Of a DNA stretch of 64,000 bases, positions 1 through 64,000 are shown in pieces (position 1 is the stretch's first letter; the number at the start of each line of letters is the position of its first letter). The stretch is from Serripes groenlandicus (taxonomy: Eukaryota; Mollusca; Bivalvia; Cardiida; Cardiidae), in contig JASEVX010000010.1 of assembly GCA_031761405.1 (NCBI GenBank), positions 7,779,977-7,843,976 on the forward strand, given 5' to 3'. The notes beneath the pieces were generated by a model. That model was not told where the DNA came from, searched no databases, and was given only the letters and a program-made list of their open reading frames with translations. A program made the position numbers and the translations under genes.

Positions 1-238
1 AACGATTATTTTGAGTACCCACAAAATAGTGTTTGAAGGTCAAATAAATAATATAGAATACTAGATAATTGCCTTATCTAGAAATCTATGTCGGAGATAA
101 ATGATGTTTTTTTCTCGATAAACCACTGTTCCAAAAAGGTTTGTAGATTGTTACAAGATACAGTATATATCGTTTATGTTTTTGAAGGAATGCTGTGTAG
201 TCTGGAATCACGAACTGTAAATTTAACTTGGTTTTCAG

Positions 239-423
239 CATTTTATGTATCAGGTACAACAGTTGCTGCCGTAGGACTTTGCGCCGGAGCAGCAGTGGTG
301 GCCGTTCGATATGCTATAGGAGCGGCAGGTTTCGGGGCAGCAGTGGTGGCCGTTCGATATGCTATAGGAGCGGCAGGTGTCAAGGGAGCAGGCGTTGCGG
401 TAATTGTCGTTGCTTGTTTGCAG
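239..423 (+). CDS. Copy A exon 3 (Ifi6/27-like, first half of domain)
   Basis: 185 nt, open in the same phase as the exons at 19558 and 36072. It is exactly 48 nt longer than the copy C exon because a 16-codon segment (first copy from about 291, second from about 339) is repeated in tandem. The acceptor is ttttcag at 232-238 and the donor GTGATA starts at 424. Confidence 0.65.
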
Positions 424-1794
424 GTGATACTTTAAATGATGATAATAATAATAAAATCACAAACGTGGACTTTGTCCTGTTATAGGCAAGATACCGGCTC
501 GTTGTTAACGACAGTTACTACGAAGATTTACAGTCAATGGGTTTCTAGCTCGAACCCTGACTAAGCCAGAATTATCTTTGACGGCATCGAAACGTGTTAT
601 TAAACTGCTTCGTTTTTTCAGCAAACAATACACTCCTGCTCTGACTGTTTATGGATCCTAACATGTATGATTACGCTTTTGCTTTGTTATCAATCGCATG
701 CTATTTTTGATATGGTGTATGTTCTTGTATTACTTTTTCATGTCTCTAGACTGGGTTCAGATTCATCCGGCGATACTATAAAGATACAACTCATATCAGT
801 CTTAAAATATCAAGCGATTACTTGTATCACCCAAAAACAATTTGGAGGGTTATGTAGTTTTCATGCTCCAGTGCGTAAATTGTCGACAGCAATACCAATC
901 GTTTCCATGATCCGAGTGACATTATATACATAGAGAACTAGATTCCCACAAAGTGTCGAGTTCGCTCCTTGCAATTGCAACACAGACTGACAAAGAGTTT
1001 GCATGATAGCAGTTAAGTATGGGCCTTTCGCAAGTGTTTGTAAAATGTCAAAAATACAAACAAAAAACATTTTGATTTTATTTTTGAAATACAATATCAT
1101 TCCGACGCCTTTTTAGTATGTTTTGTGTTTGAAAGGTTCAGGCATATTTAACTTTTCACTTATTCATTTCGACCTTTGACCTCTAAGTATGACCTTGACC
1201 TTTGAGGTACAGGCCTGAGTCGTGTGCGTCACAGTAACTTGGGAATCCTATACTACATGGTTTATCATTTTGAACTTTGACCTCTAAGTGCGACATTGAC
1301 TTTTGAGGTACAGGCCTGGCTTTTGTGCGCTAAACTTCACCTCATCATGGTGAACATGTGTACCCAGTAACTTGGGAATCCTACGATGCATGGTTGAGAT
1401 GTTGTCCGGACAAGGTTATGACGGACGGACTCACGGACATACACCGAACCTCCATTGTGATAGCTACGTCGAGCTCATCGCAAGCGAGCTGGACGAAAAT
1501 GGGTAGTATCTACAAGAAATGGAATAAGCATCATAAAGAATTCGTGAAAACTAAGAAAGTTGTCGTTTAAAGCAATATCCCTGTCAAACACAACGCTTTC
1601 AACAGTTGGCCGTCTTTACAAGGCTATTGTAAGACCATATATGTATACATATACATGAATCTTTGCAGGTCTCAGGAACGTTAAGTAGCTGGTTTGATGG
1701 CCGTGCTTCATGGACTAAAGCAGTATTCGGGGTAGTGTGTTACACACCAGCTGAGTATCTGATGAAGACGTTCAAAGGATGTGAAGCAGAATAA
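239..1794 (+). CDS. Ifi6/Ifi27 (ISG12/FAM14)-like gene, copy A, 3' half (exons 3 and 4)
   Basis: Last two coding exons, 239-423 and 1669-1794, of a gene whose signal-peptide and Cys-rich exons must lie upstream of the window. Exon 3 follows a 'ttttcag' acceptor and ends CAG|gtgata; exon 4 follows 'atctttgcag' and ends in TAA. Exon 3 takes one base from the previous exon and ends in phase 0, as in copies B and C. The product is Gly/Ala/Val-rich and hydrophobic, as in the Ifi6/Ifi27 family (membrane proteins, interferon-induced in vertebrates). Two in-frame changes are odd: a 48-bp duplication in exon 3 (period 48, from 291) and 24 bp fewer than copy B in exon 4, removing the conserved Q-S-A-G-x-x-G stretch. 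The copy is therefore the most diverged of the three. Family assignment rests on pattern only; a generic hydrophobic membrane protein is the alternative. Confidence 0.6.
424..1668 (+). other. Copy A intron 3
   Basis: 1245 bp, colinear with the 1234-bp intron 3 of copy B (19698-20931). No separate gene is visible. It contains the bivalve-type repeat at 1163-1510. Conserved blocks such as 'catgtctctagactggg' recur at 20027 and 55110, showing that all three introns share ancestry. Confidence 0.6.
1163..1510 (+). repeat. Dispersed repeat of the 'gacctttgacctctaagt' type
   Basis: Internally repeated pieces 'gacctttgacctctaagt', 'gaggtacaggcctg' and 'cagtaacttgggaatcct' occur twice, and the 3' end contains a 'gacggacggactcacggaca' type stretch. 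The same element lies in intron 3 of copy B (20461-20758), so it predates the duplication. I know similar sequence as an abundant interspersed repeat in clam genomes (memory, not searched). Confidence 0.55.
1669..1794 (+). CDS. Copy A exon 4 (terminal coding exon)
   Basis: 126 nt including TAA at 1792-1794, after the acceptor 'atctttgcag'. The C-terminal residues F-K-G-C-E-A-E are identical to copy B. Relative to copy B (150 nt) it lacks eight codons in the middle of the hydrophobic segment while keeping the frame. Confidence 0.65.
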   Translation, partial: VSGTLSSWFDGRASWTKAVFGVVCYTPAEYLMKTFKGCEAE

Positions 1795-3267
1795 GTCCCC
1801 GTGACACTTTATATTATACATTCAACCAATTTTCTATACTACCATTTGATACAATAAGATATTTAGATATATGCTCTTGTAGCAGCTCCCATCACTGCAT
1901 TTCTTTTGTTTAACGTTTTACGAAGAAAAAATACAGGCTCATACTATTTGAATCATGCGAAACGTCTTGTTTAAATCAACACCTAGATCACTTACATTGC
2001 AAGTGACTGTTTCGATAACGTTTTTGGCCATGTTAGAAAACTAACCAAAAACATACGTACACTAAAGCGAAAATTATTCTTGCTTTAGAGACAAGAGCAT
2101 CCTTTAGGTTGTAAAATCCTTAAGGTTTTGGTTTCGCATTTGTTTGCATTAAATTATAATTGATATGTGTGGTTTATTTTGACATTTCATCTTTGTGATG
2201 AATTATTAATAAGTTGTGACACCAGACCACAGTTATGTAAAAAAAAAGCCGTCTTCTGCAAAAGGACCAGAAAGCGTCTATATAAGGGAAAGGGTTAAGA
2301 AACACAAACAAGAAATCTACAGCAGACTAATTTGGAAAGAAAAAATGGACAAAATTAATTTTTAAAATATTATTACTGGTATCATTGAAAGAGTTTCAAA
2401 TTTTGAAATTAAGTAGCCGTCTTATTATTATTATGATAGTACTTTTCAATCAGTTTATTTTATAACAATTTCACTGCTTTTGATGTTGAATCTCATGTGT
2501 GTTTTAAAAAATACTCAACATTGCTATGCCTGGTCCAATTGTTTAATGACATAAAGATGATGATGGTGTCACATTATTTTCAATAAACATCATCTTGATA
2601 TTTAAATTGAATTTAAGCATGAGAATAGATTTTTCTTTCATTTCCGTGCAAGATTGAATGTGTTCAATCATGATCAAAGACACTTGGGCTATTTTTTCAC
2701 TAGTAGCCACTTGCAGGTGAACATGTAGTCTAGGTTTCTGAGATCACTGGGTGAAATTAAATTCAATCTTACACCAAAATCAACACAGTTTCTGTTTAAA
2801 TAAGCTTAAAATACTAAATAAGTAAATATTCTCTTTAACCCTTCCCCTTCTACAATTAGTTTTGTTTAATTACTGAAGAAAGTTAAAACATTGTGGCAAA
2901 AGGAGAAATAACTCATAATGAACAGTTTCATCTTTTGTTACAATGTTTTCAAAAGTTGTCAGGGAGCGTCTAAATTAGGGAAAGGTTTAAATGTTTTCTA
3001 ACTATGTGAAGTGAGACATTCTACTTCATAGCCAAATTATTGAAATCCCATTCAATTCCAAAGTGTTGTGTGCACAGCAGTTATGTGGTGTTTTAACGGT
3101 TTCAAAACCAAGGTAACTATTTATTGTTCTCCGCCGACATGTATCATTATTAGGAAAATATTCCTTCATATCATTTTTTCATACTAGGAAGCCCAACGTC
3201 AGCTTTGTTGTAGTATAAAATGGCATCAGCTTCACCACTTGATCTGCCGGTCCTCCCTACCTCTTGG
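1795..3267. other. Downstream flank of copy A, no gene seen
   Basis: 1795-2150 is alignable with 21082-21410 after copy B. From about 2150 to 5420 the sequence is absent from unit 2, where the flank runs straight on at 21410-21425, so this is an insertion or expansion specific to unit 1. It holds MITE pieces (2250-2300, 2835-2990) and AT-rich filler. Confidence 0.5.
2835..2990. mobile_element. TTAA-flanked fold-back MITE (family M1), short copy
   Basis: It begins TTAACCCTTCCC and ends AGGGAAAGGTTTAA, with TTAA at both borders (2835-2838, 2987-2990). The centre has the family hallmark 'ggcaaaaggagaaat' facing 'catcttttgttacaatg'. The 3' arm carries 'ttttcaaaagttgtc', a form of the family's 'caaaagtcgtctgctgcag'. 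Confidence 0.55.
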
Positions 3268-3570
3268 ATTGATTGATTGATTGGGGTTTAACGCCGTTTT
3301 CAACAATTTTTCAGTCATATCACGGCGACCAGTTCTCCTACTCACGCGTTTCCTGGTTTTCCCACACCAGTACACCACCCGACATACTTTCCAAGCAACT
3401 GGTTACTTTTCCACATAGACTGTTAAACAGCCCATTGATGAAAGACGAATGACGCAGGTCACAGTGACTTTTGTCAAACGTCGGAAAGAATGTTGGCCGA
3501 GCTGGGATTCGAAATCACAACCCTGGATTGACAGCCCTCGTCGCTTCCGACTGAGCTACCGTGGCTCGGT
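3268..3570 (-). mobile_element. tRNA-derived SINE (family A)
   Basis: Read on the minus strand, the head is tRNA-like: an A-box-like 'tagctcagtcgg' region near 3550 and a B-box-like 'gatttcgaatcc' near 3506. The body ends in 'gccgtgatatgac' and 'aacggcgttaaaccccaat' with a (tcaa)n tail at 3268-3283. The same tail is shared by the SINEs at 5499 and 17041, whose tRNA heads differ. It is not a functional tRNA gene. Confidence 0.65.
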
Positions 3571-3828
3571 CCCTATCTCTTGGACATATGCTGTGAACGA
3601 ATAGAAACAACTTAAATAACGTTCTGCATGGACATAACTAAATGTGCAATCTGCTCAGTATCTGAATATTTGGCTTAACAATTTATCATTTTATTTCTGT
3701 TCACAAGGTGAACAATGTAGATCATGAGCATACTATGTATAGCATACACAAGTGTGTAAAGGCTCCTCTGGCTCTGAATTACTGCAACTAGTCCGTTCAT
3801 CCGAATAAGGATCTTTATTGTTCACTTA

Positions 3829-3852
3829 AAAAAAAAAAATATATATATATTA
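3829..3852. repeat. A-tract followed by (TA)n microsatellite
   Basis: A run of about eleven A residues is followed directly by alternating 'tatatatat'. It is simple sequence with no other signal. Confidence 0.8.
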
Positions 3853-4411
3853 GCCACCAATACAGATAATGATCAGAATACACATACGTTATCTGGATCT
3901 AAACTTGTTTCACATGTCCTATAAAACAGTTTAGTACACAGTCAGAAATTATTAATAAATATTATCAGGATACATGTAAATGCTTAAACCATTAACTCCA
4001 TGCTTCCTCACCTTCTATTTGTGTTTAGTTTAGGCAGATTGAAATTCCATTATTCATTAACTTTTCAAAATATATGATGTTTCTGAGTACCACACATTTT
4101 ATTGTACATGTTGTATACATGATATGAGCCTGTGCATGACAAAATGTACCAGTTGGCTTTTGAGAACAGTATTAAAGATTTAGATTAGACTGAGCATCTA
4201 TACAGTCTGATCAAGATGTACACTGTTCACATATTACTTACACTAGCTTGTTAGCATATTAATTCTGGTAGTGTCATACGGTATTAATTACAGTACTCTG
4301 ATAGAGCATAGGAGACTTTGTCACCCTGTAAACAGAACGATACATATTTTAAAAAAACAGCAGCCAAATTGAACCGACTGTTATATTGCTACTTATAGTA
4401 TGCTTTCCATT

Positions 4412-4626
4412 TTAATCCTTTCCTACTTGTAGACACATTCTGATGCATATGCAGCCGTCAACTTTTAAAAACAATGTGATAAATGGAGAAATTTTTACTT
4501 ATAATTCTCCTTTTGTCACAATGTTGTCAACTCTATTCAATTATCAAATTTTCATTTATAGAGATATTTGCCAAACCGTTTTCAAAGTCGTCCACTGCAT
4601 ATTTGCAACATGTGGGAAAGTGTTAA
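4412..4626. mobile_element. TTAA-flanked fold-back MITE (M1)
   Basis: 215 bp with TTAA at 4412-4415 and 4623-4626. The left arm 'aatcctttcctac' faces the right arm 'gtgggaaagtgtt', and the inner hairpin is 'aatggagaaattttta' against 'attctccttttgtcac'. A 62-codon open frame across it is a by-product of the fold-back. Confidence 0.6.
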
Positions 4627-4739
4627 GTTAACCATATTTTAACCCTTTCCCATACAGAGTAAACCTTTACTTAATGAATACATGTTTGACCTTCACTTAA
4701 TGAATACACGTTTGTCTTTGATTATAATTGCAAATCAAA

Positions 4740-4905
4740 TTGCACATCTGTGTTTACTCTGCAGCAGACGACTTTTGAAAAGCAATTTCTCCTTTTGTCA
4801 CAATGTTTTCAACTTTTTACAGTAATTATACTATCATTTCTAGAGATCTTCAAGATGTTTTCAGTCGTCTTCTGCATATTTGTTTTATGCTGGAATGTGT
4901 GAAGT
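4740..4905. mobile_element. Degenerate M1 MITE copy
   Basis: It contains 'ctgcagcagacgacttttga', 'ttctccttttgtcacaatg' and a right arm 'gctggaatgtgtgaag', but neither end keeps a clear TTAA. The short spacing to the 4412 copy suggests nested or successive insertion. Confidence 0.4.
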
Positions 4906-5489
4906 GAACAATCTAGATCTTGATCAGCATTATCTCTGCAGGCTGATATGGATCTAATTGACAATAGAAACTCAGAAATAATTTGACTTGAGAAATCAAA
5001 TAAACAGTTTTAAAACATTTAAATCTTTTATAGTAAATTGTTCAAAATAGAGCCTATATTGCCTAAATCGGGGACTACTAAAACTTATAATAAAGGAAAC
5101 ATTTGAACATTTTTAAAAATGATATACATCCCATAAAGATAAAAACATTTATTTCTAATGAGATCCTGTGTATCCGAATTTCAAATACATTTTCATCTAT
5201 CAGAAAACTATACTACTCGATAACAAATAATTTTCTTCCAAACAGAACAAAGCATCATAAAATGAAAGCATGGAATCAATTTATGACCTTATTTCAATAA
5301 GATAAATGAATTATTATCCCGATGGTCACAACATAGGAAATTTAGATATTACCTGATAGTCCATCGCGTCCGCCATTATTTGGTTTGTGCCTGACCCTTT
5401 ACATAGTAATAAGGGGAAGGAACTCCAGACTAATATGACAGTGACACAGAACGGGATCCAGACGTTTCGTAACATTTCATTTAAATAAA
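4906..5489. other. AT-rich sequence without a gene
   Basis: No coding or repeat signature up to about 5420. From there 'atgacagtgacacagaacgg' marks re-entry into the duplicated flank (21430 in unit 2). Confidence 0.5.
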
Positions 5490-5498
5490 CGAAAACAG

Positions 5499-5763
5499 AC
5501 CCGGCCGGGTAGCTCAATTGGTAGCGTATCTGACTCGTGATCTGGAGGTCACGGGTTCGATACCCGGTTGCGGCGACATTCTTTCGGGCGATGTTTTCCA
5601 TTGCCTCTCACCTCTGATCTATGTGAGAAAGTAGTCAGTGGCTTCGAAAGAATGTTGTGTAAGTACTGGTGTGGGAAAGCCAGGAAAACATGGGTAGGTG
5701 CACTGACCGCCGTGATATGACCAAAGCTGTTGAAAGCGGCGTTAAACTCCAAACAAACAAAAC
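5499..5763 (+). mobile_element. tRNA-derived SINE (family B) with 9-bp target duplication
   Basis: The tRNA-like head starts 'ggccgggtagctcaattgg' (A box) and has 'gggttcgatacccgg' (B box, near 5555). The tail is 'gccgtgatatgacc', 'aagcggcgttaaac' and (caaa)n. CGAAAACAG is present on both sides (5490-5498 and 5764-5772). The matching place in unit 2 (around 21487) reads straight through without the insert, so insertion followed the duplication. Confidence 0.8.
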
Positions 5764-6775
5764 CGAAAACAGGGGCTGTCTCGTGACCGAACCGTTACGT
5801 ACCCGAAAAACGTTCAGTTGTTTTGTAAAAGAAACTGTTTTGTACTCGAAAATTAATCGGCCTTTTCGTACCCGAAAATATATCGGCTGTTTCTTCTTCG
5901 AAAATAAATGGCTGGTTTCCATCATTATTAGCAAAGCTTGAAAGATATTATCAGAGACATATACGTATACACATTTCTATTTAGGTCTCTGATATAATGT
6001 GAAAATAATTTCGTCCTTGTGAAACAGTGCACATTTATATACATCTATAACAAAAAGAACATTGAATCGCGTTGCTATAAATAAAGATAGTGCAGTGATT
6101 CTGTCATAAAAGATTGAAAACTAATTTTTGATATCGATCAGTAAACAAATGGATATTTAAGAAATATGGATATGAATCGATGTTTTCATTTCATTTTCTT
6201 CTCAATAAACTCTTTTTTTACGAAACAGCTAATTAAATGGATCGTATACGAACAATATCAGTTTTGAAACAGCCGATTTATTTTCGGATACGAAACACAC
6301 AAGTAGCTGCTACGAAATAGCCAAACGTTTCAGTGACCAGCAACCTTGAACACTTATCAAATTGTTAGAAATGGTTATCAGAATCCTGCCGCAGCTGCTC
6401 AGTATGGCGGAACTCTTACGTGATGGTATCCTCATGTTGGCAGATTTCAATACAAAATCATTTCAGTTTAACTTGATTAAGTGAAGCTGATGTGTTTTGC
6501 CGTTATTTGCAGCGATTTTATTTTAATATTGATGGTTCTTTTTGTTTTGAGGTGACACTGTTAATTCCCCTTCTTTTGTAAGACATGTCAATCTTTTTTA
6601 TTGACAATTGCAAGATTCATTTCGAAACTGTAGTTATTCATTATGACAATGATGCTTGTCTATAATAAAAACATTTTCAAATGGTAAGAAAATATCAGGA
6701 GGGCGTTTAGAAAGTTTGTTTAGAGCATATATAAAACATCCTAGTACATCGTCAGGAAAATGGACAGAAATGAAA
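5764..6775. other. Duplicated flank block, unit 1
   Basis: Colinear with 21487-22515 (unit 2), and with 55920-56229 plus 59914-60515 (unit 3, split by a DNA transposon). Short motifs such as 'cgtacccg' and 'cgaaacagcc' recur in both orientations, giving a loose fold-back look between about 5760 and 6330. No reading frame is conserved between the three copies. Confidence 0.55.
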
Positions 6776-7048
6776 TGAGCCGAATTACGAGAAAACCAAC
6801 ATTGCGAACTCTGCGTAAAGTAACGAACCGGATCAACCTAAACATGGCGCGCAGGCTAACCCGGACAGCACGTTTAGCCACGTTAAGCCTTCTGTGGATT
6901 TTCTGTTTCAGGAATCATTACTTTTTATACCTCTATCTCCCAGAGACGGAATACGCGGCCCGGATTAACCTTCGCGGACTGAGCAGGCTGATCTGGATCG
7001 ATACATTACGCAGATGCTATAATGTTGGTTTTCTCGTGGAACGGCTCA
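6776..7048. mobile_element. Fold-back MITE M2 ('gagccgttccacgag' termini), unit 1
   Basis: The ends are inverted: TGAGCCGAATTACGAGAAAA at the left against TTTTCTCGTGGAACGGCTCA at the right. Inner sub-repeats 'ccggatcaacc' and 'gcaggctgatctggat' are typical of the family. It is also at 33744 and 60516. Unit 2 lacks it: at 22515-22520 the flanks are joined. Confidence 0.75.
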
Positions 7049-7153
7049 AATGTACTATCATTTGTTTACATTAATAGTAAAAGTTTGAACTTGCTTTGTG
7101 TGACAATCGCATGTGTTTATTGGACAAAAATGGACTTTATTTCAACGTAGATG

Positions 7154-7362
7154 TTAACCCTTTCGAACGTAGAACAAACCTGCAACAGACGACTTTGAAA
7201 ACCAAAAAGCATAGAAACTGTTTATAATTGAAATAACAATAACTAAATAAAGTTGAAAACTTTGTGACAAAAGGAGAAATTGCTCATCATGAGCAATTTC
7301 GTCTTTTGCCACAATGCCTTCAAAAGTCGTCTGATGCAGAGGTGTAAGAAGGGTATATAATC
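7154..7362. mobile_element. M1 MITE, unit 1 copy
   Basis: It starts with TTAA at 7154 and 'ccctttcgaacgtag', then 'gcaacagacgactttgaaaa'. The central hairpin is 'aaattgctcatcatgagcaatt'-like (about 7277-7302), then 'gtcgtctgatgcagagg'. Positional equivalents are at 22589 and 60857, so this insertion is older than the duplications. Confidence 0.65.
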
Positions 7363-7543
7363 TCCTGCTTTTGTTCTCTTTTTCACTTCACTTTTATTTA
7401 TTGTTTTCTTCGCACGTGTTTTGTTTTTTTCTTTATGTATGTATGTTTGTCAATGACTATTAATATTTTATATTTCTAAATTAACGTATTGTTACAATAT
7501 CTTTACATCAAATATAATATGTCTATACAAACACGTGTTCCTT

Positions 7544-7748
7544 TAAACTTATTTATTTTACATCGATTACGAAACAAACTTTAAGCTTATATTAATCACG
7601 CTCGGTGTCTGCTTCCTCGATACTTAACCAATACTCGCCCCGCTTGTGATGATGAATCCCAAAGGCAAAATCCGCTCATCACGGGATTCGAACCGGGAGC
7701 TTTGGTACAAGAGGCCGACGCTCTACCTCTGTACCACTGTCTTCCACT
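7544..7748 (-). mobile_element. tRNA-derived SINE (family C)
   Basis: The minus strand begins 'tggaagacagtggtacagag', with an A-box-like 'gtagagcgtcgg' and a B-box-like 'ggttcgaatcccg', and ends in 'gtaaaataaataagtttaaa'. It is the same family as 49506-49714 on the plus strand. It is absent from units 2 and 3 at this position. Confidence 0.7.
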
Positions 7749-8022
7749 TAATCCTAGTTGAATCCAAAGCGATCTTGACACTAGAGATACTGATTCACCT
7801 ACCAATAAATAGCTTCAATTTATAGCGGCTTATCATTATGTCAAATTCTATCTAGCTTAGTATTTTTTTCTATTTATGTTTAAATCAATTGTCAAGCAAG
7901 TTCTTGCAACTTAAAATAATCACGTTTATTGTCTGCTTCCTGTAGACTAAATCAGGCGGTGTATTCAAACTTACCTAACACGAGTTGTAAGGAGGTCGAA
8001 CCCACTCATCAAATAACAGCTT

Positions 8023-8215
8023 TTAACCATTTCCCGCATACAGCAGGAGACATTTGAAAACCTTATGGCAATAGGAGAAATTGCTCATATGGTCGCAATG
8101 TTTTCAACTCGTTTCAATGATTCTACACTGCTCTTGCATTTCTAGACTGTCCATGTCTTTGCGTGTAAGTTTTCAGTAGTCTGTTTCAAATGTGGTGTAT
8201 GTGGGAAAAGTTTAA
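8023..8215. mobile_element. M1 MITE with both TTAA borders
   Basis: 193 bp. TTAA at 8023-8026 is followed by 'ccatttcccgcatacagc'; the right end 'gtatgtgggaaaagtt' is followed by TTAA at 8212-8215. Arms and inner 'aggagaaattgctcata' match the family. Confidence 0.65.
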
Positions 8216-8894
8216 AAACACAGTGTTCAAATCTGAATACACACAAGTACTCACGTCCTACGTGTCTCAAACTTGTATAACCCTCACCCAGGACCCAGGT
8301 CAGATGGCTCTTCCTCCAAGTCACTAAATCCAATATCGTCATTTATTTTGGAGATAGTGTTGCAAAGAATGGAGAAGTAAACTCAACTCAAAACTCCTGA
8401 AAACCTTTAATTTATCTTTGCAACATCGGCAACGCTGACATCAGTAGCGTAGATGCTTATATTTCAAAATATTAAGTTAAAAACTAAAAAAGTAATTCCT
8501 AAGAATTGAATGTTTAATATATCAAATGACAAATATTAAAGATATAGTATTTAAGATGTTGACGTCACAATCTCCTGACGACGTCTCCTCATCACAACTT
8601 GATCTTTCGACACAATAATGGACTGCACATACTTTTCTGTTATATTTTTTTAATTTTGTTAAAGACCAAGTGGTCGAAAATTCGATAATTAAAGAGTATT
8701 GATGATATAGACTTTATAAAGTAAAGAAGTAAGCTTCTTTATATGCTGTTTTACGCCGCATTAAACAGTTTTCCAATTACATCAGTGCGTTTCTTTGGTT
8801 TATTATTTGTCACGACATCAATGCATTAGTCGTAAAGCTATATCCAATAGCCTGAACCATTTTCCAAAAAGGAATTATATTACTATCATTTTTT
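8216..8894. other. Spacer without a recognisable gene
   Basis: AT-rich sequence. 'ttttacgccgcattaaacagttttccaa' near 8749-8776 resembles a degraded reverse SINE tail. Nothing else is supported. Confidence 0.4.
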
Positions 8895-10980
8895 TCCCGC
8901 AATCCTGAGAGCCAAGGAGGAAAGTCTTCACTATAATGTTTTCTCCCAATCCTAAGCACCAAGGAATACTACCAGTTTTGTCCGTAATCCTAAGCACCAA
9001 GGAGGAATGCCATTATTACAAGTTTTGTCCGTAATCCTAAGCACCAATGATGAATGCCATTATTACCAGTTTTGTCAGTAATCCTAAGCACCAATGAGGA
9101 ATGCCATTATTACCAGTTTTGTCCGTAATCCTAAGCACCAATGATGAATGCCATTATTACCAGTTTTGTCCGTAATCCTAAGCACCAATGATGAATGCCA
9201 TTATTACCAGTTTTGTCCGTAATCCTAAGCACCAATGAGGAATGCCATTATTACCAGTTTGGTCCGTAATCCTAAGCACCAATGAGGAATGCCATTATTA
9301 CCAGTTTTGTGCGTAATCCTAAGCACCAATGAGGAATGCCATTATTACCAGTTTTGTCCGTAATACTAAGCACCAAGGAGGAATGCCATTATTACCAGTT
9401 TTGTCCGTAATCCTAAGCACCAATGAGGAATGCCATTACTACCAGTTTTGTCCGTAATCCTAAGCACCAATGATGAATGCCATTATTACCAGTTTTGTCC
9501 GTAATCCTAAGCACCAAGGAGGAATGCCATTATTACCAGTTTTGTCCGTAATCCTAAGCACCAAGGAGGAATGCCATTATTACCAGTTTTGTCCGTAATC
9601 CTAAGCACCAAGGAGGAATGCCATTATTACCAGTTTTGTCCGTAATCCTAAACACCAATGAGGAATGCCATTATTACCAGTTTTGTCCGTAATCCTAAGC
9701 ACCAAGGAGGAATGCCATTATTACCAGTTTTGTCCGTAATCCTAAGCACCAAGGAGGAATGCCATTATTACCAGTTTTGTCCGTAATCCTAAGCACCAAT
9801 GATGAATGCCATTATTACCAGTTTTGTCCGTAATACTAAGCACCAATGATGAATGCCATTATTACCAGTTTTGTCCGTAATACTAAGCACCAAGGAGGAA
9901 TGCCATTATTACCAGTTTTGTCCGTAATCCTAAGCACCAAGGAGGAATGCCATTATTACCAGTTTTGTCCGTAATACTAAGCACCAAGGAGGAATGCCAT
10001 TATTACCAGTTTTGTCCGTAATCCTAAGCACCAAGGAGGAATGCCATTATTACCAGTTTTGTCCGTAATCCTAAGCACCAAGGAGGAATGCCATTATTAC
10101 CAGTTTTGTCCGTAATCCTAAGCACCAAGGAGGAATGCCATTATTACCAGTTTTGTCCGTAATCCTAAGCACCAATGATGAATGCCATTATTACCAGTTT
10201 TGTCCGTAATCCTAAGCACCAAGGAGGAATGCCATTATTACCAGTTTGGTCCGTAATCATAAGCACCAATGAGGAATGCCATTATTACCAGTTTTGTGCG
10301 TAATCCTAAGCACCAATGAGGAATGCCATTATTATCAGTTTTGTCCGTAATACTAAGCACCAAGGAGGAATGCCATTATTACCAGTTTTGTCCGTAATAC
10401 TAAGCACCAATGAGGAATGCCATTATTACCAGTTTTGTGCGTAATCCTAAGCACCAATGAGGAATGCCATTATTACCAGTTTTGTCCGTAATCCTAAGCA
10501 CCAATGAGGAATGCCATTATTACTAGTTTTGTTCGTAATCCTAAGCACCAAGGAGGAATGCCATTATTACCAGTTTTGTGCGTAATCCTAAGCACCAATG
10601 AGGAATGCCATTATTACCAGTTTTGTCCGTAATCCTAAGCACCAAGGAGGAATGCCATTATTACCAGTTTTGTCCGTAATCCTAAGCACCAAGGAAGAAT
10701 GCCATTATTACCAGTTTTGTCCGTAATCCTAAGCACCAAGGAGGAATGCCATTATTACCAGTTTTGTCCGTAATCCTAAGCACCAAGGAAGAATGCCATT
10801 ATTACCAGTTTTGTCCGTAATCCTAAGCACCAAGGAAGAATGCCATTATTACCAGTTTTGTCCGTAATCCTAAGCACCAAGGAGGAATACCATTACTACC
10901 AGTTTTGTCCGTAATCCTGAGCATCAAGGAGGAATGTCATTCCTACCAGTTGTGTCCGTAATCGTGAGTACCAAAGAGGA
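8895..10980. repeat. 47-bp minisatellite, homogeneous core (about 42 copies)
   Basis: The unit is 47 bp and contains 'gtaatcctaagcaccaa', then 'ggaggaatgccattat', then 'taccagttttgtcc'. Copies are nearly identical apart from a few two-state positions (caaggagg / caatgagg / caatgatg; cctaag / actaag), which are mixed along the array. There are no unique spacers. Homogeneity in the middle and decay at the right edge suggest recent amplification. Confidence 0.9.
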
Positions 10981-12345
10981 ATGACATTCCTACTATTTTA
11001 TTTCCGCAATCCTGAATGCCAAGGAGGAGTGTCATTAAAACCATTTTCCCTCCTCAATCCTAAGCACCAAGGAGGAATGCCATATCTACAATCTTTTCTC
11101 TGCAATCCTGTGCGCCAAAAAGGAATGCCATTTCTACTATTTTTTTTCGCGCAACCATATGCGCCAAGGTGGATATCCTTTACTTCCATTTAATCTCCAA
11201 TGAGGTAAGCCTAACCTGCCCTTTTATCACCGGTATCCTGAGCACCAGGGAGGAATGGCATTACTACCATGTCCCAAAGGGGAATGCCTTTACTACCATT
11301 TTGTTTTCCGCAATGCTGGGCACCAATGTGGCATGCGATTACTACCATTGCATCTCCTAAAACCTCAGCAGCAAGGATGAATTACACTACTAGCAATTTA
11401 TCTCCTCAACCCAGAGCGCCTAGGAGGAATACCATTTATATCATTTTTGTCCTGCAATCCTGAGCACCAAAGAGAAATGCCATTACTACCATTTTGTTCT
11501 TAATCCAATCACGAGCAATGACGGACGAGGAAAGCCATTCCTACCTTGTTATCTCCACAATCCTGAGGTACAAGGAGGCGTGCAATTACTACCATGTTTT
11601 CTCCTCAATCCTGATTGCCAAGGAGGAATGCTTTTACTAACATATTTTCCTCAATTCTGAGCTCAAGGAGGAATGCCATTACTACCATATTTTCTCCTTT
11701 GGCAAGAGCACGAAGGAGAAAAGCCTACTAGTACTATTTTCTTCCACAATCCTGAGCGCCAAGGAGAAATATCAACTAGTTCTATTTTTTCTATGAAATC
11801 CTGAGCGCCAATGAGGAATGCCATTACTAACATTTTTTCGCGGAATTCTAGAGCACAAATAATAAATACCAACTAGTTTTTTTGTTTTTTCGCAATCCTG
11901 AGCGCTAAGGCGAAAGGCAAACTAGTACTTTTTTGTTCTCTGTAATCCTGAACGTCAAGGAGGAATATCATTACTACCATTTTTTTTCCGAAATCCTGAG
12001 CGCAAAGGTGGAATACCATGACTACCAAGGATGAATGACTTTACTACCATTTTATCTCCGCAATCCTGAGCACCAAGGATGAATGACTTTACTACCATTT
12101 TTTTCTTTTCCGCAATCCTGTGTGCCAAGGAGGAATGCATTTTCTACCAATGTGTGTCCGCAATCCTGAGTACCAAGGAGGAATGCCGTTACTATTATTT
12201 TTTCTCCGAAATCCTGACCACCAAGTAAGAATGCCATTGCTACCATCTTTTCTCCACAATCCTTAGCACCAAGGAGTAATGACTTTACTACCATGTTATC
12301 TCCGCAATCCTGAGCACCATGGAGGAAAGCCTTTACTACCCTCTT
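10981..12345. repeat. 47-50 bp minisatellite, degenerate right flank
   Basis: Same unit type with many substitutions and small indels ('cgcaatcctgagcgccaagg', 'ggaatgccattactaccat', 'ttttttctcc'). Unit spacing drifts from 45 to 52 bp. The antisense frames read as repeated peptides but change from unit to unit, so they are not genes. Related arrays are at 23455-24510 and 61728-61862. Confidence 0.8.
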
Positions 12346-13230
12346 TTTAAATATTTGGCATGTCTTGATCGGGGACAACTTCCGATGCGGCCGCTCTTAT
12401 AACAACACCACGATAACTGGGGTTTTTCATATCGCGGCTGACAGGACAGATGATATAATTCCCACAACTTATATTTACACTAAGGTAAAATATTTAAGGT
12501 ACGACACCAGTATCACACTCCCTGCTTGAGCTCAAGAGTTGCATCGACACCAATCATTCGGACCCATTTAGCCTTGTCTTGCAGTTCAAGCAAGGGCAAG
12601 AATGTGGCTGCAATTTTTATAGAGCGTATCCCCAGCCACAGGGGCACTGGTGGGGTTAGACTAATTAAAAAAAAAGCCAATCATCATGATTGGTATTAAG
12701 TCATATTTTGTTATTAATAATCACATCAAATATCAAAATATATCATTAAAGCAAATACGGTGTCAATTTAAACATTATACACAAAAATTAGCTCTGATGC
12801 AAAGGGGCCATTAATTAAACCCTTTTCCACATTCAAAATGTCTGCAGCAGACGACTATTTAAACATCTAGGCAAAACGTGAAAAATCCCCATTAATGACA
12901 GCTTAATTATTAAAATGAGTTGAAAATATTGTGGCAAATGGACTAATTGCTTATTATGAAAAGCCTGTCTCTGTCAAACTGATGTTTACACTGATAATTA
13001 TAAATGTTAACCAATTCTGGCATACATATGTATGTTGACGTATCATCAGCAGACAACCTTTGAAAAACATGGTCGTTATGCTATACCAACAAGCCTGCGC
13101 ACTACAGAGGGAAGCCATTACGACCATTGTTTGACTTTGGTATGAACGGACTGGGGATACAAACCCCGGTCTCCCATGCTAACTACTACATCATCAAATC
13201 GGTGTATGCAGTGGAGCTGAACAGGTAATT
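12346..13230. other. Duplicated spacer after the minisatellite
   Basis: Colinear with 24505-24900 (unit 2) and 61863-62300 (unit 3); shared markers are 'cttgagctcaagagttgca' and 'aggccaatc.ttatgattg'. An M1 MITE remnant starts near 12817 ('aaacccttttccacattc', 'ctgcagcagacgac'). A single 47-bp-like unit remains near 13090-13130. No coding region is seen. Confidence 0.5.
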
Positions 13231-13516
13231 TATTTTTGTAGAGGGCCATCTAGGGACTTCTTTCGGTAGAGGGCCATATAAAGAATACATTTGGTAGAGG
13301 GCCATATAAGGAACACTTTTGGTAGAGGGTCATCTAAAGAATACTTTTGGTAGAGGGCCATCTAAAGAACACTTTCGGTAGAGGGCCAAATAAGGAACAC
13401 TTTTGGTAGAGGGCCATCTAAGGTACAATGTTGGTAGAGGGCCACCTAAAGAATACTTTTGGTAGAGGGCCATCTATGAAACACTTTTGGTAGAGGGCCA
13501 TATAAAGAAAGCTTTT
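13231..13516. repeat. 28-bp minisatellite (about 10 copies)
   Basis: The unit is 'ggtagagggccatctaagg' plus 'aacactttt', about 28 bp, with variants 'atataaaga' and 'acctaaaga'. The same unit recurs about five times at 62448-62588. Only one fragment survives at 25795 in unit 2. Confidence 0.85.
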
Positions 13517-14375
13517 GGAAAATTAATTTGAAGTTGGACAAGCCTTTTAGAAATCCTTTGAAGCAAAATTTTGACAGGCTGAGACACCTCTGTTGGGCAA
13601 CTATAAATATCCCACAATCCAAGAGGTTAACTATGAACACTAAACACTTTGCTAACACAATATGAACACATTTGTATATAGCACATATACTTTTGGTACT
13701 TTACACTTTAAATCTGGTAAACAAGAAAAAGAAAAGAAGTAAAAAAAGAAATAAAAGTTTGTTGGTACCTTTCCATTTAACCCATTACAGCAATGTGATG
13801 CAGATGATTTTTAAAGTATCGAAAATCTGAATAAATGAAAGTAAAATGATGGGGGGAAATGACAAAAATGCTTGTTATGAGCAATTTCTCAAATTGGCAC
13901 ATGGTTTTCAAGAATGGTCTACACAATTGGGATTTGTGGCAAATGTCTAACAGTAATTTATAAAGAGTGCCACTGAAATTAAAAAAATAACCCTTTCTTA
14001 CATGTAGATGCAATTGCAAAACACCATTTGAAAACAGAAGCAGACAGTTTAGGGAGCCACATTAGCCTGCACAGATGCGCTGGCTGATCTGGATCTACAC
14101 TGGTCACACAAGCCTTAAGGTTGCTTTTTTAAGAACACAGGTACTGGCAAATCTGCCGTAAGCTATCCTAGCAATCCTGAGTACCAAAGAGGGGACCTAA
14201 CCAGTACCTTAGACGATAACGAATCTTAGTATGACCGGATCCAATATCAGTAAAATCAGACAAAAATAGTTTAAAATATGTATATTGGATCTTACAACAT
14301 AAAATTAAATGTTTGCCTTCAATTGACCTTTACCTGATTTATATACAATCTGAACATTTCATTATCACCACTTCT
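13517..14375. other. Duplicated spacer with MITE remnants
   Basis: Matches 25816-26330 and 62586-63060; it begins 'aattaatttgaagttg'. 'tggcacatggttttcaagaa' and 'taaccctttcttacatg' (13988) are M1 remnants. One isolated 47-bp-like unit lies at 14168-14200. No gene. Confidence 0.5.
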
Positions 14376-14756
14376 CTGTGGGCGAGTTCGGATGGGCTTC
14401 TCTAGGATATAGAACTGTACGTCATGTCTAAATATAAATTCAGAAAACATGCGCACTAATGCTTTCCATCTAAACGGTGTTTCCTCGTCTTAGTAGTAAA
14501 TCATTCGGAACTACTAGGGTAATACCGTAATCCTTCATTATCCATTGGTGAAGCATTCATCACCGAGATATTCCGAATGAGTAGTAAACATCGTTGGTTG
14601 CCATTTTGAAGTGCTAGTAACCCCAGGCTTGATGTGGGTTATTAGGATTCGGGTCAAAAGGTCAAAATGACGTCACTAAGGTTAAAAGTAACACCGTTCA
14701 AATGGATTCCGAGTGCACTCGGGCTGTTCTCGGATCCCATATGAACTCGCCCACAG
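14376..14756. mobile_element. Fold-back element with CTGTGGGCGAGTTC termini (381 bp)
   Basis: The left end CTGTGGGCGAGTTC (14376) is the exact reverse complement of the right end GAACTCGCCCACAG (ending 14756), and a few further bases also pair. The interior has no ORF. It looks like a single non-autonomous DNA element; a target duplication is not clear. Confidence 0.6.
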
Positions 14757-15179
14757 TCATTTAATTAAATGGGTTATCGCCCCTATTGATAGGAAGTTAT
14801 AGGTGACAATTTGATTGGCTGATGCAAAGGTCAATCTGAGACGACATGTTATAGGCAGTAGTCAGATCTATACGAGTTTCTGCTACTGCAGCATAGTGTT
14901 GATCTGGTTTTAATGAGATTGTACAAGAAAATGTATCAAAACCCCTTCTTCCCACTCAGGAGATCAAGGCTATAATGATTACAATATTATTGAGAAAAGT
15001 ATCAATTAAGGATCATAATGATTTTGTTGTATAAAATTGTATATTCATTTACCTAAATTATTTATTCCTTCCAACAAATATTTTCAATATCATTATTTAA
15101 ACAAAGTTTATCAGAAATGTTATCGACTCATAATTCTGAATATGAAACATTTCCCAAACACAACAAAATTATAGATGCC
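14757..15179. other. Spacer, nothing recognised
   Basis: AT-rich, with no repeats shared inside the window and no supported frame. Confidence 0.4.
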
Positions 15180-16112
15180 GACTTTGAAATAACATGTACA
15201 TGTATCAAGGCAAAACGTTGGAGAACTATAAATAAAAGTAAAATTATGGAAAAAATTATTTAAAAACATTGTGGCAAAAGATGAAAGTCGTTTGCTGCAG
15301 ATTTTTTGTATGTGGGAAACGGTTAGTGTCAAATATATGTTTACAGATATTTCCTTTTCAAACAAACGTTAAACATTTGCTTGATACAGACATTCGACGT
15401 TTTTGCAGATGACCTTTTGAAAACATTGTGAGAAAAGGTGAAACTGCTAAAAATGGAGACACTTCTTCTTGCTCTGCAATGCTTTCAAACCTTTATAACA
15501 GTTTCACTCATATTTTACAGATTATCGTTTTTTTTCAATGTTAACGAATCTACAAATGACATCTCAAGTAAAGAATTGAACATTTCCAACATATAACAAA
15601 TCTACAGCAGACAACTTTGAAAACATTTTAGCAAATTTGTGGAAACTTTCTTTAAATAAAATAACAATTAATTATTGAATAAAATTAAAAATATTGTGAC
15701 AAAAGGAGAAATTGTTCATCATGAGCAATTTCTTATTTTGCCACAAAGTTCTAACATTCGTTTGCTGCAGAGGCGTCAGAAAGTTGTTAAGGCAATTCAA
15801 ATCAATTTATGACCGAATTTGACAAAAAATAAAATGTGTAAAATCTACAACTAAATACAATGCTACTGATTTGTTAAGTTGCTAATTTACACTTTCAATC
15901 ATATAGACACATATAGACGCCTTTGCAGCAGACGACCTTTGAAAACCTTGTGACAAAAAGAGAAACTGCTCTTGATGAGCAATTTCTTTTTTTGCTGCAA
16001 TGTTTTCAACTCGATTAATTTATAATACTTTTATTTACAGAAAAGTTTCACATTTTGTGCCGAGATGTTTCAAAAGTCATCTCCTGCAGATTTAATGTGG
16101 GAAAGATTTAAT
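15180..16112. mobile_element. Cluster of about four M1 MITE copies
   Basis: Successive fold-backs are centred near 15270, 15440, 15720 and 15970. The clearest are 15570-15800 ('acaaatctacagcagacaac' to 'gaggcgtcagaaagttgtta') and 15890-16112 ('ttgcagcagacgacctttga' to 'gtgggaaagatttaa'). The central palindrome 'aattgttcatcatgagcaat' at 15710-15730 is conserved. Confidence 0.6.
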
Positions 16113-16636
16113 GAAATCAAGAATTCAATTGGAAGGAACACATTGCTTCTGCCAATAACTAACACATGAAACCAAAGATATAATGTGACAAACAGACGGA
16201 CATACAAAGTAGGAGTGATCAGTAAGTGATAGATACCCTGTCAAGATGGGTAACACAAGCCTACTTATTTACCATTTCCCACTTGCGGACTTGTATCAAC
16301 ACATCTTTAGTAGATGCCATTTTATAACATTGTGTCAAAAAGAAATCCACACAATTTGAATAATAATTTAACAACAAAACATAATGCAATGTCAAAACAA
16401 ACATTTAATTCTTAACCTGACTAGATATCTGACATTGGCATTTCAAGAGATACTTATTTGAAAACATCTTCTAATAACTGATGTATTAGAATACTTAAAT
16501 GAACAAATCATTTAAATAGAAATTATTTAATTGCATTAATTAGGGTGAACAGAGTGCATATATATGAAACTAATATAATTCATAAAGTATGATACTTGGT
16601 AAATACCTATTTACATATCTACATTTATTGTCCGTA
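16113..16636. other. Spacer with an M1 half-element
   Basis: 'accatttcccacttgcggac' at about 16270 and 'ttataacattgtgtcaaaaa' form an M1 left half. The rest is AT-rich and featureless. Confidence 0.4.
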
Positions 16637-16725
16637 TTAAGAATTGTTGTATATTGTGAGTTGCTCTCAATTATTGATGTGTATTGTGAGTTGCTCTCAA
16701 TTATTGATGTGTATGTAATTATATA
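16637..16725 (+). repeat. Short tandem duplication
   Basis: 'gtgtattgtgagttgctctc' plus 'aattattgat' is repeated head to tail, with a partial third copy before 16740. Confidence 0.75.
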
Positions 16726-16789
16726 TGTATTGTGGGTCGGAGGCCTTATATTACAATAAAAACATATTGTATTGTATGCATTGTAATTC

Positions 16790-17245
16790 TGACGTTAATG
16801 ACAGTCGAGCAGCGATGGCTAAGTTGGTAACGACGAATCATTACCAGTCGCTGGGCCTTGAGTTTGAAGCACGCCTCGACCTTTCAATCTTTCCGATGAT
16901 TGACAACATTCATTGTGACTATCGTCATTCGTGTTCCACAAATGGGCTAAATAGTCGACACATTAGACAGTAGCAGCCAGTTGGTTATCTGTGGAGAAGA
17001 ATGTTGTTTGGAGCACAATGATGCGAAAAGCCGGAAGCACACGCGGCCGAGTGATAAGCGTCAGGAGATTTGGAACCGAGCGTTCCGGGTTCGACACCCA
17101 GTCGCGGCGGTCATGGTACAGTGTAAATTTCCCTAGCCTAGTACTGGTTTGTCTTTACAGAGATCATGAATAATTGAACATTCGCCGTGATATAACTGAA
17201 ATAGTGTTTTTAAAACACGGCAAATAAACCCCAATAAATTAAATT
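16790..17245 (+). mobile_element. Composite tRNA-like SINE block (family D), unit 1 end
   Basis: Two tRNA-like heads lie in tandem. The first is near 16808 ('cgatggctaagttggtaacg', then 'ggccttgagtttgaagc'). The second is at 17041 ('ggccgagtgataagcgtcag', then 'ccgggttcgacaccc'), followed by the shared tail 'cgccgtgatataactgaaat' and 'aaataaaccccaat'. The whole block is repeated at 26985-27435, so it marks the boundary of the duplicated unit. Confidence 0.65.
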
Positions 17246-17445
17246 CAAATCAATAAAGAGTTTCAGTAGCTGTACTAATGATCATGTGCGTTAAAACATT
17301 TTACATGAATTTATTCTCCCCAAAAAGGTTTACAGTTATAAACATGTACAATACCTAAAGTAAAATATACATGTACCATTTAATGTGGGGTCATATTACC
17401 CACCATTCCTCAAAGCAAATAAAGCAGATAACACGATAAACACTT

Positions 17446-17452
17446 TATAAAT
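17446..17452 (+). promoter_or_regulatory. Candidate TATA box of copy B
   Basis: TATAAAT lies 105 bp upstream of the copy B start codon, within 'cactttataaatagctgta'. The same sequence and spacing occur before copy C (28932-28938). The ATG-proximal 110 bp are strongly conserved between the two. I saw no clear interferon-response (GAAANNGAAA) element nearby. Confidence 0.45.
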
Positions 17453-17556
17453 AGCTGTATTGAAACGCCTACTAATCAGCATAATGACCTAATCGTTCGT
17501 CATATGATCTAACCCGGGACAGGCTTTAACATTCGTCGGAAGAGCTTACGCAAAAG

Positions 17557-17635
17557 ATGGAATTCAAAATACGACAATTTATTGCTGTAATTTTCTGGAC
17601 TAGCTTAACTGTTGTTTGTTGTGATATTTGTCCAA
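17557..17635 (+). CDS. Copy B exon 1 (signal peptide)
   Basis: 79 nt from ATG to the donor A|GTAAGT. It encodes a basic start and a hydrophobic core (F-I-A-V-I-F-W) followed by C-C-D-I-C-P. It is nearly identical to the copy C exon 1 (29043), which has four extra residues before D-I-C-P. Confidence 0.7.
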
Positions 17636-20600
17636 GTAAGTGAACTCGAGATATCAAAATATCTTTGAATATGAAAATTTTAACCGCGTTATAATGACAG
17701 CTTTCATGTGAAAGCGAAATCGAGTTTCGTTTTCGTTTGATATCAAAATGGCCTTAATTTGTTTACGTAAGGTTTATAAGAACAATCGATTATGTAAGTG
17801 TTTCAGTTTATTCCATATGCTCACACGTTATAAGCGAGGCGGTGAATCGGCTGGATTGAATCATTAAGTATAGTTTCGTTTTCGGTTGATTTCAAAATGG
17901 CTGAAAATTACAGTTATAGGATTATATGTAAACGAATTCTCTTTTAAAGATGATTTTGTTTTATCATCATGTTGTCATAAATATAAATGTTGATATCATA
18001 ACAACAGCTTTGTTAGAAAGCTTGCTCAACTATTGTCAATATTACATGCCGAATTCAAAACATAGATCGATACCATAGAGAATAGTACGCACTTGACTAA
18101 ATATATGAGTTTTATCTGACGAGGTTTATCTAACTCACAATTATCAGATCTCCCAGCCTAGTCAGATAAAATTCATGTCGAAAGTGAATGACGTACTTTT
18201 CTTTTTATCTGGTAAACTCCATGTATGTCTTTTTTCATCCTGTTTATTCTCAGTTTTACCAACATTAGATATGTAGTTTTAAGAGTCGTCTCCCAGAAAT
18301 TGGAAGAAACGCATAACTGACTTTTTTTTAATTCAAACGACTGTCTCAGGGAAAGGTTTAAGCCAGTTTTAATAAATGATTTTAATCGACGTTGATCTAA
18401 AGAGAAAGTTGATTTACTACATGCGCATGGCCGCCCAATGTGATGGTTTCTCATTACGTGAAGTTTCATTAAAATTCGAGCTGAAGGTGCAAATATATCA
18501 GATATAGCGCAACTTAATATACAAATTAAATTAAATTCAACCTAAGCGTATATGCCACAATTACATTGACGCTAGGTGTTTTGGATCAAATCCTAATATT
18601 GGATGTTCATTGTGTAACTTTTCGTCAAGTTTGGAGACCTTGTTGCAGCAACTTGGCATATACACCGTTAAATTATTTGTATAACATTTATATCTTATAA
18701 TACACCGTGTATGTGTTTTTCCGTCGAGATAATGCATTTGATAATTTAACCATTACCGAACTTTAGTTATACTTCTCGTCTTATCTTTGTTATAGTTTTA
18801 TAATGATGCTAATTGATGATATTCTGGATTGGTAATTGTGTAAAAATCGCATATTTTGTCATTTGTTATAGGAAAAATTGGGGACACCTGGCGCGTCGAT
18901 ACAAAGGAAGGTGTTAGTAGATGCATTTTAAGTTGCTCTGATGGCTTTGTACCCTCCGGCTGTCACGTGATCCGTCCAAGTCATGGAGGAGGATATAATA
19001 TTGCGACCCCTGTCTGTGAAAAGGGTAAACACTTATCTCCACACATGAATATTTTGCATGACAAATACACCTCTAGTTGAAGAACTAAGGATTGTTTTCG
19101 AAAAATAATTACGAAAGTAAAAATTAAAATAAAGAAATGACCTCAACGTTATAATGTGTGTATGCATTATATGGACATGTAAAATTGACTTTGTGTAAAT
19201 GTAATAATTCCAATCTTAAAGCTGTAGAAAGTACTTGATATACATGATTGGATTAATACGAATAAAAGTCCAAGAATTTAAAATTAAGATATTTATGAAA
19301 CTTTTTTCATCGGATTTTATTTGAGATACACAGGAAAGGAAATCGAGCTAGGGGAAGTCTGTGAGAAAACACTACAATAACAGTTCTGGCATCACTTCAA
19401 AAGCGTTATCGTCAATAGTAATACGTTTTTTCTCAATAAACCACTGTTCCAAAAAAGTGTGTAGATTGTTACAAGATACAGTATATATCGTTTATGTTTA
19501 TGAAGGAATGCTGTGTAGTCTGGAATCATGCACTGATCATGTTTACTTGGTTTTCAGCACCTTATGTATCAGGTACAACAGCTGATGCCGTAGGACTTTG
19601 CGCCGGAGCAGCACTGTTGGGCGTTCCATATGCTATAGGAGCGGCAGGTTTCAAGGCAGTAGGCGTTGCGGGAAGTCCATTTGCTTCTTTTTTGCAGGTA
19701 ATACTTTAAATAATAATAATAATAAAATCACAAACGAGGGATTTGTTCTGTTATAGGCATGATACCGGCTCGTTATTAACGACAGTAAATACAAAGATTT
19801 ACAGCCAATGGGTTTCTAGTTCGAATCCTGACTAAGCCAGGATTTTATTTGACGACGGATGACTCCGGCATCGATCGAAACGTGTTATCAAAATGCTTCG
19901 TTTTTGCATCAAACAATACACTCTTGCTTTGACTGTTTATGGATTCTAACACGTATGATTACGCTTTTACTTTGTTATCAATCGCATGCTATTTTTAATA
20001 TGGTGTATGTTCTTGTATTACCTTTTCATGTCTCTAGACTGGGGTCAGATTAATCCGGCGATACTATATAGATACAACTCAAATCAGCCTTAAAATGTCA
20101 AGCGATTACTAGTATCACCCAGAAACAATTTGGAAGGTCAAGTCGTTTTCATGCCCCAGTGCGTAAATTGCCGACAGCAATACTAATCGTTTCCATGATC
20201 CGAGTGACATCATAGACATAGAGAACTAGATTCCCACAACGTGTCGAGTACACTCCTTGCAATTGCAACACAGACTAACAAAGAGTGTGCATGATTGCAG
20301 TTAGTTAAGGGCCTTTTGCGATACTGAAGTGGTTGTGAAATGTCAAAAGTACAAAAAAAAAACATTTTGATTTTTTTTTGAGATAACATATCATTCCGAC
20401 GCCTTTTTATATGTTTTGTGTTTGAAAGGTTGAGGTATATATATATATATATCTTTTCACTTGATCATTTCGACCTTTGACCTATAAGTGTGACCTTGGC
20501 CTTTGTGCTACAGGCCTGAGTCGTGTGCGCCATAGTACTTTGGGAATCCTATAATCCAGGGTTTTATGCGCAAAACTTCGCCTCATCATGGTGAACATGT

Positions 20601-21081
20601 GTACCCAGTAACTTGGGAATCCTATGATGCATGGTTGAGATGTGATCCGGACAAGGTTCTGACGGACGGACTCACGGACATACATCGAACCGCCATTGTG
20701 ATAGTTTCGTCAATCTCAGCGCAAGCGGGCTCGACACAAATGGGTAGTATCTACAAGAAAATTGAATAAGCATCATAAAGAATTCGTGAACACTAAGAAA
20801 GTTGTCGTATAAAGCAATGTCCCTGTCAAGCACAACGCTTTCTACAGTTGGCTTCAATAAATATATGAATGGTCGTCTTTACCAGGCTATTGTTAGACCA
20901 AATATGTATACATATACATGAATCTTTGCAGGAATCAGGAACGTTAGGTAGCTTCTTTGCAGGAGTTCAGAGTGCAGGAATGGCTGGCCTTACTGCATCG
21001 ACTAAAGCATTAATCGGGGTAGTGTGTTACATGCCAGCTGAATATGTGATGAAGACGTTCAAAGGATGTGAGGCAGAATAA
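17557..21081 (+). CDS. Ifi6/Ifi27-like gene, copy B, complete four-exon model (173 aa)
   Basis: Exons 17557-17635, 18872-19024, 19558-19697 and 20932-21081 join to 522 nt (173 codons plus TAA) with GT/AG borders. Residues 1-22 form a hydrophobic signal peptide. Residues 23-77 are a Cys-rich module with C25, C44, C48, C57, C75 and a C-S-D-G-F/Y-x-P-S-G-C core that recalls a short sushi/CCP fold. Residues 78-160 are Gly/Ala-rich and hydrophobic, with the L-Q-x-x-G and S-T-K-A-x-I-G features of Ifi6/Ifi27; the tail ends F-K-G-C-E-A-E. Exon 2 is phase 1-1, typical of shuffled extracellular modules. Vertebrate family members are interferon-induced membrane proteins without this ectodomain, so secretion or surface display here is inferred. 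It is the only copy in the window with compact introns. Confidence 0.7.
18105..18176. repeat. Small fold-back in intron 1 (family M3)
   Basis: 'atgagttttatctgacgagg' at the left pairs with 'cctagtcagataaaattcat' at the right. The intron 1 of copy C has the same hairpin at 29573-29644. A larger relative is at 35116-35276. Confidence 0.6.
18872..19024 (+). CDS. Copy B exon 2 (Cys-rich module, phase 1-1)
   Basis: 153 nt between 'tttgttatag' and G|GTAAAC. It encodes the four cysteines of the module and the motif G-C-H-V-I-R-P. The equivalent copy C exon (30341-30493) has the same length and keeps every cysteine while differing at many other residues, which suggests selection for the fold. Confidence 0.7.
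19558..19697 (+). CDS. Copy B exon 3 (Ifi6/27-like, first half)
   Basis: 140 nt after 'ggttttcag', ending CAG|GTAATA in phase 0. It is Ala/Gly-rich and ends in F-A-S-F-L-Q, where family members have A-x-L/I-Q. Confidence 0.7.
20461..20758 (+). repeat. Dispersed 'gacctttgacctctaagt' type repeat, copy B intron 3
   Basis: Shorter equivalent of 1163-1510, preceded by a (ta)n run at about 20437-20452. The open frames across it on both strands are not genes. Confidence 0.55.
20932..21081 (+). CDS. Copy B exon 4 (Ifi6/27-like, second half and stop)
   Basis: 150 nt with TAA at 21079-21081, after 'aatctttgcag'. It contains V-Q-S-A-G-M-A-G-L and S-T-K-A-L-I-G, the most family-like stretch of this copy. 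Confidence 0.7.
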   Translation, partial: ESGTLGSFFAGVQSAGMAGLTASTKALIGVVCYMPAEYVMKTFKGCEAE

Positions 21082-22588
21082 GTCCCCGTGACACTTTATA
21101 TATACATTCAACAAATGTTCTAAATGACCATCTGAAACAATAAGATTTTCAGATATACGCTTTTGTAGCAGCTCCCATCACTACATTTCTTTTGTTAAAC
21201 GTTTTATGAAGAAAAGATACAAGCTCGTACTATTTGAATCATGCGAAACGTCTTGTTCAAATCAACACCTAGGTCACTTGCATTGCAAGTGACTGTTTCG
21301 ATACCGTTTTTGGCCATGTTAGAAAACTAACCAAAAACCTACGTACACTAAAGCGAAAATTATTCTTGCTTTAGATACAAGAGCGTCCTTTAGGTTGTAA
21401 AATCCTTAAGGTGTTGGTTTCGCTAACTCATATGACAGTGACACAGAACGGGATCCAGACGTTTCGTAACATTTCATTTTCATAACCGAAAACATGGGCT
21501 GTTTCGTGACCGAACCGTTACGTACCCGCAAAACGCTCAGTTGTTTCGTACAAGAAACTGTTTTGTACTCGAAAAGGAATCGGCTATATCGTACCCGAAA
21601 ATATATCGGCTGTTTCTTCTTCGAAAATAAATGGCTGGTTTCCATCATTATTAACATAGCTTTAAAGATATTATCAGAGACATATATGTATACACATTTC
21701 TATTTAGGTCTCTGATATAATGTGAAGATAATCATTTCGTCCTTTTGAAACAGTGCAAATTTATGAATACATCTATAACAAAAAGAACAACGAATCGCAT
21801 TGCTATATATGATGATATTGCAGTGATTCTGTTATAAACTGTGAGATTGAAAACGAATTTTTGATATCGATCAGTACACAAATGGATATTTAATAAATAT
21901 GGATATGAAACGATGTTTTCATTTCATTTTCTTCTCAATAAACTCTTGTTTAGCGAAACAGCTAATTAAATAGTTCGTATCAGTTAAGAAACAGCCGATT
22001 TTCTTTCGGGTACGAAACAGCAGATTTATGTTCGGGTACACACGAGTACCTGCTACGAAACAGCCAAACGTTCCAGTGACAAGCAACCTTTAACACTTAT
22101 TAACTTGTTAGAAATGCTGGTCAGAATCCTGCCGCAGCTGCTTAGTATGGCGGAACTCTTACGTGATGGTATTCTTATGTTTGCATATTTCAATCAAAAA
22201 TCATTTCAGAGAAACATCGATTACATGAGGGCGATGTGTATTGCCGTTATATGCAGCGATTTCATTTTAATATTGATAGTTACTTTTTGCTTTGAGGTGA
22301 CACTGTTAATTCCCCTTCTTGTGTAGCATATGTCAATCATTTAGTAATGACAATTGCAAGATTCATTTCGAAAATGTAGTTATGTCTGTCGACAATCATG
22401 CTTGTATATACAAGCAAAAACACATTTTTAAATGGTAAGAAGATATCGGGAGGACGTTTAGAAAATTTGTTCAGAGTATATATAACACATCCTAGAATAT
22501 CGTCAGGAAAATGGACAGAAATGAAATGTATTATCATTTGTTTACATAATTTGTAAATGGTGGAACTTGCTATATGTCAACGTAGATT
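21082..22588. other. Duplicated flank block, unit 2
   Basis: Colinear with 1795-2150 plus 5420-7153 of unit 1, but without the 3.3-kb insert, SINE B and MITE M2. It therefore serves as the empty-site reference for those insertions and for the transposon at 56230. No gene. Confidence 0.6.
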
Positions 22589-22794
22589 TTAACCGTTTCG
22601 AACATACGCCAAACCTGCAGCAGACGACTTTGAAAACAATTATTAGCCAAAAGTATAGCAACTCTCTATAACTGAAATAATAATAACTGAATAATGTTGA
22701 AAACTTTGTGACAAAAGGAGAATTCTTCTTTTGCCGCAATGCCTTCAAACGTCGTCTGCTGCAGATGTGTCAGAAAGGCTATGGGAAAGGGGTA
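22589..22794. mobile_element. M1 MITE, unit 2 copy
   Basis: TTAA at 22589, then 'ccgtttcgaacatac' and 'ctgcagcagacgactttgaa'; the right part is 'aacgtcgtctgctgcagatg'. Orthologous by position to 7154 and 60857. Confidence 0.65.
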
Positions 22795-23454
22795 TAATCT
22801 CCTGCTTTCGTTGACTTTTTTAACTTCACTTTTATGTATTGTTTTCATCGTACGTGGTTTTTTTTTCTTTATGTATGTATGTTTGTCAATGACTATTAAC
22901 ATAATATAGTTCTAAAGTAACGTAGTGTTACAATATCTTTACATCAAATATAATATGTCTATAGAAACAATTATATTTACACTCAGGCATTATGCTACTC
23001 GACGTTGACCTCTAGAAGTATAACAATTCAATTTTCTTTAACCCTTGCCTGCGAACAATATATTCCAAAACTCTTGTGACATGAAAAATGAAAACGCTCT
23101 ATTTTGAACATGGAAGATTCTTCTTTTGGGAACTCGGCGCTAAAGGAGTTAAACCATAACACATCCTCAGTAGTATGACATACTACTACTATCCTGTACG
23201 TTCGACAAACACTGGCCTTGACCTTGGATGTACTTGTTACGGTTTGGTATTGTCATAATTATGGAAGTTTATCATTATATGAGCCAGTTGATGCGAAAAG
23301 GTACAAGTCAAATAGCGTAGGTTTCGATCAGCCTGTACATCTGCCGTCTTATCAAAATTGACAAAATGTTTTCAGAAGCTCCTAATAAGTACTACTGGTC
23401 TATTTATCCTGACACAAGGCAGTCAGTCGTAATGCTAACCCGGCAACCCCGACC
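22795..23454. other. Duplicated spacer before the minisatellite
   Basis: Closely similar to 61087-61727 of unit 3, including 'cagtagtatgacatactact' near 23168, a perfect small palindrome. No gene. Confidence 0.5.
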
Positions 23455-24510
23455 GCAAAAGAGGGCAGCCATTATTACCATTAAAGTATTTGGTATGACC
23501 TGGACGAATGCCGTAGCTACCATTTTCTCTCCGCAATCCTGAGCGCCAAGAAGGAATGCCGTAACTACCATTTTTAAAGTATTTGGTATAACCTGGACGA
23601 ATACCGTAACTACCATTTTTCTCCTCAATCATGAGCGCCAAGGAGGAATGCCGTAAGTACCATTTTTCTCCTCAATCCTAAGCGCCAAGGACGAATGCCG
23701 TAAATACCACTTTTCTCCTCAATCCTGAGCGCCAAGAAGGAATGCCGTAACTACCATTTTTAAAGTATTTGGTATGACCTGGACGAATGCCGTAACTACC
23801 ATTATTAAAGTATTTGGTATGACCTGGACGAATGCCGTAACTACCATTATTAAAGTATTTGGTATGACCTGGACGAATACCGTAACTACCATTTTTCTCC
23901 TCAATCATGAGCGCCAAGGAGGAATGCCGTAAGTACCATTTTTCTCCTCAATCCTAAGCGCCAAGGACGAATGCCGTAAATACCACTTTTCTCCTCAATC
24001 CTGATCGCCAAGAAGGAATGCCGTAACTACCATTTTTAAAGTATTTGGTATGACCTGGACGAATGCCGTAACTACCATTATTAAAGTATTTGGTATGACC
24101 TGGACGAATGCCGTAACTACCATTTTTCTCCTCAATCATGAGCGCCAAGGAGGAATGCCGTAAGTACCATTTTTCTCCTCAATCCTAAGCGCCAAGGACG
24201 AATGCCGTAAATACCACTTTTCTCCTCAATCCTGAGCGCCAAGAAGGAATGCCGTAACTACCATTTTTAAAGTATTTGGTATGACCTGGACGAATGCCGT
24301 AACTACCATTATTAAAGTATTTGGTATGACCTGGACGAATGCCGTAACTACCACTTTTCTCCTCAATCATGAGCGCCAAGGAGGAATGCCGTAAGTACCA
24401 TTTTTCTCCTCAATCCTAAGCGCCAAGGACGAATGTCGTAAATACCACTTTTCTCCTCAATCCTGAGCGCCAAGGAGGAATGCCATTACTACCATCTTTA
24501 TAAATATTTG
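23455..24510. repeat. Higher-order minisatellite of 47-bp and 45-bp units
   Basis: Two unit types alternate. Type a (47 bp) has 'ctcctcaatcctgagcgcca' and resembles the 8895 array. Type b (45 bp) has 'aaagtatttggtatgacctg'. Both end in 'gaatgccgtaactaccatt'. Composite blocks of about 231 bp repeat, for example from 23954 and 24185; the block from 23678 has one extra b unit (276 bp). The near-identical antisense peptides come from this periodicity. Confidence 0.85.
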
Positions 24511-24939
24511 GCTTGACTTGATCGGGGATCCAACTCTGATCTTCAGCTACCTATCTAATCAGTACTCCATGGTGATTGTTAACTGGGGTTAGTATCGGGT
24601 TTTACGCCGCTTTCAACAGTTACGGTAACATTGCGGTTGACACTCAAGATGACATTGGTCTAACGCCTTATGAAACCTTCGAGGTAAAATATATAAGGTA
24701 AGAAATCAATACCACTTTACCTGCTTGAGCTCAAAAGTTGCATTGACACCAATCATTCCAATCATTTGCGGTTCAAGCAAGTGTCACAATGTGCCTGCCA
24801 TTCTTATTAAGTGTATCCTAAGGGCACTACTTGGGTAAGAAAAAGTCAGAAAAGGCCAATCTTTATGATTGAGGATAGCAGTCATATTCTTTTTATTGAA
24901 AATTGCATAACAAATCAAACAAGAGATGTTTGTCAAACA
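24511..24939. other. Duplicated spacer, unit 2
   Basis: Equivalent of 12346-12720 and 61863-62290. 'cgggttttacgccgctttca' (24597-24616) looks like a reverse SINE tail. No gene. Confidence 0.45.
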
Positions 24940-25632
24940 TTATGCCCCTCCGGGCGCCAAGTTGTCAGGAATATTTGGACCATTGAATAAAATTTGCATG
25001 GACCGAAATGCCAGCTGATTTGTCATTTCACATTGGATGTCTATGAGTCAGTTTTAAGATTATGAACAATGTTCATTCAAAGTTTGAGGATGATAGGTAC
25101 AGATCTTAATCACATTGTGATGATGACTGATATTTGCAGATAAACATGTACATGTATCCTCCAGGTCCAGGCATTGTCGAGTTATCACTCGGACAAGCTT
25201 AAAAAAGTTGTTTGTGTTCATGGTCAATGTGACCTTGACCTTTGACCCAATGACCTCAAAATAAATAGGGTTCATCTACTGGTCAGGCCTAACCTCCAAG
25301 TCAAGTTTGAGGGACCTAGGTCCAGGCATTGTTGAGTTATCACTCGGACAAGCTTAACAATGGTTTTACTGTTCAAGGTCATTGTGACCTTGACCTTTGA
25401 CCCAATGACCTAAAAGTTTTTGTGTTCAAGGTCACTGTGACCTTGACCTTTGACCAAATGACCTCAAAATAAATAGGGTTCATCTACTGGTCAGGCCCAA
25501 CTTTCATGTTAAGTTTGAGGACCATAGGTCCAGGCATTGTTGAATTATCACTCGGACAAGCTTTGGTCTACAGACGGACCGACGGACAGATATGTGCAAA
25601 GCAATATACCCCTCTTCTTCGAGGGGGGCATA
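24940..25632. mobile_element. Non-autonomous element with 'ttatgcccctcc' inverted ends
   Basis: It starts 'ttatgcccctcc' and ends 'gaggggggcataa'. The interior repeats 'gtgaccttgacctttgaccc' at least three times and 'ccaggcattgttgagttatc' three times, so it carries its own internal duplications. It is absent from the equivalent places in units 1 and 3. From memory it resembles a common clam repeat. Confidence 0.6.
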
Positions 25633-26411
25633 AATATATAATTAAAGAATATACGGTGGCAATTTAAACACTATACAAAAAAGAGCCTTCTAATTTAATG
25701 TGTCCATTAATTTAATCCTTTTCCACATTCAACAAATTTGCAGAAGACGACTAATAAAACATCTAAGCATAAGGACTAATTGCTCATTATGATAGAAGGC
25801 CACCTTAATACTTTTGTGAAATTAAATTGAAGTTGTACAAGCCCTTTAAAAATCGTTTGAAGCAAAATGTTGACATATGAGACACCTCTGTTGGGCCACT
25901 ATAAGTATCCCACAATCCAAGAGGATAACCCTGGACACTTTGCTAAAACAGTATAAACACATTTGTATATATAGCACATACTTTTGGAACTTTACACTTT
26001 AAATCCGGTAAACAAGAAAAAGAAACGAAGTACAAAAAAGAAATAAAAGTTTGTTGGTACCTATCCATGCAAAAATCTCTAACCCTTTACAGCAATCTGA
26101 TGCAGACGACGTTGAAAGTATCGAAAATCTGAATAAATGAATGTAAAATTATTTGAAATCATTGCAAGGGAAAAAGGAAAAAATGCTTGTTATGAGCAAA
26201 TTCTCAAATTGGCACATTGTTTTCAAAAGTGGTCTGCTGCAGATTGTCAAAATGTGTCTACATGTGGAAACAGAGTGACCAACTAGCGCAGGCTGATCTT
26301 GATCTACACGTGTGGGATTGGTGGCACATTTCAGAGACCTAAATAGAAAGTATATGTATGTCTCTGCACATGTCTAACAGTTGTTTATACAGAGTGCTAC
26401 TTACTACCAAA
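25633..26411. other. Duplicated spacer with M1 remnants, unit 2
   Basis: Equivalent of 13517-13990 and 62586-63060. M1 pieces lie at 25700-25760 and 26085-26280 ('agcaatctgatgcagacgac', 'gtggtctgctgcagattgtc'). No gene. Confidence 0.45.
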
Positions 26412-26552
26412 ACATAACCCTTTCCCACGTGTAGATGCATTTGCAACAGACGACTTTTGATAATGTTGTCGCAAAGGAAGAAATTTCTCATAGTGAGCAA
26501 TTTCTTCTTTTGTTATCTGTTGCAGATTTCTTTTATGTGGGAAAAGGTTAAA
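26412..26552. mobile_element. M1 MITE, internally deleted
   Basis: 'taaccctttcccacgtgtag' at the left, 'atttcttttatgtgggaaaa' at the right. The copy at 63072-63291 is the full-length positional equivalent; this one has lost part of the right arm. Confidence 0.6.
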
Positions 26553-26618
26553 TTAAGGTGATCTATCAACTAATCAGCATTTAAAGATTATCAAAACCAA
26601 AATCACTTCTAGTCTGCA

Positions 26619-26809
26619 TTAACCCTTTCCCATGTTTCACAAACCTGCAGCAGACCACTTTGCAAAACATATAAGCAAAAATATAGAAAATCTCTGTTAA
26701 TGATTGTCCAATTGTCATTTTGAGCAATTTTTCCTTTTATCACAATGATTTTAAAAGTCGACTGCTGCAGAGAGGCATTAGAAAGGGTCAGTATCTGAGA
26801 AAGGATTAA
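26619..26809. mobile_element. M1 MITE with TTAA borders
   Basis: TTAA at 26619-26622 and 26806-26809. Arms are 'ccctttcccatgtttcacaa' and 'gtatctgagaaagga'. Positional equivalent of 63360-63524. Confidence 0.65.
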
Positions 26810-26984
26810 TTTAAGTAAACTTTTTCACAAATGACAAAAGCTCATAGAAAAACAAAATGCCATTAGAACTTTATTTCCATCAATAAACAGACAATTCTGT
26901 ACAGACAGAACATTGTGGCAAAAAAAAGGAATTGCTAATATTTTTCATATCACATTAACATCATGTTGTATTGTCTTGTATTCC

Positions 26985-27435
26985 TGACGTTAATGACAGT
27001 CGAGCAGCGATAGCTAGGTTGGTAACGACGAATGTAATCAGTCGATGGGTCGTGAGTTTAAACCCGACCCGACGCTTCAATCTTTTCGATGATTGACAAG
27101 AGTCATCGTGACTATCGCCATTCGTGTTCCACAAATGGGCTAAATAGTCGACACATTAGACAGTAGCAGCCAGTTGGTTATCTGTGGAGAAGAATGTTGT
27201 TTGGAGCACAATGATGCGAAAAGCCGGAAGCACACGTTGCCGAGTGGTTAGCGTCAGGAGATTTGGGGCCGAGCGTCCCGGGTTCGATCCCCCTGTCGCG
27301 GCGTTCATGGTACAGTGTAAATTTCCCTAGCCTAGTACTGGTTTGTTTTTACAGAGATAATGAATAATTGAACATTCGCCGTGATATAACTGAAATAGTG
27401 TTTTAAAAAACGGCAAATAAACCCCAATAAATTAA
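26985..27435 (+). mobile_element. Composite tRNA-like SINE block (family D), unit 2 end
   Basis: Near-copy of 16790-17245. The second head here is better preserved ('gccgagtggttagcgtcagg', 'cgggttcgatcccc'), which supports tRNA ancestry of Ser/Leu type. It ends in 'ggcaaataaaccccaataaa'. Confidence 0.65.
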
Positions 27436-27536
27436 ATTCAAATCAATAAAGAGTTTCAGTAGCTGTACTAATGACCATGTGCGTTAAAACATTTTACATA
27501 AATATATTCTCCCCTCAACAGTTTACAGTTATAAAC

Positions 27537-28912
27537 TCCAGGGTTTAGAGATGAGATCAAGAACAGATATCGTCCTTGGTCTTAGTTGTGCCCTTCCTAT
27601 CATGGCTGTAATAGAGCAGAGAAAACTCACCTTTCTTGGTCAACTCTGTCGCTTAGAGAGGGACTGTGCAACAAAACGTTTATTCTTATTACGTCTATGT
27701 TCTTTTGTTAATGGTAACCACGATTCCGGATTTGTTTCAGATATTGTATGTATTCTACGTAAATATGACATTTATAATGTATTACAAGACTATATAGAGA
27801 ATGGGGTTTTCCCTATTAAACATATTTGGAAACATTATATTGATAGGAAAATTTCAAATCATTTTGTTGGAGAATGGAATATATCAACATCTTCATCGCA
27901 ATTTGTCTTATATAGACATATAAGATTAACATTTAGTCCGGTATGGGATTACGCTAAACGCAATCCGGATATGTTACGTGCTTGTTTGTCTATCGCTCAG
28001 CTAATTGCACATACAGCTTATACAAATTGTTCCCAATGCACACGTTGTGGCTGTAACAATATTATAACAAGTCTTACGGAACATATCCTGATTAACTGTC
28101 AAAGTGTACAATCGTGTACTACCTCTTTTCTACAAAGAATTTTATTCAAGTTTGGTAGAACTGTTTTCGATTCAGTAGTATCGTTTAAAGGCAATGACTA
28201 TGTTCTTGCTCTATTTGGTTTAAACCCAATCTTAGATAATGTAGTGCAAGGCACATATGATTCTTTTTACAAGGTTGTTGCAATGTTTCTCAATTCAATT
28301 TGGAAGTGTTATAAGTATTTTGTAAATTAAAGATAAGATGTAGACATTTCAATGAAATTGAAAGTATAATCGTATACACTTTATTATGTGTACAATTATA
28401 ATTATGTGTGTATGCTTTGACACAAGTGCTCACATATGGCATACGTATGTGTTTGTATATATACAATCTTATCTTTCTAAATGTGCTCAGATGGCTGCAT
28501 GAGTGCATGTCTCTAGTGTGCATTAGCCATCCTTTTCCTCATTGAATGCTTTTTATTTCGTTTCATTTAAGTGCTCTATCATGGGGATGTGAGGTACATT
28601 GTTTCTCCTGTACATAAGGCTGTCACAGACATATCTCTGATATGCCAATGGCAGCCTTCTATGTATTATTCTTGTTGAGCAGTAAGACAGGTGGTTGTAT
28701 ATACAGTTAAACGGTTTATGCACTGTAGAGGTACGCGCTCTTGTAACTATCTATTTCCCTTTTCTTCTTTTGTGTTTTTGTTTATTTTTGTTTATTTATT
28801 TTGTTTATTTCATTTTTCATGAAGTATTTAGTTGTAGCAAATTGTGTTTCTGTATTGTTGTATTATAAATGTAATCTTCTTAATTGGAGGAAATAAAGAT
28901 TAAAAAAAAAAA
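27537..28912 (+). mobile_element. 5'-truncated LINE with poly(A) tail
   Basis: Carries the C-terminal part of a LINE ORF2 (27551-28330) and a 3' UTR ending in a run of A at about 28901-28912. It sits between sequences equivalent to 17342 and 17429 of unit 2, so about 83 bp of the original flank are missing at the insertion point. The LINE end is about 20 bp upstream of the TATA box of copy C. Confidence 0.7.
27551..28330 (+). CDS. Non-LTR retrotransposon ORF2 C-terminal fragment
   Basis: 259 codons, open to TAA. It lacks endonuclease and RT catalytic blocks and corresponds to the region after the RT domain. It contains a C-x2-C-x2-C-x-C cluster followed by T-E-H-I-L-I-N-C, the Cys/His motif found near the C-terminus of many LINE ORF2 proteins. 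Upstream coding sequence is missing, so the fragment is a dead 5'-truncated copy. The ATG at 27551 is only the first in frame, not a real start. Clade cannot be fixed from this part. Confidence 0.6.
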   Translation: MRSRTDIVLGLSCALPIMAVIEQRKLTFLGQLCRLERDCATKRLFLLRLCSFVNGNHDSGFVSDIVCILRKYDIYNVLQDYIENGVFPIKHIWKHYIDRKISNHFVGEWNISTSSSQFVLYRHIRLTFSPVWDYAKRNPDMLRACLSIAQLIAHTAYTNCSQCTRCGCNNIITSLTEHILINCQSVQSCTTSFLQRILFKFGRTVFDSVVSFKGNDYVLALFGLNPILDNVVQGTYDSFYKVVAMFLNSIWKCYKYFVN

Positions 28913-28931
28913 GATAACACGATAAACACTT

Positions 28932-28938
28932 TATAAAT
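28932..28938 (+). promoter_or_regulatory. Candidate TATA box of copy C
   Basis: TATAAAT in the same context and spacing as 17446-17452 in copy B. Sequence upstream of about 28912 is LINE, so distal promoter elements shared with copy B are missing here. Confidence 0.4.
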
Positions 28939-29042
28939 AGCTGTATTAAAAAGCTTACTAATCAGCACAATGACTTAATCGTTCGTCATATGATCTAACC
29001 CGGGACAGGCTTTAACATTCGTCGGAAGAGCTTACGCAAACG

Positions 29043-29133
29043 ATGGAATTCAAGATACGACTATTTATTGCTGTAATTTTCTGGACTAGCTTAAATATTG
29101 TTTCTTGTTTCAATCCTAGTGATATTTGTCCAA
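29043..29133 (+). CDS. Copy C exon 1 (signal peptide)
   Basis: 91 nt, ATG to A|GTAAGT. It has the same hydrophobic core as copy B and a longer stretch (C-F-N-P-S) before D-I-C-P. The 60 bp upstream of ATG are almost identical to copy B. Confidence 0.65.
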
Positions 29134-32100
29134 GTAAGTGAACTCGAGATATCAAAATATATTTGAAAATGTTAACCGCGATGTAATTGCTGCTTTGGTG
29201 TGAAAGCGAAATCAAGTTTCGTTTTCGTTTGATATCAAAATAGCTAAATTTGTTTACGTAAGGTTTATAAGTATACTCGATTATGTAAGCTTTTCAATTT
29301 ATTCCATATGCTCACACGTTTTAAGCGAGACGATGACTCTGCTGGAGTGAAACATTAAGTATAGTTTCGTTTTCGGTTGATATCAAAATGGCTGAAAATT
29401 ACAGTTATAGGATTGTATGTAACGAATTCCGAATTCCCTTTTCAAGATGATTATATTTTATTATCATGTTGTTATAAATATAAATGTTGATATTTCATAA
29501 CTAGAGCTTTGTAAGACTGCTTGCTCAACTATGTTCTCTTTTACTAGCCAAATTCAAAACATAGATCGATATATGAGTTTCATCTGACGAGGTTTGGCTA
29601 ACTTACGGTTATCAGTTCTCCCAGCCTAGTCAGATAACATTCATGTCGAAAGTGAATGACGTATTTTTCTGTTCATCTTGTAAACTCCATGTATGTCTAA
29701 TATTCTCAGTTTCACCAACATTAGATATGTAGTTTAAGAGTCGTTTCCTAGGAACTCATTGGAAGAAAAGCATAAATGACTTTTTTTTAAATTCAAACGA
29801 CTATATCAGGGAAAAGGTTAAGCCAGTTTTAATGAATGACTTTAATTCATGTTGATCTAAAGAGAAATTGATTTATTACATGCGCATGGCCCGCCCAATG
29901 TGATGGTTTCTCATTATGTGAAGTTTCATTAAAATTCGAGCTGAAGGTGCAAATATATAAAATATAGCCCAACTTACTATTAAAATTAAATTAAATTCAA
30001 CCTAAGCGTATATGCCACAATTACATTGACACTAGATGTTTTTGATCAACTCCTAGTACTGGATGTTCATTGTGCTAATTGTCGTCAAGTTTTGAGCCGT
30101 TGTTGCAGCAACTTGGCATACAACTTTAACCTATTTTTTATAACATTTATAACTTATCAAAAGTTATCATACGCAGTGTTTGCGTTTTTCCGTCGAGATA
30201 ATGCTTTTGATGATTTAACCATTATCGAACTTTATTTATACTTCTCGTCTTATCTTTGTTTTAATTTTATAATATTACTAATTGATGATATTTTAGATTG
30301 GTAATCGTGCAAAAATCGCAAATCTGGTCATTTGTTACAGGAAGAATTGGGGACACCTGGCGTGTTGATGAAAAGGATGGTGAATACAGATGCATTTTAA
30401 GTTGTTCTGATGGCTATGTACCCTCCGGCTGTCACGTGATCCGTCCACTTCCTGGAGGAGCTTATAACAAGCCGACCCCTGTCTGCGAAAAAGGTAAACA
30501 CAGATCTCCACACATGAATATTCTTAATGGCGAATACATCTCAAGTTGAAGAATGAAGGGGTTATCAAGAATAATCTTTTCGAACAAAATTACAAAAGTA
30601 ATAAATAAAAATAAAGAAATGACCTCAACGTTATCATATTTGTATGAAGTATAGGGACTTGTAAAATTGACTCTGTGTGAATTTAATAATTCCATCCTTA
30701 AAACTTTGGGGAGTACTTTATATAAATAAGCTGATTAATACAAAAACAAGTCCAAGCATTTTAAATTAAGGCATATATGAACCTGTTTTCATCGGAGTTT
30801 ATTTGAGATACACAGGAAAGGAATGGAGCTAGGGAAAGTCTTCAAAAGCGTTATTAGTCGCCGGGCAGAAGCCCGCGACTTCTATTTTTAATAGGTTTTC
30901 GGAAATCACATGGGAGGGCGGCTTATTATTAGAAAGAAACAAATCTAGATGAGTTGAACATATTACAATTGTGGTTGTTTACGAACACTAATAAATGACA
31001 CATCTAAAATGAAATAAATATTCCGATTTTTTAATGTTTGCAGTTTTTTTTATTTCACTCGCATTTAAGTTTTTTGTCTTATTTACGAAGACAAAAGTGG
31101 TCCCTTCAAGACGTGAACCAACACCCCCTAATGCAGACTCTTATGTGTCATCATTGAGGTCAATTTCGGATTCTCCTTCTAATAGCAATTTTAACTTACT
31201 AAATGTTGTTTTCATGTTCAAAGAGATGTCTTGATTTGTGTAGAATTCATTTAATAATGTTAATCCATGAATATCTAAAGTAGGAACTGTTTCTAAGCTA
31301 AATATAGACCCTATTCTGTTGTGTAGTTTCGTGACCTTTAACATCGATTTTCGCGCATGCGCATTTCGATATGAAAAAGCGAGTGATATTATTTTATTTT
31401 AGACAAGTAAAAGACGAATGTTTGACGCAAAGCGTCAAAGAGAAGCCGCAATATTTCGTTGTACATGTAGAAATAAGAAAAAAAGAACATTTTTAAATCC
31501 ACAAACAATAGAACAATTTAAACTGTAGACGGTAATGCTGATATATTTCTCCTTTTGAAGACTTTTGTTTTCTTCAAATNNNNNNNNNNNNNNNNNNNNN
31601 NNNNNNNNNNNNNNNNNNNNNNNNNNNNNNNNNNNNNNNNNNNNNNNNNNNNNNNNNNNNNNNNNNNNNNNNNNNNNNNNNNNNNNNNNNNNNNNNNNNN
31701 NNNNNNNNNNNNNNNNNNNNNNNNNNNNNNNNNNNNNNNNNNNNNNNNNNNNNNNNNNNNNNNNNNNNNNNNNNNNNNNATAGATAAGAAAAAAAGAACA
31801 TTTTTAAATCCACCATCAATAGAACAATTTAAACTGTTGACGGTAATGCTGATATATTTCTCCTTTTGAAGACTTTTGTTTTCTTCAAATTACCTCCCTT
31901 TAAAGCAATACCAGGATATTTACCTTGTGATTCGAATAAGATTGACAAACATTGTAATTATATGAATGAATACTATTATTTAAATAAGTAACAACAGCAA
32001 AATTAAATTTAAGCCAAGATAAATGTGTACACATTTCGTTAATTTTTTATAGATACCCTAATGTATAGGTATGAATATAAAATTTATAAGCAAATGTTTT

Positions 32101-35100
32101 CATTTCAACGTTCCTAATGTTTGAATAGACTAAGGAAAGTCAAGAATACATAAATAAATCAATGCAGTCTTTTCCGGCGACATTGATGCCTTGCATCAAC
32201 TTTCTCTTGTCTCATATTTGACAAGATGTTTTCAAAGTCGTCTGCTGCAGATTTGTTGTACGTGGAAAAAGGTTAGCTTACATGTAGTAGAACTGCTTCT
32301 TCTTTTTTTATATATACTATCTTGATATGGAAAACGTTTCTGTTGCTAGATATATAATCACGAATAAAGAGAAGCATGAACTAGAGCATTATTTCACTGT
32401 TGAAGAAGAAAATATAGGATATTTTTTTTTTTTTTTCATATTTCAATATCATTTATGATAAAGAAGAGGTAAGGTAAATGGTCATAAAGTCTGTTTCAAC
32501 CCTTTTCAACAAACAGGACCAAATCTTATGCACATGAAGTGGCCATTTTTTTAACTAATTATGTCCAAAATGATATTGCTCATTACGAGCAATTTAGACG
32601 TAGTCACGTTTCAATCTTTTCAATGATGATATTTTCATTTATAGAGAGTATTTTTATTTTGCATTAGATGTTGTCAAAGTCGTCTGCTGCAGATATGTCG
32701 TAAACGAAAAAGGGTAAACCTTTTCCAATAAACAGGACACAATCTGAATCACATGAAGTAGCTCATTTTTTAATGGATTATTACAAAAATGTTTGTTCAT
32801 AACGAGCAATTTAGACGTTGTCATGTTTCAACCGCACTCAATGATTATATTTTCATATATAGAGAATTACCTAATTTTCATTAGATGTTTTCAAAATTGT
32901 TTTCTGCATCTATGTGTTGTGTATAGATAAGGGTTAACCCATACTGTATGTCATAAGAGGTTTAACCCTTTCTCAGGTACAACAAATCTGCAGCAGACGA
33001 CTTTGGAAATATGTGCACACAAATATAAAAGATCCCTATAAAATAGGATATATTTACTGGGAAAAAAAAGAAAACATTGTGCCAAAAGAAGAAATTGCTC
33101 GTATTGAGCAATTTCTTCTTTTGTCACAATGTTTTCAAAAGTCGTCCGTTGCAGAGGCGTCAGAAAGCGTTTATACGTGGGAAAGGGTTAAACCTTGACC
33201 GTGTAAACAATAGTTTCCTTCTCCTTCATAGACATAGATCCAATACTTCGATTACAATATATACATGTAGTACTACATTGAAATTACCATTGATTAAATA
33301 AGTGATCGGTTCATAACTCTTAGATCATCCTGGTTTCTACATTTGTTTCTACTAGGTCGGTAGAAGTTCCTTTCAATTATTCAAGTACCAACGTTCATAA
33401 CTTTGCCTAGATGTTATCCAAGTCGTCTACTGAAGAAGTGGTATCTTTGGAAAGGGTGACTTTACACTCGGTAATCTGTAAACAGGATAAGTGTATTGAA
33501 ACCCTGTTGTAAAAAAAAAAAAAAATGTAGACACGTACAGAGAAGTGTTTATATAAAATTCATTCACGTCATTTGATTGATTAAAACAGTTTATCATGCA
33601 ATGAGCAGATTACGTGACGTATAACACTGGTATGATAAACCTTTTGTTTACATGTCTACTGGTATGATAAACTTTTATCTTTATCAGTCTACTTATTTTT
33701 AGAAATGACGTAATCGCTGGAACTACTTTTTCTGAAATATAAATGAGCCGTTCCACCAGAAAATTATCGAACCGGATCAGCCTCAGCATGCCGCGCAGGC
33801 TAACCCGGTCAGACACGTTTCGACTCCTGTGGATTTTCTGTTTAAGGAATCATTGCTCAATACCTCTATCCCCCTGAGACGGAATGTGTCGGACCGGATT
33901 AGCCTGCGCAGGCTGATCTGGATTGATACATTACGCAGAATCCATAATGTTGTTTTTTATCGTGGAACGGCTCAATTATGTTGATAGTATAACAGTCAAA
34001 GCAATGAACAAACATAAAATAACAATCAGAAATAAAGTTATTATTGTTTTAATTACATTTAAACACATTTTACAATGCAAATACAAATCGAAAAGAATAT
34101 CGTTATATAAATCACACGGGATCTGCATGTTCAGTCTTACTTGATGAACTGTCTTTCTTCGTTGAAAATGTCGCATACATAGACCTGTTTATTCTCACGT
34201 GATCAGTTCATAGGTAACCTTGTTTAAATACAATCTGAAGCGAGTAATGTCCTATAATGAGAAGCATATCTATGTTTCCACAAGTCATTTTAATGCACTT
34301 AAATGACTCCACGTTAAACGACAAATGTTTAATTTCTATCGTCAGTCTGTGTTTTACCACGAGAAAGGGTTCACGAACATCGATCCTCATCTACCCACGG
34401 ATTCCTCTTCCATACAGCAGTTCCGACAGAAAATCATTTTACGTTTAGGCGAGATATCCAGAAAATGTTTCTTCTAGTTAAATAACTTATCATTTACGTA
34501 CAGCTAGTGTTTACATGATTCTTAAAACTAAAAGTTTCGTAACGTGTCTTCGACATGTCTACCCACAACAGTGATGGTATCCTTTTCCAAAAATGAATGT
34601 CTCCAATTTAAACGACGACTAAGCCTGAGCATCACACTTGTCTTGAATATAGTCATCTGTATTTAAACTTTGAGTGTTACTTGAACTTCCTTAGCCTGAA
34701 CTAACTTTATACATTGACTTTCAGATCCAACACAACTATTCATTTTCAAAACACGGCGGTTGACATAGGGTCATGTTGACCTATCGTGTGTACTGAAGCG
34801 ACGGCCAATCCGCAATACTTACACTTCTACTAAGAATATGTTCGAGTTAATATTGGCATTTTAAGGTATTACGTCACACCAGATATACAAATTAAGTAGT
34901 AATAATCGAGAAATATGGAGTTGAAGTCGGAACTCTTTAGCTTCCGTATGTCGTGTGTACACAATGTAATTCGGCGCAGATTTATGCACGCGCGTGACGT
35001 CATTCTATTTTAGGTGAGATCATTCATGAATGGGCTTTTGTAATTTTGTATGTTATTTATTAAAACTAGTTAAAATCAATGTAGATTTACCTGAAACCCT

Positions 35101-38100
35101 TATTTTACATGCAAGATAAATAGAATATTACGTCCCTGGCGTAAGATATGAACTTTATCAGACTCGGCTGTGAGAAAGGATAATTGTCTCGCCAAAGGCT
35201 CGCCAATTATCAATTCTCCCAACCTCGTCAGATAAAGTTCATATCTTACGTCAGGGACATAATATTCTCTATTTATATGCTGAATATATAGTATATATGG
35301 AGGATACACTTACAGGTGTGACGAATTGTTAAAGCGAAATTGTGGACATAGTTAACTTAAACCTATTCTCTATATGAATGGTTTAATCTAGTGTACTTTT
35401 AAAAGATTTCCTATCTTACTTCGTTACAATATGGAGAACGTTAAGGCTTTTGTACTAGGACACACAGGTAATCATTTATTTTTAATCGTTTAAATGTGTA
35501 AAGACATGGACGTTTAGTCCCTGGTAAAGATAAATAAAACATTTCTCTTTCATTTCAACTTAATTAATCTTATATATGGAGAATAACCATTTTTGATATG
35601 TCTTTATATTTCTTTTCGGGGATTTGCAGGTTATTCAATCTGATATTTCTTTGGTCACTTGTAATTTTATGTAACAGGGGTTCGCCCGGCATTTGTTAAA
35701 ATATAGTCCATGGAAATTTTCCATGTAACATCCTATTGGTTTATTAGGATCATGATGGTTGAAAATTTCTCCACTATTTTTCTTTTGCTACCTAACCAAA
35801 CCCTATGATGTGGGTATACAAAGAATCGTCTCAGTGTAACGATTATTTTGAGTACCCACAAAATAGTGTTTCAATATCAAGTAAATATTCTAGAATACTA
35901 GACAATTGCATGATCTAGAACTTTATGTCTGATATAAATTAAGCTTTTTCCTCGATAAACCACTGTTCAACAGGTTTGTAGATTTTAAAAAGATATAGTG
36001 TATCATATAGGTTTTGAAGGAAGGCTTTGTAGTCTGGAACCACGAACTGATCATTTTAACTTGCTTTTCAGCATCTTATGTATCAGTTAAAACAGTTGCT
36101 GCCGTAGGAGTTAGCGTCGGAGCAGTTTTGGCCGCTCCATTTGTTTTGCCAGCAATAGGTTTCGGGTCATTAGGCGTTGTAGCTGGTTCAGTGGCTGCCT
36201 CTATTCAGGTGATACTTTAAATAATATATATATATTTTTTTCATAACCCATGAAGCTTTCTGAAATGAAACCGGCAAAATCAAAGGAAGTCGTCATTTTG
36301 GTTATGTATAAAATGCGGTCGGTCGGTCGGACGTAAAACACAGATTGAAAAACATATTGTCGTCTAATCAATCATTTTTAATTCTAAATAGATATTTAAG
36401 GTAATAAAAGAACTGCGTAATTTCGTGTGAACTAACATTTTTAAGAAAAAGCGAAAAATGCGTGGAACTGAGAATGAAATAGTTTGTTCCCGTTTGTCAA
36501 AATAGCCGACTAGTACAGTACAAATCAAGGTGAGCTAGACGCACGCCATTTACCGTAAAGCGCTTTACAGACACCGACAACTGTATCCCGAATAATGATG
36601 ACTAGAGACGTATTTGGTGAAACAACTCCAATAGATCGTCTAAAGTGTTGGTAAGTAGGCCTTACATTCTATTGTAGAGATGTCGGCAGTCTTCGCGAAA
36701 ATCTTCAGTCCTGACTGACAATGAATTCTTCGAACTGACAAATATTCATACTGATTCTCATTTTAATCCATTCAACAATCCGATTATTTTTACAATAATT
36801 GGTTGATTGAACAAAAAGGCCAAAGATGAAAATGAGCTTTCAGACTGATATTTTTAAAAAGATACAGTGTAGCAAATCCGACTTGACATAGTTAACCAAA
36901 GTTGTGTCCCTTTGTTTAATTGGATCCATTTGTATAAACATAGGTCAACAAACAAAAAAGAAAACATTAATTCTGGTTAGTACTGTAGTGATTATGCAAA
37001 CCAGTCTGGCCAGTCACTCACTCTCGGTACTGTAGGCGCTTTGATTACGCGGGAACCAGTCAGCAATTTGCGGGTCCAACTGCCCATTCCAAACGCGACA
37101 GCCAAGGAGTACACACGCTTTCCGAAGCATAAACTAAAGTCTTAAGTATTACGCAAATAGATAGATAGGTAAGACACTTTACTGGTGTCAGAAGTGTTTT
37201 AATAACCCACAATTAAAAAGTGCATTTGAAGTGAACTATAAACATTACCGCAGAAACGCCGTAATAAGAACATTTATTGTGCACGTTGTTGGTGTTCTAC
37301 AAGTGAACGAAATTAAAGAATTGCAGTTTCAGAAGAAAGCAAAGTAAGTGTAAACCCCAAATACGCGTGGATTGATTGAATTGCAAAAACTTCCAGCCTT
37401 ATTTGACCATTTCAACTTGTTTGCTGTTCGGAGAAATTGAGTTGTTTTTGCACATGTTTTGCAACCGGAAGTTGACTTCCGTTTTGATTCTGTGTGGTAA
37501 AAACAGCTGAATAAGAAAAGTGAAGCTTGCCAAAGTCCTTCTAATTGTAATATACTGAGCATATATATTGTTTACAGGCATTTATTAGCTTTATAGCAGG
37601 ATTTAGGTTGGGAAAAAGTATTGTTGATTTTGAGAAAACTGAAAAATTCTGAGAACATTTTGGGAAAAAGAGCTTTGCATTTTTGGGCTATTTCAGTTGA
37701 GCCAAGTGCAACTTTTATTAGATTTTTCACAAATTTAGGTGAATAGCTAACTTTCCTTAAGTTTTCAGAAAGTTAAATTGAATTTTGAAAAAGTTTTCAG
37801 AGAATTTAAACAATATTTTGATTGTTTTCAAAAGTATTTGAATAATTTGAATAGTTTTCAGAGAATTAATTAACAGTTTTTAGATTAGACTGACTTTAAG
37901 CCCACACTTGAACTTGAAAATGTCGACAACCAATATAGCGGTGAACTTTGCAAGTCATGAAGACCTCCAGGGGATAATAGGCGTTGGACCTAAGATCGCT
38001 GATGCCATCATAATAAGTAGGTCAACGCAGGGAAATCTTACGCGGAAGACTTTGGAGAACCTGGTCAGACGGTCATTCACTAGCAGTGAATTGGCTTATC

Positions 38101-41100
38101 TGGACTTTACAGGAAATAGAGACCTCAACAAACCAGTCAAGCATTCAGCAAGTAAGACTAAATTTCAAGATGAAGCTAGGGATGAAATAACTCATTCAGG
38201 GGGAGCTGCTGGGCGTCAAGCCGGCCGTAGAACCCCTGCAAGTAAAGACAATGCATCCAAGATAGCCCAAATAAATAGCTTACTAAATACTGCAGAGGCC
38301 TTAACAAGTTCGATAACTAGATCTTCAGATAAGGGTATAGACAAAACAAAGTCGCATACAAAGACAGATAGAGTTATCGGAGGTTCATCCAAATCTCAAC
38401 CTCAAGAACACAGTGACCATGACAAAATAAAACGAAAGGACTCGATTTACAAAATCAGTCGGAAGCTGGATTTCGATGGGCTATCACGCAACACAGACTC
38501 AGATGACAGCTCAGACTCGGGTAGTGATGCGGTTTCTGCGAGCTTGCTCGAGACCCGTCATCACAAATCAAGACGGTCGACTCGTGGGAGATTTCCGTAC
38601 ATTCCAAAGGGAATGTATTACGATGGAAAAAGAAGTTGGATAGCCTTTAGAAAAATGTTTGAAGAATACGTGGATCTGTGTGATTTGAGGTCAAGAGAAA
38701 GCCGCACATGCTTAAGTTGGTGTTTAACGGGGAAAGCTGCCGACTACTACGAAACCCTTGTTGAGAGGGAGGACGATATGGGATACCATTTACTACTTAG
38801 TAAATTGGAGTCAAGGTTTGGGGGACGAGAGCCATTTGAAACCTCGAACGCCAAGTTTCAGAATGCTGCACAGCGTCAAGAAGAATCGTTAGAAGACTGG
38901 TATGATAGGGTATTAAGGCTGGCAACAAAGGCATTTAAAGAATGTTCACAAGTCTATGCTGATAGACAAGCCATTTGCAAATTTTGCCAGGGCCTTTTTG
39001 ACAAAGATGCGGGACACGCCATCTACATGCAGAACCCCTATACCATGGAAGAAGCAAGGGATGCCATCTTGAAGTTTCAACATGTTCACTCAAGCATGTT
39101 TGGAAAAAAGAAGCGAAACCCGAAAGATCAAGATGACATCTACGCCAATGCAGTTTCGTCAGAGCATAAACCTACAGCAAGCCAAGATCAACCAAATTCA
39201 GAGATATTGGCAAGTTTACAGAAAACTCTAGAAGGGATGAAACTCCAAATAGTCGACCTTCAAAGGACAGTGAAAGGTAATGCGAAACGAGACGGGTATG
39301 TCAAACCAAAGCAATCCGTTGACAAGGACCCATGCTTCAGATGTGGTAACATCGGACACTTCATACGAGACTGCCCAAACCCGAGTAGTAGTTGGCAAGG
39401 AAAGAAGAAGGGTTTAAACTCCAGGGGGTCAAGGAAATAAGCCAACCGAAGACCCCTAGAATTAAAGGCCCTACAACCCAAGAAACTCCTTGGCTGGAAA
39501 AGCATGACTTAAAGACTGTCGGTCCTGCGAGTCATGTGAAGAGTGATGACCTGCGTAAACCGAGGCTCGTCACGGAATGGGGAAGACCTTCATCAGAAAT
39601 CCCTATTGTACCCAAGACTGGTCCCAAACCGTCGTCCACCGAGAAGACAATAGGGGGGAAAGGAGACCATGAAGATGTAACAATATGTCAGCTCAACTCA
39701 TCCTCACCGTATAGAATTGAGATGAAAGTAGAGGATAAACTCATAACAGCAGTGGTCGATACTGGTGCGAATGTTACATTAATTTCCGATAAATTATACT
39801 CGACCCTGTCCAAACAACCCAAGAAAATTCAGGATGTAACACTTTCCGTGGCGGGAAGAGATATGTCAATGCAGGGTTTAATAGTCGGACCAGTACGATT
39901 GAGGATTGGTGACCAGACATACTACAACAATGTCCACGTGGCACCAATTGAACAAGACATGCTGTTAGGTGCAGATATCCTACAAGAAAACGCAACTCTG
40001 TTGGATTTGCGTAAGGGCATATTAATCTTCGATGGTCAAATCATACAGATGAAGGCACAGACTAGCGAACAAGGCCAGAAGATAGCCAGAATCACCGTTG
40101 CAAAGAGATGTGTAGTACCTCCCAATTCTGTGTTGAGAATGAAGTGCAAGATAGATGAAGATCTAGAACAGTATTGTATTGAGCCGATTGATGGGTTGAA
40201 GGTACTAATCCCAAGGGTGCTATTAGGAGAACGATCGGAGCCGATAGTTTCTGTGGTAAACATATCCAACAAATATCGTCTGCTGAAAAAAGGTCGAGAT
40301 ATAGCGAGAGCTTATCCAGTTCCTGAGGTTCTCGGGGGATGCCCCGTAAAATCACCAAGGATTAGAACCATGCATGCTGAGACTCAGAAAACCGGTCATA
40401 CTGAAATGCCAGAGCACTTGAAAGAGATGTTTAAGAAGTCTAGCTTAGGCCTGAATAAGGAAGAATCTGCTCAATTTTCGGACCTATTGATTCATTTTCA
40501 AGATGTATTTGCCAAACATGAATTCGATCTTGGAACATTCACGACAATTAAACACGAAGTTGATACGCAGGATGCTAGACCAATTAAACAAAGGATGCGG
40601 CGAACACCAGCACATTTTGTGGGGGAGGAGGAAGCACATCTAAAGAAGATGCTAGATGCGGGTGTCATACAAGAGTCTATATCTGATTGTGCATCGGCGC
40701 CTGTGCTCATTCGAAAACAAGATGGTAGTGTAAGATGGTGCATTGATTACCGAGGTTTGAACTCCGTAACAGTCAAAGACATCTTTCCATTGCCATTGGT
40801 AGATGACTGCTTGGATACGCTAGCAGGGAGTGTTTGGTTCTCAAAGCTGGATGCCAATTCCGCATACTGGCAAGTGAGCATTAAAGAAGAGGACAGAAAG
40901 AAAACCGCATTTATTACGAAATATGGATTATACGAACACGTAAAGATGGGTTTTGGTTTGTGTAACGCTCCCGCGACATTTGCAAGGGTGATGAATTTGG
41001 TCTTACGAGGGTTAACGTGGAAAATTGCCTTAGCCTTCCTAGATGACATACTGGTACTGGGAAAAGACTTTAATGATCACCTGAACAACTTGGCTGAAAC

Positions 41101-44100
41101 ATTGAGGAGATTCCGGCAGTATGGGCTCAAGTTGAAACCTAAGAAATGCATATTCTTCCAGAAGAAAGTAGAATTCCTTGTAAGAATGGTAAGCAGCAAC
41201 GAAATGGCCATGTCAGATCGAGATGTTAAAGTGGTAAAAGAATGGCCAAAACCGACCTGTTCCAAAGATGTAGAAAGATTCATGGGGTTGACTAACTATC
41301 ACAGAGGGTTTATCAAGGGTTTTTCCGAACTAGCTGAACCACTATACCGGGTGATAGGAAAGAATAAGTTCTGTTGGGGCGATGACCAGGAAAATTCCTT
41401 TGGTTCGTTGAAGAGGAGTTTATTGGAACCTCCAGTACTAGCCTTACCAAATCAGAAGGACCCATTTATCTTGGATACGGATGCGTCTGATGTAGCTATT
41501 GGAGCAGAACTGATCCAAGTGCAAAATGGTGAAGAAAAAGTCATTGCGTACGGAAGTTATGCGTTAACGAAAGAACAGCGACGTTACTGTACAACTAGAA
41601 AGGAGCTATTGGCTGTAGTTCGTTTCACTAGACAGTATCGACACTATTTGTTAGGCCAACCATTCTTAGTGAGAACAGATCATTCCAGTCTCACTTGGTT
41701 ACTGCGATTCAAAGAACCCCAAGGCCAGTTAGCAAGATGGATGGAGGAGTTGTCACAGTACAACATGGTCCTGAAACATCGAGCTGGTGCGAAACACGGG
41801 AATGCAGATGCTCTATCAAGGAGGCCGGCTCCTGGAGTTAAATGTAGTGCCTGTGAACGCGTAGAAGACTTGCCTTGTGGGGGATGTGACTATTGTAAAC
41901 GAGTAAACCGCCAATGGGGAAACTTCACGAGAGAGGTTGATGATGTCAGGCCGTTGGTATTGCCGATGTCTGACGAGACGGATGGCTTGAATGTAAATCC
42001 AGAACCTGATCACGCCACTGCTCTTCGTTTGGAAGTCTCATAGGGGTCAGAAAGGTTACAAGAAATCACCGGCAGGGAACAAACAATGACCAATGATTGT
42101 ACAGCACTAATGGTTGGTAGGGAGGAAGGAACAGGAGCGGAAATAACAGATTTGACAAATTTGGTATACCCATGGGAAATGGGTACATGTTGCTGCAACA
42201 ATGAGACCGCCTATCTAATTACTATTGAATGCCAAGATAAAGGGATGCATGTTCTGATGCCAAAGGATTCCGAACAATCAAATATCTTGAGGGTTAGTAC
42301 AGAAGTAAAACAGTCTCATTGGGGTTTCACGACAGAAGAAGTCGCTAGAGAACAGTCAGAAGATGATGATCTGGACATCATTCTGAAGTGGTTGAACAAT
42401 AAGGAACTACCATCAGAGAAGGAACTATTCCTTGCCAGTCCTGCAACAAAAGCATATTGGCTCAACAAGGAGATGTTTAAGATGATTGGTGGAGTATTAT
42501 TCAGGACCAAAGATCAGTTGGACGACACCGTGTTAGTTATGCCTAGCAGTCTGAAGGAGAAAGCTCTGTTGGTGAACCATGATTTACCATCAGCAGGGCA
42601 CCAGGGAATTGCACGGACAAAGGCTAGAACTAAGGACAAATTCTACTGGCACGGATTGGGACAGGACGTAATGAAGTACGTCACAACGTGTGACATCTGT
42701 AATCAAAACAAGAAGTCGGATCGTCGTGGTAAGAGGGCCATGCAGGAATATCAAGCGAGTGCACCAATGGAAAGGGTCCACATAGATTTCCTCGGACCGT
42801 TACCAAAAACACCGAGAGGACATGAACATGTGTTGATGATGGTGGACCAATTCTCAAAATGGGTTGAGTGTATTCCTCTACCAAATCAAACGGCTGAAGT
42901 TACCGCGAAGGCAACCGTAGACCAGTTCTTTGCAAGATTTGGGTACCCGTTGCAGATATTCAGCGACCAGGGGCGGAATTTTGATTCAAAATTGTTTGGG
43001 GCTTTATGTCAAACATTCCAGATACATAAAGCAAGAACCACACCTTACAGGCCTTCAGCGAATAGTCAAGTGGAGCGTTTTAACCGGACACTGATGGATG
43101 CCGTTAGATGCTTTATTGGTAAATCCCAAAACCAGTGGGATCTTTATTTACAGCAGATAGCGGGGGCATTAAGAGCTGCCGTCAATAGAAGTACCGGTTA
43201 TACCCCAAATATGTTGATGCTTGGGAGAGAAGTTAACACTCCAGCTGACCTAATGTTTCCACAACAAGAGAAACAACCTGAAGATACAGACAATTACGTG
43301 GTTAAGTTGATTTCAAACATGAAGGCTGCTCATAATACAGCAAGGGCAACTTTAAAGACATCCTTACAGCGTATGAAGAAGAGTTATGATGTGAGGATTC
43401 TGGAAAGAACATACAAAGAAGGCGACATAGTTTACATTCTAGATTCTGCAGTCCTCAAGGGGAAGTGCAGGAAGCTATGTTCACCTTGGAAAGGCCCTGC
43501 AGTTATTGTGAAGCCGCTATCAGCAAGTCTTTTTAGAATTAAATTAAGAAATTCCTTGTTTGTGGTCAACCATGACCGAATCAAACCCTGTAGAGATAGG
43601 CAAATACCGCCCTGGATACAAGCTTGGCTCAAAGACCCAAAACCACTGGATGATCATGATGAAGATAAAGAAGAATACTGTATGTGTAGACAGCCATGGC
43701 AGGGACGCTTCATGATCCAATGCGACTACTGCGAAGAATGGTACCATGGATCCTGTGTTGATGTGACAGCAACAGATGCTTTAGACATCGACAAGTTCAA
43801 GTGTGGGCCCTGCAAGAAGAAATAGAGGCAGTACCATACATAGGTTTTTCTTTCTTATCTTTTTCAGTATGACGACCAAATATCTTTCATTGAGAGAAGT
43901 ACAGATGTCCACAGAGGAGCAAAGACTAGTGCCTGCCAAAGGACTCGTTGAAGCTCTGATGTTAGGCAAGGTGACCCAGGCATGCCAGAACAAGGCCATG
44001 ATGGACCAAGTCGCCATAGCCAAACGACGTGACAACGTTAAGTGGATGAAGACAGTGGCGAAAGACGCATTTGATCTAGGTTTCCAAACCCTGGACTGGA

Positions 44101-47100
44101 TAAATGAGAATATCTACCATCTGAGGGTTCCCAGGAAATCGAAGAAAGACTGTTCGCCATTTTCAGGTCCCAGCCGGGATATTCGTCTTCAGACCAACCC
44201 AGACATAGAGCGAGTGGTATTGGACATGGGAGTGACGCCAGAGGAACCAGCTTCGGATGTTCCCGAGGAAAAAACAGATTTGACCACTAGTCCAAAGCCA
44301 CAGCCGAGTTGGGCTGACCAAGTCGCGGAGTACCAATTGACTCATCCTGAAGAACAACCCACTTTTGAGCCTTGCTATGACCTGTCCGATTCGGTCAGAG
44401 CAAGTGAAGAAGAAGATCTTCTGCGGAGCGATTTGGAGACGGTGGAAACGAACCAGACCCGAGATGAGGCCCAGCCCATGGAGATCGAGACGTCCTCACA
44501 GACTCTTGAGCTTTCCACTGAGGCGACTCCCACGGATCTGTTACCGGCAGTGGTGATGCCTACAATCAGGAAGTTCTCACCTGTCAAGTTTCCACCAAAG
44601 AAAGACGAATGTTGGAGGAAGCAGGAAGGCCGTCAAGAGAAAAGGAAGGATGAGAGACTTATCCCAAGATCGTCTGCCTGTACTAGAAAGGAGACCGATA
44701 CGAAGTCTACTCAACGTCACTCTGAGAGACGGCCAATTTCCCGAACGGATCAGACAAGACATCAGCCTCGGGAAGATAGAAAACGTCCTGCCTCCAGAAA
44801 TCCCAGCAAAGATTTGAACAGAAGCCCCGCGAAACGAGTAAAGCCTTCTGCGACTATGTCGATGACGGCCCAATCGTCTAGCGGGCGAAGATCATCCACG
44901 TTGCCACAGAGAACCCATTCTGTGCAGCCAGAGCGCCCAACTACAAGTGCTGGGCTGGGAGCACAGAAGAAGAGAGAGACCAAGACCTACAACCGGACAG
45001 TTGAGATGCACGGAGTGGAGCTGACCGTGAATAGCCGCTTCCCCGCTGCTAATTTGAAAGAGGGGAAGAGAGCGGATAGAAAAACAGACGGAAGGACGAA
45101 ACCTTGTATTGTTTCTGGGTGCACGGAGGAAGTGGTCCAACAGAAGATCCATGCCCTACGAGAGCACCTTCCGAGCCTGTTCGACGAAAGGACTCAACTG
45201 TCTGAAGAGGTAACCAGGAAGCGCCTGTCAGCATTGAAGTTAATAGCACACTGGATGCTAGGAGGATGTGCCACTGTTTCGCAGCTTGCCAAATACGTGG
45301 ACGCCTTCGAAGTGCTGACGATAGAGCAGAATAGGGAAGTTAATGAGGAGCAATCTTCAGCCATGACAGAGATCTGCAGGGAAGGAACGATGCCAATTCC
45401 GTAAAGGTTCACCCTGAGGCCCCTGTCTAGCCCAGCAGCCCTATTTCATTGGAGAGCTATGCTGTTCCTGATAGCCCAATTGGAGCCCCGTTACAGAGAG
45501 ATGTTACATGAGCAGTTCTCTACTGACAAGACCGCGCTGCCCCCGGCAAGTAAGAAGAAGGACGCAGAGATCAGCATAGCCAAGACGCTTCCTGAGGCAT
45601 TTGATAGCCATTTTCATTGGGATAGAACCCGGAACTGCTTAAAGAGCTTGAGGATAAGAGTTCCAAAGGACACCAAGTTACAGGATATTTGCGACGTAAC
45701 TCCCGCTGACCCCGCCTACGAAGTTAAGGTTGTCGGCGCCACCGCAAACTTCTGTGACCCGGAAACCTATCCCAAGGAGGACCAAATCAACATGCTAATT
45801 GGTCAGAATGTTAGCGTATGTGTGGGACTACATCCAAAGAAGGTACACCAATGGTCGGAAGATGTTCGAAACCAATTGGAAGAATTTAGCCAGCACCCGA
45901 GGGTAGTCGGAATAGGAGAGGTCGGTCTAGACTATACAGTCCCATCTGGAACATGGTTCAAACAAAGTTCAACCCTAGACAAGATACTCCAGATGGTGAA
46001 GCCCAGACATGTCTTGGTTATCCACTGCAGAGGGGCCAGTGGAGCCAATAGTGACCTACCTCTACATAACGTATTGAAGCAGGCCCAAGGAGTCCTACCT
46101 CCACAGCAGAACATCCATCTGCACTGCTTCTATGGTTCCGGCGAGCTGGTAAAGATCTGGTTAGAACACTTCCCCAACACCTACTTTGGATTCACCAGGA
46201 TAGTAGACCAAATGGGACGGCCTGAGCTGGAGGCACTCACACTGGTCCCGGAGGAACGACTACTACTGGAGACAGATGCCCCTTACTTCCCATTCAGAGG
46301 AGGGTCCCACACAGCTCCAAGTTTACTGGGAATGGTAGCAGACGTCGTGGCGAAAACAAGAGGTACCACCTGGACCCACTTACTGAAGGTGACGACCAAG
46401 AATGCCAGACGCCTGTATCAACGACCTGTTCAGGATCCGGTGTGATACCCGATCCTTGACAAACTTTGGAGGACCCGGCGCCATGCCCGGTCCGAAGCAG
46501 TTATGGGTTTGTATAAATAATATCATTCCGGGTAGACCCAGGAGGTTTGAAACAATAGGACTCACTGGTGCAGTACCGCCGACTAATCACTAAAGGGATT
46601 CCACAGTTAGGTCCTTTCAAATAAAGTCGGGGGGAGTGTAGTGATTATGCAAACCAGTCTGGCCAGTCACTCACTCTCGGTACTGTAGGCGCTTTGATTA
46701 CGCGGGAACCAGTCAGCAATTTGCGGGTCCTACTGCCCATTCCAAACGCGACAGCCAAGGAGTACACACGCTTTCCGAAGCATAAACTAAAGTCTTAAGT
46801 ATTACGCAAATAGATAGATAGGTAAGACACTTTAGTACTGGTTTAAATATCCTATAAACTAAAACCTTTAGATTTTTAAGATACATGCATATATGGTCAA
46901 TGCTCACACTGCATACCCAGCCTGTCGTTTATTTTGTTTATAATTTACCCTTTCCCACATACAATAAATCTGCAGCAGACGACTATGAAGTTATCAAGAC
47001 CAAAAGATAGAAAATCTCAAAATGATAGTATACATATTGAATAGAGTTTAAATCATTGTGATAAATGGAGAAATCGCTCTACATGAGCAAATTCTCCATT

Positions 47101-50100
47101 TGCCACTATGAGTTCAAGAGTTGTCTGTTTCAGAGGCGTCAGAAAGCGTCTGCATGATGGAAACCGTTAAAGCCTTAGTAAATTATGAAGGTGCATGCAC
47201 CAGACGCTTATTAAAACATAGTATAAGTACATTGTCAATGTCCGTGAAAGGCTGTAGTAATCTGGATTCCGCTAGCCAATTATTCAAAATAACTAAATTA
47301 GCTCTCGCACGAATCTACAGCAGTACATTAAGAAGCAAACAACAAATGAAAAGTATGTGTAGACAAAGACCATGGCTGTATTCATATTAACTTAACTAAC
47401 CGAACACTAGGTCAAGTGCTATTTAAAGCTATTATTAAACTGGTTGATCCAGTCAACAAGATCCTAGTGTAAATGCCGGTGTATTGCTATTACGATAGAG
47501 AGGGAGTCCCGTGTTATCGTCAAGCTTTTTTAGATCACATAGAGCCGAAGGCTCAAGGTGAGCTATTCTGATCACTTTTTGTCCGTCGTCCGTCGTCCGT
47601 CGTCCGTCCGTCCGTCCGTCCGTCCGTCCGTCCGGCGTTAACTTTTAGCTTTAAACATCATCTCCTCCCAAATTCCAAGGACAATTTCCGTGAAACATCA
47701 CAGGACTGTTCCTCTGGTTGGCCTCTTTCAAAGTTGTTCAAAGATTTAAATTCCATTGAGAACTTTGGTTGCTGCGGCATCAAAAAGGGGGCAAAATGTC
47801 CGAACTTTAAAAATCTTCTCCTCCGAATCTGCCTGTCAGATTCAAATATAATTTGGTAGAAATGTTCCTTGGGTGACCCTCTATAAAAATTGTTCAAGCC
47901 ATACTGATTGGTCAAAAAACATGGCAGTCAGGTGGCATCAGAAAAGGGGCAAAATGACAAAATGACAAAATTCCATTTTTATGAAAGTGCTTGTCTGATT
48001 TTAAGAAAATATAATACGAATCTTACTTAAATGATCCTCTATTTAATTTGTTTAAGCCATTTTGATGGGTAACACAATCATAGCAACCAGGCGTCATCAC
48101 AAAAGGGGTAAATTGAACTTTTAGCTACAAATGACAACCAACTCCTACCATTCCAATAGACCAATTTCCACAAAACATCACAGGAATGTTCCTTCGGTGG
48201 TCCTCTTTCAAATTTGTTCAAAGAATAAAATTCCATTGAGAACTTTGGTTGCTGCGGCATCAGAAAGGGGACAAAATGTCCAAACTTTAAAAATCTTTTC
48301 CTCCGAATCTACCTGTCAGATTCAAATATAATTTGGTAGAAATGTTCCTTGGGTGACCCTCTATGAAAATTGTTCAAGCCATACTGATTGGTCGAAAAAC
48401 ATGGCAGTCAGGCGGCATCAGAAAAGGGGCTAAATGACAAAATTTGAAAATTCCATTTTTATGAAAGTGTTTGTCTGATTTTAAGAAAATATAAAACGAA
48501 TTTTACTTTAATGATCCTCTATTTAATTTGTTAAAGCCGTTTTGATTGGTTACACAATCATAGCAACCAGGCGTCATCACAAAAGGGGTAAATTGAACTT
48601 TTAGCTACAAATGACAACCAACACCTGCCATTCCAATAGACCAATTACTACAAAACATCACAGGAATGATCCTTTTGTGGTCCTCTTTCAAAATTGTTCA
48701 AAGATTAAAATTCAAATGAGAACTTTGGTTGCTGCGGCATCAGAAAGGTGACAAAATGTCCAAACTTTAAAAATCTTCTGCTCCGAATCTGCCTGTCAGA
48801 TTCAAATATAATTTGGTAGAAATGTTCCTTGGGTGACCCTCTATAAAAATTGTTCAAGCCATACTGATTGGTCGAAAAACATGGCAGTCAGGCGGCATCA
48901 GAAAAGGGGCAAAATGACAAAATTTGAAAATTCCATTTTTATGAAAGTGTTTGTCTTATTTTAAGAAAATATAATACGAATCTTACTGTAATGATCCTCT
49001 ATTTAATTTGTTTAAGCCGTTTTGATTGGTTACGCAATCATATCAACCAGGTGTCATCACAAAAAGGGTAAATTGAACTTTTAGCTACAAGTGACATCCA
49101 ACTCCTACCATTCCAATAGACCAATTTCCACAAAACATCACAAGAATGTTCCTTTGGTGGTCCTCTTTCAAAATTGTTCAAAGATTTAAATTTCATTGAG
49201 AACTTTGGATGCTGCGGCATCAGAGAGTGAGAAAAAATACCCAAATTTTAAAATCCTTTTCCTCCATAATCTACTTGTGCGATTGCAAGATAATTTGGTA
49301 GAAATGTTTCTTAAGTGACCCTCTAAATAAACTGTTGAAGCCATATTGATTTGGTTGAAAAACAGCGCAGCAAGGCGGCATCAGGAAAGGTGCAAAATGA
49401 CAAAAACTTTATAATTCCATTCTTATTAAAGTTCTTGTTAGATTTCAAGATATAAATGGCCTTTACTGATAAGCTGTTTCTTGAGAAGTGTCCACTCCTT
49501 TCAGTGGAAGACAGTGGTGCAGAGGTAGAGCGTCGGCCTCTCGTATCAAAGGTCCCTGGTTCGAGTCCCGTGATGAGCGTGTCCTGACTTTGGGATTTTT
49601 CCACACAAACGGCGCGAGTACTGGTGAAGTCTCCAGGAAGCAGACATCGAGCGTGATTAATCTAAGCCCAAGGCTTGTTTCGCAATCGATGTAAAATAAA
49701 TAAGTTTAAACTAAACTCCTTTCAGTTTCATTTGCACTCCCTGATAAAATTTTCCAGATATTTGCAGTTAAATATTTGCTACTAATTTACTATCAATTAG
49801 GTGATCGATTTAGGGCCATCTTGGCCCTCTTGTTTAAATTGTCGATTAGTAATATATCTATTTACATTTGAAACTTATTTTCAACAATTGAATATAGAAG
49901 GGTAAATCAACAATTTCTCTCATTCTACATGTTCATTTCACATGATTTCTGTATCAAAATCCATCAAGTGGCTTGTGAATTGTTCCCGACTTCACATGTT
50001 ATCACATGAGTGTGGTATTTCAATGGTTAGATATTAATATAGTTCTGATTATATAAGATATGATTCGAAATTGTATAATCATACAAGAAACTTGTTATAC

Positions 50101-53100
50101 TTGCACCAAAATGACAAACTATGTTTTATATTTATATTTCAGATATATTCAGTCCACTTTATTTGTGTTCGACGAAGCAAAGGAAACCAATTTCCTGTCC
50201 CTAATATGGGTTATTTTATACAGTAGACAACAACAGCAAGAAGACCTCTTGTAAGACGGGCAGTTGAACTCAATGTCCCTTTACAGCTCGATACAGAAGA
50301 AGACAAAGAGGCGTTAATTCCCATCATGGCTACAGTGGACTTCCTTTAGTGACCACTTATATATACACATTACTAAGAATTCCAAAATTTCTAAATTAGT
50401 TTTTGCTGGGTGATAAAATCATGGCTGCGAGAGGTTTTACTATAGCCGGTGATTGTTGTGCTAACAATCTAGATTTCACGAAGGGAAGGAAGGAAACAAC
50501 TTTCATAAGCAGAGACAATAGAAACTTGATGGATCTGACAGCTGCTGAGCGTATTTATGTAGAGCTGGCAAATTTGAGACTAAAACACTTACCGCACTCT
50601 GAAAACAGAACTTGGCATATACTATAGTCATTGGAAATAATAAATACAATTGTATTGCGGACAGCAGTATTCAGACATTCAATGATTGAAGAGGACACTT
50701 TAGATAAGATAATTCTGGTTAACACTGAAAGTGTTTTGTTTTTTATTCATTGACTCATAATCATATGAAATAAATCCAATCATAGCTGTTATCATTTAAC
50801 ACATGAAGCAAATAAACTGAAAAATAAGCAAATTCTTAACAAAATTGTAGCATAGTTTTAGCATTTTCTCACATAAATCTGACTACAGCAGACTTATTTG
50901 AAAAAACTCGGCAAAACCTGTACAACATCCATCAATGGTCATGTTATAATTGTATACATTTAGAAAACATTATGACAAAAAGAGAAATTACTTGTCAGGA
51001 TTTTCTGATTTTGCAACAATGTTATTTAAAATTATAACTTTATTATTATAAGTCATCTGCATGTGGGACAGTGTTAAACACTAATACATGCTTGTACATA
51101 CAGCGTAATAGAGCTTTGGTGCAAAACATTTCATATAGTGACAAATTATAGTTCGATGATATTCATGAAAAGAAAATATTTTTGGAAAGGAAGAAATTCA
51201 TCATTATCAGCATGTTTTCCTTTTCCAACAATTTTCGAGAGAAAATTGGAATGCATCTCCTACTATAATATCTGTCCATAGAAAACTTTTTAAGGATGGA
51301 AGAATTTTTTCTAATATGAGAAATTTCTCCTTCCCTACAATTATTCAAGAAGTTGTCTGCTACTCTTCCACAGCCAAGCATTACAAGTTTTGAGTAGTTT
51401 AATTTAACCTGTTACCTTAAAGTAAATTTTGTACATGTAAATTAGTTTTAGATTCGTTCTTAGTTAACCCTTTCCCACATACAGACGCTACATCAGAAGT
51501 AGTCTGTAAGGGGTAAAGAGATAACCATTTTCGACATGTATATGCTTTCGGACGCCTCTGCAGCAGACACATTTTGAAAACATTTTTGCAAATCGAGAAA
51601 TTGCTCAAAACTGGCAATTTCTCCTTTTGCCACAATGTTTTCATCTCTATTAAATTAATTGAGATTATCAGTATTTTTATATAGATGTTTTCGAAGTCGT
51701 TTGCTGCATATTTGTTGTATGTGGGAAATATATATAAATATTGTAGACAATTGAATTTTGAGATAGCTCAAAATTGGCAATTTCTCCTTTTGCCACAATG
51801 TTTTCCTCTCTACTAAATTTATTGAGAATATTAGTATTTATCTAGATGTTTTCAAAGTCGTTTGCAGATTTGTTGTATGTGGGAAATATATGAATATTTT
51901 AGACAATTGAATTTTGAGATAGAGTGAAATGCACTGACAGAAAAGAATAAATTGCTCAATAAAAGCACTTTTTATTTTTTCTCACAATGTTTAAGTCAGC
52001 CATACTTCAAAAGTCACCTGCATCAAATAAAGAATGGAAAATAGAAAAGTAATCTGACCTCAAGGTGAGCTATTGTGATGGCATTTTGTCCGTCGTGGGT
52101 CCATCGTGCATCATCAACAATTGCGTGCTACAGGCTGTATTTTTGCATCCGATATTCATGAAAGTTTATCAGAACATTTATCTCCATTTTGGACAAGTTC
52201 GAAACTAGGTCACTAGGTCAAATTGAAGGAATATCTTGTTAACACTCTAGAGATCTTGTTAACACTCTAGAGGCCGCATTTTTTACTTGAGCATGTTGAA
52301 ACTTTATAAGAATGTTTGTTTTGATGATTTGTAGGCCAATAATGTGGGTTATGTCAGGTCAAAAGGTTGGCCACTGGGCCAAAATGAAGGAAAATCTTGT
52401 TAACTCTCTAGAGGCCGCAAAGTTTGCTTCAGCAGCTTGAGATATTGTCAGAATGTCAAGTTTGAATATGGGTCATGTTGGGTAAAAAAATTGGTCACTA
52501 GGTCAAATTAAAGTAAAATCTTGTTAACACTGGAGTCTGAATTTTTAACTGATATGTAGGTCAAGTTTGAATATGGGTCATGTCCAGTAAAAAACAAGAT
52601 CACTAGGCCGGATTGATGGAAACTCTTGTTAAAACTCAAGAAGCTGCCCTTTTTCTTCAGCAGCTTGTTCATTTTTAAGAATGTTTATCCTAATGATATC
52701 TATGTCAGGTTAATATATGGGTCATATTGACTCGAAAACTAGGTCACAAGGTAAAATTGAAGGAAAATCTTGTTAACATTCTGAAGGCTGTATTTTTAAC
52801 TTGAAAATATTGAAACTGCCAGAATGTTTGTCTGGATGATAGTGTAGGACAAGTTTGTATATGGGTCAGGACATGTCAAAAAGTAGGTTACAAGGCCACA
52901 TTTAGAGAAAATCTTGTTAACACTCTAAGAGGACGCATTGTTTGCTTCAGCAGCTTCAGAAATTTTGTCTTAATGATATCTAGGTCAAGATCAAATATGG
53001 GTCATATTGACTCTAAAACTAGGTCACTGTGCCAAATTGAAGTAATATCTTTTCAACACTTTGGAAACACCATTTTTTATTTCAGCAATTTGAGACTGCC

Positions 53101-55662
53101 ATGTGTTTTGCATTAGAAATCTCATTGCATAACTCAGGTGGGTGATCTAGGGCCATTATGGCCCTCTTGTTTAGTTTTTATTAATTATACATGTACATAC
53201 ATCTTATAGTAATTTCTTGTTTTCTTAACCCTTTCTAACCTGGAACAAATCTGCAGCAAACCACTTTGAAATATTTTGGTTTTATTTTGGAAAATGTCTT
53301 AATAGGAAAGTGTAATTATTTGATAGTGTAAACAAATTGTGACAAAAGGGAAAATTGCGCATCATGAACAATACGACCTTTTGTCACAATGTTTTTCAAA
53401 ATTTGTCTTATGCAGAGGTGGAAAAAATCATCTTCATGTAGAAAAGGATTTACCCTTTACCACCTACAGACTACTTCTGATGTATCCGATGAAATAAACA
53501 CAGACATTTCTCATGATGAATATTTTTTTATATTCCAACTTAGATTTGCATTAAATCTCAAAATTTCTTACATTAAGATGTATCATGCTTTACTCAAGAC
53601 TATGATAATTTTAAAGTAATCTCCTTCAAATTCCTTGTATGTGAAAATGGGTTAATAAATGCTTCTGTTATGCCATTGTATCATAACTACATAACTGTAT
53701 TAGGTTATTATTCAAAGCTTTGTGTGTAAAATATTTTCTTTCACAATATCTACAACAATTAGAGTTAAGATTTGAGCTTTAATGTTACACTTTTACTTTC
53801 CAGCTCACCTGTGCACGAAGTGCTCAATGTGAGCTATTGTGATCACATTTTGTCCTGCATCCGTCCGTCGTCAACAATTGTCTTTTTAACACTACTGGCT
53901 ACATTTTGCATCAGATATTCATGAAAGTATATCAGAACATTTATCTCTATCAAATCTTGGACAAGTTGGAATATGGGTCATATTGGGTCAGAAACTAGGT
54001 CACTTTGACAAATTGAAAGGAAATCTTGTTAACACTCTGGATGCTGCATTTTTAACTTGAGCATGTTGAAACTATTTCAGAATGTTTGTCCTGATGAAAT
54101 GTAGTCCCAAGTTCAAATATTTGTCATGTATTTTTCAAAAACTAGGTCACTAGGACAAATTAAAGGAAAATCTGTAGAAACCAAATTTTGCATCAGCATC
54201 TTCAAATTTTGTCAGAATGTTTCTCTTAATGATATCTAGGTCAAGGTCGAATATGGGTCATGCCAGGTCAAAAACTAGGTCATTAGTCCAAATTGAAGAG
54301 ACAAGTTGTTAAAAATCCGGAGGCTGCATTTCTACTTTGAGCAAGTTGAAACTTTGTCAGAATGATTGTCTTCATGATGACTAGTCCATGTTCGAATATG
54401 GGTCATATCAAGTAAAATAAACAATAATAGGTCACTAGGCTAAGTGAAGGAAAATCTTGTTAACAGTGGAGGTAGCATTTTGAATCCTTGTCTTGATGTG
54501 TTTTGCATTAGAAATCGCAATGCATCATTCAGGTGAGCGATCTAGGGTCATCATGGCCTTCTTGTTCAAAGATCAATTTCAAGCCGAAGGCTCAAGGTGT
54601 ACCACTGTGATCGCTCAATGTACGGCGTACGCCAAACGGTCAAATCTTCTCTGAAACTGCTGATGCAATATTAACCAAACTTTACATGAATGTTACTTTG
54701 GTGACCTTCATCAAACATTGTTCAACAATTTATATTATAGGTGCGGTATCAGAATGGAGTGGAAATTGTAAAACTTTAAAAATGGTTCTCCTGTGAATCC
54801 GCTTCTTCAAATTACAAGATAATTTGGTAGAAATGTTCTTTAGGTGACCCTCTACAAAATCGTTCAAACCATATTGATTGGTTGAAAAGGGTAGTCACCA
54901 GGTGGCATCAGAAAAATGCTGGAATAATCGTCTGTATCAGGGAAAGAATTAAGCAGAAATGTGACCCCCTACAATATTTGTCCCAGCGTTATGGACCGGT
55001 TTAAAAAGGTAGTCGCCAGGTGGCATCAGAAAAGGGCTGAAAAGAAGAAATTACCCTACGACCCCCAATGCTATTTTTAATATGGCGTATGTTCTTGTAT
55101 TATGTTTTCATGTCTCTAGACTGAGGTCAGATTCACCCGGCGATACTATACAGATACAACTCATACAACTCATATCAGTCTCTTGAAAAATGTGAAGCGA
55201 TTACTAGTATCACCCGGGAAACAATTCGGAAGGTTAAGTAGTTTTCATGCTGCAGTGCGTAATTTGTCGACAGCAATACCAATCGTTTTCATGATCCAAG
55301 TGGCGTTAACTGGGTATTATTTCGATACAAATGGAATAAAATACAAATAAGTATCATACAGAATTCGTGAACATTTGGAAATTTGTCGTTAAGATCAAAA
55401 TCCCTGTCAAACACAACGGTTTCAACAGTTGTCTTCCACAAATACCTTTACCAGGATAATGTTTCACCAAATATTTATACATATACATGAATCTTTGCAG
55501 GGCCCCGCAACGGTGGCAGGTAGCTGGTTTGCAATATGTCAGAGTGCAGGAGCGGCTGGCATTGCTTTATCGACTAAAGCAGCGATCGGGGGAACCGCAT
55601 ACACGACAGCATACACAACTGGGTATGTGATGTCAAAGTTCAAAAGATGTGAGGCAGAATAA
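29043..55662 (+). CDS. Ifi6/Ifi27-like gene, copy C, four exons across 26.6 kb (180 aa)
   Basis: Exons 29043-29133, 30341-30493, 36072-36208 and 55501-55662 sum to 543 nt, in frame with phases identical to copy B and no stop before the terminal TAA. It has the signal peptide, then the Cys module with conserved cysteines and the C-S-D-G-Y-V-P-S-G-C core, then the most canonical Ifi6/Ifi27 domain of the window (A-V-L-A-A-P-F-V-L-P-A-I-G-F, A-G-S-V-A-A-S-I-Q, Q-S-A-G-A-A-G, S-T-K-A-A-I-G). Introns are 1207, 5578 and 19292 bp; introns 2 and 3 are enlarged by insertions, including a full Ty3 element in the same orientation and an assembly gap. Open exons argue for a functional gene, but splicing over intron 3 is unproven; exon 4 could belong to another partial copy. 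Confidence 0.6.
29573..29644. repeat. Small fold-back in intron 1 (family M3)
   Basis: Positional equivalent of 18105-18176, with 'atgagtttcatctgacgagg' pairing with 'cctagtcagataacattcat'. Confidence 0.55.
30341..30493 (+). CDS. Copy C exon 2 (Cys-rich module)
   Basis: 153 nt between 'tttgttacag' and G|GTAAAC, phase 1-1. All four cysteines and the G-D-T-W-R-V-D start are kept relative to copy B; changes cluster in the K-E/K-D loop and the G-G-G-Y/G-G-A-Y stretch. Confidence 0.65.
31467..31891. repeat. Direct repeat of about 110 bp around the assembly gap
   Basis: 'aagaaaaaaagaacattttt' to 'gacttttgttttcttcaaat' occurs at 31467-31579 and again at 31781-31890 with a few differences. This may be a true tandem repeat or overlapping contig ends. 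Confidence 0.7.
31580..31779. other. Assembly gap, 200 N
   Basis: Exactly 200 N residues, the usual arbitrary size for a gap of unknown length. True intron 2 length of copy C is therefore unknown. Confidence 0.98.
32220..33191. mobile_element. Run of consecutive M1 MITE copies
   Basis: Fold-backs at about 32496-32715, 32715-32940 and 32962-33191, plus a right half at 32220-32275. The last is the best copy in the window: TTAA at 32962-32965 and 33188-33191, arms 'ccctttctcaggtacaacaa' and 'atacgtgggaaaggg', and centre 'gaaattgctcgtattgagca'. Confidence 0.65.
33744..33974. mobile_element. Fold-back MITE M2, intron 2 copy
   Basis: The left TGAGCCGTTCCACCAGAAAA and right CGTGGAACGGCTCA are inverted. 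The interior 'gcctgcgcaggctgatctgg' is itself palindromic. Unlike the 6776 and 60516 copies it lies outside the duplicated blocks. Confidence 0.7.
33975..35115. other. Spacer inside the intron 2 insertion, nothing recognised
   Basis: Mostly unique AT-rich sequence with no supported exon, repeat or RNA gene. Confidence 0.4.
35116..35276. mobile_element. Fold-back element M3 with about 45-bp arms
   Basis: 'gaatattacgtccctggcgt' and 'aagatatgaactttatc' at the left are mirrored by 'gataaagttcatatcttacg' and 'tcagggacataatattc' at the right. A second inner inverted pair flanks the loop ('ataattgtctcgcc' and 'ctcgccaattat'). Core motifs are shared with the hairpins at 18105 and 29573. Confidence 0.75.
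35431..35467 (+). CDS. Possible orphan first exon (Rossmann-type start)
   Basis: ATG at 35431 opens a 12-codon frame M-E-N-V-K-A-F-V-L-G-H-T ending G|GTAATC, a good donor. V-L-G-x-T-G is how NAD(P)-binding proteins of the HTATIP2/NmrA type often begin. No second exon was found downstream before exon 3 of copy C. It could be a stranded exon carried by the insert, or chance. Confidence 0.25.
36072..36208 (+). CDS. Copy C exon 3 (Ifi6/27-like, first half)
   Basis: 137 nt after 'gcttttcag', ending CAG|GTGATA in phase 0. The sequence V-G-A-V-L-A-A-P and A-I-G-F-G-S-L-G-V-V-A-G-S fits the Ifi6/Ifi27 consensus better than the other copies. Confidence 0.7.
36209..36979. other. Start of enlarged intron 3 of copy C
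   Basis: Homology to the other introns 3 is lost after about 36240 and returns near 55063. An exon-like stretch with a perfect donor occurs at 36595-36653 (two ATGs, ending 'gtgttg|gtaagt') but has no partner. Otherwise no gene. Confidence 0.4.
36980..36983. repeat. Target-site duplication GTAC (left)
   Basis: GTAC directly precedes the 5' LTR and follows the 3' LTR at 46835-46838. An A before each copy makes a 5-bp AGTAC reading possible. Confidence 0.75.
36984..37181 (+). repeat. 5' LTR (198 bp)
   Basis: TGTAGTGATTATGC at the start and AAGACACTTTA at the end. It is identical to the 3' LTR except A at 37078 against T at 46731. No AATAAA was seen inside. Confidence 0.92.
37183..37196 (+). 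promoter_or_regulatory. Primer-binding site, tRNA-Leu type
   Basis: TGGTGTCAGAAGTG begins one base after the LTR and is complementary to the 3' end of animal tRNA-Leu (CCA plus acceptor and T-arm bases). The use of tRNA-Leu is known for several invertebrate Ty3 elements. Confidence 0.85.
37197..37919 (+). other. Retrotransposon 5' leader
   Basis: About 720 bp between primer site and gag start, AT-rich, with repeated 'ttttcagagaatt' type phrases around 37790-37870. It has no ORF of note and presumably holds packaging signals. Confidence 0.5.
37344..37349 (+). promoter_or_regulatory. Candidate splice donor in the retrotransposon leader
   Basis: AAA|GTAAGT in the untranslated leader, 163 bp after the LTR and before gag. 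Paired with the acceptor at 43866-43867 it would make a subgenomic mRNA for the downstream ORFs. Confidence 0.45.
37920..39440 (+). CDS. gag: Gag with N-terminal helix-hairpin-helix and CCHC knuckle
   Basis: 506 codons from ATG 37920 (frame also open four codons upstream, but those begin TTG). Residues 9-34 match a helix-hairpin-helix of the ComEA type (N-F-A-S, D-L-x-x-I-x-G-V-G-P-K-I-A), an unusual DNA-binding start for a Gag. A Lys/Ser-rich linker follows, with an acidic-serine stretch. The central retrotransposon Gag region includes W-I-A-F-R-K-M-F and L-S-K-L-E-S-R-F. Residues 472-485 are a CCHC zinc knuckle (C-x2-C-x4-H-x4-C) for RNA binding. The end of the ORF overlaps pol and contains the frameshift signal. 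Gag would form the particle that houses reverse transcription. Confidence 0.9.
   Translation: MSTTNIAVNFASHEDLQGIIGVGPKIADAIIISRSTQGNLTRKTLENLVRRSFTSSELAYLDFTGNRDLNKPVKHSASKTKFQDEARDEITHSGGAAGRQAGRRTPASKDNASKIAQINSLLNTAEALTSSITRSSDKGIDKTKSHTKTDRVIGGSSKSQPQEHSDHDKIKRKDSIYKISRKLDFDGLSRNTDSDDSSDSGSDAVSASLLETRHHKSRRSTRGRFPYIPKGMYYDGKRSWIAFRKMFEEYVDLCDLRSRESRTCLSWCLTGKAADYYETLVEREDDMGYHLLLSKLESRFGGREPFETSNAKFQNAAQRQEESLEDWYDRVLRLATKAFKECSQVYADRQAICKFCQGLFDKDAGHAIYMQNPYTMEEARDAILKFQHVHSSMFGKKKRNPKDQDDIYANAVSSEHKPTASQDQPNSEILASLQKTLEGMKLQIVDLQRTVKGNAKRDGYVKPKQSVDKDPCFRCGNIGHFIRDCPNPSSSWQGKKKGLNSRGSRK
39413..39457 (+). promoter_or_regulatory. Programmed -1 frameshift signal
   Basis: TTTAAAC (39413-39419) lies in the gag frame as T TTA AAC, the classic X XXY YYZ slippery form, and pol is in the -1 frame. 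A stem GGGGGTC (39424-39430) with GACCCCT (39451-39457) follows four bases later. Loop bases AGCCAA (39440-39445) can pair with TTGGCT (39490-39495), which would make a pseudoknot. The gag stop lies within the loop. Confidence 0.75.
39419..42043 (+). CDS. pol: Pol: aspartic protease, reverse transcriptase, RNase H
   Basis: Counted from the first codon after the slip (39419), 874 residues. The protease has D-T-G-A at 114-117 and a later L-L-G-A-D flap partner region. RT has K-L-D-A-N-S-A-Y at about 476-483 with catalytic D478, and F-L-D-D at 540-543. RNase H starts L-D-T-D-A-S with D686, followed by K-E-L-L-A-V and R-T-D-H-S-S-L, the expected acidic residues, then A-L-S-R-R-P. A short Cys-rich tail follows. 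Gag-Pol is made by -1 frameshifting. Translation would end at TAG 42041-42043, but the same frame continues open into the integrase, so the integrase is either reached by read-through or cut off by a nonsense mutation. Confidence 0.92.
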   Translation, partial: LQGVKEISQPKTPRIKGPTTQETPWLEKHDLKTVGPASHVKSDDLRKPRLVTEWGRPSSEIPIVPKTGPKPSSTEKTIGGKGDHEDVTICQLNSSSPYRIEMKVEDKLITAVVDTGANVTLISDKLYSTLSKQPKKIQDVTLSVAGRDMSMQGLIVGPVRLRIGDQTYYNNVHVAPIEQDMLLGADILQENATLLDLRKGILIFDGQIIQMKAQTSEQGQKIARITVAKRCVVPPNSVLRMKCKIDEDLEQYCIEPIDGLKVLIPRVLLGERSEPIVSVVNISNKYRLLKKGRDIARAYPVPEVLGGCPVKSPRIRTMHAETQKTGHTEMPEHLKEMFKKSSLGLNKEESAQFSDLLIHFQDVFAKHEFDLGTFTTIKHEVDTQDARPIKQRMRRTPAHFVGEEEAHLKKMLDAGVIQESISDCASAPVLIRKQDGSVRWCIDYRGLNSVTVKDIFPLPLVDDCLDTLAGSVWFSKLDANSAYWQVSIKEEDRKKTAFITKYGLYEHVKMGFGLCNAPATFARVMNLVLRGLTWKIALAFLDDILVLGKDFNDHLNNLAETLRRFRQYGLKLKPKKCIFFQKKVEFLVRMVSSNEMAMSDRDVKVVKEWPKPTCSKDVERFMGLTNYHRGFIKGFSELAEPLYRVIGKNKFCWGDDQENSFGSLKRSLLEPPVLALPNQKDPFILDTDASDVAIGAELIQVQNGEEKVIAYGSYALTKEQRRYCTTRKELLAVVRFTRQYRHYLLGQPFLVRTDHSSLTWLLRFKEPQGQLARWMEELSQYNMVLKHRAGAKHGNADALSRRPAPGVKCSACERVEDLPCGGCDYCKRVNRQWGNFTREVDDVRPLVLPMSDETDGLNVNPEPDHATALRLEVS
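42041..42043 (+). other. Single in-frame TAG between RNase H and integrase
   Basis: TAG is followed by GGG. Upstream (pol) and downstream (from 42044 to 43825) are one frame with no other stop. Gammaretroviruses read through a UAG with a following G to express pol, so suppression is possible; a recent nonsense change is the simpler reading. Confidence 0.7.
42086..43825 (+). CDS. pol: Integrase with C-terminal PHD finger
   Basis: 579 codons from the first ATG after the TAG; the frame itself is open from 42044. It has an HHCC zinc-binding region (H-x-x-x-x-x-x-G-H-Q-G, then C-D-I-C), a DD35E core at D234, D294 and E330 with exact 35-residue spacing, and a GPY/F-like W-K-G-P-A-V-I segment. Residues 532-576 form a PHD finger (C-x-C, C-x2-C, H-x2-C, C-x2-C) with C-D-Y-C-E-E-W-Y-H-G-S-C, very like histone H3K4me3-reading PHD fingers of the KDM7/PHF8 type. 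This position is where chromoviruses carry a chromodomain, so a targeting role is inferred. All catalytic residues are present. Confidence 0.9.
   Translation: MTNDCTALMVGREEGTGAEITDLTNLVYPWEMGTCCCNNETAYLITIECQDKGMHVLMPKDSEQSNILRVSTEVKQSHWGFTTEEVAREQSEDDDLDIILKWLNNKELPSEKELFLASPATKAYWLNKEMFKMIGGVLFRTKDQLDDTVLVMPSSLKEKALLVNHDLPSAGHQGIARTKARTKDKFYWHGLGQDVMKYVTTCDICNQNKKSDRRGKRAMQEYQASAPMERVHIDFLGPLPKTPRGHEHVLMMVDQFSKWVECIPLPNQTAEVTAKATVDQFFARFGYPLQIFSDQGRNFDSKLFGALCQTFQIHKARTTPYRPSANSQVERFNRTLMDAVRCFIGKSQNQWDLYLQQIAGALRAAVNRSTGYTPNMLMLGREVNTPADLMFPQQEKQPEDTDNYVVKLISNMKAAHNTARATLKTSLQRMKKSYDVRILERTYKEGDIVYILDSAVLKGKCRKLCSPWKGPAVIVKPLSASLFRIKLRNSLFVVNHDRIKPCRDRQIPPWIQAWLKDPKPLDDHDEDKEEYCMCRQPWQGRFMIQCDYCEEWYHGSCVDVTATDALDIDKFKCGPCKKK
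43844..43867 (+). promoter_or_regulatory. Strong splice acceptor before the third ORF
   Basis: A 20-base pyrimidine-rich tract followed by CAG (AG at 43866-43867), with an ATG two bases into the exon at 43869. It follows the integrase stop by 18 bases. This is the arrangement used for spliced env messages in retroviruses and errantiviruses. Confidence 0.7.
43869..45404 (+). CDS. Extra ORF: basic, Ser-rich protein with CCHH-like finger
   Basis: 511 codons from ATG 43869, the first codon after the acceptor (the frame is open from 43803, inside the end of the integrase ORF). Residues 1-100 look globular and helical. The middle is acidic, then strongly basic and rich in Ser/Arg/Pro (nuclear-type disorder). 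Residues 413-433 have C-x4-C-x9-H-x4-H, followed by a predicted helical region. No signal peptide, transmembrane segment or Env hallmark, so it is not an envelope gene. It occupies the env position. It ends at a single TAA after which the same frame runs on into the TatD ORF. Function unknown; a nucleic-acid or chromatin-binding partner of the nuclease is a guess. Confidence 0.7.
   Translation: MTTKYLSLREVQMSTEEQRLVPAKGLVEALMLGKVTQACQNKAMMDQVAIAKRRDNVKWMKTVAKDAFDLGFQTLDWINENIYHLRVPRKSKKDCSPFSGPSRDIRLQTNPDIERVVLDMGVTPEEPASDVPEEKTDLTTSPKPQPSWADQVAEYQLTHPEEQPTFEPCYDLSDSVRASEEEDLLRSDLETVETNQTRDEAQPMEIETSSQTLELSTEATPTDLLPAVVMPTIRKFSPVKFPPKKDECWRKQEGRQEKRKDERLIPRSSACTRKETDTKSTQRHSERRPISRTDQTRHQPREDRKRPASRNPSKDLNRSPAKRVKPSATMSMTAQSSSGRRSSTLPQRTHSVQPERPTTSAGLGAQKKRETKTYNRTVEMHGVELTVNSRFPAANLKEGKRADRKTDGRTKPCIVSGCTEEVVQQKIHALREHLPSLFDERTQLSEEVTRKRLSALKLIAHWMLGGCATVSQLAKYVDAFEVLTIEQNREVNEEQSSAMTEICREGTMPIP
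45402..45404 (+). other. Single in-frame TAA between the finger ORF and TatD
   Basis: The 54 bases from 45405 to the TatD ATG (45459) are open in the same frame, so without this stop the two would be one protein of about 857 residues. Confidence 0.65.
45459..46445 (+). CDS. TatD-family metal-dependent nuclease
   Basis: 328 codons from ATG 45459. The family's metal ligands are all present in order: H51 and H53 (D-S-H-F-H-W), E154 (G-I-G-E-V-G-L-D-Y), H189 (V-I-H-C), H222 (H-L-H-C-F) and D273 (L-E-T-D-A-P). TatD proteins are TIM-barrel enzymes that act as Mg-dependent 3' exonucleases or endonucleases on DNA and RNA. About 45 N-terminal residues precede the barrel, and the barrel length (about 270) is normal. 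A cellular nuclease within an LTR element is unusual. It may trim cDNA ends, process flaps after integration or degrade competing nucleic acid; these are inferences. It shares strand and probably a spliced message with the ORF upstream. Confidence 0.85.
   Translation: MLFLIAQLEPRYREMLHEQFSTDKTALPPASKKKDAEISIAKTLPEAFDSHFHWDRTRNCLKSLRIRVPKDTKLQDICDVTPADPAYEVKVVGATANFCDPETYPKEDQINMLIGQNVSVCVGLHPKKVHQWSEDVRNQLEEFSQHPRVVGIGEVGLDYTVPSGTWFKQSSTLDKILQMVKPRHVLVIHCRGASGANSDLPLHNVLKQAQGVLPPQQNIHLHCFYGSGELVKIWLEHFPNTYFGFTRIVDQMGRPELEALTLVPEERLLLETDAPYFPFRGGSHTAPSLLGMVADVVAKTRGTTWTHLLKVTTKNARRLYQRPVQDPV
46446..46636 (+). other. Retrotransposon 3' region with polypurine tract
   Basis: Short untranslated region. 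GGGGGGAG (46629-46636) directly abuts the 3' LTR and is the likely plus-strand primer. Confidence 0.75.
46637..46834 (+). repeat. 3' LTR (198 bp)
   Basis: Identical to the 5' LTR but for T at 46731. It is followed by the GTAC duplication at 46835-46838. Confidence 0.92.
46945..47170. mobile_element. M1 MITE just downstream of the retrotransposon
   Basis: 'ccctttcccacatacaataa' at the left (border mutated to TTAC) and TTAA at 47167-47170 on the right; central 'aaatcgctctacatgagcaa'. Confidence 0.65.
47640..49440. repeat. 480-bp tandem repeat, about 3.7 copies
   Basis: 'gaactttggttgctgcggca' recurs at about 47760, 48239, 48720 and 49200, and 'gtagaaatgttccttgggtg' at 47855, 48335 and 48815. 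Neighbouring units are about 90 percent alike by eye. Confidence 0.8.
49506..49714 (+). mobile_element. tRNA-derived SINE (family C) with 12-bp target duplication
   Basis: Head 'ggaagacagtggtgcagagg' and 'ggttcgagtcccg'; ends 'aataaataagtttaaacta'. ACTCCTTTCAGT lies on both sides (49494-49505 and 49715-49726). Same family as 7544-7748. Confidence 0.8.
49837..50420. other. Spacer, possible decayed coding sequence at its end
   Basis: Mostly AT-rich. From about 50250 a short frame reads like diverged coding sequence, but stops prevent a gene call. Confidence 0.3.
50421..50627 (+). pseudogene. Possible DDE transposase fragment
   Basis: 68 codons from ATG 50421. A-R-G-F-T-I near the start, K-G-R in the middle and A-E-R-I-Y-V-E-L-A-N-L-R near the end loosely follow the last part of DDE_Tnp_4-type transposases (D-R-G-F-x-I, then R-I-x-V-E). 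The catalytic aspartate place is Ala here and no upstream domain is visible. A remnant at best; it could be chance. Confidence 0.3.
50858..51076. mobile_element. M1 MITE, diverged
   Basis: 'cattttctcacataaatctg', 'acattatgacaaaaagagaa' and 'catctgcatgtgggacagtg' followed by TTAA. Confidence 0.5.
51464..51910. mobile_element. Overlapping M1 MITE copies
   Basis: TTAA and 'ccctttcccacatacagacg' at 51464, then a second left arm near 51553 ('gcctctgcagcagacacatt'). The right arm 'gcatatttgttgtatgtggg' is present at about 51706 and again, in a partial direct repeat, at about 51868-51888. Confidence 0.5.
52060..53174 (+). mobile_element. Element R1-like copy with about 170-bp internal repeats
   Basis: Starts 'tcaaggtgagctattgtgat', ends 'gatctagggccattatggcc'. 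Internal units contain 'aaaatcttgttaacactcta' and 'gaatatgggtcatgt', repeated about five times with strong divergence. No coding capacity. Confidence 0.65.
53225..53449. mobile_element. M1 MITE
   Basis: TTAA at 53225-53228, 'ccctttctaacctggaacaa' and 'ctgcagcaaaccactttgaa'; centre 'aattgcgcatcatgaacaat'. Right border degraded. Confidence 0.6.
53803..54570 (+). mobile_element. Second R1-like element
   Basis: Begins 'gtgctcaatgtgagctattg', ends 'gatctagggtcatcatggcc'. It shares its internal units with 52060-53174. Confidence 0.65.
54580..55045 (+). mobile_element. R1-type fragment of the 480-bp class
   Basis: 'gccgaaggctcaaggtgtac' at the start; 'gtagaaatgttctttaggtg' and 'ggtggcatcagaaaa' match the repeat at 47640-49440. 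The right terminus is missing: at about 55060 the sequence passes into the old intron 3. Confidence 0.6.
55063..55500 (+). other. 3' end of copy C intron 3, original sequence
   Basis: 'caatgctatttttaatatgg' and 'catgtctctagactg' match 19984 and 20027 of copy B, so the ancestral intron resumes here and everything between about 36240 and 55060 was inserted later. Confidence 0.6.
55501..55662 (+). CDS. Copy C exon 4 (Ifi6/27-like, second half and stop)
   Basis: 162 nt with TAA, after 'aatctttgcag'. Q-S-A-G-A-A-G-I-A-L-S-T-K-A-A-I-G-G is the strongest Ifi6/Ifi27 match in the window. A short T-A-Y-T-T-A-Y-T-T duplication gives four residues more than copy B. It ends F-K-R-C-E-A-E. Confidence 0.7.
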   Translation, partial: GPATVAGSWFAICQSAGAAGIALSTKAAIGGTAYTTAYTTGYVMSKFKRCEAE

Positions 55663-56229
55663 GTCCTCGTGACTTATATATACACTCAAACAATATTCTA
55701 AACGACCATCTGATACAATAAGATTTTCAGAAATATGCATCTGTAACAGCTCCCATCACTGCATTTCTTTTGTTTGACGTTTTACGAAGAGAAAAATACA
55801 GGCTCATACTATTTTAATCATGCGAAACGTCTTGTGTAAATCGACACCTAGATCACTTGCATTGTATAGCATGTGACTGGTTCGATACAAAGCGTTTTTG
55901 TCCATTTAAGAAAACTAACCAAACAAATACGGCTGGTTCTTCCTCGAAAATAAACGGCTTGTTTCCATCATTATCAACATACAATGTAGCTTAAAAGATA
56001 TTATCAGAGACATATATGTATACATATTTCTATTTAAGTCTATGATATAATGTGAAAATAATCATTTCATCCTCGAAAACAGTGCAAATTCATGAATACA
56101 TGTACATCTATAACAAAACAAAACAAAGAATCGCATTGCTATAAATAAATATATTGAAGAGATTCTGTTATTAAAAAAAAGTTAGGAATATGATTGAATA
56201 CGAATTTTTGATTTCGATGAGTACACAAA
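55663..56229. other. Duplicated flank block, unit 3 (left part)
   Basis: Colinear with 21082-21885, with a deletion near 55920. Interrupted at 'gtacacaaa' by the transposon that follows. Confidence 0.55.
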
Positions 56230-57454
56230 TAGTCTGGCAGCCAAATGGGATTTAAGGGGTATACCTGGACGTGGAGTATATACAATGTTTTTGGGTTGAA
56301 ATGGGTCACTGAGACCATACATAATAAGAATCCGCTTGATGACACCTTGTCACCTTTGGGCATATCTTCTAATTTGCATAAAACCAAGATGGCCGCCATT
56401 GTTCTATTGAATATACTACAATTAAGATATCTCGGCTTCGAGAAGGGATTTTAAACCAATCTAAAATGTTTTAACAGCTTTAAGACATTAGGAACCCAAT
56501 GGAATAACTTTTATTATGATTTGAAAAATCTTTCATTTGCATAAATCCAAGATGGCCGCCGTTAAACCTCTCAGGAGACGGGTTTGATGTCACCACATTC
56601 TGGATACATTTTAAATGATTTGTTTAAATGTTTAGATAAAATAGAGGTTCCATATAAAACATCTTATCTTACAATTCAAATATATGTGCTTCATTTGCAT
56701 ATTCCAATATGGCCGTTGTCAATCTGTTAATCTGTTAACAGTTTGCTGTACTTTTGATGACATGCTTGATTGATCTAAATAGTGACAATATCATTGAACA
56801 CCTGCAACATAATATTAGTAGTTTGTCATTGACATATACATTGTAATATATTTAAGCTTACAGACACCAGGTCATAAAGTAAACTAATTCCAGATATCCA
56901 TTAAATAGAATAAAATGACTGAAAAGTCATAATGTTCTAGTACTGTCTATGCTGGGCAAGCCATGGCGCATACATAAATCGTTCAAATTTCTTCTCCTTT
57001 ATTTACTGAGATAGTAGAGTTTATAGTACATGATATTGTACACAGTTATCAACATGATGTATATCTCATTTGTCCGTGTTGGCATTAATACCTTATGTCA
57101 AAAAGACATCGTCGTCATCTGCACGTCAGTTCGTTATGACAGTCCTCAGCATGACATCCTCAAAATACAGTGCACAGTAGTTTACCTCTCACACTACCAC
57201 ATCTTCCTAATTTGCAAGGTCTTCCCCTTTACAAGAGCAGAGAAATCGGTTTCAGACCTCTTGTGGAGCAAGGGACACATCTTCATATATCGATTTAGGC
57301 ATCATAGTATTGGAACTGTCGTCATGAACGTATCAATATTCTGTTGGATCTATTAAGGGAGGGTCTAGATCCAAAGCGTGTTTCCACACAGCTGCCTGCA
57401 TGTGTGCCCATTAGAAATTTGCCAGAAATGCTTCTATTGTGGGAGGTAGAGATT

Positions 57455-59540
57455 TCAGCTTTGGTATAGCTGTGGTGCCCTTTCCAACATTTGTGGCCCA
57501 ATATTTCTTCCTTGCCTCAGACATACTGCTACAGTCCTTGTGTCCATAACATGAATGTCACCCGAAAGTGACAAGGAGTAGCCTTCTCGCAGTACTTTCA
57601 GTACCCTGACTTTACCAATACTGAAATAGCAAGCACGTGTATCACAACCCAACAGGGCGTGCATAAACAACAGTCCATCTAATATGCTCTGCTGTTGTTT
57701 AACGGTAGCTTGTATGGCAATAACGGTTCTACCATGAATCAGCGATTCCATGATCATGTGACTGGTTAACTGTCGCTCAAAGTAGTGTCGAAGCAGAAGT
57801 ATGATACGTCGATATCATCTGCAATCACTCACACTTGGAATTTAGTCGCAACTGTTTCTGCTTGATGATGCAGTCTGCTTCTTCATGATATGTAGACATG
57901 TCTTCCAGGTGAATCACCACTCCCCAATATCTAATCTCAACAGGTGTGTTAGTATTGCTAGTGAGGACAAGTGTGTGGGTCATTGCGTAGCCTCGATGGA
58001 AGAAAGTGTTTTCCCGGATCAGCTCTTCACAGATAATTTCCATCAGCTGTGATTGTCAGGACAATTTTCTGTGGAGGTAGAGGTGTATCTAGAGCCAGTC
58101 GATGTTCTCTGCTTGCTTCTGTTGTTTTATTGCACCTGGCTATACTCTTGATACTGAAATCATGGTACCTGTCGAACACGCTAGAAGTAAGTTTCTGTTG
58201 GATGAACTGTTTGAAGTTCCAAAAAAGATTTGCGGACTGTCCCATTCTCTGGCCGGTGTATCACCCAGATGACAGCTGAACCATCTAACATCCTACATCT
58301 GACTTTGGGTAATACATTTCTTGATGACATCTCAACTTGTAGTTGCTTCATCAACTGTGCCTTAGCCTTTCCCGTGCTCATGTCACCCGAGTCGTTGAAC
58401 AGCGATGTAGGCACCGGGGATAGCTCATACGATAGTAATGTCTTGTTATCTATTGTGTAACGGCAGCTAGCCTGGAGTCATATGACTCGTGAAAAGAAAG
58501 GGGTGGTATTGAACAACTTTACTTCACCAGTATTCACACGCGTTCTGTGTTACTTGTATTGTCAACGTCTTCTTTGAAATGGGATTGTAGAAACCATCTG
58601 GCCAAGAATCTTCGAGTTTGTCCATTTGTTTGTTTTCAATGGCCACTGTTTCATCCACGTTCCCCGAAACAGATGCCACTCGACCACTGACAATGCTCAC
58701 TATCTTGTCTGCTTCGCTGCTGGTGGACAGAGGATTGATGCTCTGATCTAACTTTTGACGAATGGTTGCCCCATCAGCTGCGTCTGCTGCAATCCTTGAT
58801 TTCTGCTCCTCTTTGTGGGTGTCCTGTCTTGCTGTATGATCTGGGTCACTCATAAAGGCAATGTCTTCAACCGGCGTAAGTGTAAGGTCGCAATGTTATT
58901 TCAATGATTCCATCATGATGGTGACCATATCTCATGGAGGTGGTTTCTATGTGTCACTCCAGATGCCGTTCCATACACCTGGAATGTGGTACATGTCCTT
59001 TCATGAATCTATCTTTGACCTCTGATGGTATTCCTTCCATTGACCGAAGTCAATATAGCCCATATCGTGCACAATTGACATGCCTGTTGGCAAAGAAGTA
59101 AGGCATCATCTGTTAAAAAGCCTCTAGATGAATTGACCAGTCACATTCCCTCTCTACTCTGATGTACTGCGTCAGGATAAAGACTGGTTTGATAACCACA
59201 TCTATCCACAACTTTGCCGTTCTGCTGCTTACCACATCATAACTTACCATGTTATAATCCTACGCAGCAGTTTCTCAGCAACATGCGAAGAGGCGCGCAC
59301 ATTCTGTAGGAACTTCTTTCCAGACAATTTCTGATGTACTGCATCACGATGTATACGGGTTTTGATAACCACATTGATTCAAAACTTTGCCGTTCTGCTG
59401 CTTGCCACACCGTCAAGGCATAAGATGAGTTCATCATAACTTGCCATGTAATCGTCATTTACAGTCCTACGCAGCAGTTCCTCAGCATAAATGCGAAGGG
59501 CTCGCACATTCTGTGGGAACTTCTTTCCAGACAACATTTT
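57455..59540 (-). pseudogene. Decayed transposon gene ('GCDT...GIGK' family protein)
   Basis: Minus-strand fragments follow one another in order. S-G-K-K-F-P-Q-N-V-R-A-L-R and L-R-R-T-V-N-D-D-Y-M are near 59520-59440. P-Y-F-F-A-N-R-H-V-N-C-A-R-Y-G-L-Y is near 59080. A piece with S-W-P-D-G-F-Y-N-P follows at 58853-58524. Then Y-H-E-E-A-D near 57890 and H-A-L-L-G-C-D-T-R with G-K near 57640. From memory these are blocks of a large protein found in many copies in invertebrate genomes; the GCDT/GK block recalls the XPG/FEN nuclease turn. Several stops and frame changes, plus a duplication of about 170-200 bp near 59155-59530, make it non-functional. Exact ends are uncertain. Confidence 0.6.
59155..59530. 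repeat. Tandem duplication inside the transposon gene
   Basis: 'actttgccgttctgctgctt' occurs near 59210 and 59390, and 'gcgcacattctgtaggaact' near 59293 is matched by 'tcgcacattctgtgggaact' near 59501. The two copies have diverged, with an indel of about 30 bp. Confidence 0.65.
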
Positions 59541-59913
59541 CGCAACCCCCCGAAAATGCTTCTTTCGAGACCTCTGCGAGAGGTTTGACGGTGGCCATCT
59601 TGGATTAAGGAAAATTAAGGAGTTGTCAAATCATAATAAAAGTAATTCCATTGGGTTCCTAATATCTTAAAGCCACGTTAAAACATGTTAGATTGTTTTT
59701 AAAATCCCTTCTCGAAGCCGAGATATTTTAATTGTAGTATATTCAGTAGAACAATGGTGGCCATCTTGGTTTTATGCAAATTAGAAGAAATGCCCTAAGG
59801 TGACAGGGTGTCATCAAGCGGATTCTTATTATGTATGGTCTCAGTGATCCATTTCAACCCAAAAACATTGTATATACTCCACTTCCAGGTTAAGCTAGTT
59901 GGCTGCTGGACTA

Positions 59914-60515
59914 AAATGGATAATTAAGAAATATGGAAATGACAAGATGTTTTCATTTGAATTATTTCTCATTAAGCTCTTGTTTAAGAAACAGCTAATT
60001 AAATTTCGGATACGAACACCATCAGTTATGAAACAGCCGATATAGCAGATTTATTTTCGGATTCATACGGGGACTTGCTACGAAACAGCCAAACTTTCCA
60101 GTGACCAGCAACCTTGAATACTTAATTATTAACTTGTAATAGTGGTCAGAAACCAGTCGCAGCTTCTCAGTAAGGTGGAACTCTTACGTGATGCAATCAT
60201 TATGTTAGCAGATTTCAATAAACAATCCTTTCAGTAAAACACGATTTAATGAAGCCGATGTGTTTTGCCGTTATTTACAGCGATTTTTATTTTTTGCTTT
60301 GAGGCACTGTTAATTCCCCCATCTTTTGTAACACTTTTTTGTGTTGACAATTGCAGGATTCATTTCGAAACTAGTTATTCCTGTCAACAACGATGCTTGT
60401 CTATAATACAAACATTTTAAATGGTAAGAAAATATCAGTAGGACATTTAGAAAGTTTTTTCAGTGTATATATTACACATCCTGGTACAGCGTAAGAAAAG
60501 GGGACAGAAATTGAA
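59914..60515. other. Duplicated flank block, unit 3 (right part)
   Basis: Continues 55663-56229 after the transposon; colinear with 21885-22515 and 6150-6775. No gene. Confidence 0.55.
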
Positions 60516-60768
60516 TGAGCCGAATTAAGAGAAAAACCAACATTGTGGACTCTGCGTAAAGTGTCGAACCGGATCAGCCGAAGCATTGCGCGCAGGCTAA
60601 GCCGGACAGACTCTTCGCCTCCTGTTGATTTTCTGTTTCAGGAATCATTACTTTATACTTCTATCTCCCAGAGAAGGAATGTGTCGGCCCTGTTTAACCT
60701 GCGCAGGCTGATATGGGTCGATATATTACGCAGAGGCCATTATGTTGGTTTTCTCGTGGAACGGCTCA
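60516..60768. mobile_element. Fold-back MITE M2, unit 3
   Basis: The left TGAGCCGAATTAAGAG and right TTTTCTCGTGGAACGGCTCA are the same termini as 6776-7048 at the equivalent position. Confidence 0.7.
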
Positions 60769-60856
60769 AATGTTTATAAACAGTAATTGTACGAACTTGC
60801 TTTGTGTGACAATCGCACGTGTTTATTGTAAAAAGGGAGTATTATTCAACGTAGAC

Positions 60857-61086
60857 TTTAACACTTTCGGACATACAACCCGCCTGCTGCAGACGAATTT
60901 CATAACAAGTATTAGTCAAAAGTATGGAAACTCTCTTTAACTGAAATAACAATAACTGAATAAAGTTCAAAACATTGTGACAAAAGGAGAAATTGCTTAC
61001 CATCAGCCAATTTCTTCTTTTGCCATAATGCCTTCAAAAGTCGTCGGCTGCAGAGGTGTCAGAAAGGCTTTGGGAAAAGAGTATAA
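60857..61086. mobile_element. M1 MITE, unit 3 copy
   Basis: 'ttaacactttcggacataca' at the left; 'aggagaaattgcttaccatc' at the centre; 'gtcgtcggctgcagaggtgt' at the right. Positional equivalent of 7154 and 22589. Confidence 0.6.
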
Positions 61087-61727
61087 TCTCCTGCTTTTGT
61101 GGACTCTTTTTCACTTCACTTTTATTTATTGTTTTCATCGCACGTGCTTGTAGTTTGTTTTATGTATGTATGTTTGTCAATGACTATTAACATTATATAG
61201 CTCTAAATTAACGTATTGTTACAATATCTTTACATCAAATAGATCATGTCTATAGAAACAATTATATTTACACTCAGGCATTGTGTTACTTGACTTGGTC
61301 CTCTAGACAATTCGATTTCATTTAACCCGTGCCCATATACAATATATTCTAAAACTATTATGACATGAAAAATGAAGTCGTCCGATTGCCAACACGGAAG
61401 AGTCGACTTTAGAGAATTTCGAAGGAGTTGAACAGTTAAACATCCTCAGTAGTATGACATACTACTACTATCCTGAACGTTCGACCAACAGTGGCATTGA
61501 CCTTGGATGTACTTTGTCATCAACCTATAGTGTGGTCTTGTCGTAATTATGGAATTTATCATTATATGAGCCAGTTGATGCGAACATGTAAAAGACAAAC
61601 AGCGTAGGTTTAGATCAGACTGTACACCTTCTATCTTATCAAAATTTACAAAATGTTGTCAGAAGCTCCCAACAAGTATTACTGGTCCATTTATCCGGAC
61701 ACAATTCAGTCAGTCGTAATACTAACC
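61087..61727. other. Duplicated spacer before the minisatellite, unit 3
   Basis: Equivalent of 22795-23454, with the same palindrome 'cagtagtatgacatactact' near 61448. No gene. Confidence 0.5.
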
Positions 61728-61862
61728 CGGCAACCCTGAGTGCCAAGGGGGGCAGCCATTATTACCATTTTTAAAGTATTTGGTATGTCCCGAACGAATG
61801 CCGTTACTACCATTTTTCTCCTCAATTCTGAGCACCAAGAAGGAATGCCATTACTACCATCT
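61728..61862. repeat. Minisatellite remnant of two to three units
   Basis: One b-type unit ('aaagtatttggtatgtcccg') and two a-type units ('ctcctcaattctgagcacca'). It shows the short state of the array that is 1.05 kb in unit 2 and 3.4 kb in unit 1. Confidence 0.75.
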
Positions 61863-62447
61863 TTTTAAATCTTTGGCTTGACTTGATTGGGGATCCAACT
61901 CCGATCTTCAGCTCCCGATCTAATCAGTACGCCATGGTGACGGTTTACTGGGGTTAGTATTGCGTTTTCGCCGCTTTCAATAGTTAAGGTCATATCGCAG
62001 TGGACAGGAAAGATGATATTGGTCTTACGCCTTATGATAACACCGTGGTAAAATATATAAGGTAAGAAATCAATACTACCCTACCTGCTTGTGCTCAAGA
62101 GTTGCATTGACATCAATAATTTTGACCCAGTTAGCCTAGTCTTGCGGTTCAAGCAATGGTCAAGAATGTGGCTGCCATCCAGCCACAGGGGCACTAGTGG
62201 GGTAAGACAAAGCCTGGAAAGGCCAATCATTATGATTGATGTTAGCAGTCATATTTTTTTTTATTGAAAATTGCATAACAAATCAAAATCTATCATTAAG
62301 GAATATACGGTGTCAATTTAAAAATTATACAAAAAAGAGCTGTCTATTTTTAATGTGTCCATTAATTTAACCCTTTTCCACATTCAACAAATGTGCAGAA
62401 GACCACTAATAAAACATCTAGGCAAAAGGACTAATCTCTCATTATGA
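61863..62447. other. Duplicated spacer, unit 3
   Basis: Equivalent of 24511-24939 and 25640-25790; the inserted element at 24940 is absent here. No gene. Confidence 0.5.
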
Positions 62448-62588
62448 TGGAGGGCCACCTAAATAATACTTTTGGTAGAGGATCATTTAAGGAATACTTT
62501 TGGTAGAGGGCCACCTAAGGAATACTTTTGGTAATGGGCCATCTAAGGAACACTTTTGGTAGAGGGCCACCTAAGGAATACTTTTGTG
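62448..62588. repeat. 28-bp minisatellite, about 5 copies
   Basis: 'ggtagagggccacctaagga' plus 'atactttt' units, matching 13231-13516. Confidence 0.8.
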
Positions 62589-63071
62589 AAATTAATTTGA
62601 AGTTGTACAAGCCCTTTAAAAATCCTTTGAAGCAAAATGTTGACAGAGTGAGACACTTTAAATATCACACAATCCAAGAGGTTAACCCTGAACACTTTGT
62701 ACTCAGGCGAACTAAAAACAGTATGAACACATTTGTATATATAGCACATACACTTTTGGCACTTTACACTTTAAATCTGGTAAACAAGAAAAAGAAAAGA
62801 AGTAAAAACAAGAAATAAAAAGTTTGTTGGTAACTATCCATGGAAAAATCTTTATCCCATTTAATACAGACATCTGACGACTTTGAAAGTATCGAAAATC
62901 TGAATAACTGAAAGTAAACTTATTTGAAAACATTGTGGGGGAAAAAGGACAAAAATGCTTGTTATTAGCAATTTCTCAAATTGGCACATTGTTTTCAAGG
63001 ATATTCTACACAAGTGGGATTTGTGGCAAATGTCTTACAGTTGTTAATACTGAGTGCCACTCACATTAAAA
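62589..63071. other. Duplicated spacer, unit 3
   Basis: Equivalent of 13517-13990 and 25816-26330, including an M1 remnant near 62860-62995. The 96-codon frame at 62528-62818 runs across the minisatellite and is not conserved. No gene. Confidence 0.45.
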
Positions 63072-63291
63072 TTAACCCTTTCCCACATGTAGATGCATTT
63101 GCAAAACACCACTTGAAAACATTGTTGCAAGAGAAGAAATAGCTTTAAGCTAGCAATTTCTCTTTTTGCAAACCCAATGTTTTCATCGCTGTTCAATGAA
63201 TACACTTCACTATGATGGAGATTTTCCATATGCTTTCCCAGATGTTTTCAAGGTCATCTGGTGCAGATTTTTTTATGTGGGAAAGGGTTAG
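63072..63291. mobile_element. M1 MITE, full length
   Basis: TTAA at 63072, 'ccctttcccacatgtagatg' at the left, 'ttttttatgtgggaaagggt' at the right (border TTAG). Centre 'agctttaagctagcaatttc'. Confidence 0.65.
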
Positions 63292-63359
63292 ATTAAGGTA
63301 ATCTACCAACTGATCTGCATCTTAAATTTATCAAAACCAAGACCACTTCTAGTCTGCAT

Positions 63360-63524
63360 TTAACCCTTTCCCATGTTCCATTAATCTACAGCAGACCACT
63401 TTGAAAACCTCTTAATGATTGTCTAATTATTGAAAAGAGTTTAAAACATTGTGGCAAAAAGAGATTTTCAAAAGTCGACTGCTGCAGAGGCATTAGAAAA
63501 GGTCAGTATCTGAGAAAGGGTTAA
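63360..63524. mobile_element. M1 MITE with TTAA borders
   Basis: TTAA at 63360-63363 and 63521-63524; arms 'ccctttcccatgttccatta' and 'gtatctgagaaaggg'. The inner hairpin is partly lost compared with 26619-26809. Confidence 0.65.
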
Positions 63525-64000
63525 TTAAGTAACCATTTTCAAAAATGACAAAAGCTCATAGAAAAACAAACTGCCATTAGAACTTTATTCCATCAATAAA
63601 CAGACAATTTTGTTAACATTGTGGCAAGAAGAAATTGCTCCTATTTTTCGTAATCTTGGCCCAGCATTTTTCAAAGTCATATGCTGTATATTTGTTGTAT
63701 GTGGGAAAGAGATAAATAGGTTCTGTTTTAAGAAGTTTCTTGAAACATTTTTCGACTTATAAGCAGACAGTGTTTGTTTTTGCAGAGCACCAGTACTGGC
63801 AAATCTGCTGTAAGCTATTCAAGCAATCCTGCGTACCACAGACGGGAGCTAACCAGTACTAACAAATAAAAAATCTTAGTATGACCGGATCCAATATCAG
63901 TAAAATCAGACAAAAATAGTGTTATATGTATATTGGATCTGACAACATCAAATAAAAGGTTGCCTTAAATTGACCTTATACATTTAAATATTCCTGATTT
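63525..64000. other. Duplicated spacer to window end
   Basis: 63780-64000 corresponds to 14120-14330 (shared 'tatgaccggatccaatatca'). It includes one isolated 47-bp-like unit near 63828. No gene. Confidence 0.5.

What the first reader, a model, noticed from the sequence alone, without database searches (positions are those of the whole stretch)
36984..46834. Very young Ty3-type retrotransposon with an enlarged gene set (Gag-HhH, Pol, PHD-integrase, finger ORF, TatD)
The element is complete, has LTRs differing at one base of 198, a clear target duplication, a tRNA-Leu primer site and a purine tract. It also carries two long ORFs in the env position that are not envelope genes. The combination of an HhH Gag, a PHD-tipped integrase and a linked TatD nuclease is not one I know as a described element type.
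Basis: partly seen in the sequence, partly recalled or inferred. Interest (0 to 1): 0.88.

Follow-up and report, generated by a model that had tools for sequence, protein, structure and literature searches.

The report
Jumping gene carrying a nuclease gene
A recently inserted copy of a jumping gene (a Ty3-type retrotransposon) belongs to a group whose integrase ends in a chromatin-reading finger and which carries, where viruses keep their envelope gene, a gene for a nucleic-acid-cutting enzyme instead; related families in the same genome share the trait, so it is an established part of the element and not a one-off capture.

Summary
The element is real at 36984-46834: 198-bp LTRs with one difference, GTAC target duplication, primer site, purine tract, -1 frameshift site. 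The five ORFs are three genes: Pol is cut by one in-frame stop (42041), and "finger" and "TatD" are one gene cut by another (45402). In 12 of 12 sister copies examined the second position is sense; five integrase rows lie in uncut Pol frames. This copy is young but damaged.

The extra gene is no private capture. Of 40 hand-picked integrase loci in the host genome, 18 have the PHD finger and all 18 have TatD; 22 have neither. Thirteen are the window's family, five come from three others (integrase 60-73% identical). A strong splice-acceptor-like site precedes its ATG and a donor-like site ends the LTR, both mostly conserved, so it is probably made from a spliced mRNA, as env genes are. The PHD resembles H3K4me3 readers and keeps the cage residues, predicting promoter-directed integration. 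TatD keeps its metal ligands and is under purifying selection (dN/dS 0.23). Its substrate is unknown. No such element turned up in ten paper searches; Repbase was out of reach. New variant of a known kind.

The parts
36980..36983 (.). target site duplication GTAC (second copy 46835-46838)
36984..37181 (+). 5' LTR, 198 bp
37166..37174 (+). predicted splice donor TAG|GTAAGA near the LTR end
   Evidence: rank 14 of 63991 positions; motif GGTRAG..CACTTTA in 16 of 18 PHD loci and 0 of 22 others
37183..37196 (+). primer binding site TGGTGTCAGAAGTG (tRNA-Leu type, recalled)
37920..39440 (+). gag (open frame from 37884): N-terminal helix-hairpin-helix, gag/PNMA-like region, CCHC knuckle
   Evidence: HhH also in Gag of two distant families
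39410..39419 (+). GGGTTTAAAC, two overlapping -1 frameshift heptamers in gag phase inside the gag-pol overlap (39392-39440), hairpin downstream
39392..42043 (+). pol, first part: aspartic protease, reverse transcriptase, RNase H; ends at an in-frame stop (42041-42043)
42044..43825 (+). pol, second part, same frame: H2C2, integrase core, C-terminal PHD finger (PHD about 43679-43813)
43845..43867 (+). predicted splice acceptor (pyrimidine tract and CAG) directly before the ATG of the third gene
   Evidence: rank 4 on the window's plus strand
43869..45404 (+). third gene, first part: helical N-domain, disordered region, C2H2-like finger (about 45120-45173) and start of a helical module; ends at an in-frame stop (45402-45404)
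   Evidence: domain layout from the model of relative P0122
45405..46445 (+). third gene, second part, same frame: rest of the helical module and TatD nuclease domain (about 45600-46421)
46629..46636 (+). polypurine tract GGGGGGAG
46637..46834 (+). 3' LTR, 198 bp
46835..46838 (.). target site duplication GTAC

Best explanation
A recent but damaged copy of a Ty3/Gypsy LTR retrotransposon from a lineage with three genes: gag (HhH), pol (PR-RT-RH-IN-PHD, reached by -1 frameshift) and a third gene in the env position that encodes one protein of about 860 residues: helical N-domain, disordered region, C2H2-like finger, helical module, TatD nuclease. Shown by sequence: gene order, the two stops of this copy, co-occurrence of PHD and TatD in four families of one genome, purifying selection, kept metal ligands, splice-like signals that recur across families. 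Inferred: the third gene is expressed from an mRNA spliced from the LTR end to the site before its ATG (about 80% likely); the PHD binds H3K4me3 and steers integration to active promoters (about 65%); TatD acts as a metal-dependent 3' exonuclease on the element's own nucleic acids, most likely trimming or clearing ssDNA, RNA or RNA:DNA intermediates of reverse transcription and integration (about 40%), with counter-defence against host nucleic-acid surveillance the main alternative (about 30%).
For: LTRs, TSD, PBS, PPT. RT nearest in PDB to Ty3 RT, E 3e-80. PHD signature in 65 of the 120 listed Pol relatives (of 3893 below the E limit), with M at the cage position in 65 of 65 and Y or F in 64 of 65; best PDB matches of the PHD are PHF2, PHF8, KDM7A (JHDM1D), CFP1, DIDO1, BPTF and fly PPS, E down to 1e-13. 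Own genome: 18 of 40 loci with PHD and TatD, 22 with neither, none discordant. Finger and TatD in one frame in relative P0122 and in L100, L102, L114; stop position sense in 12 of 12 sister copies, 9 of 12 open for 841-858 codons. dN/dS: TatD 0.23, IN 0.24, ORF4 N-part 0.33, ORF4 C-part 0.09. TatD ligands HxH, E, H, H, D in the window and three further elements. Splice-like signals. HhH in Gag of two distant families.
Against: No RNA data: splicing is predicted with scoring matrices written from recall. In one of five distant loci (L114) no top-5 acceptor lies before the third gene, and the LTR-end donor motif is missing from L105 and L126. 13 of the 18 PHD+TatD loci are one family, and the 40 were hand-picked from 150 scored of 2186 candidates. 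Linkage was seen in one genome only. 55 of 120 Pol relatives lack the PHD signature; by their printed tails most end before or within the integrase, P0178 has a degenerate PHD, and P0169 and P0181 stop just before or in it, as after a frameshift. L126 has no detectable N-domain and its third gene is broken. Neither PHD binding nor nuclease activity was measured.
Confidence: 0.82

Rival explanations
1. Private capture: finger and TatD were picked up by this one copy or family from a host TATDN2-like gene.
For: TatD is also a host gene family, and LTR elements do capture genes (PMC5408684, PMC6431247, passages read).
Against: TatD sits after the PHD in 18 of 18 PHD loci of four families with integrase identity 60-99%; TatD identity of the distant families to the window is 33-44% where measured with the window's own TatD, as expected of long co-residence.
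Confidence: 0.03
2. The TAG and TAA are programmed: Pol and the third gene are each made by stop-codon readthrough as a regulatory device.
For: Both stops are single and in frame. Another copy has a 1477-codon Pol frame with one TAG, but inside the integrase match, a different place.
Against: The position is sense in 12 of 12 sisters for the third gene; Pol is one open frame in many relatives, and five rows lie in frames of 1477 codons with no stop.
Confidence: 0.03
3. Counter-defence: Fin-TatD is not part of cDNA processing but degrades host guide or sensor nucleic acids, such as small RNAs or R-loops, that would silence the element.
For: TatD is in a gene of its own and not in Pol, and has a long low-confidence (disordered) region, which suits accessory proteins; sources name some relatives 3'-5' RNA nuclease TATDN2-like. 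DEDDy nucleases occupy the same place in rotifer elements (PMC5408684, passages).
Against: No substrate known; selection on TatD is as strong as on integrase, which fits a core function equally well.
Confidence: 0.3
4. Envelope replacement: the third gene works in cell-to-cell passage.
For: Position and predicted splicing are those of env genes.
Against: Encodes a C2H2-like finger and TatD; no envelope family in Pfam up to E 1 for the window or 0.1 for relatives. Transmembrane or signal sequences were not tested.
Confidence: 0.04

Closest known systems
Bdelloid rotifer LTR retrotransposons Vesta and Juno with enzymatic ORF3 (Rodriguez, Kenefick and Arkhipova 2017, PMC5408684; abstract and passages seen)
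   Same: LTR elements with a nuclease (DEDDy exonuclease) or esterase gene in the env position; the paper says that ORF3s in LTR elements are typically expressed from spliced messages
   Different: Different nuclease family (TatD here), PHD on the integrase, HhH in Gag, no dUTPase found; host not a rotifer by its nearest named relatives
Ginger1 DNA transposons (PMC2836005; passages seen)
   Same: Gypsy-like integrase with extra C-terminal domains; one family, Ginger1-9_HM of Hydra, lists a PHD together with Ulp1
   Different: DNA transposon with terminal inverted repeats, no Gag, RT or TatD; PHD in one listed family only
Chromoviruses (Ty3/Gypsy with integrase chromodomain; named in PMC12440569, abstract and one passage seen)
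   Same: Chromatin-reading domain at the C-terminus of Pol
   Different: PHD of the H3K4me3-reader type instead of a chromodomain; would aim at active rather than silent chromatin (recalled)
Mollusc Gypsy clades of PMC6238403 (passages seen), Mag lineage and MolGy clades
   Same: Perhaps one of these clades; the tRNA-Leu-like primer site recalls Mag-lineage SURL (recalled)
   Different: Main text has no occurrence of PHD or TatD; clade membership was not tested
TATDN2-like TatD nucleases of invertebrate gene sets
   Same: Same protein family and, in part, the same finger-module-TatD layout
   Different: Annotated as host genes; how many are pieces of such elements was not tested

Membership tests
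Ty3/Gypsy (Metaviridae) LTR retrotransposon | LTRs with 4-6 bp target duplication, PBS and PPT | tested here: met
Ty3/Gypsy (Metaviridae) LTR retrotransposon | order PR-RT-RH-IN | tested here: met
Ty3/Gypsy (Metaviridae) LTR retrotransposon | RT closest to Ty3/Gypsy RTs | tested here: met
   PDB: Ty3 RT E 3e-80 and Ty3 Gag-Pol 9e-80, next an 'Enzymatic polyprotein' 7e-48; no tree with named clades was built
Chromovirus | chromodomain at the C-terminus of integrase | tested here: not met
   Pfam lists PHD and no chromodomain up to E 1
Env-bearing errantivirus-like element | envelope glycoprotein gene after pol | tested here: not met
   no envelope family in ORF4 or ORF5 up to E 1
Bdelloid Vesta/Juno type | dUTPase between PR and RT | tested here: not met
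   no dUTPase in the Pfam scan up to E 1
Ginger1 DNA transposon | terminal inverted repeats and no RT | tested here: not met
   direct LTRs and RT
TatD nuclease family | TatD domain with HxH, E, H, H, D metal ligands (ligand list recalled) | tested here: met
TatD nuclease family | nuclease activity | not testable with these tools
   needs protein
H3K4me3-reading PHD finger | aromatic/hydrophobic cage residues | tested here: met
   window PHD has Y, M, W; relatives; cage assignment recalled
H3K4me3-reading PHD finger | binds H3K4me3 | not testable with these tools
   needs protein

The most novel reading that the evidence does not exclude
A lineage of Ty3/Gypsy elements, perhaps spread over several animal phyla, aims its integrase at H3K4me3 promoters with a PHD finger and brings its own spliced finger-TatD nuclease, which it needs for cDNA maturation or to escape silencing; copies and remnants of this gene make up much of what is annotated as TATDN2-like in invertebrate genomes, some of it perhaps taken over by the hosts.
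Probability: 0.35. Interest if true: 0.82.

Novelty: new variant of a known kind. Interest (0 to 1): 0.63.

Why it matters
It joins two rare traits, a reader-like finger for an active-chromatin mark on the integrase and a dedicated nuclease gene in the env position, in one lineage where both are conserved. That gives a testable case of promoter-directed integration in animals opposite in aim to chromoviruses, and a second nuclease type (after the DEDDy nucleases of rotifers) in the same position, which suggests that LTR elements repeatedly need or profit from an exonuclease. It also warns that some invertebrate 'TATDN2' gene models may be transposon genes.
Full report
What is there. The window holds a complete LTR retrotransposon at 36984-46834: two 198-bp LTRs that differ at one base, a GTAC target duplication, a primer-site-like sequence after the 5' LTR, and a purine tract directly before the 3' LTR. 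Gag and Pol overlap by 49 nt, and in the overlap lies GGGTTTAAAC, two overlapping -1 slippery heptamers in the gag phase, with a predicted hairpin just downstream (-13.4 kcal/mol, no shuffled control). The RT is nearest among solved structures to that of Ty3.

Three genes, not five. ORFs 2 and 3 are in one frame with a single TAG between them, and ORFs 4 and 5 in one frame with a single TAA between them. In many database relatives Pol is one protein from protease to PHD, and in the host genome five integrase rows lie in open frames of 1477 codons, the exact sum of the two window pieces plus one codon. For the third gene, 12 of 12 sister copies examined have a sense codon at the stop position, and 9 of 12 are open for 841-858 codons from the ATG; the other three have earlier stops, at 58, 315 and 354 codons. 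The relative P0122 (872 aa) has the same layout as a single protein. So this copy is young by its LTRs but carries two lesions of its own. With about 0.25% change per site since insertion, a 9.85-kb element would be expected to have about two dozen changes, so one or two nonsense changes are unremarkable; sequencing error is not excluded.

Linkage. From 150 scored integrase rows (of 2186 candidates) I read 40 stretches of 5.1 kb reaching from the integrase core downstream. Eighteen have a PHD finger and all eighteen have TatD after it; twenty-two have neither; none was discordant, at tblastn E 1e-4 with panels of at most 7 PHD and 12 TatD queries (Fisher p 9e-12 by locus, 0.008 if counted as four families against five others; five is my guess for the others). 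The N-domain of ORF4 was found in 17 of the 18, not in L126. Thirteen of the eighteen belong to the window's family (integrase 96-99% identical), the rest to three more: L100 and L105 (69-70%), L102 and L114 (71-73%), L126 (60%). The stretches were chosen by hand, the first twenty with a lean to the window's family. In L100, L102 and L114 the third gene is one open frame of 668-977 codons, leader included; in L105 and L126 it is broken. The Gags of the L100 and L102 families also begin with HhH (HHH_3 E 1e-04, below the cut-off, and 7e-07, above it). L129/L100 and L130/L102 have LTR pairs that are 100% identical (218 and about 300 bp) with 4-bp duplications by eye (GTAT, CAAG).

Expression. 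Directly before the ATG of the third gene stands a pyrimidine tract and CAG that ranks fourth on the window's plus strand in a simple acceptor matrix; near the end of the LTR stands TAG|GTAAGA, fourteenth for donors. From the tract to the ATG the 12 sisters agree with the window but for one T. In the distant loci the best or second-best acceptor of the stretch lies at the same place in L100, L102, L105 and L126, but is not in the top five in L114. The donor followed by CACTTTA at the LTR end is present in 16 of the 18 PHD loci (the 13 of the window's family, L100, L102, L114; not L105 or L126) and in 0 of the 22 others. I infer an env-like spliced mRNA. The matrices were written from recall; no RNA was seen.

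PHD. Sixty-five of the 120 listed Pol relatives (of 3893 below the E limit) show the PHD signature; by their printed tails most of the rest end before or within the integrase. The residue before the first Cys is Y in 54, F in 10, H in 1, and the residue three before the third Cys is M in 65 of 65. The closest solved PHD fingers are PHF2, PHF8, PPS, CFP1, KDM7A, DIDO1 and BPTF, most of them known to me as H3K4me3 readers (recalled). I therefore predict integration near active promoters.

TatD. The domain has HxH, E172, H207, H240 and D291 (residues of ORF5), and these are kept in L100, L102 and L114 (that these are the metal ligands is recalled). Within the window's family, mean dN/dS is 0.23 for TatD and 0.24 for integrase, 0.09 for the C-terminal and 0.33 for the N-terminal part of ORF4 (11, 11, 8 and 8 distinct sequences). 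A model of P0122 gives a confident TatD domain and a confident all-helical finger module, and Foldseek finds TatD structures for the nuclease part. 231 proteins were found for ORF5, 120 listed; the named ones come from bivalves, gastropods, a sea star, ticks and a coral, besides bacterial MAGs. A motif census of 122 proteins found 17 with both a finger-like pattern and the HW motif upstream of TatD; 52 had no HxH motif under my pattern, for reasons not checked. The coral forms with CCHC knuckles are a separate branch on the bacterial side.

What it is like and what is new. Enzyme genes in the env position are known from bdelloid rotifers, where a DEDDy nuclease or an esterase is found (PMC5408684, abstract and passages); a PHD behind a Gypsy-like integrase is listed for one Ginger1 DNA transposon (PMC2836005, passages); chromatin readers on integrase are known from chromoviruses. 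The TatD nuclease and the PHD integrase in one conserved LTR lineage were not found in my ten searches of the paper library (listings, with passages seen in eight papers: PMC6962438, PMC12440569, PMC5408684, PMC6431247, PMC6238403, PMC8556966, PMC2836005, PMC4255032). Repbase and subscription journals were out of reach. I rate it a new variant of a known kind; on rechecking I lowered interest by 0.01 for the Ginger1 precedent and the odds of splicing from 85 to 80% for the loci that lack a signal.

Function, with odds. I take cDNA processing by TatD as the most likely role (about 40%), counter-defence next (about 30%), and leave the rest open. None of this was measured.

Noticed in passing
window 8970-11132 and 23502-24511: Large tandem arrays: a 47-bp unit (46 copies at 94%), and a 47-bp-type array with 231-276-bp higher order.
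   Followed up: no
window 47682-49450: 480-bp tandem unit, 3.7 copies at 90%, about 850 bp after the element.
   Followed up: no
window 13233-13518 and 62450-62586: A similar 28-bp tandem unit occurs in two arrays 49 kb apart.
   Followed up: no
window 56263-56572 and 59578-59890: Inverted repeat arms (193 bp at 96%, and 96 bp at 89%) about 3 kb apart, as in a DNA transposon with long terminal inverted repeats.
   Followed up: no
P0008, P0014, P0017, P0020, P0023, P0134, P0170, P0196: Proteins of this type filed under bacterial MAGs (Sedimenticola, Candidatus Thiodiazotropha): probably host DNA in symbiont assemblies.
   Followed up: no
P0113, P0119, P0120: Proteins with CCHC knuckles and a TatD domain (one named Montipora), a different TatD branch; possibly another mobile element or a domesticated gene.
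   Followed up: partly
P0097: A Pecten maximus 'TATDN2' model joins a TatD fragment to an RT fragment that looks LINE-type by eye, an example of likely misannotation.
   Followed up: no
L100, positions 4173-5097, and L129, 812-1262: Diverged copies of one repeat lie on both sides of this element copy, so it seems to sit inside a repeat array.
   Followed up: no
P0204: A Pol relative with a predicted RNA 2'-phosphotransferase domain (PF01885) in the same protein, perhaps another gene caught by or fused with such an element.
   Followed up: no
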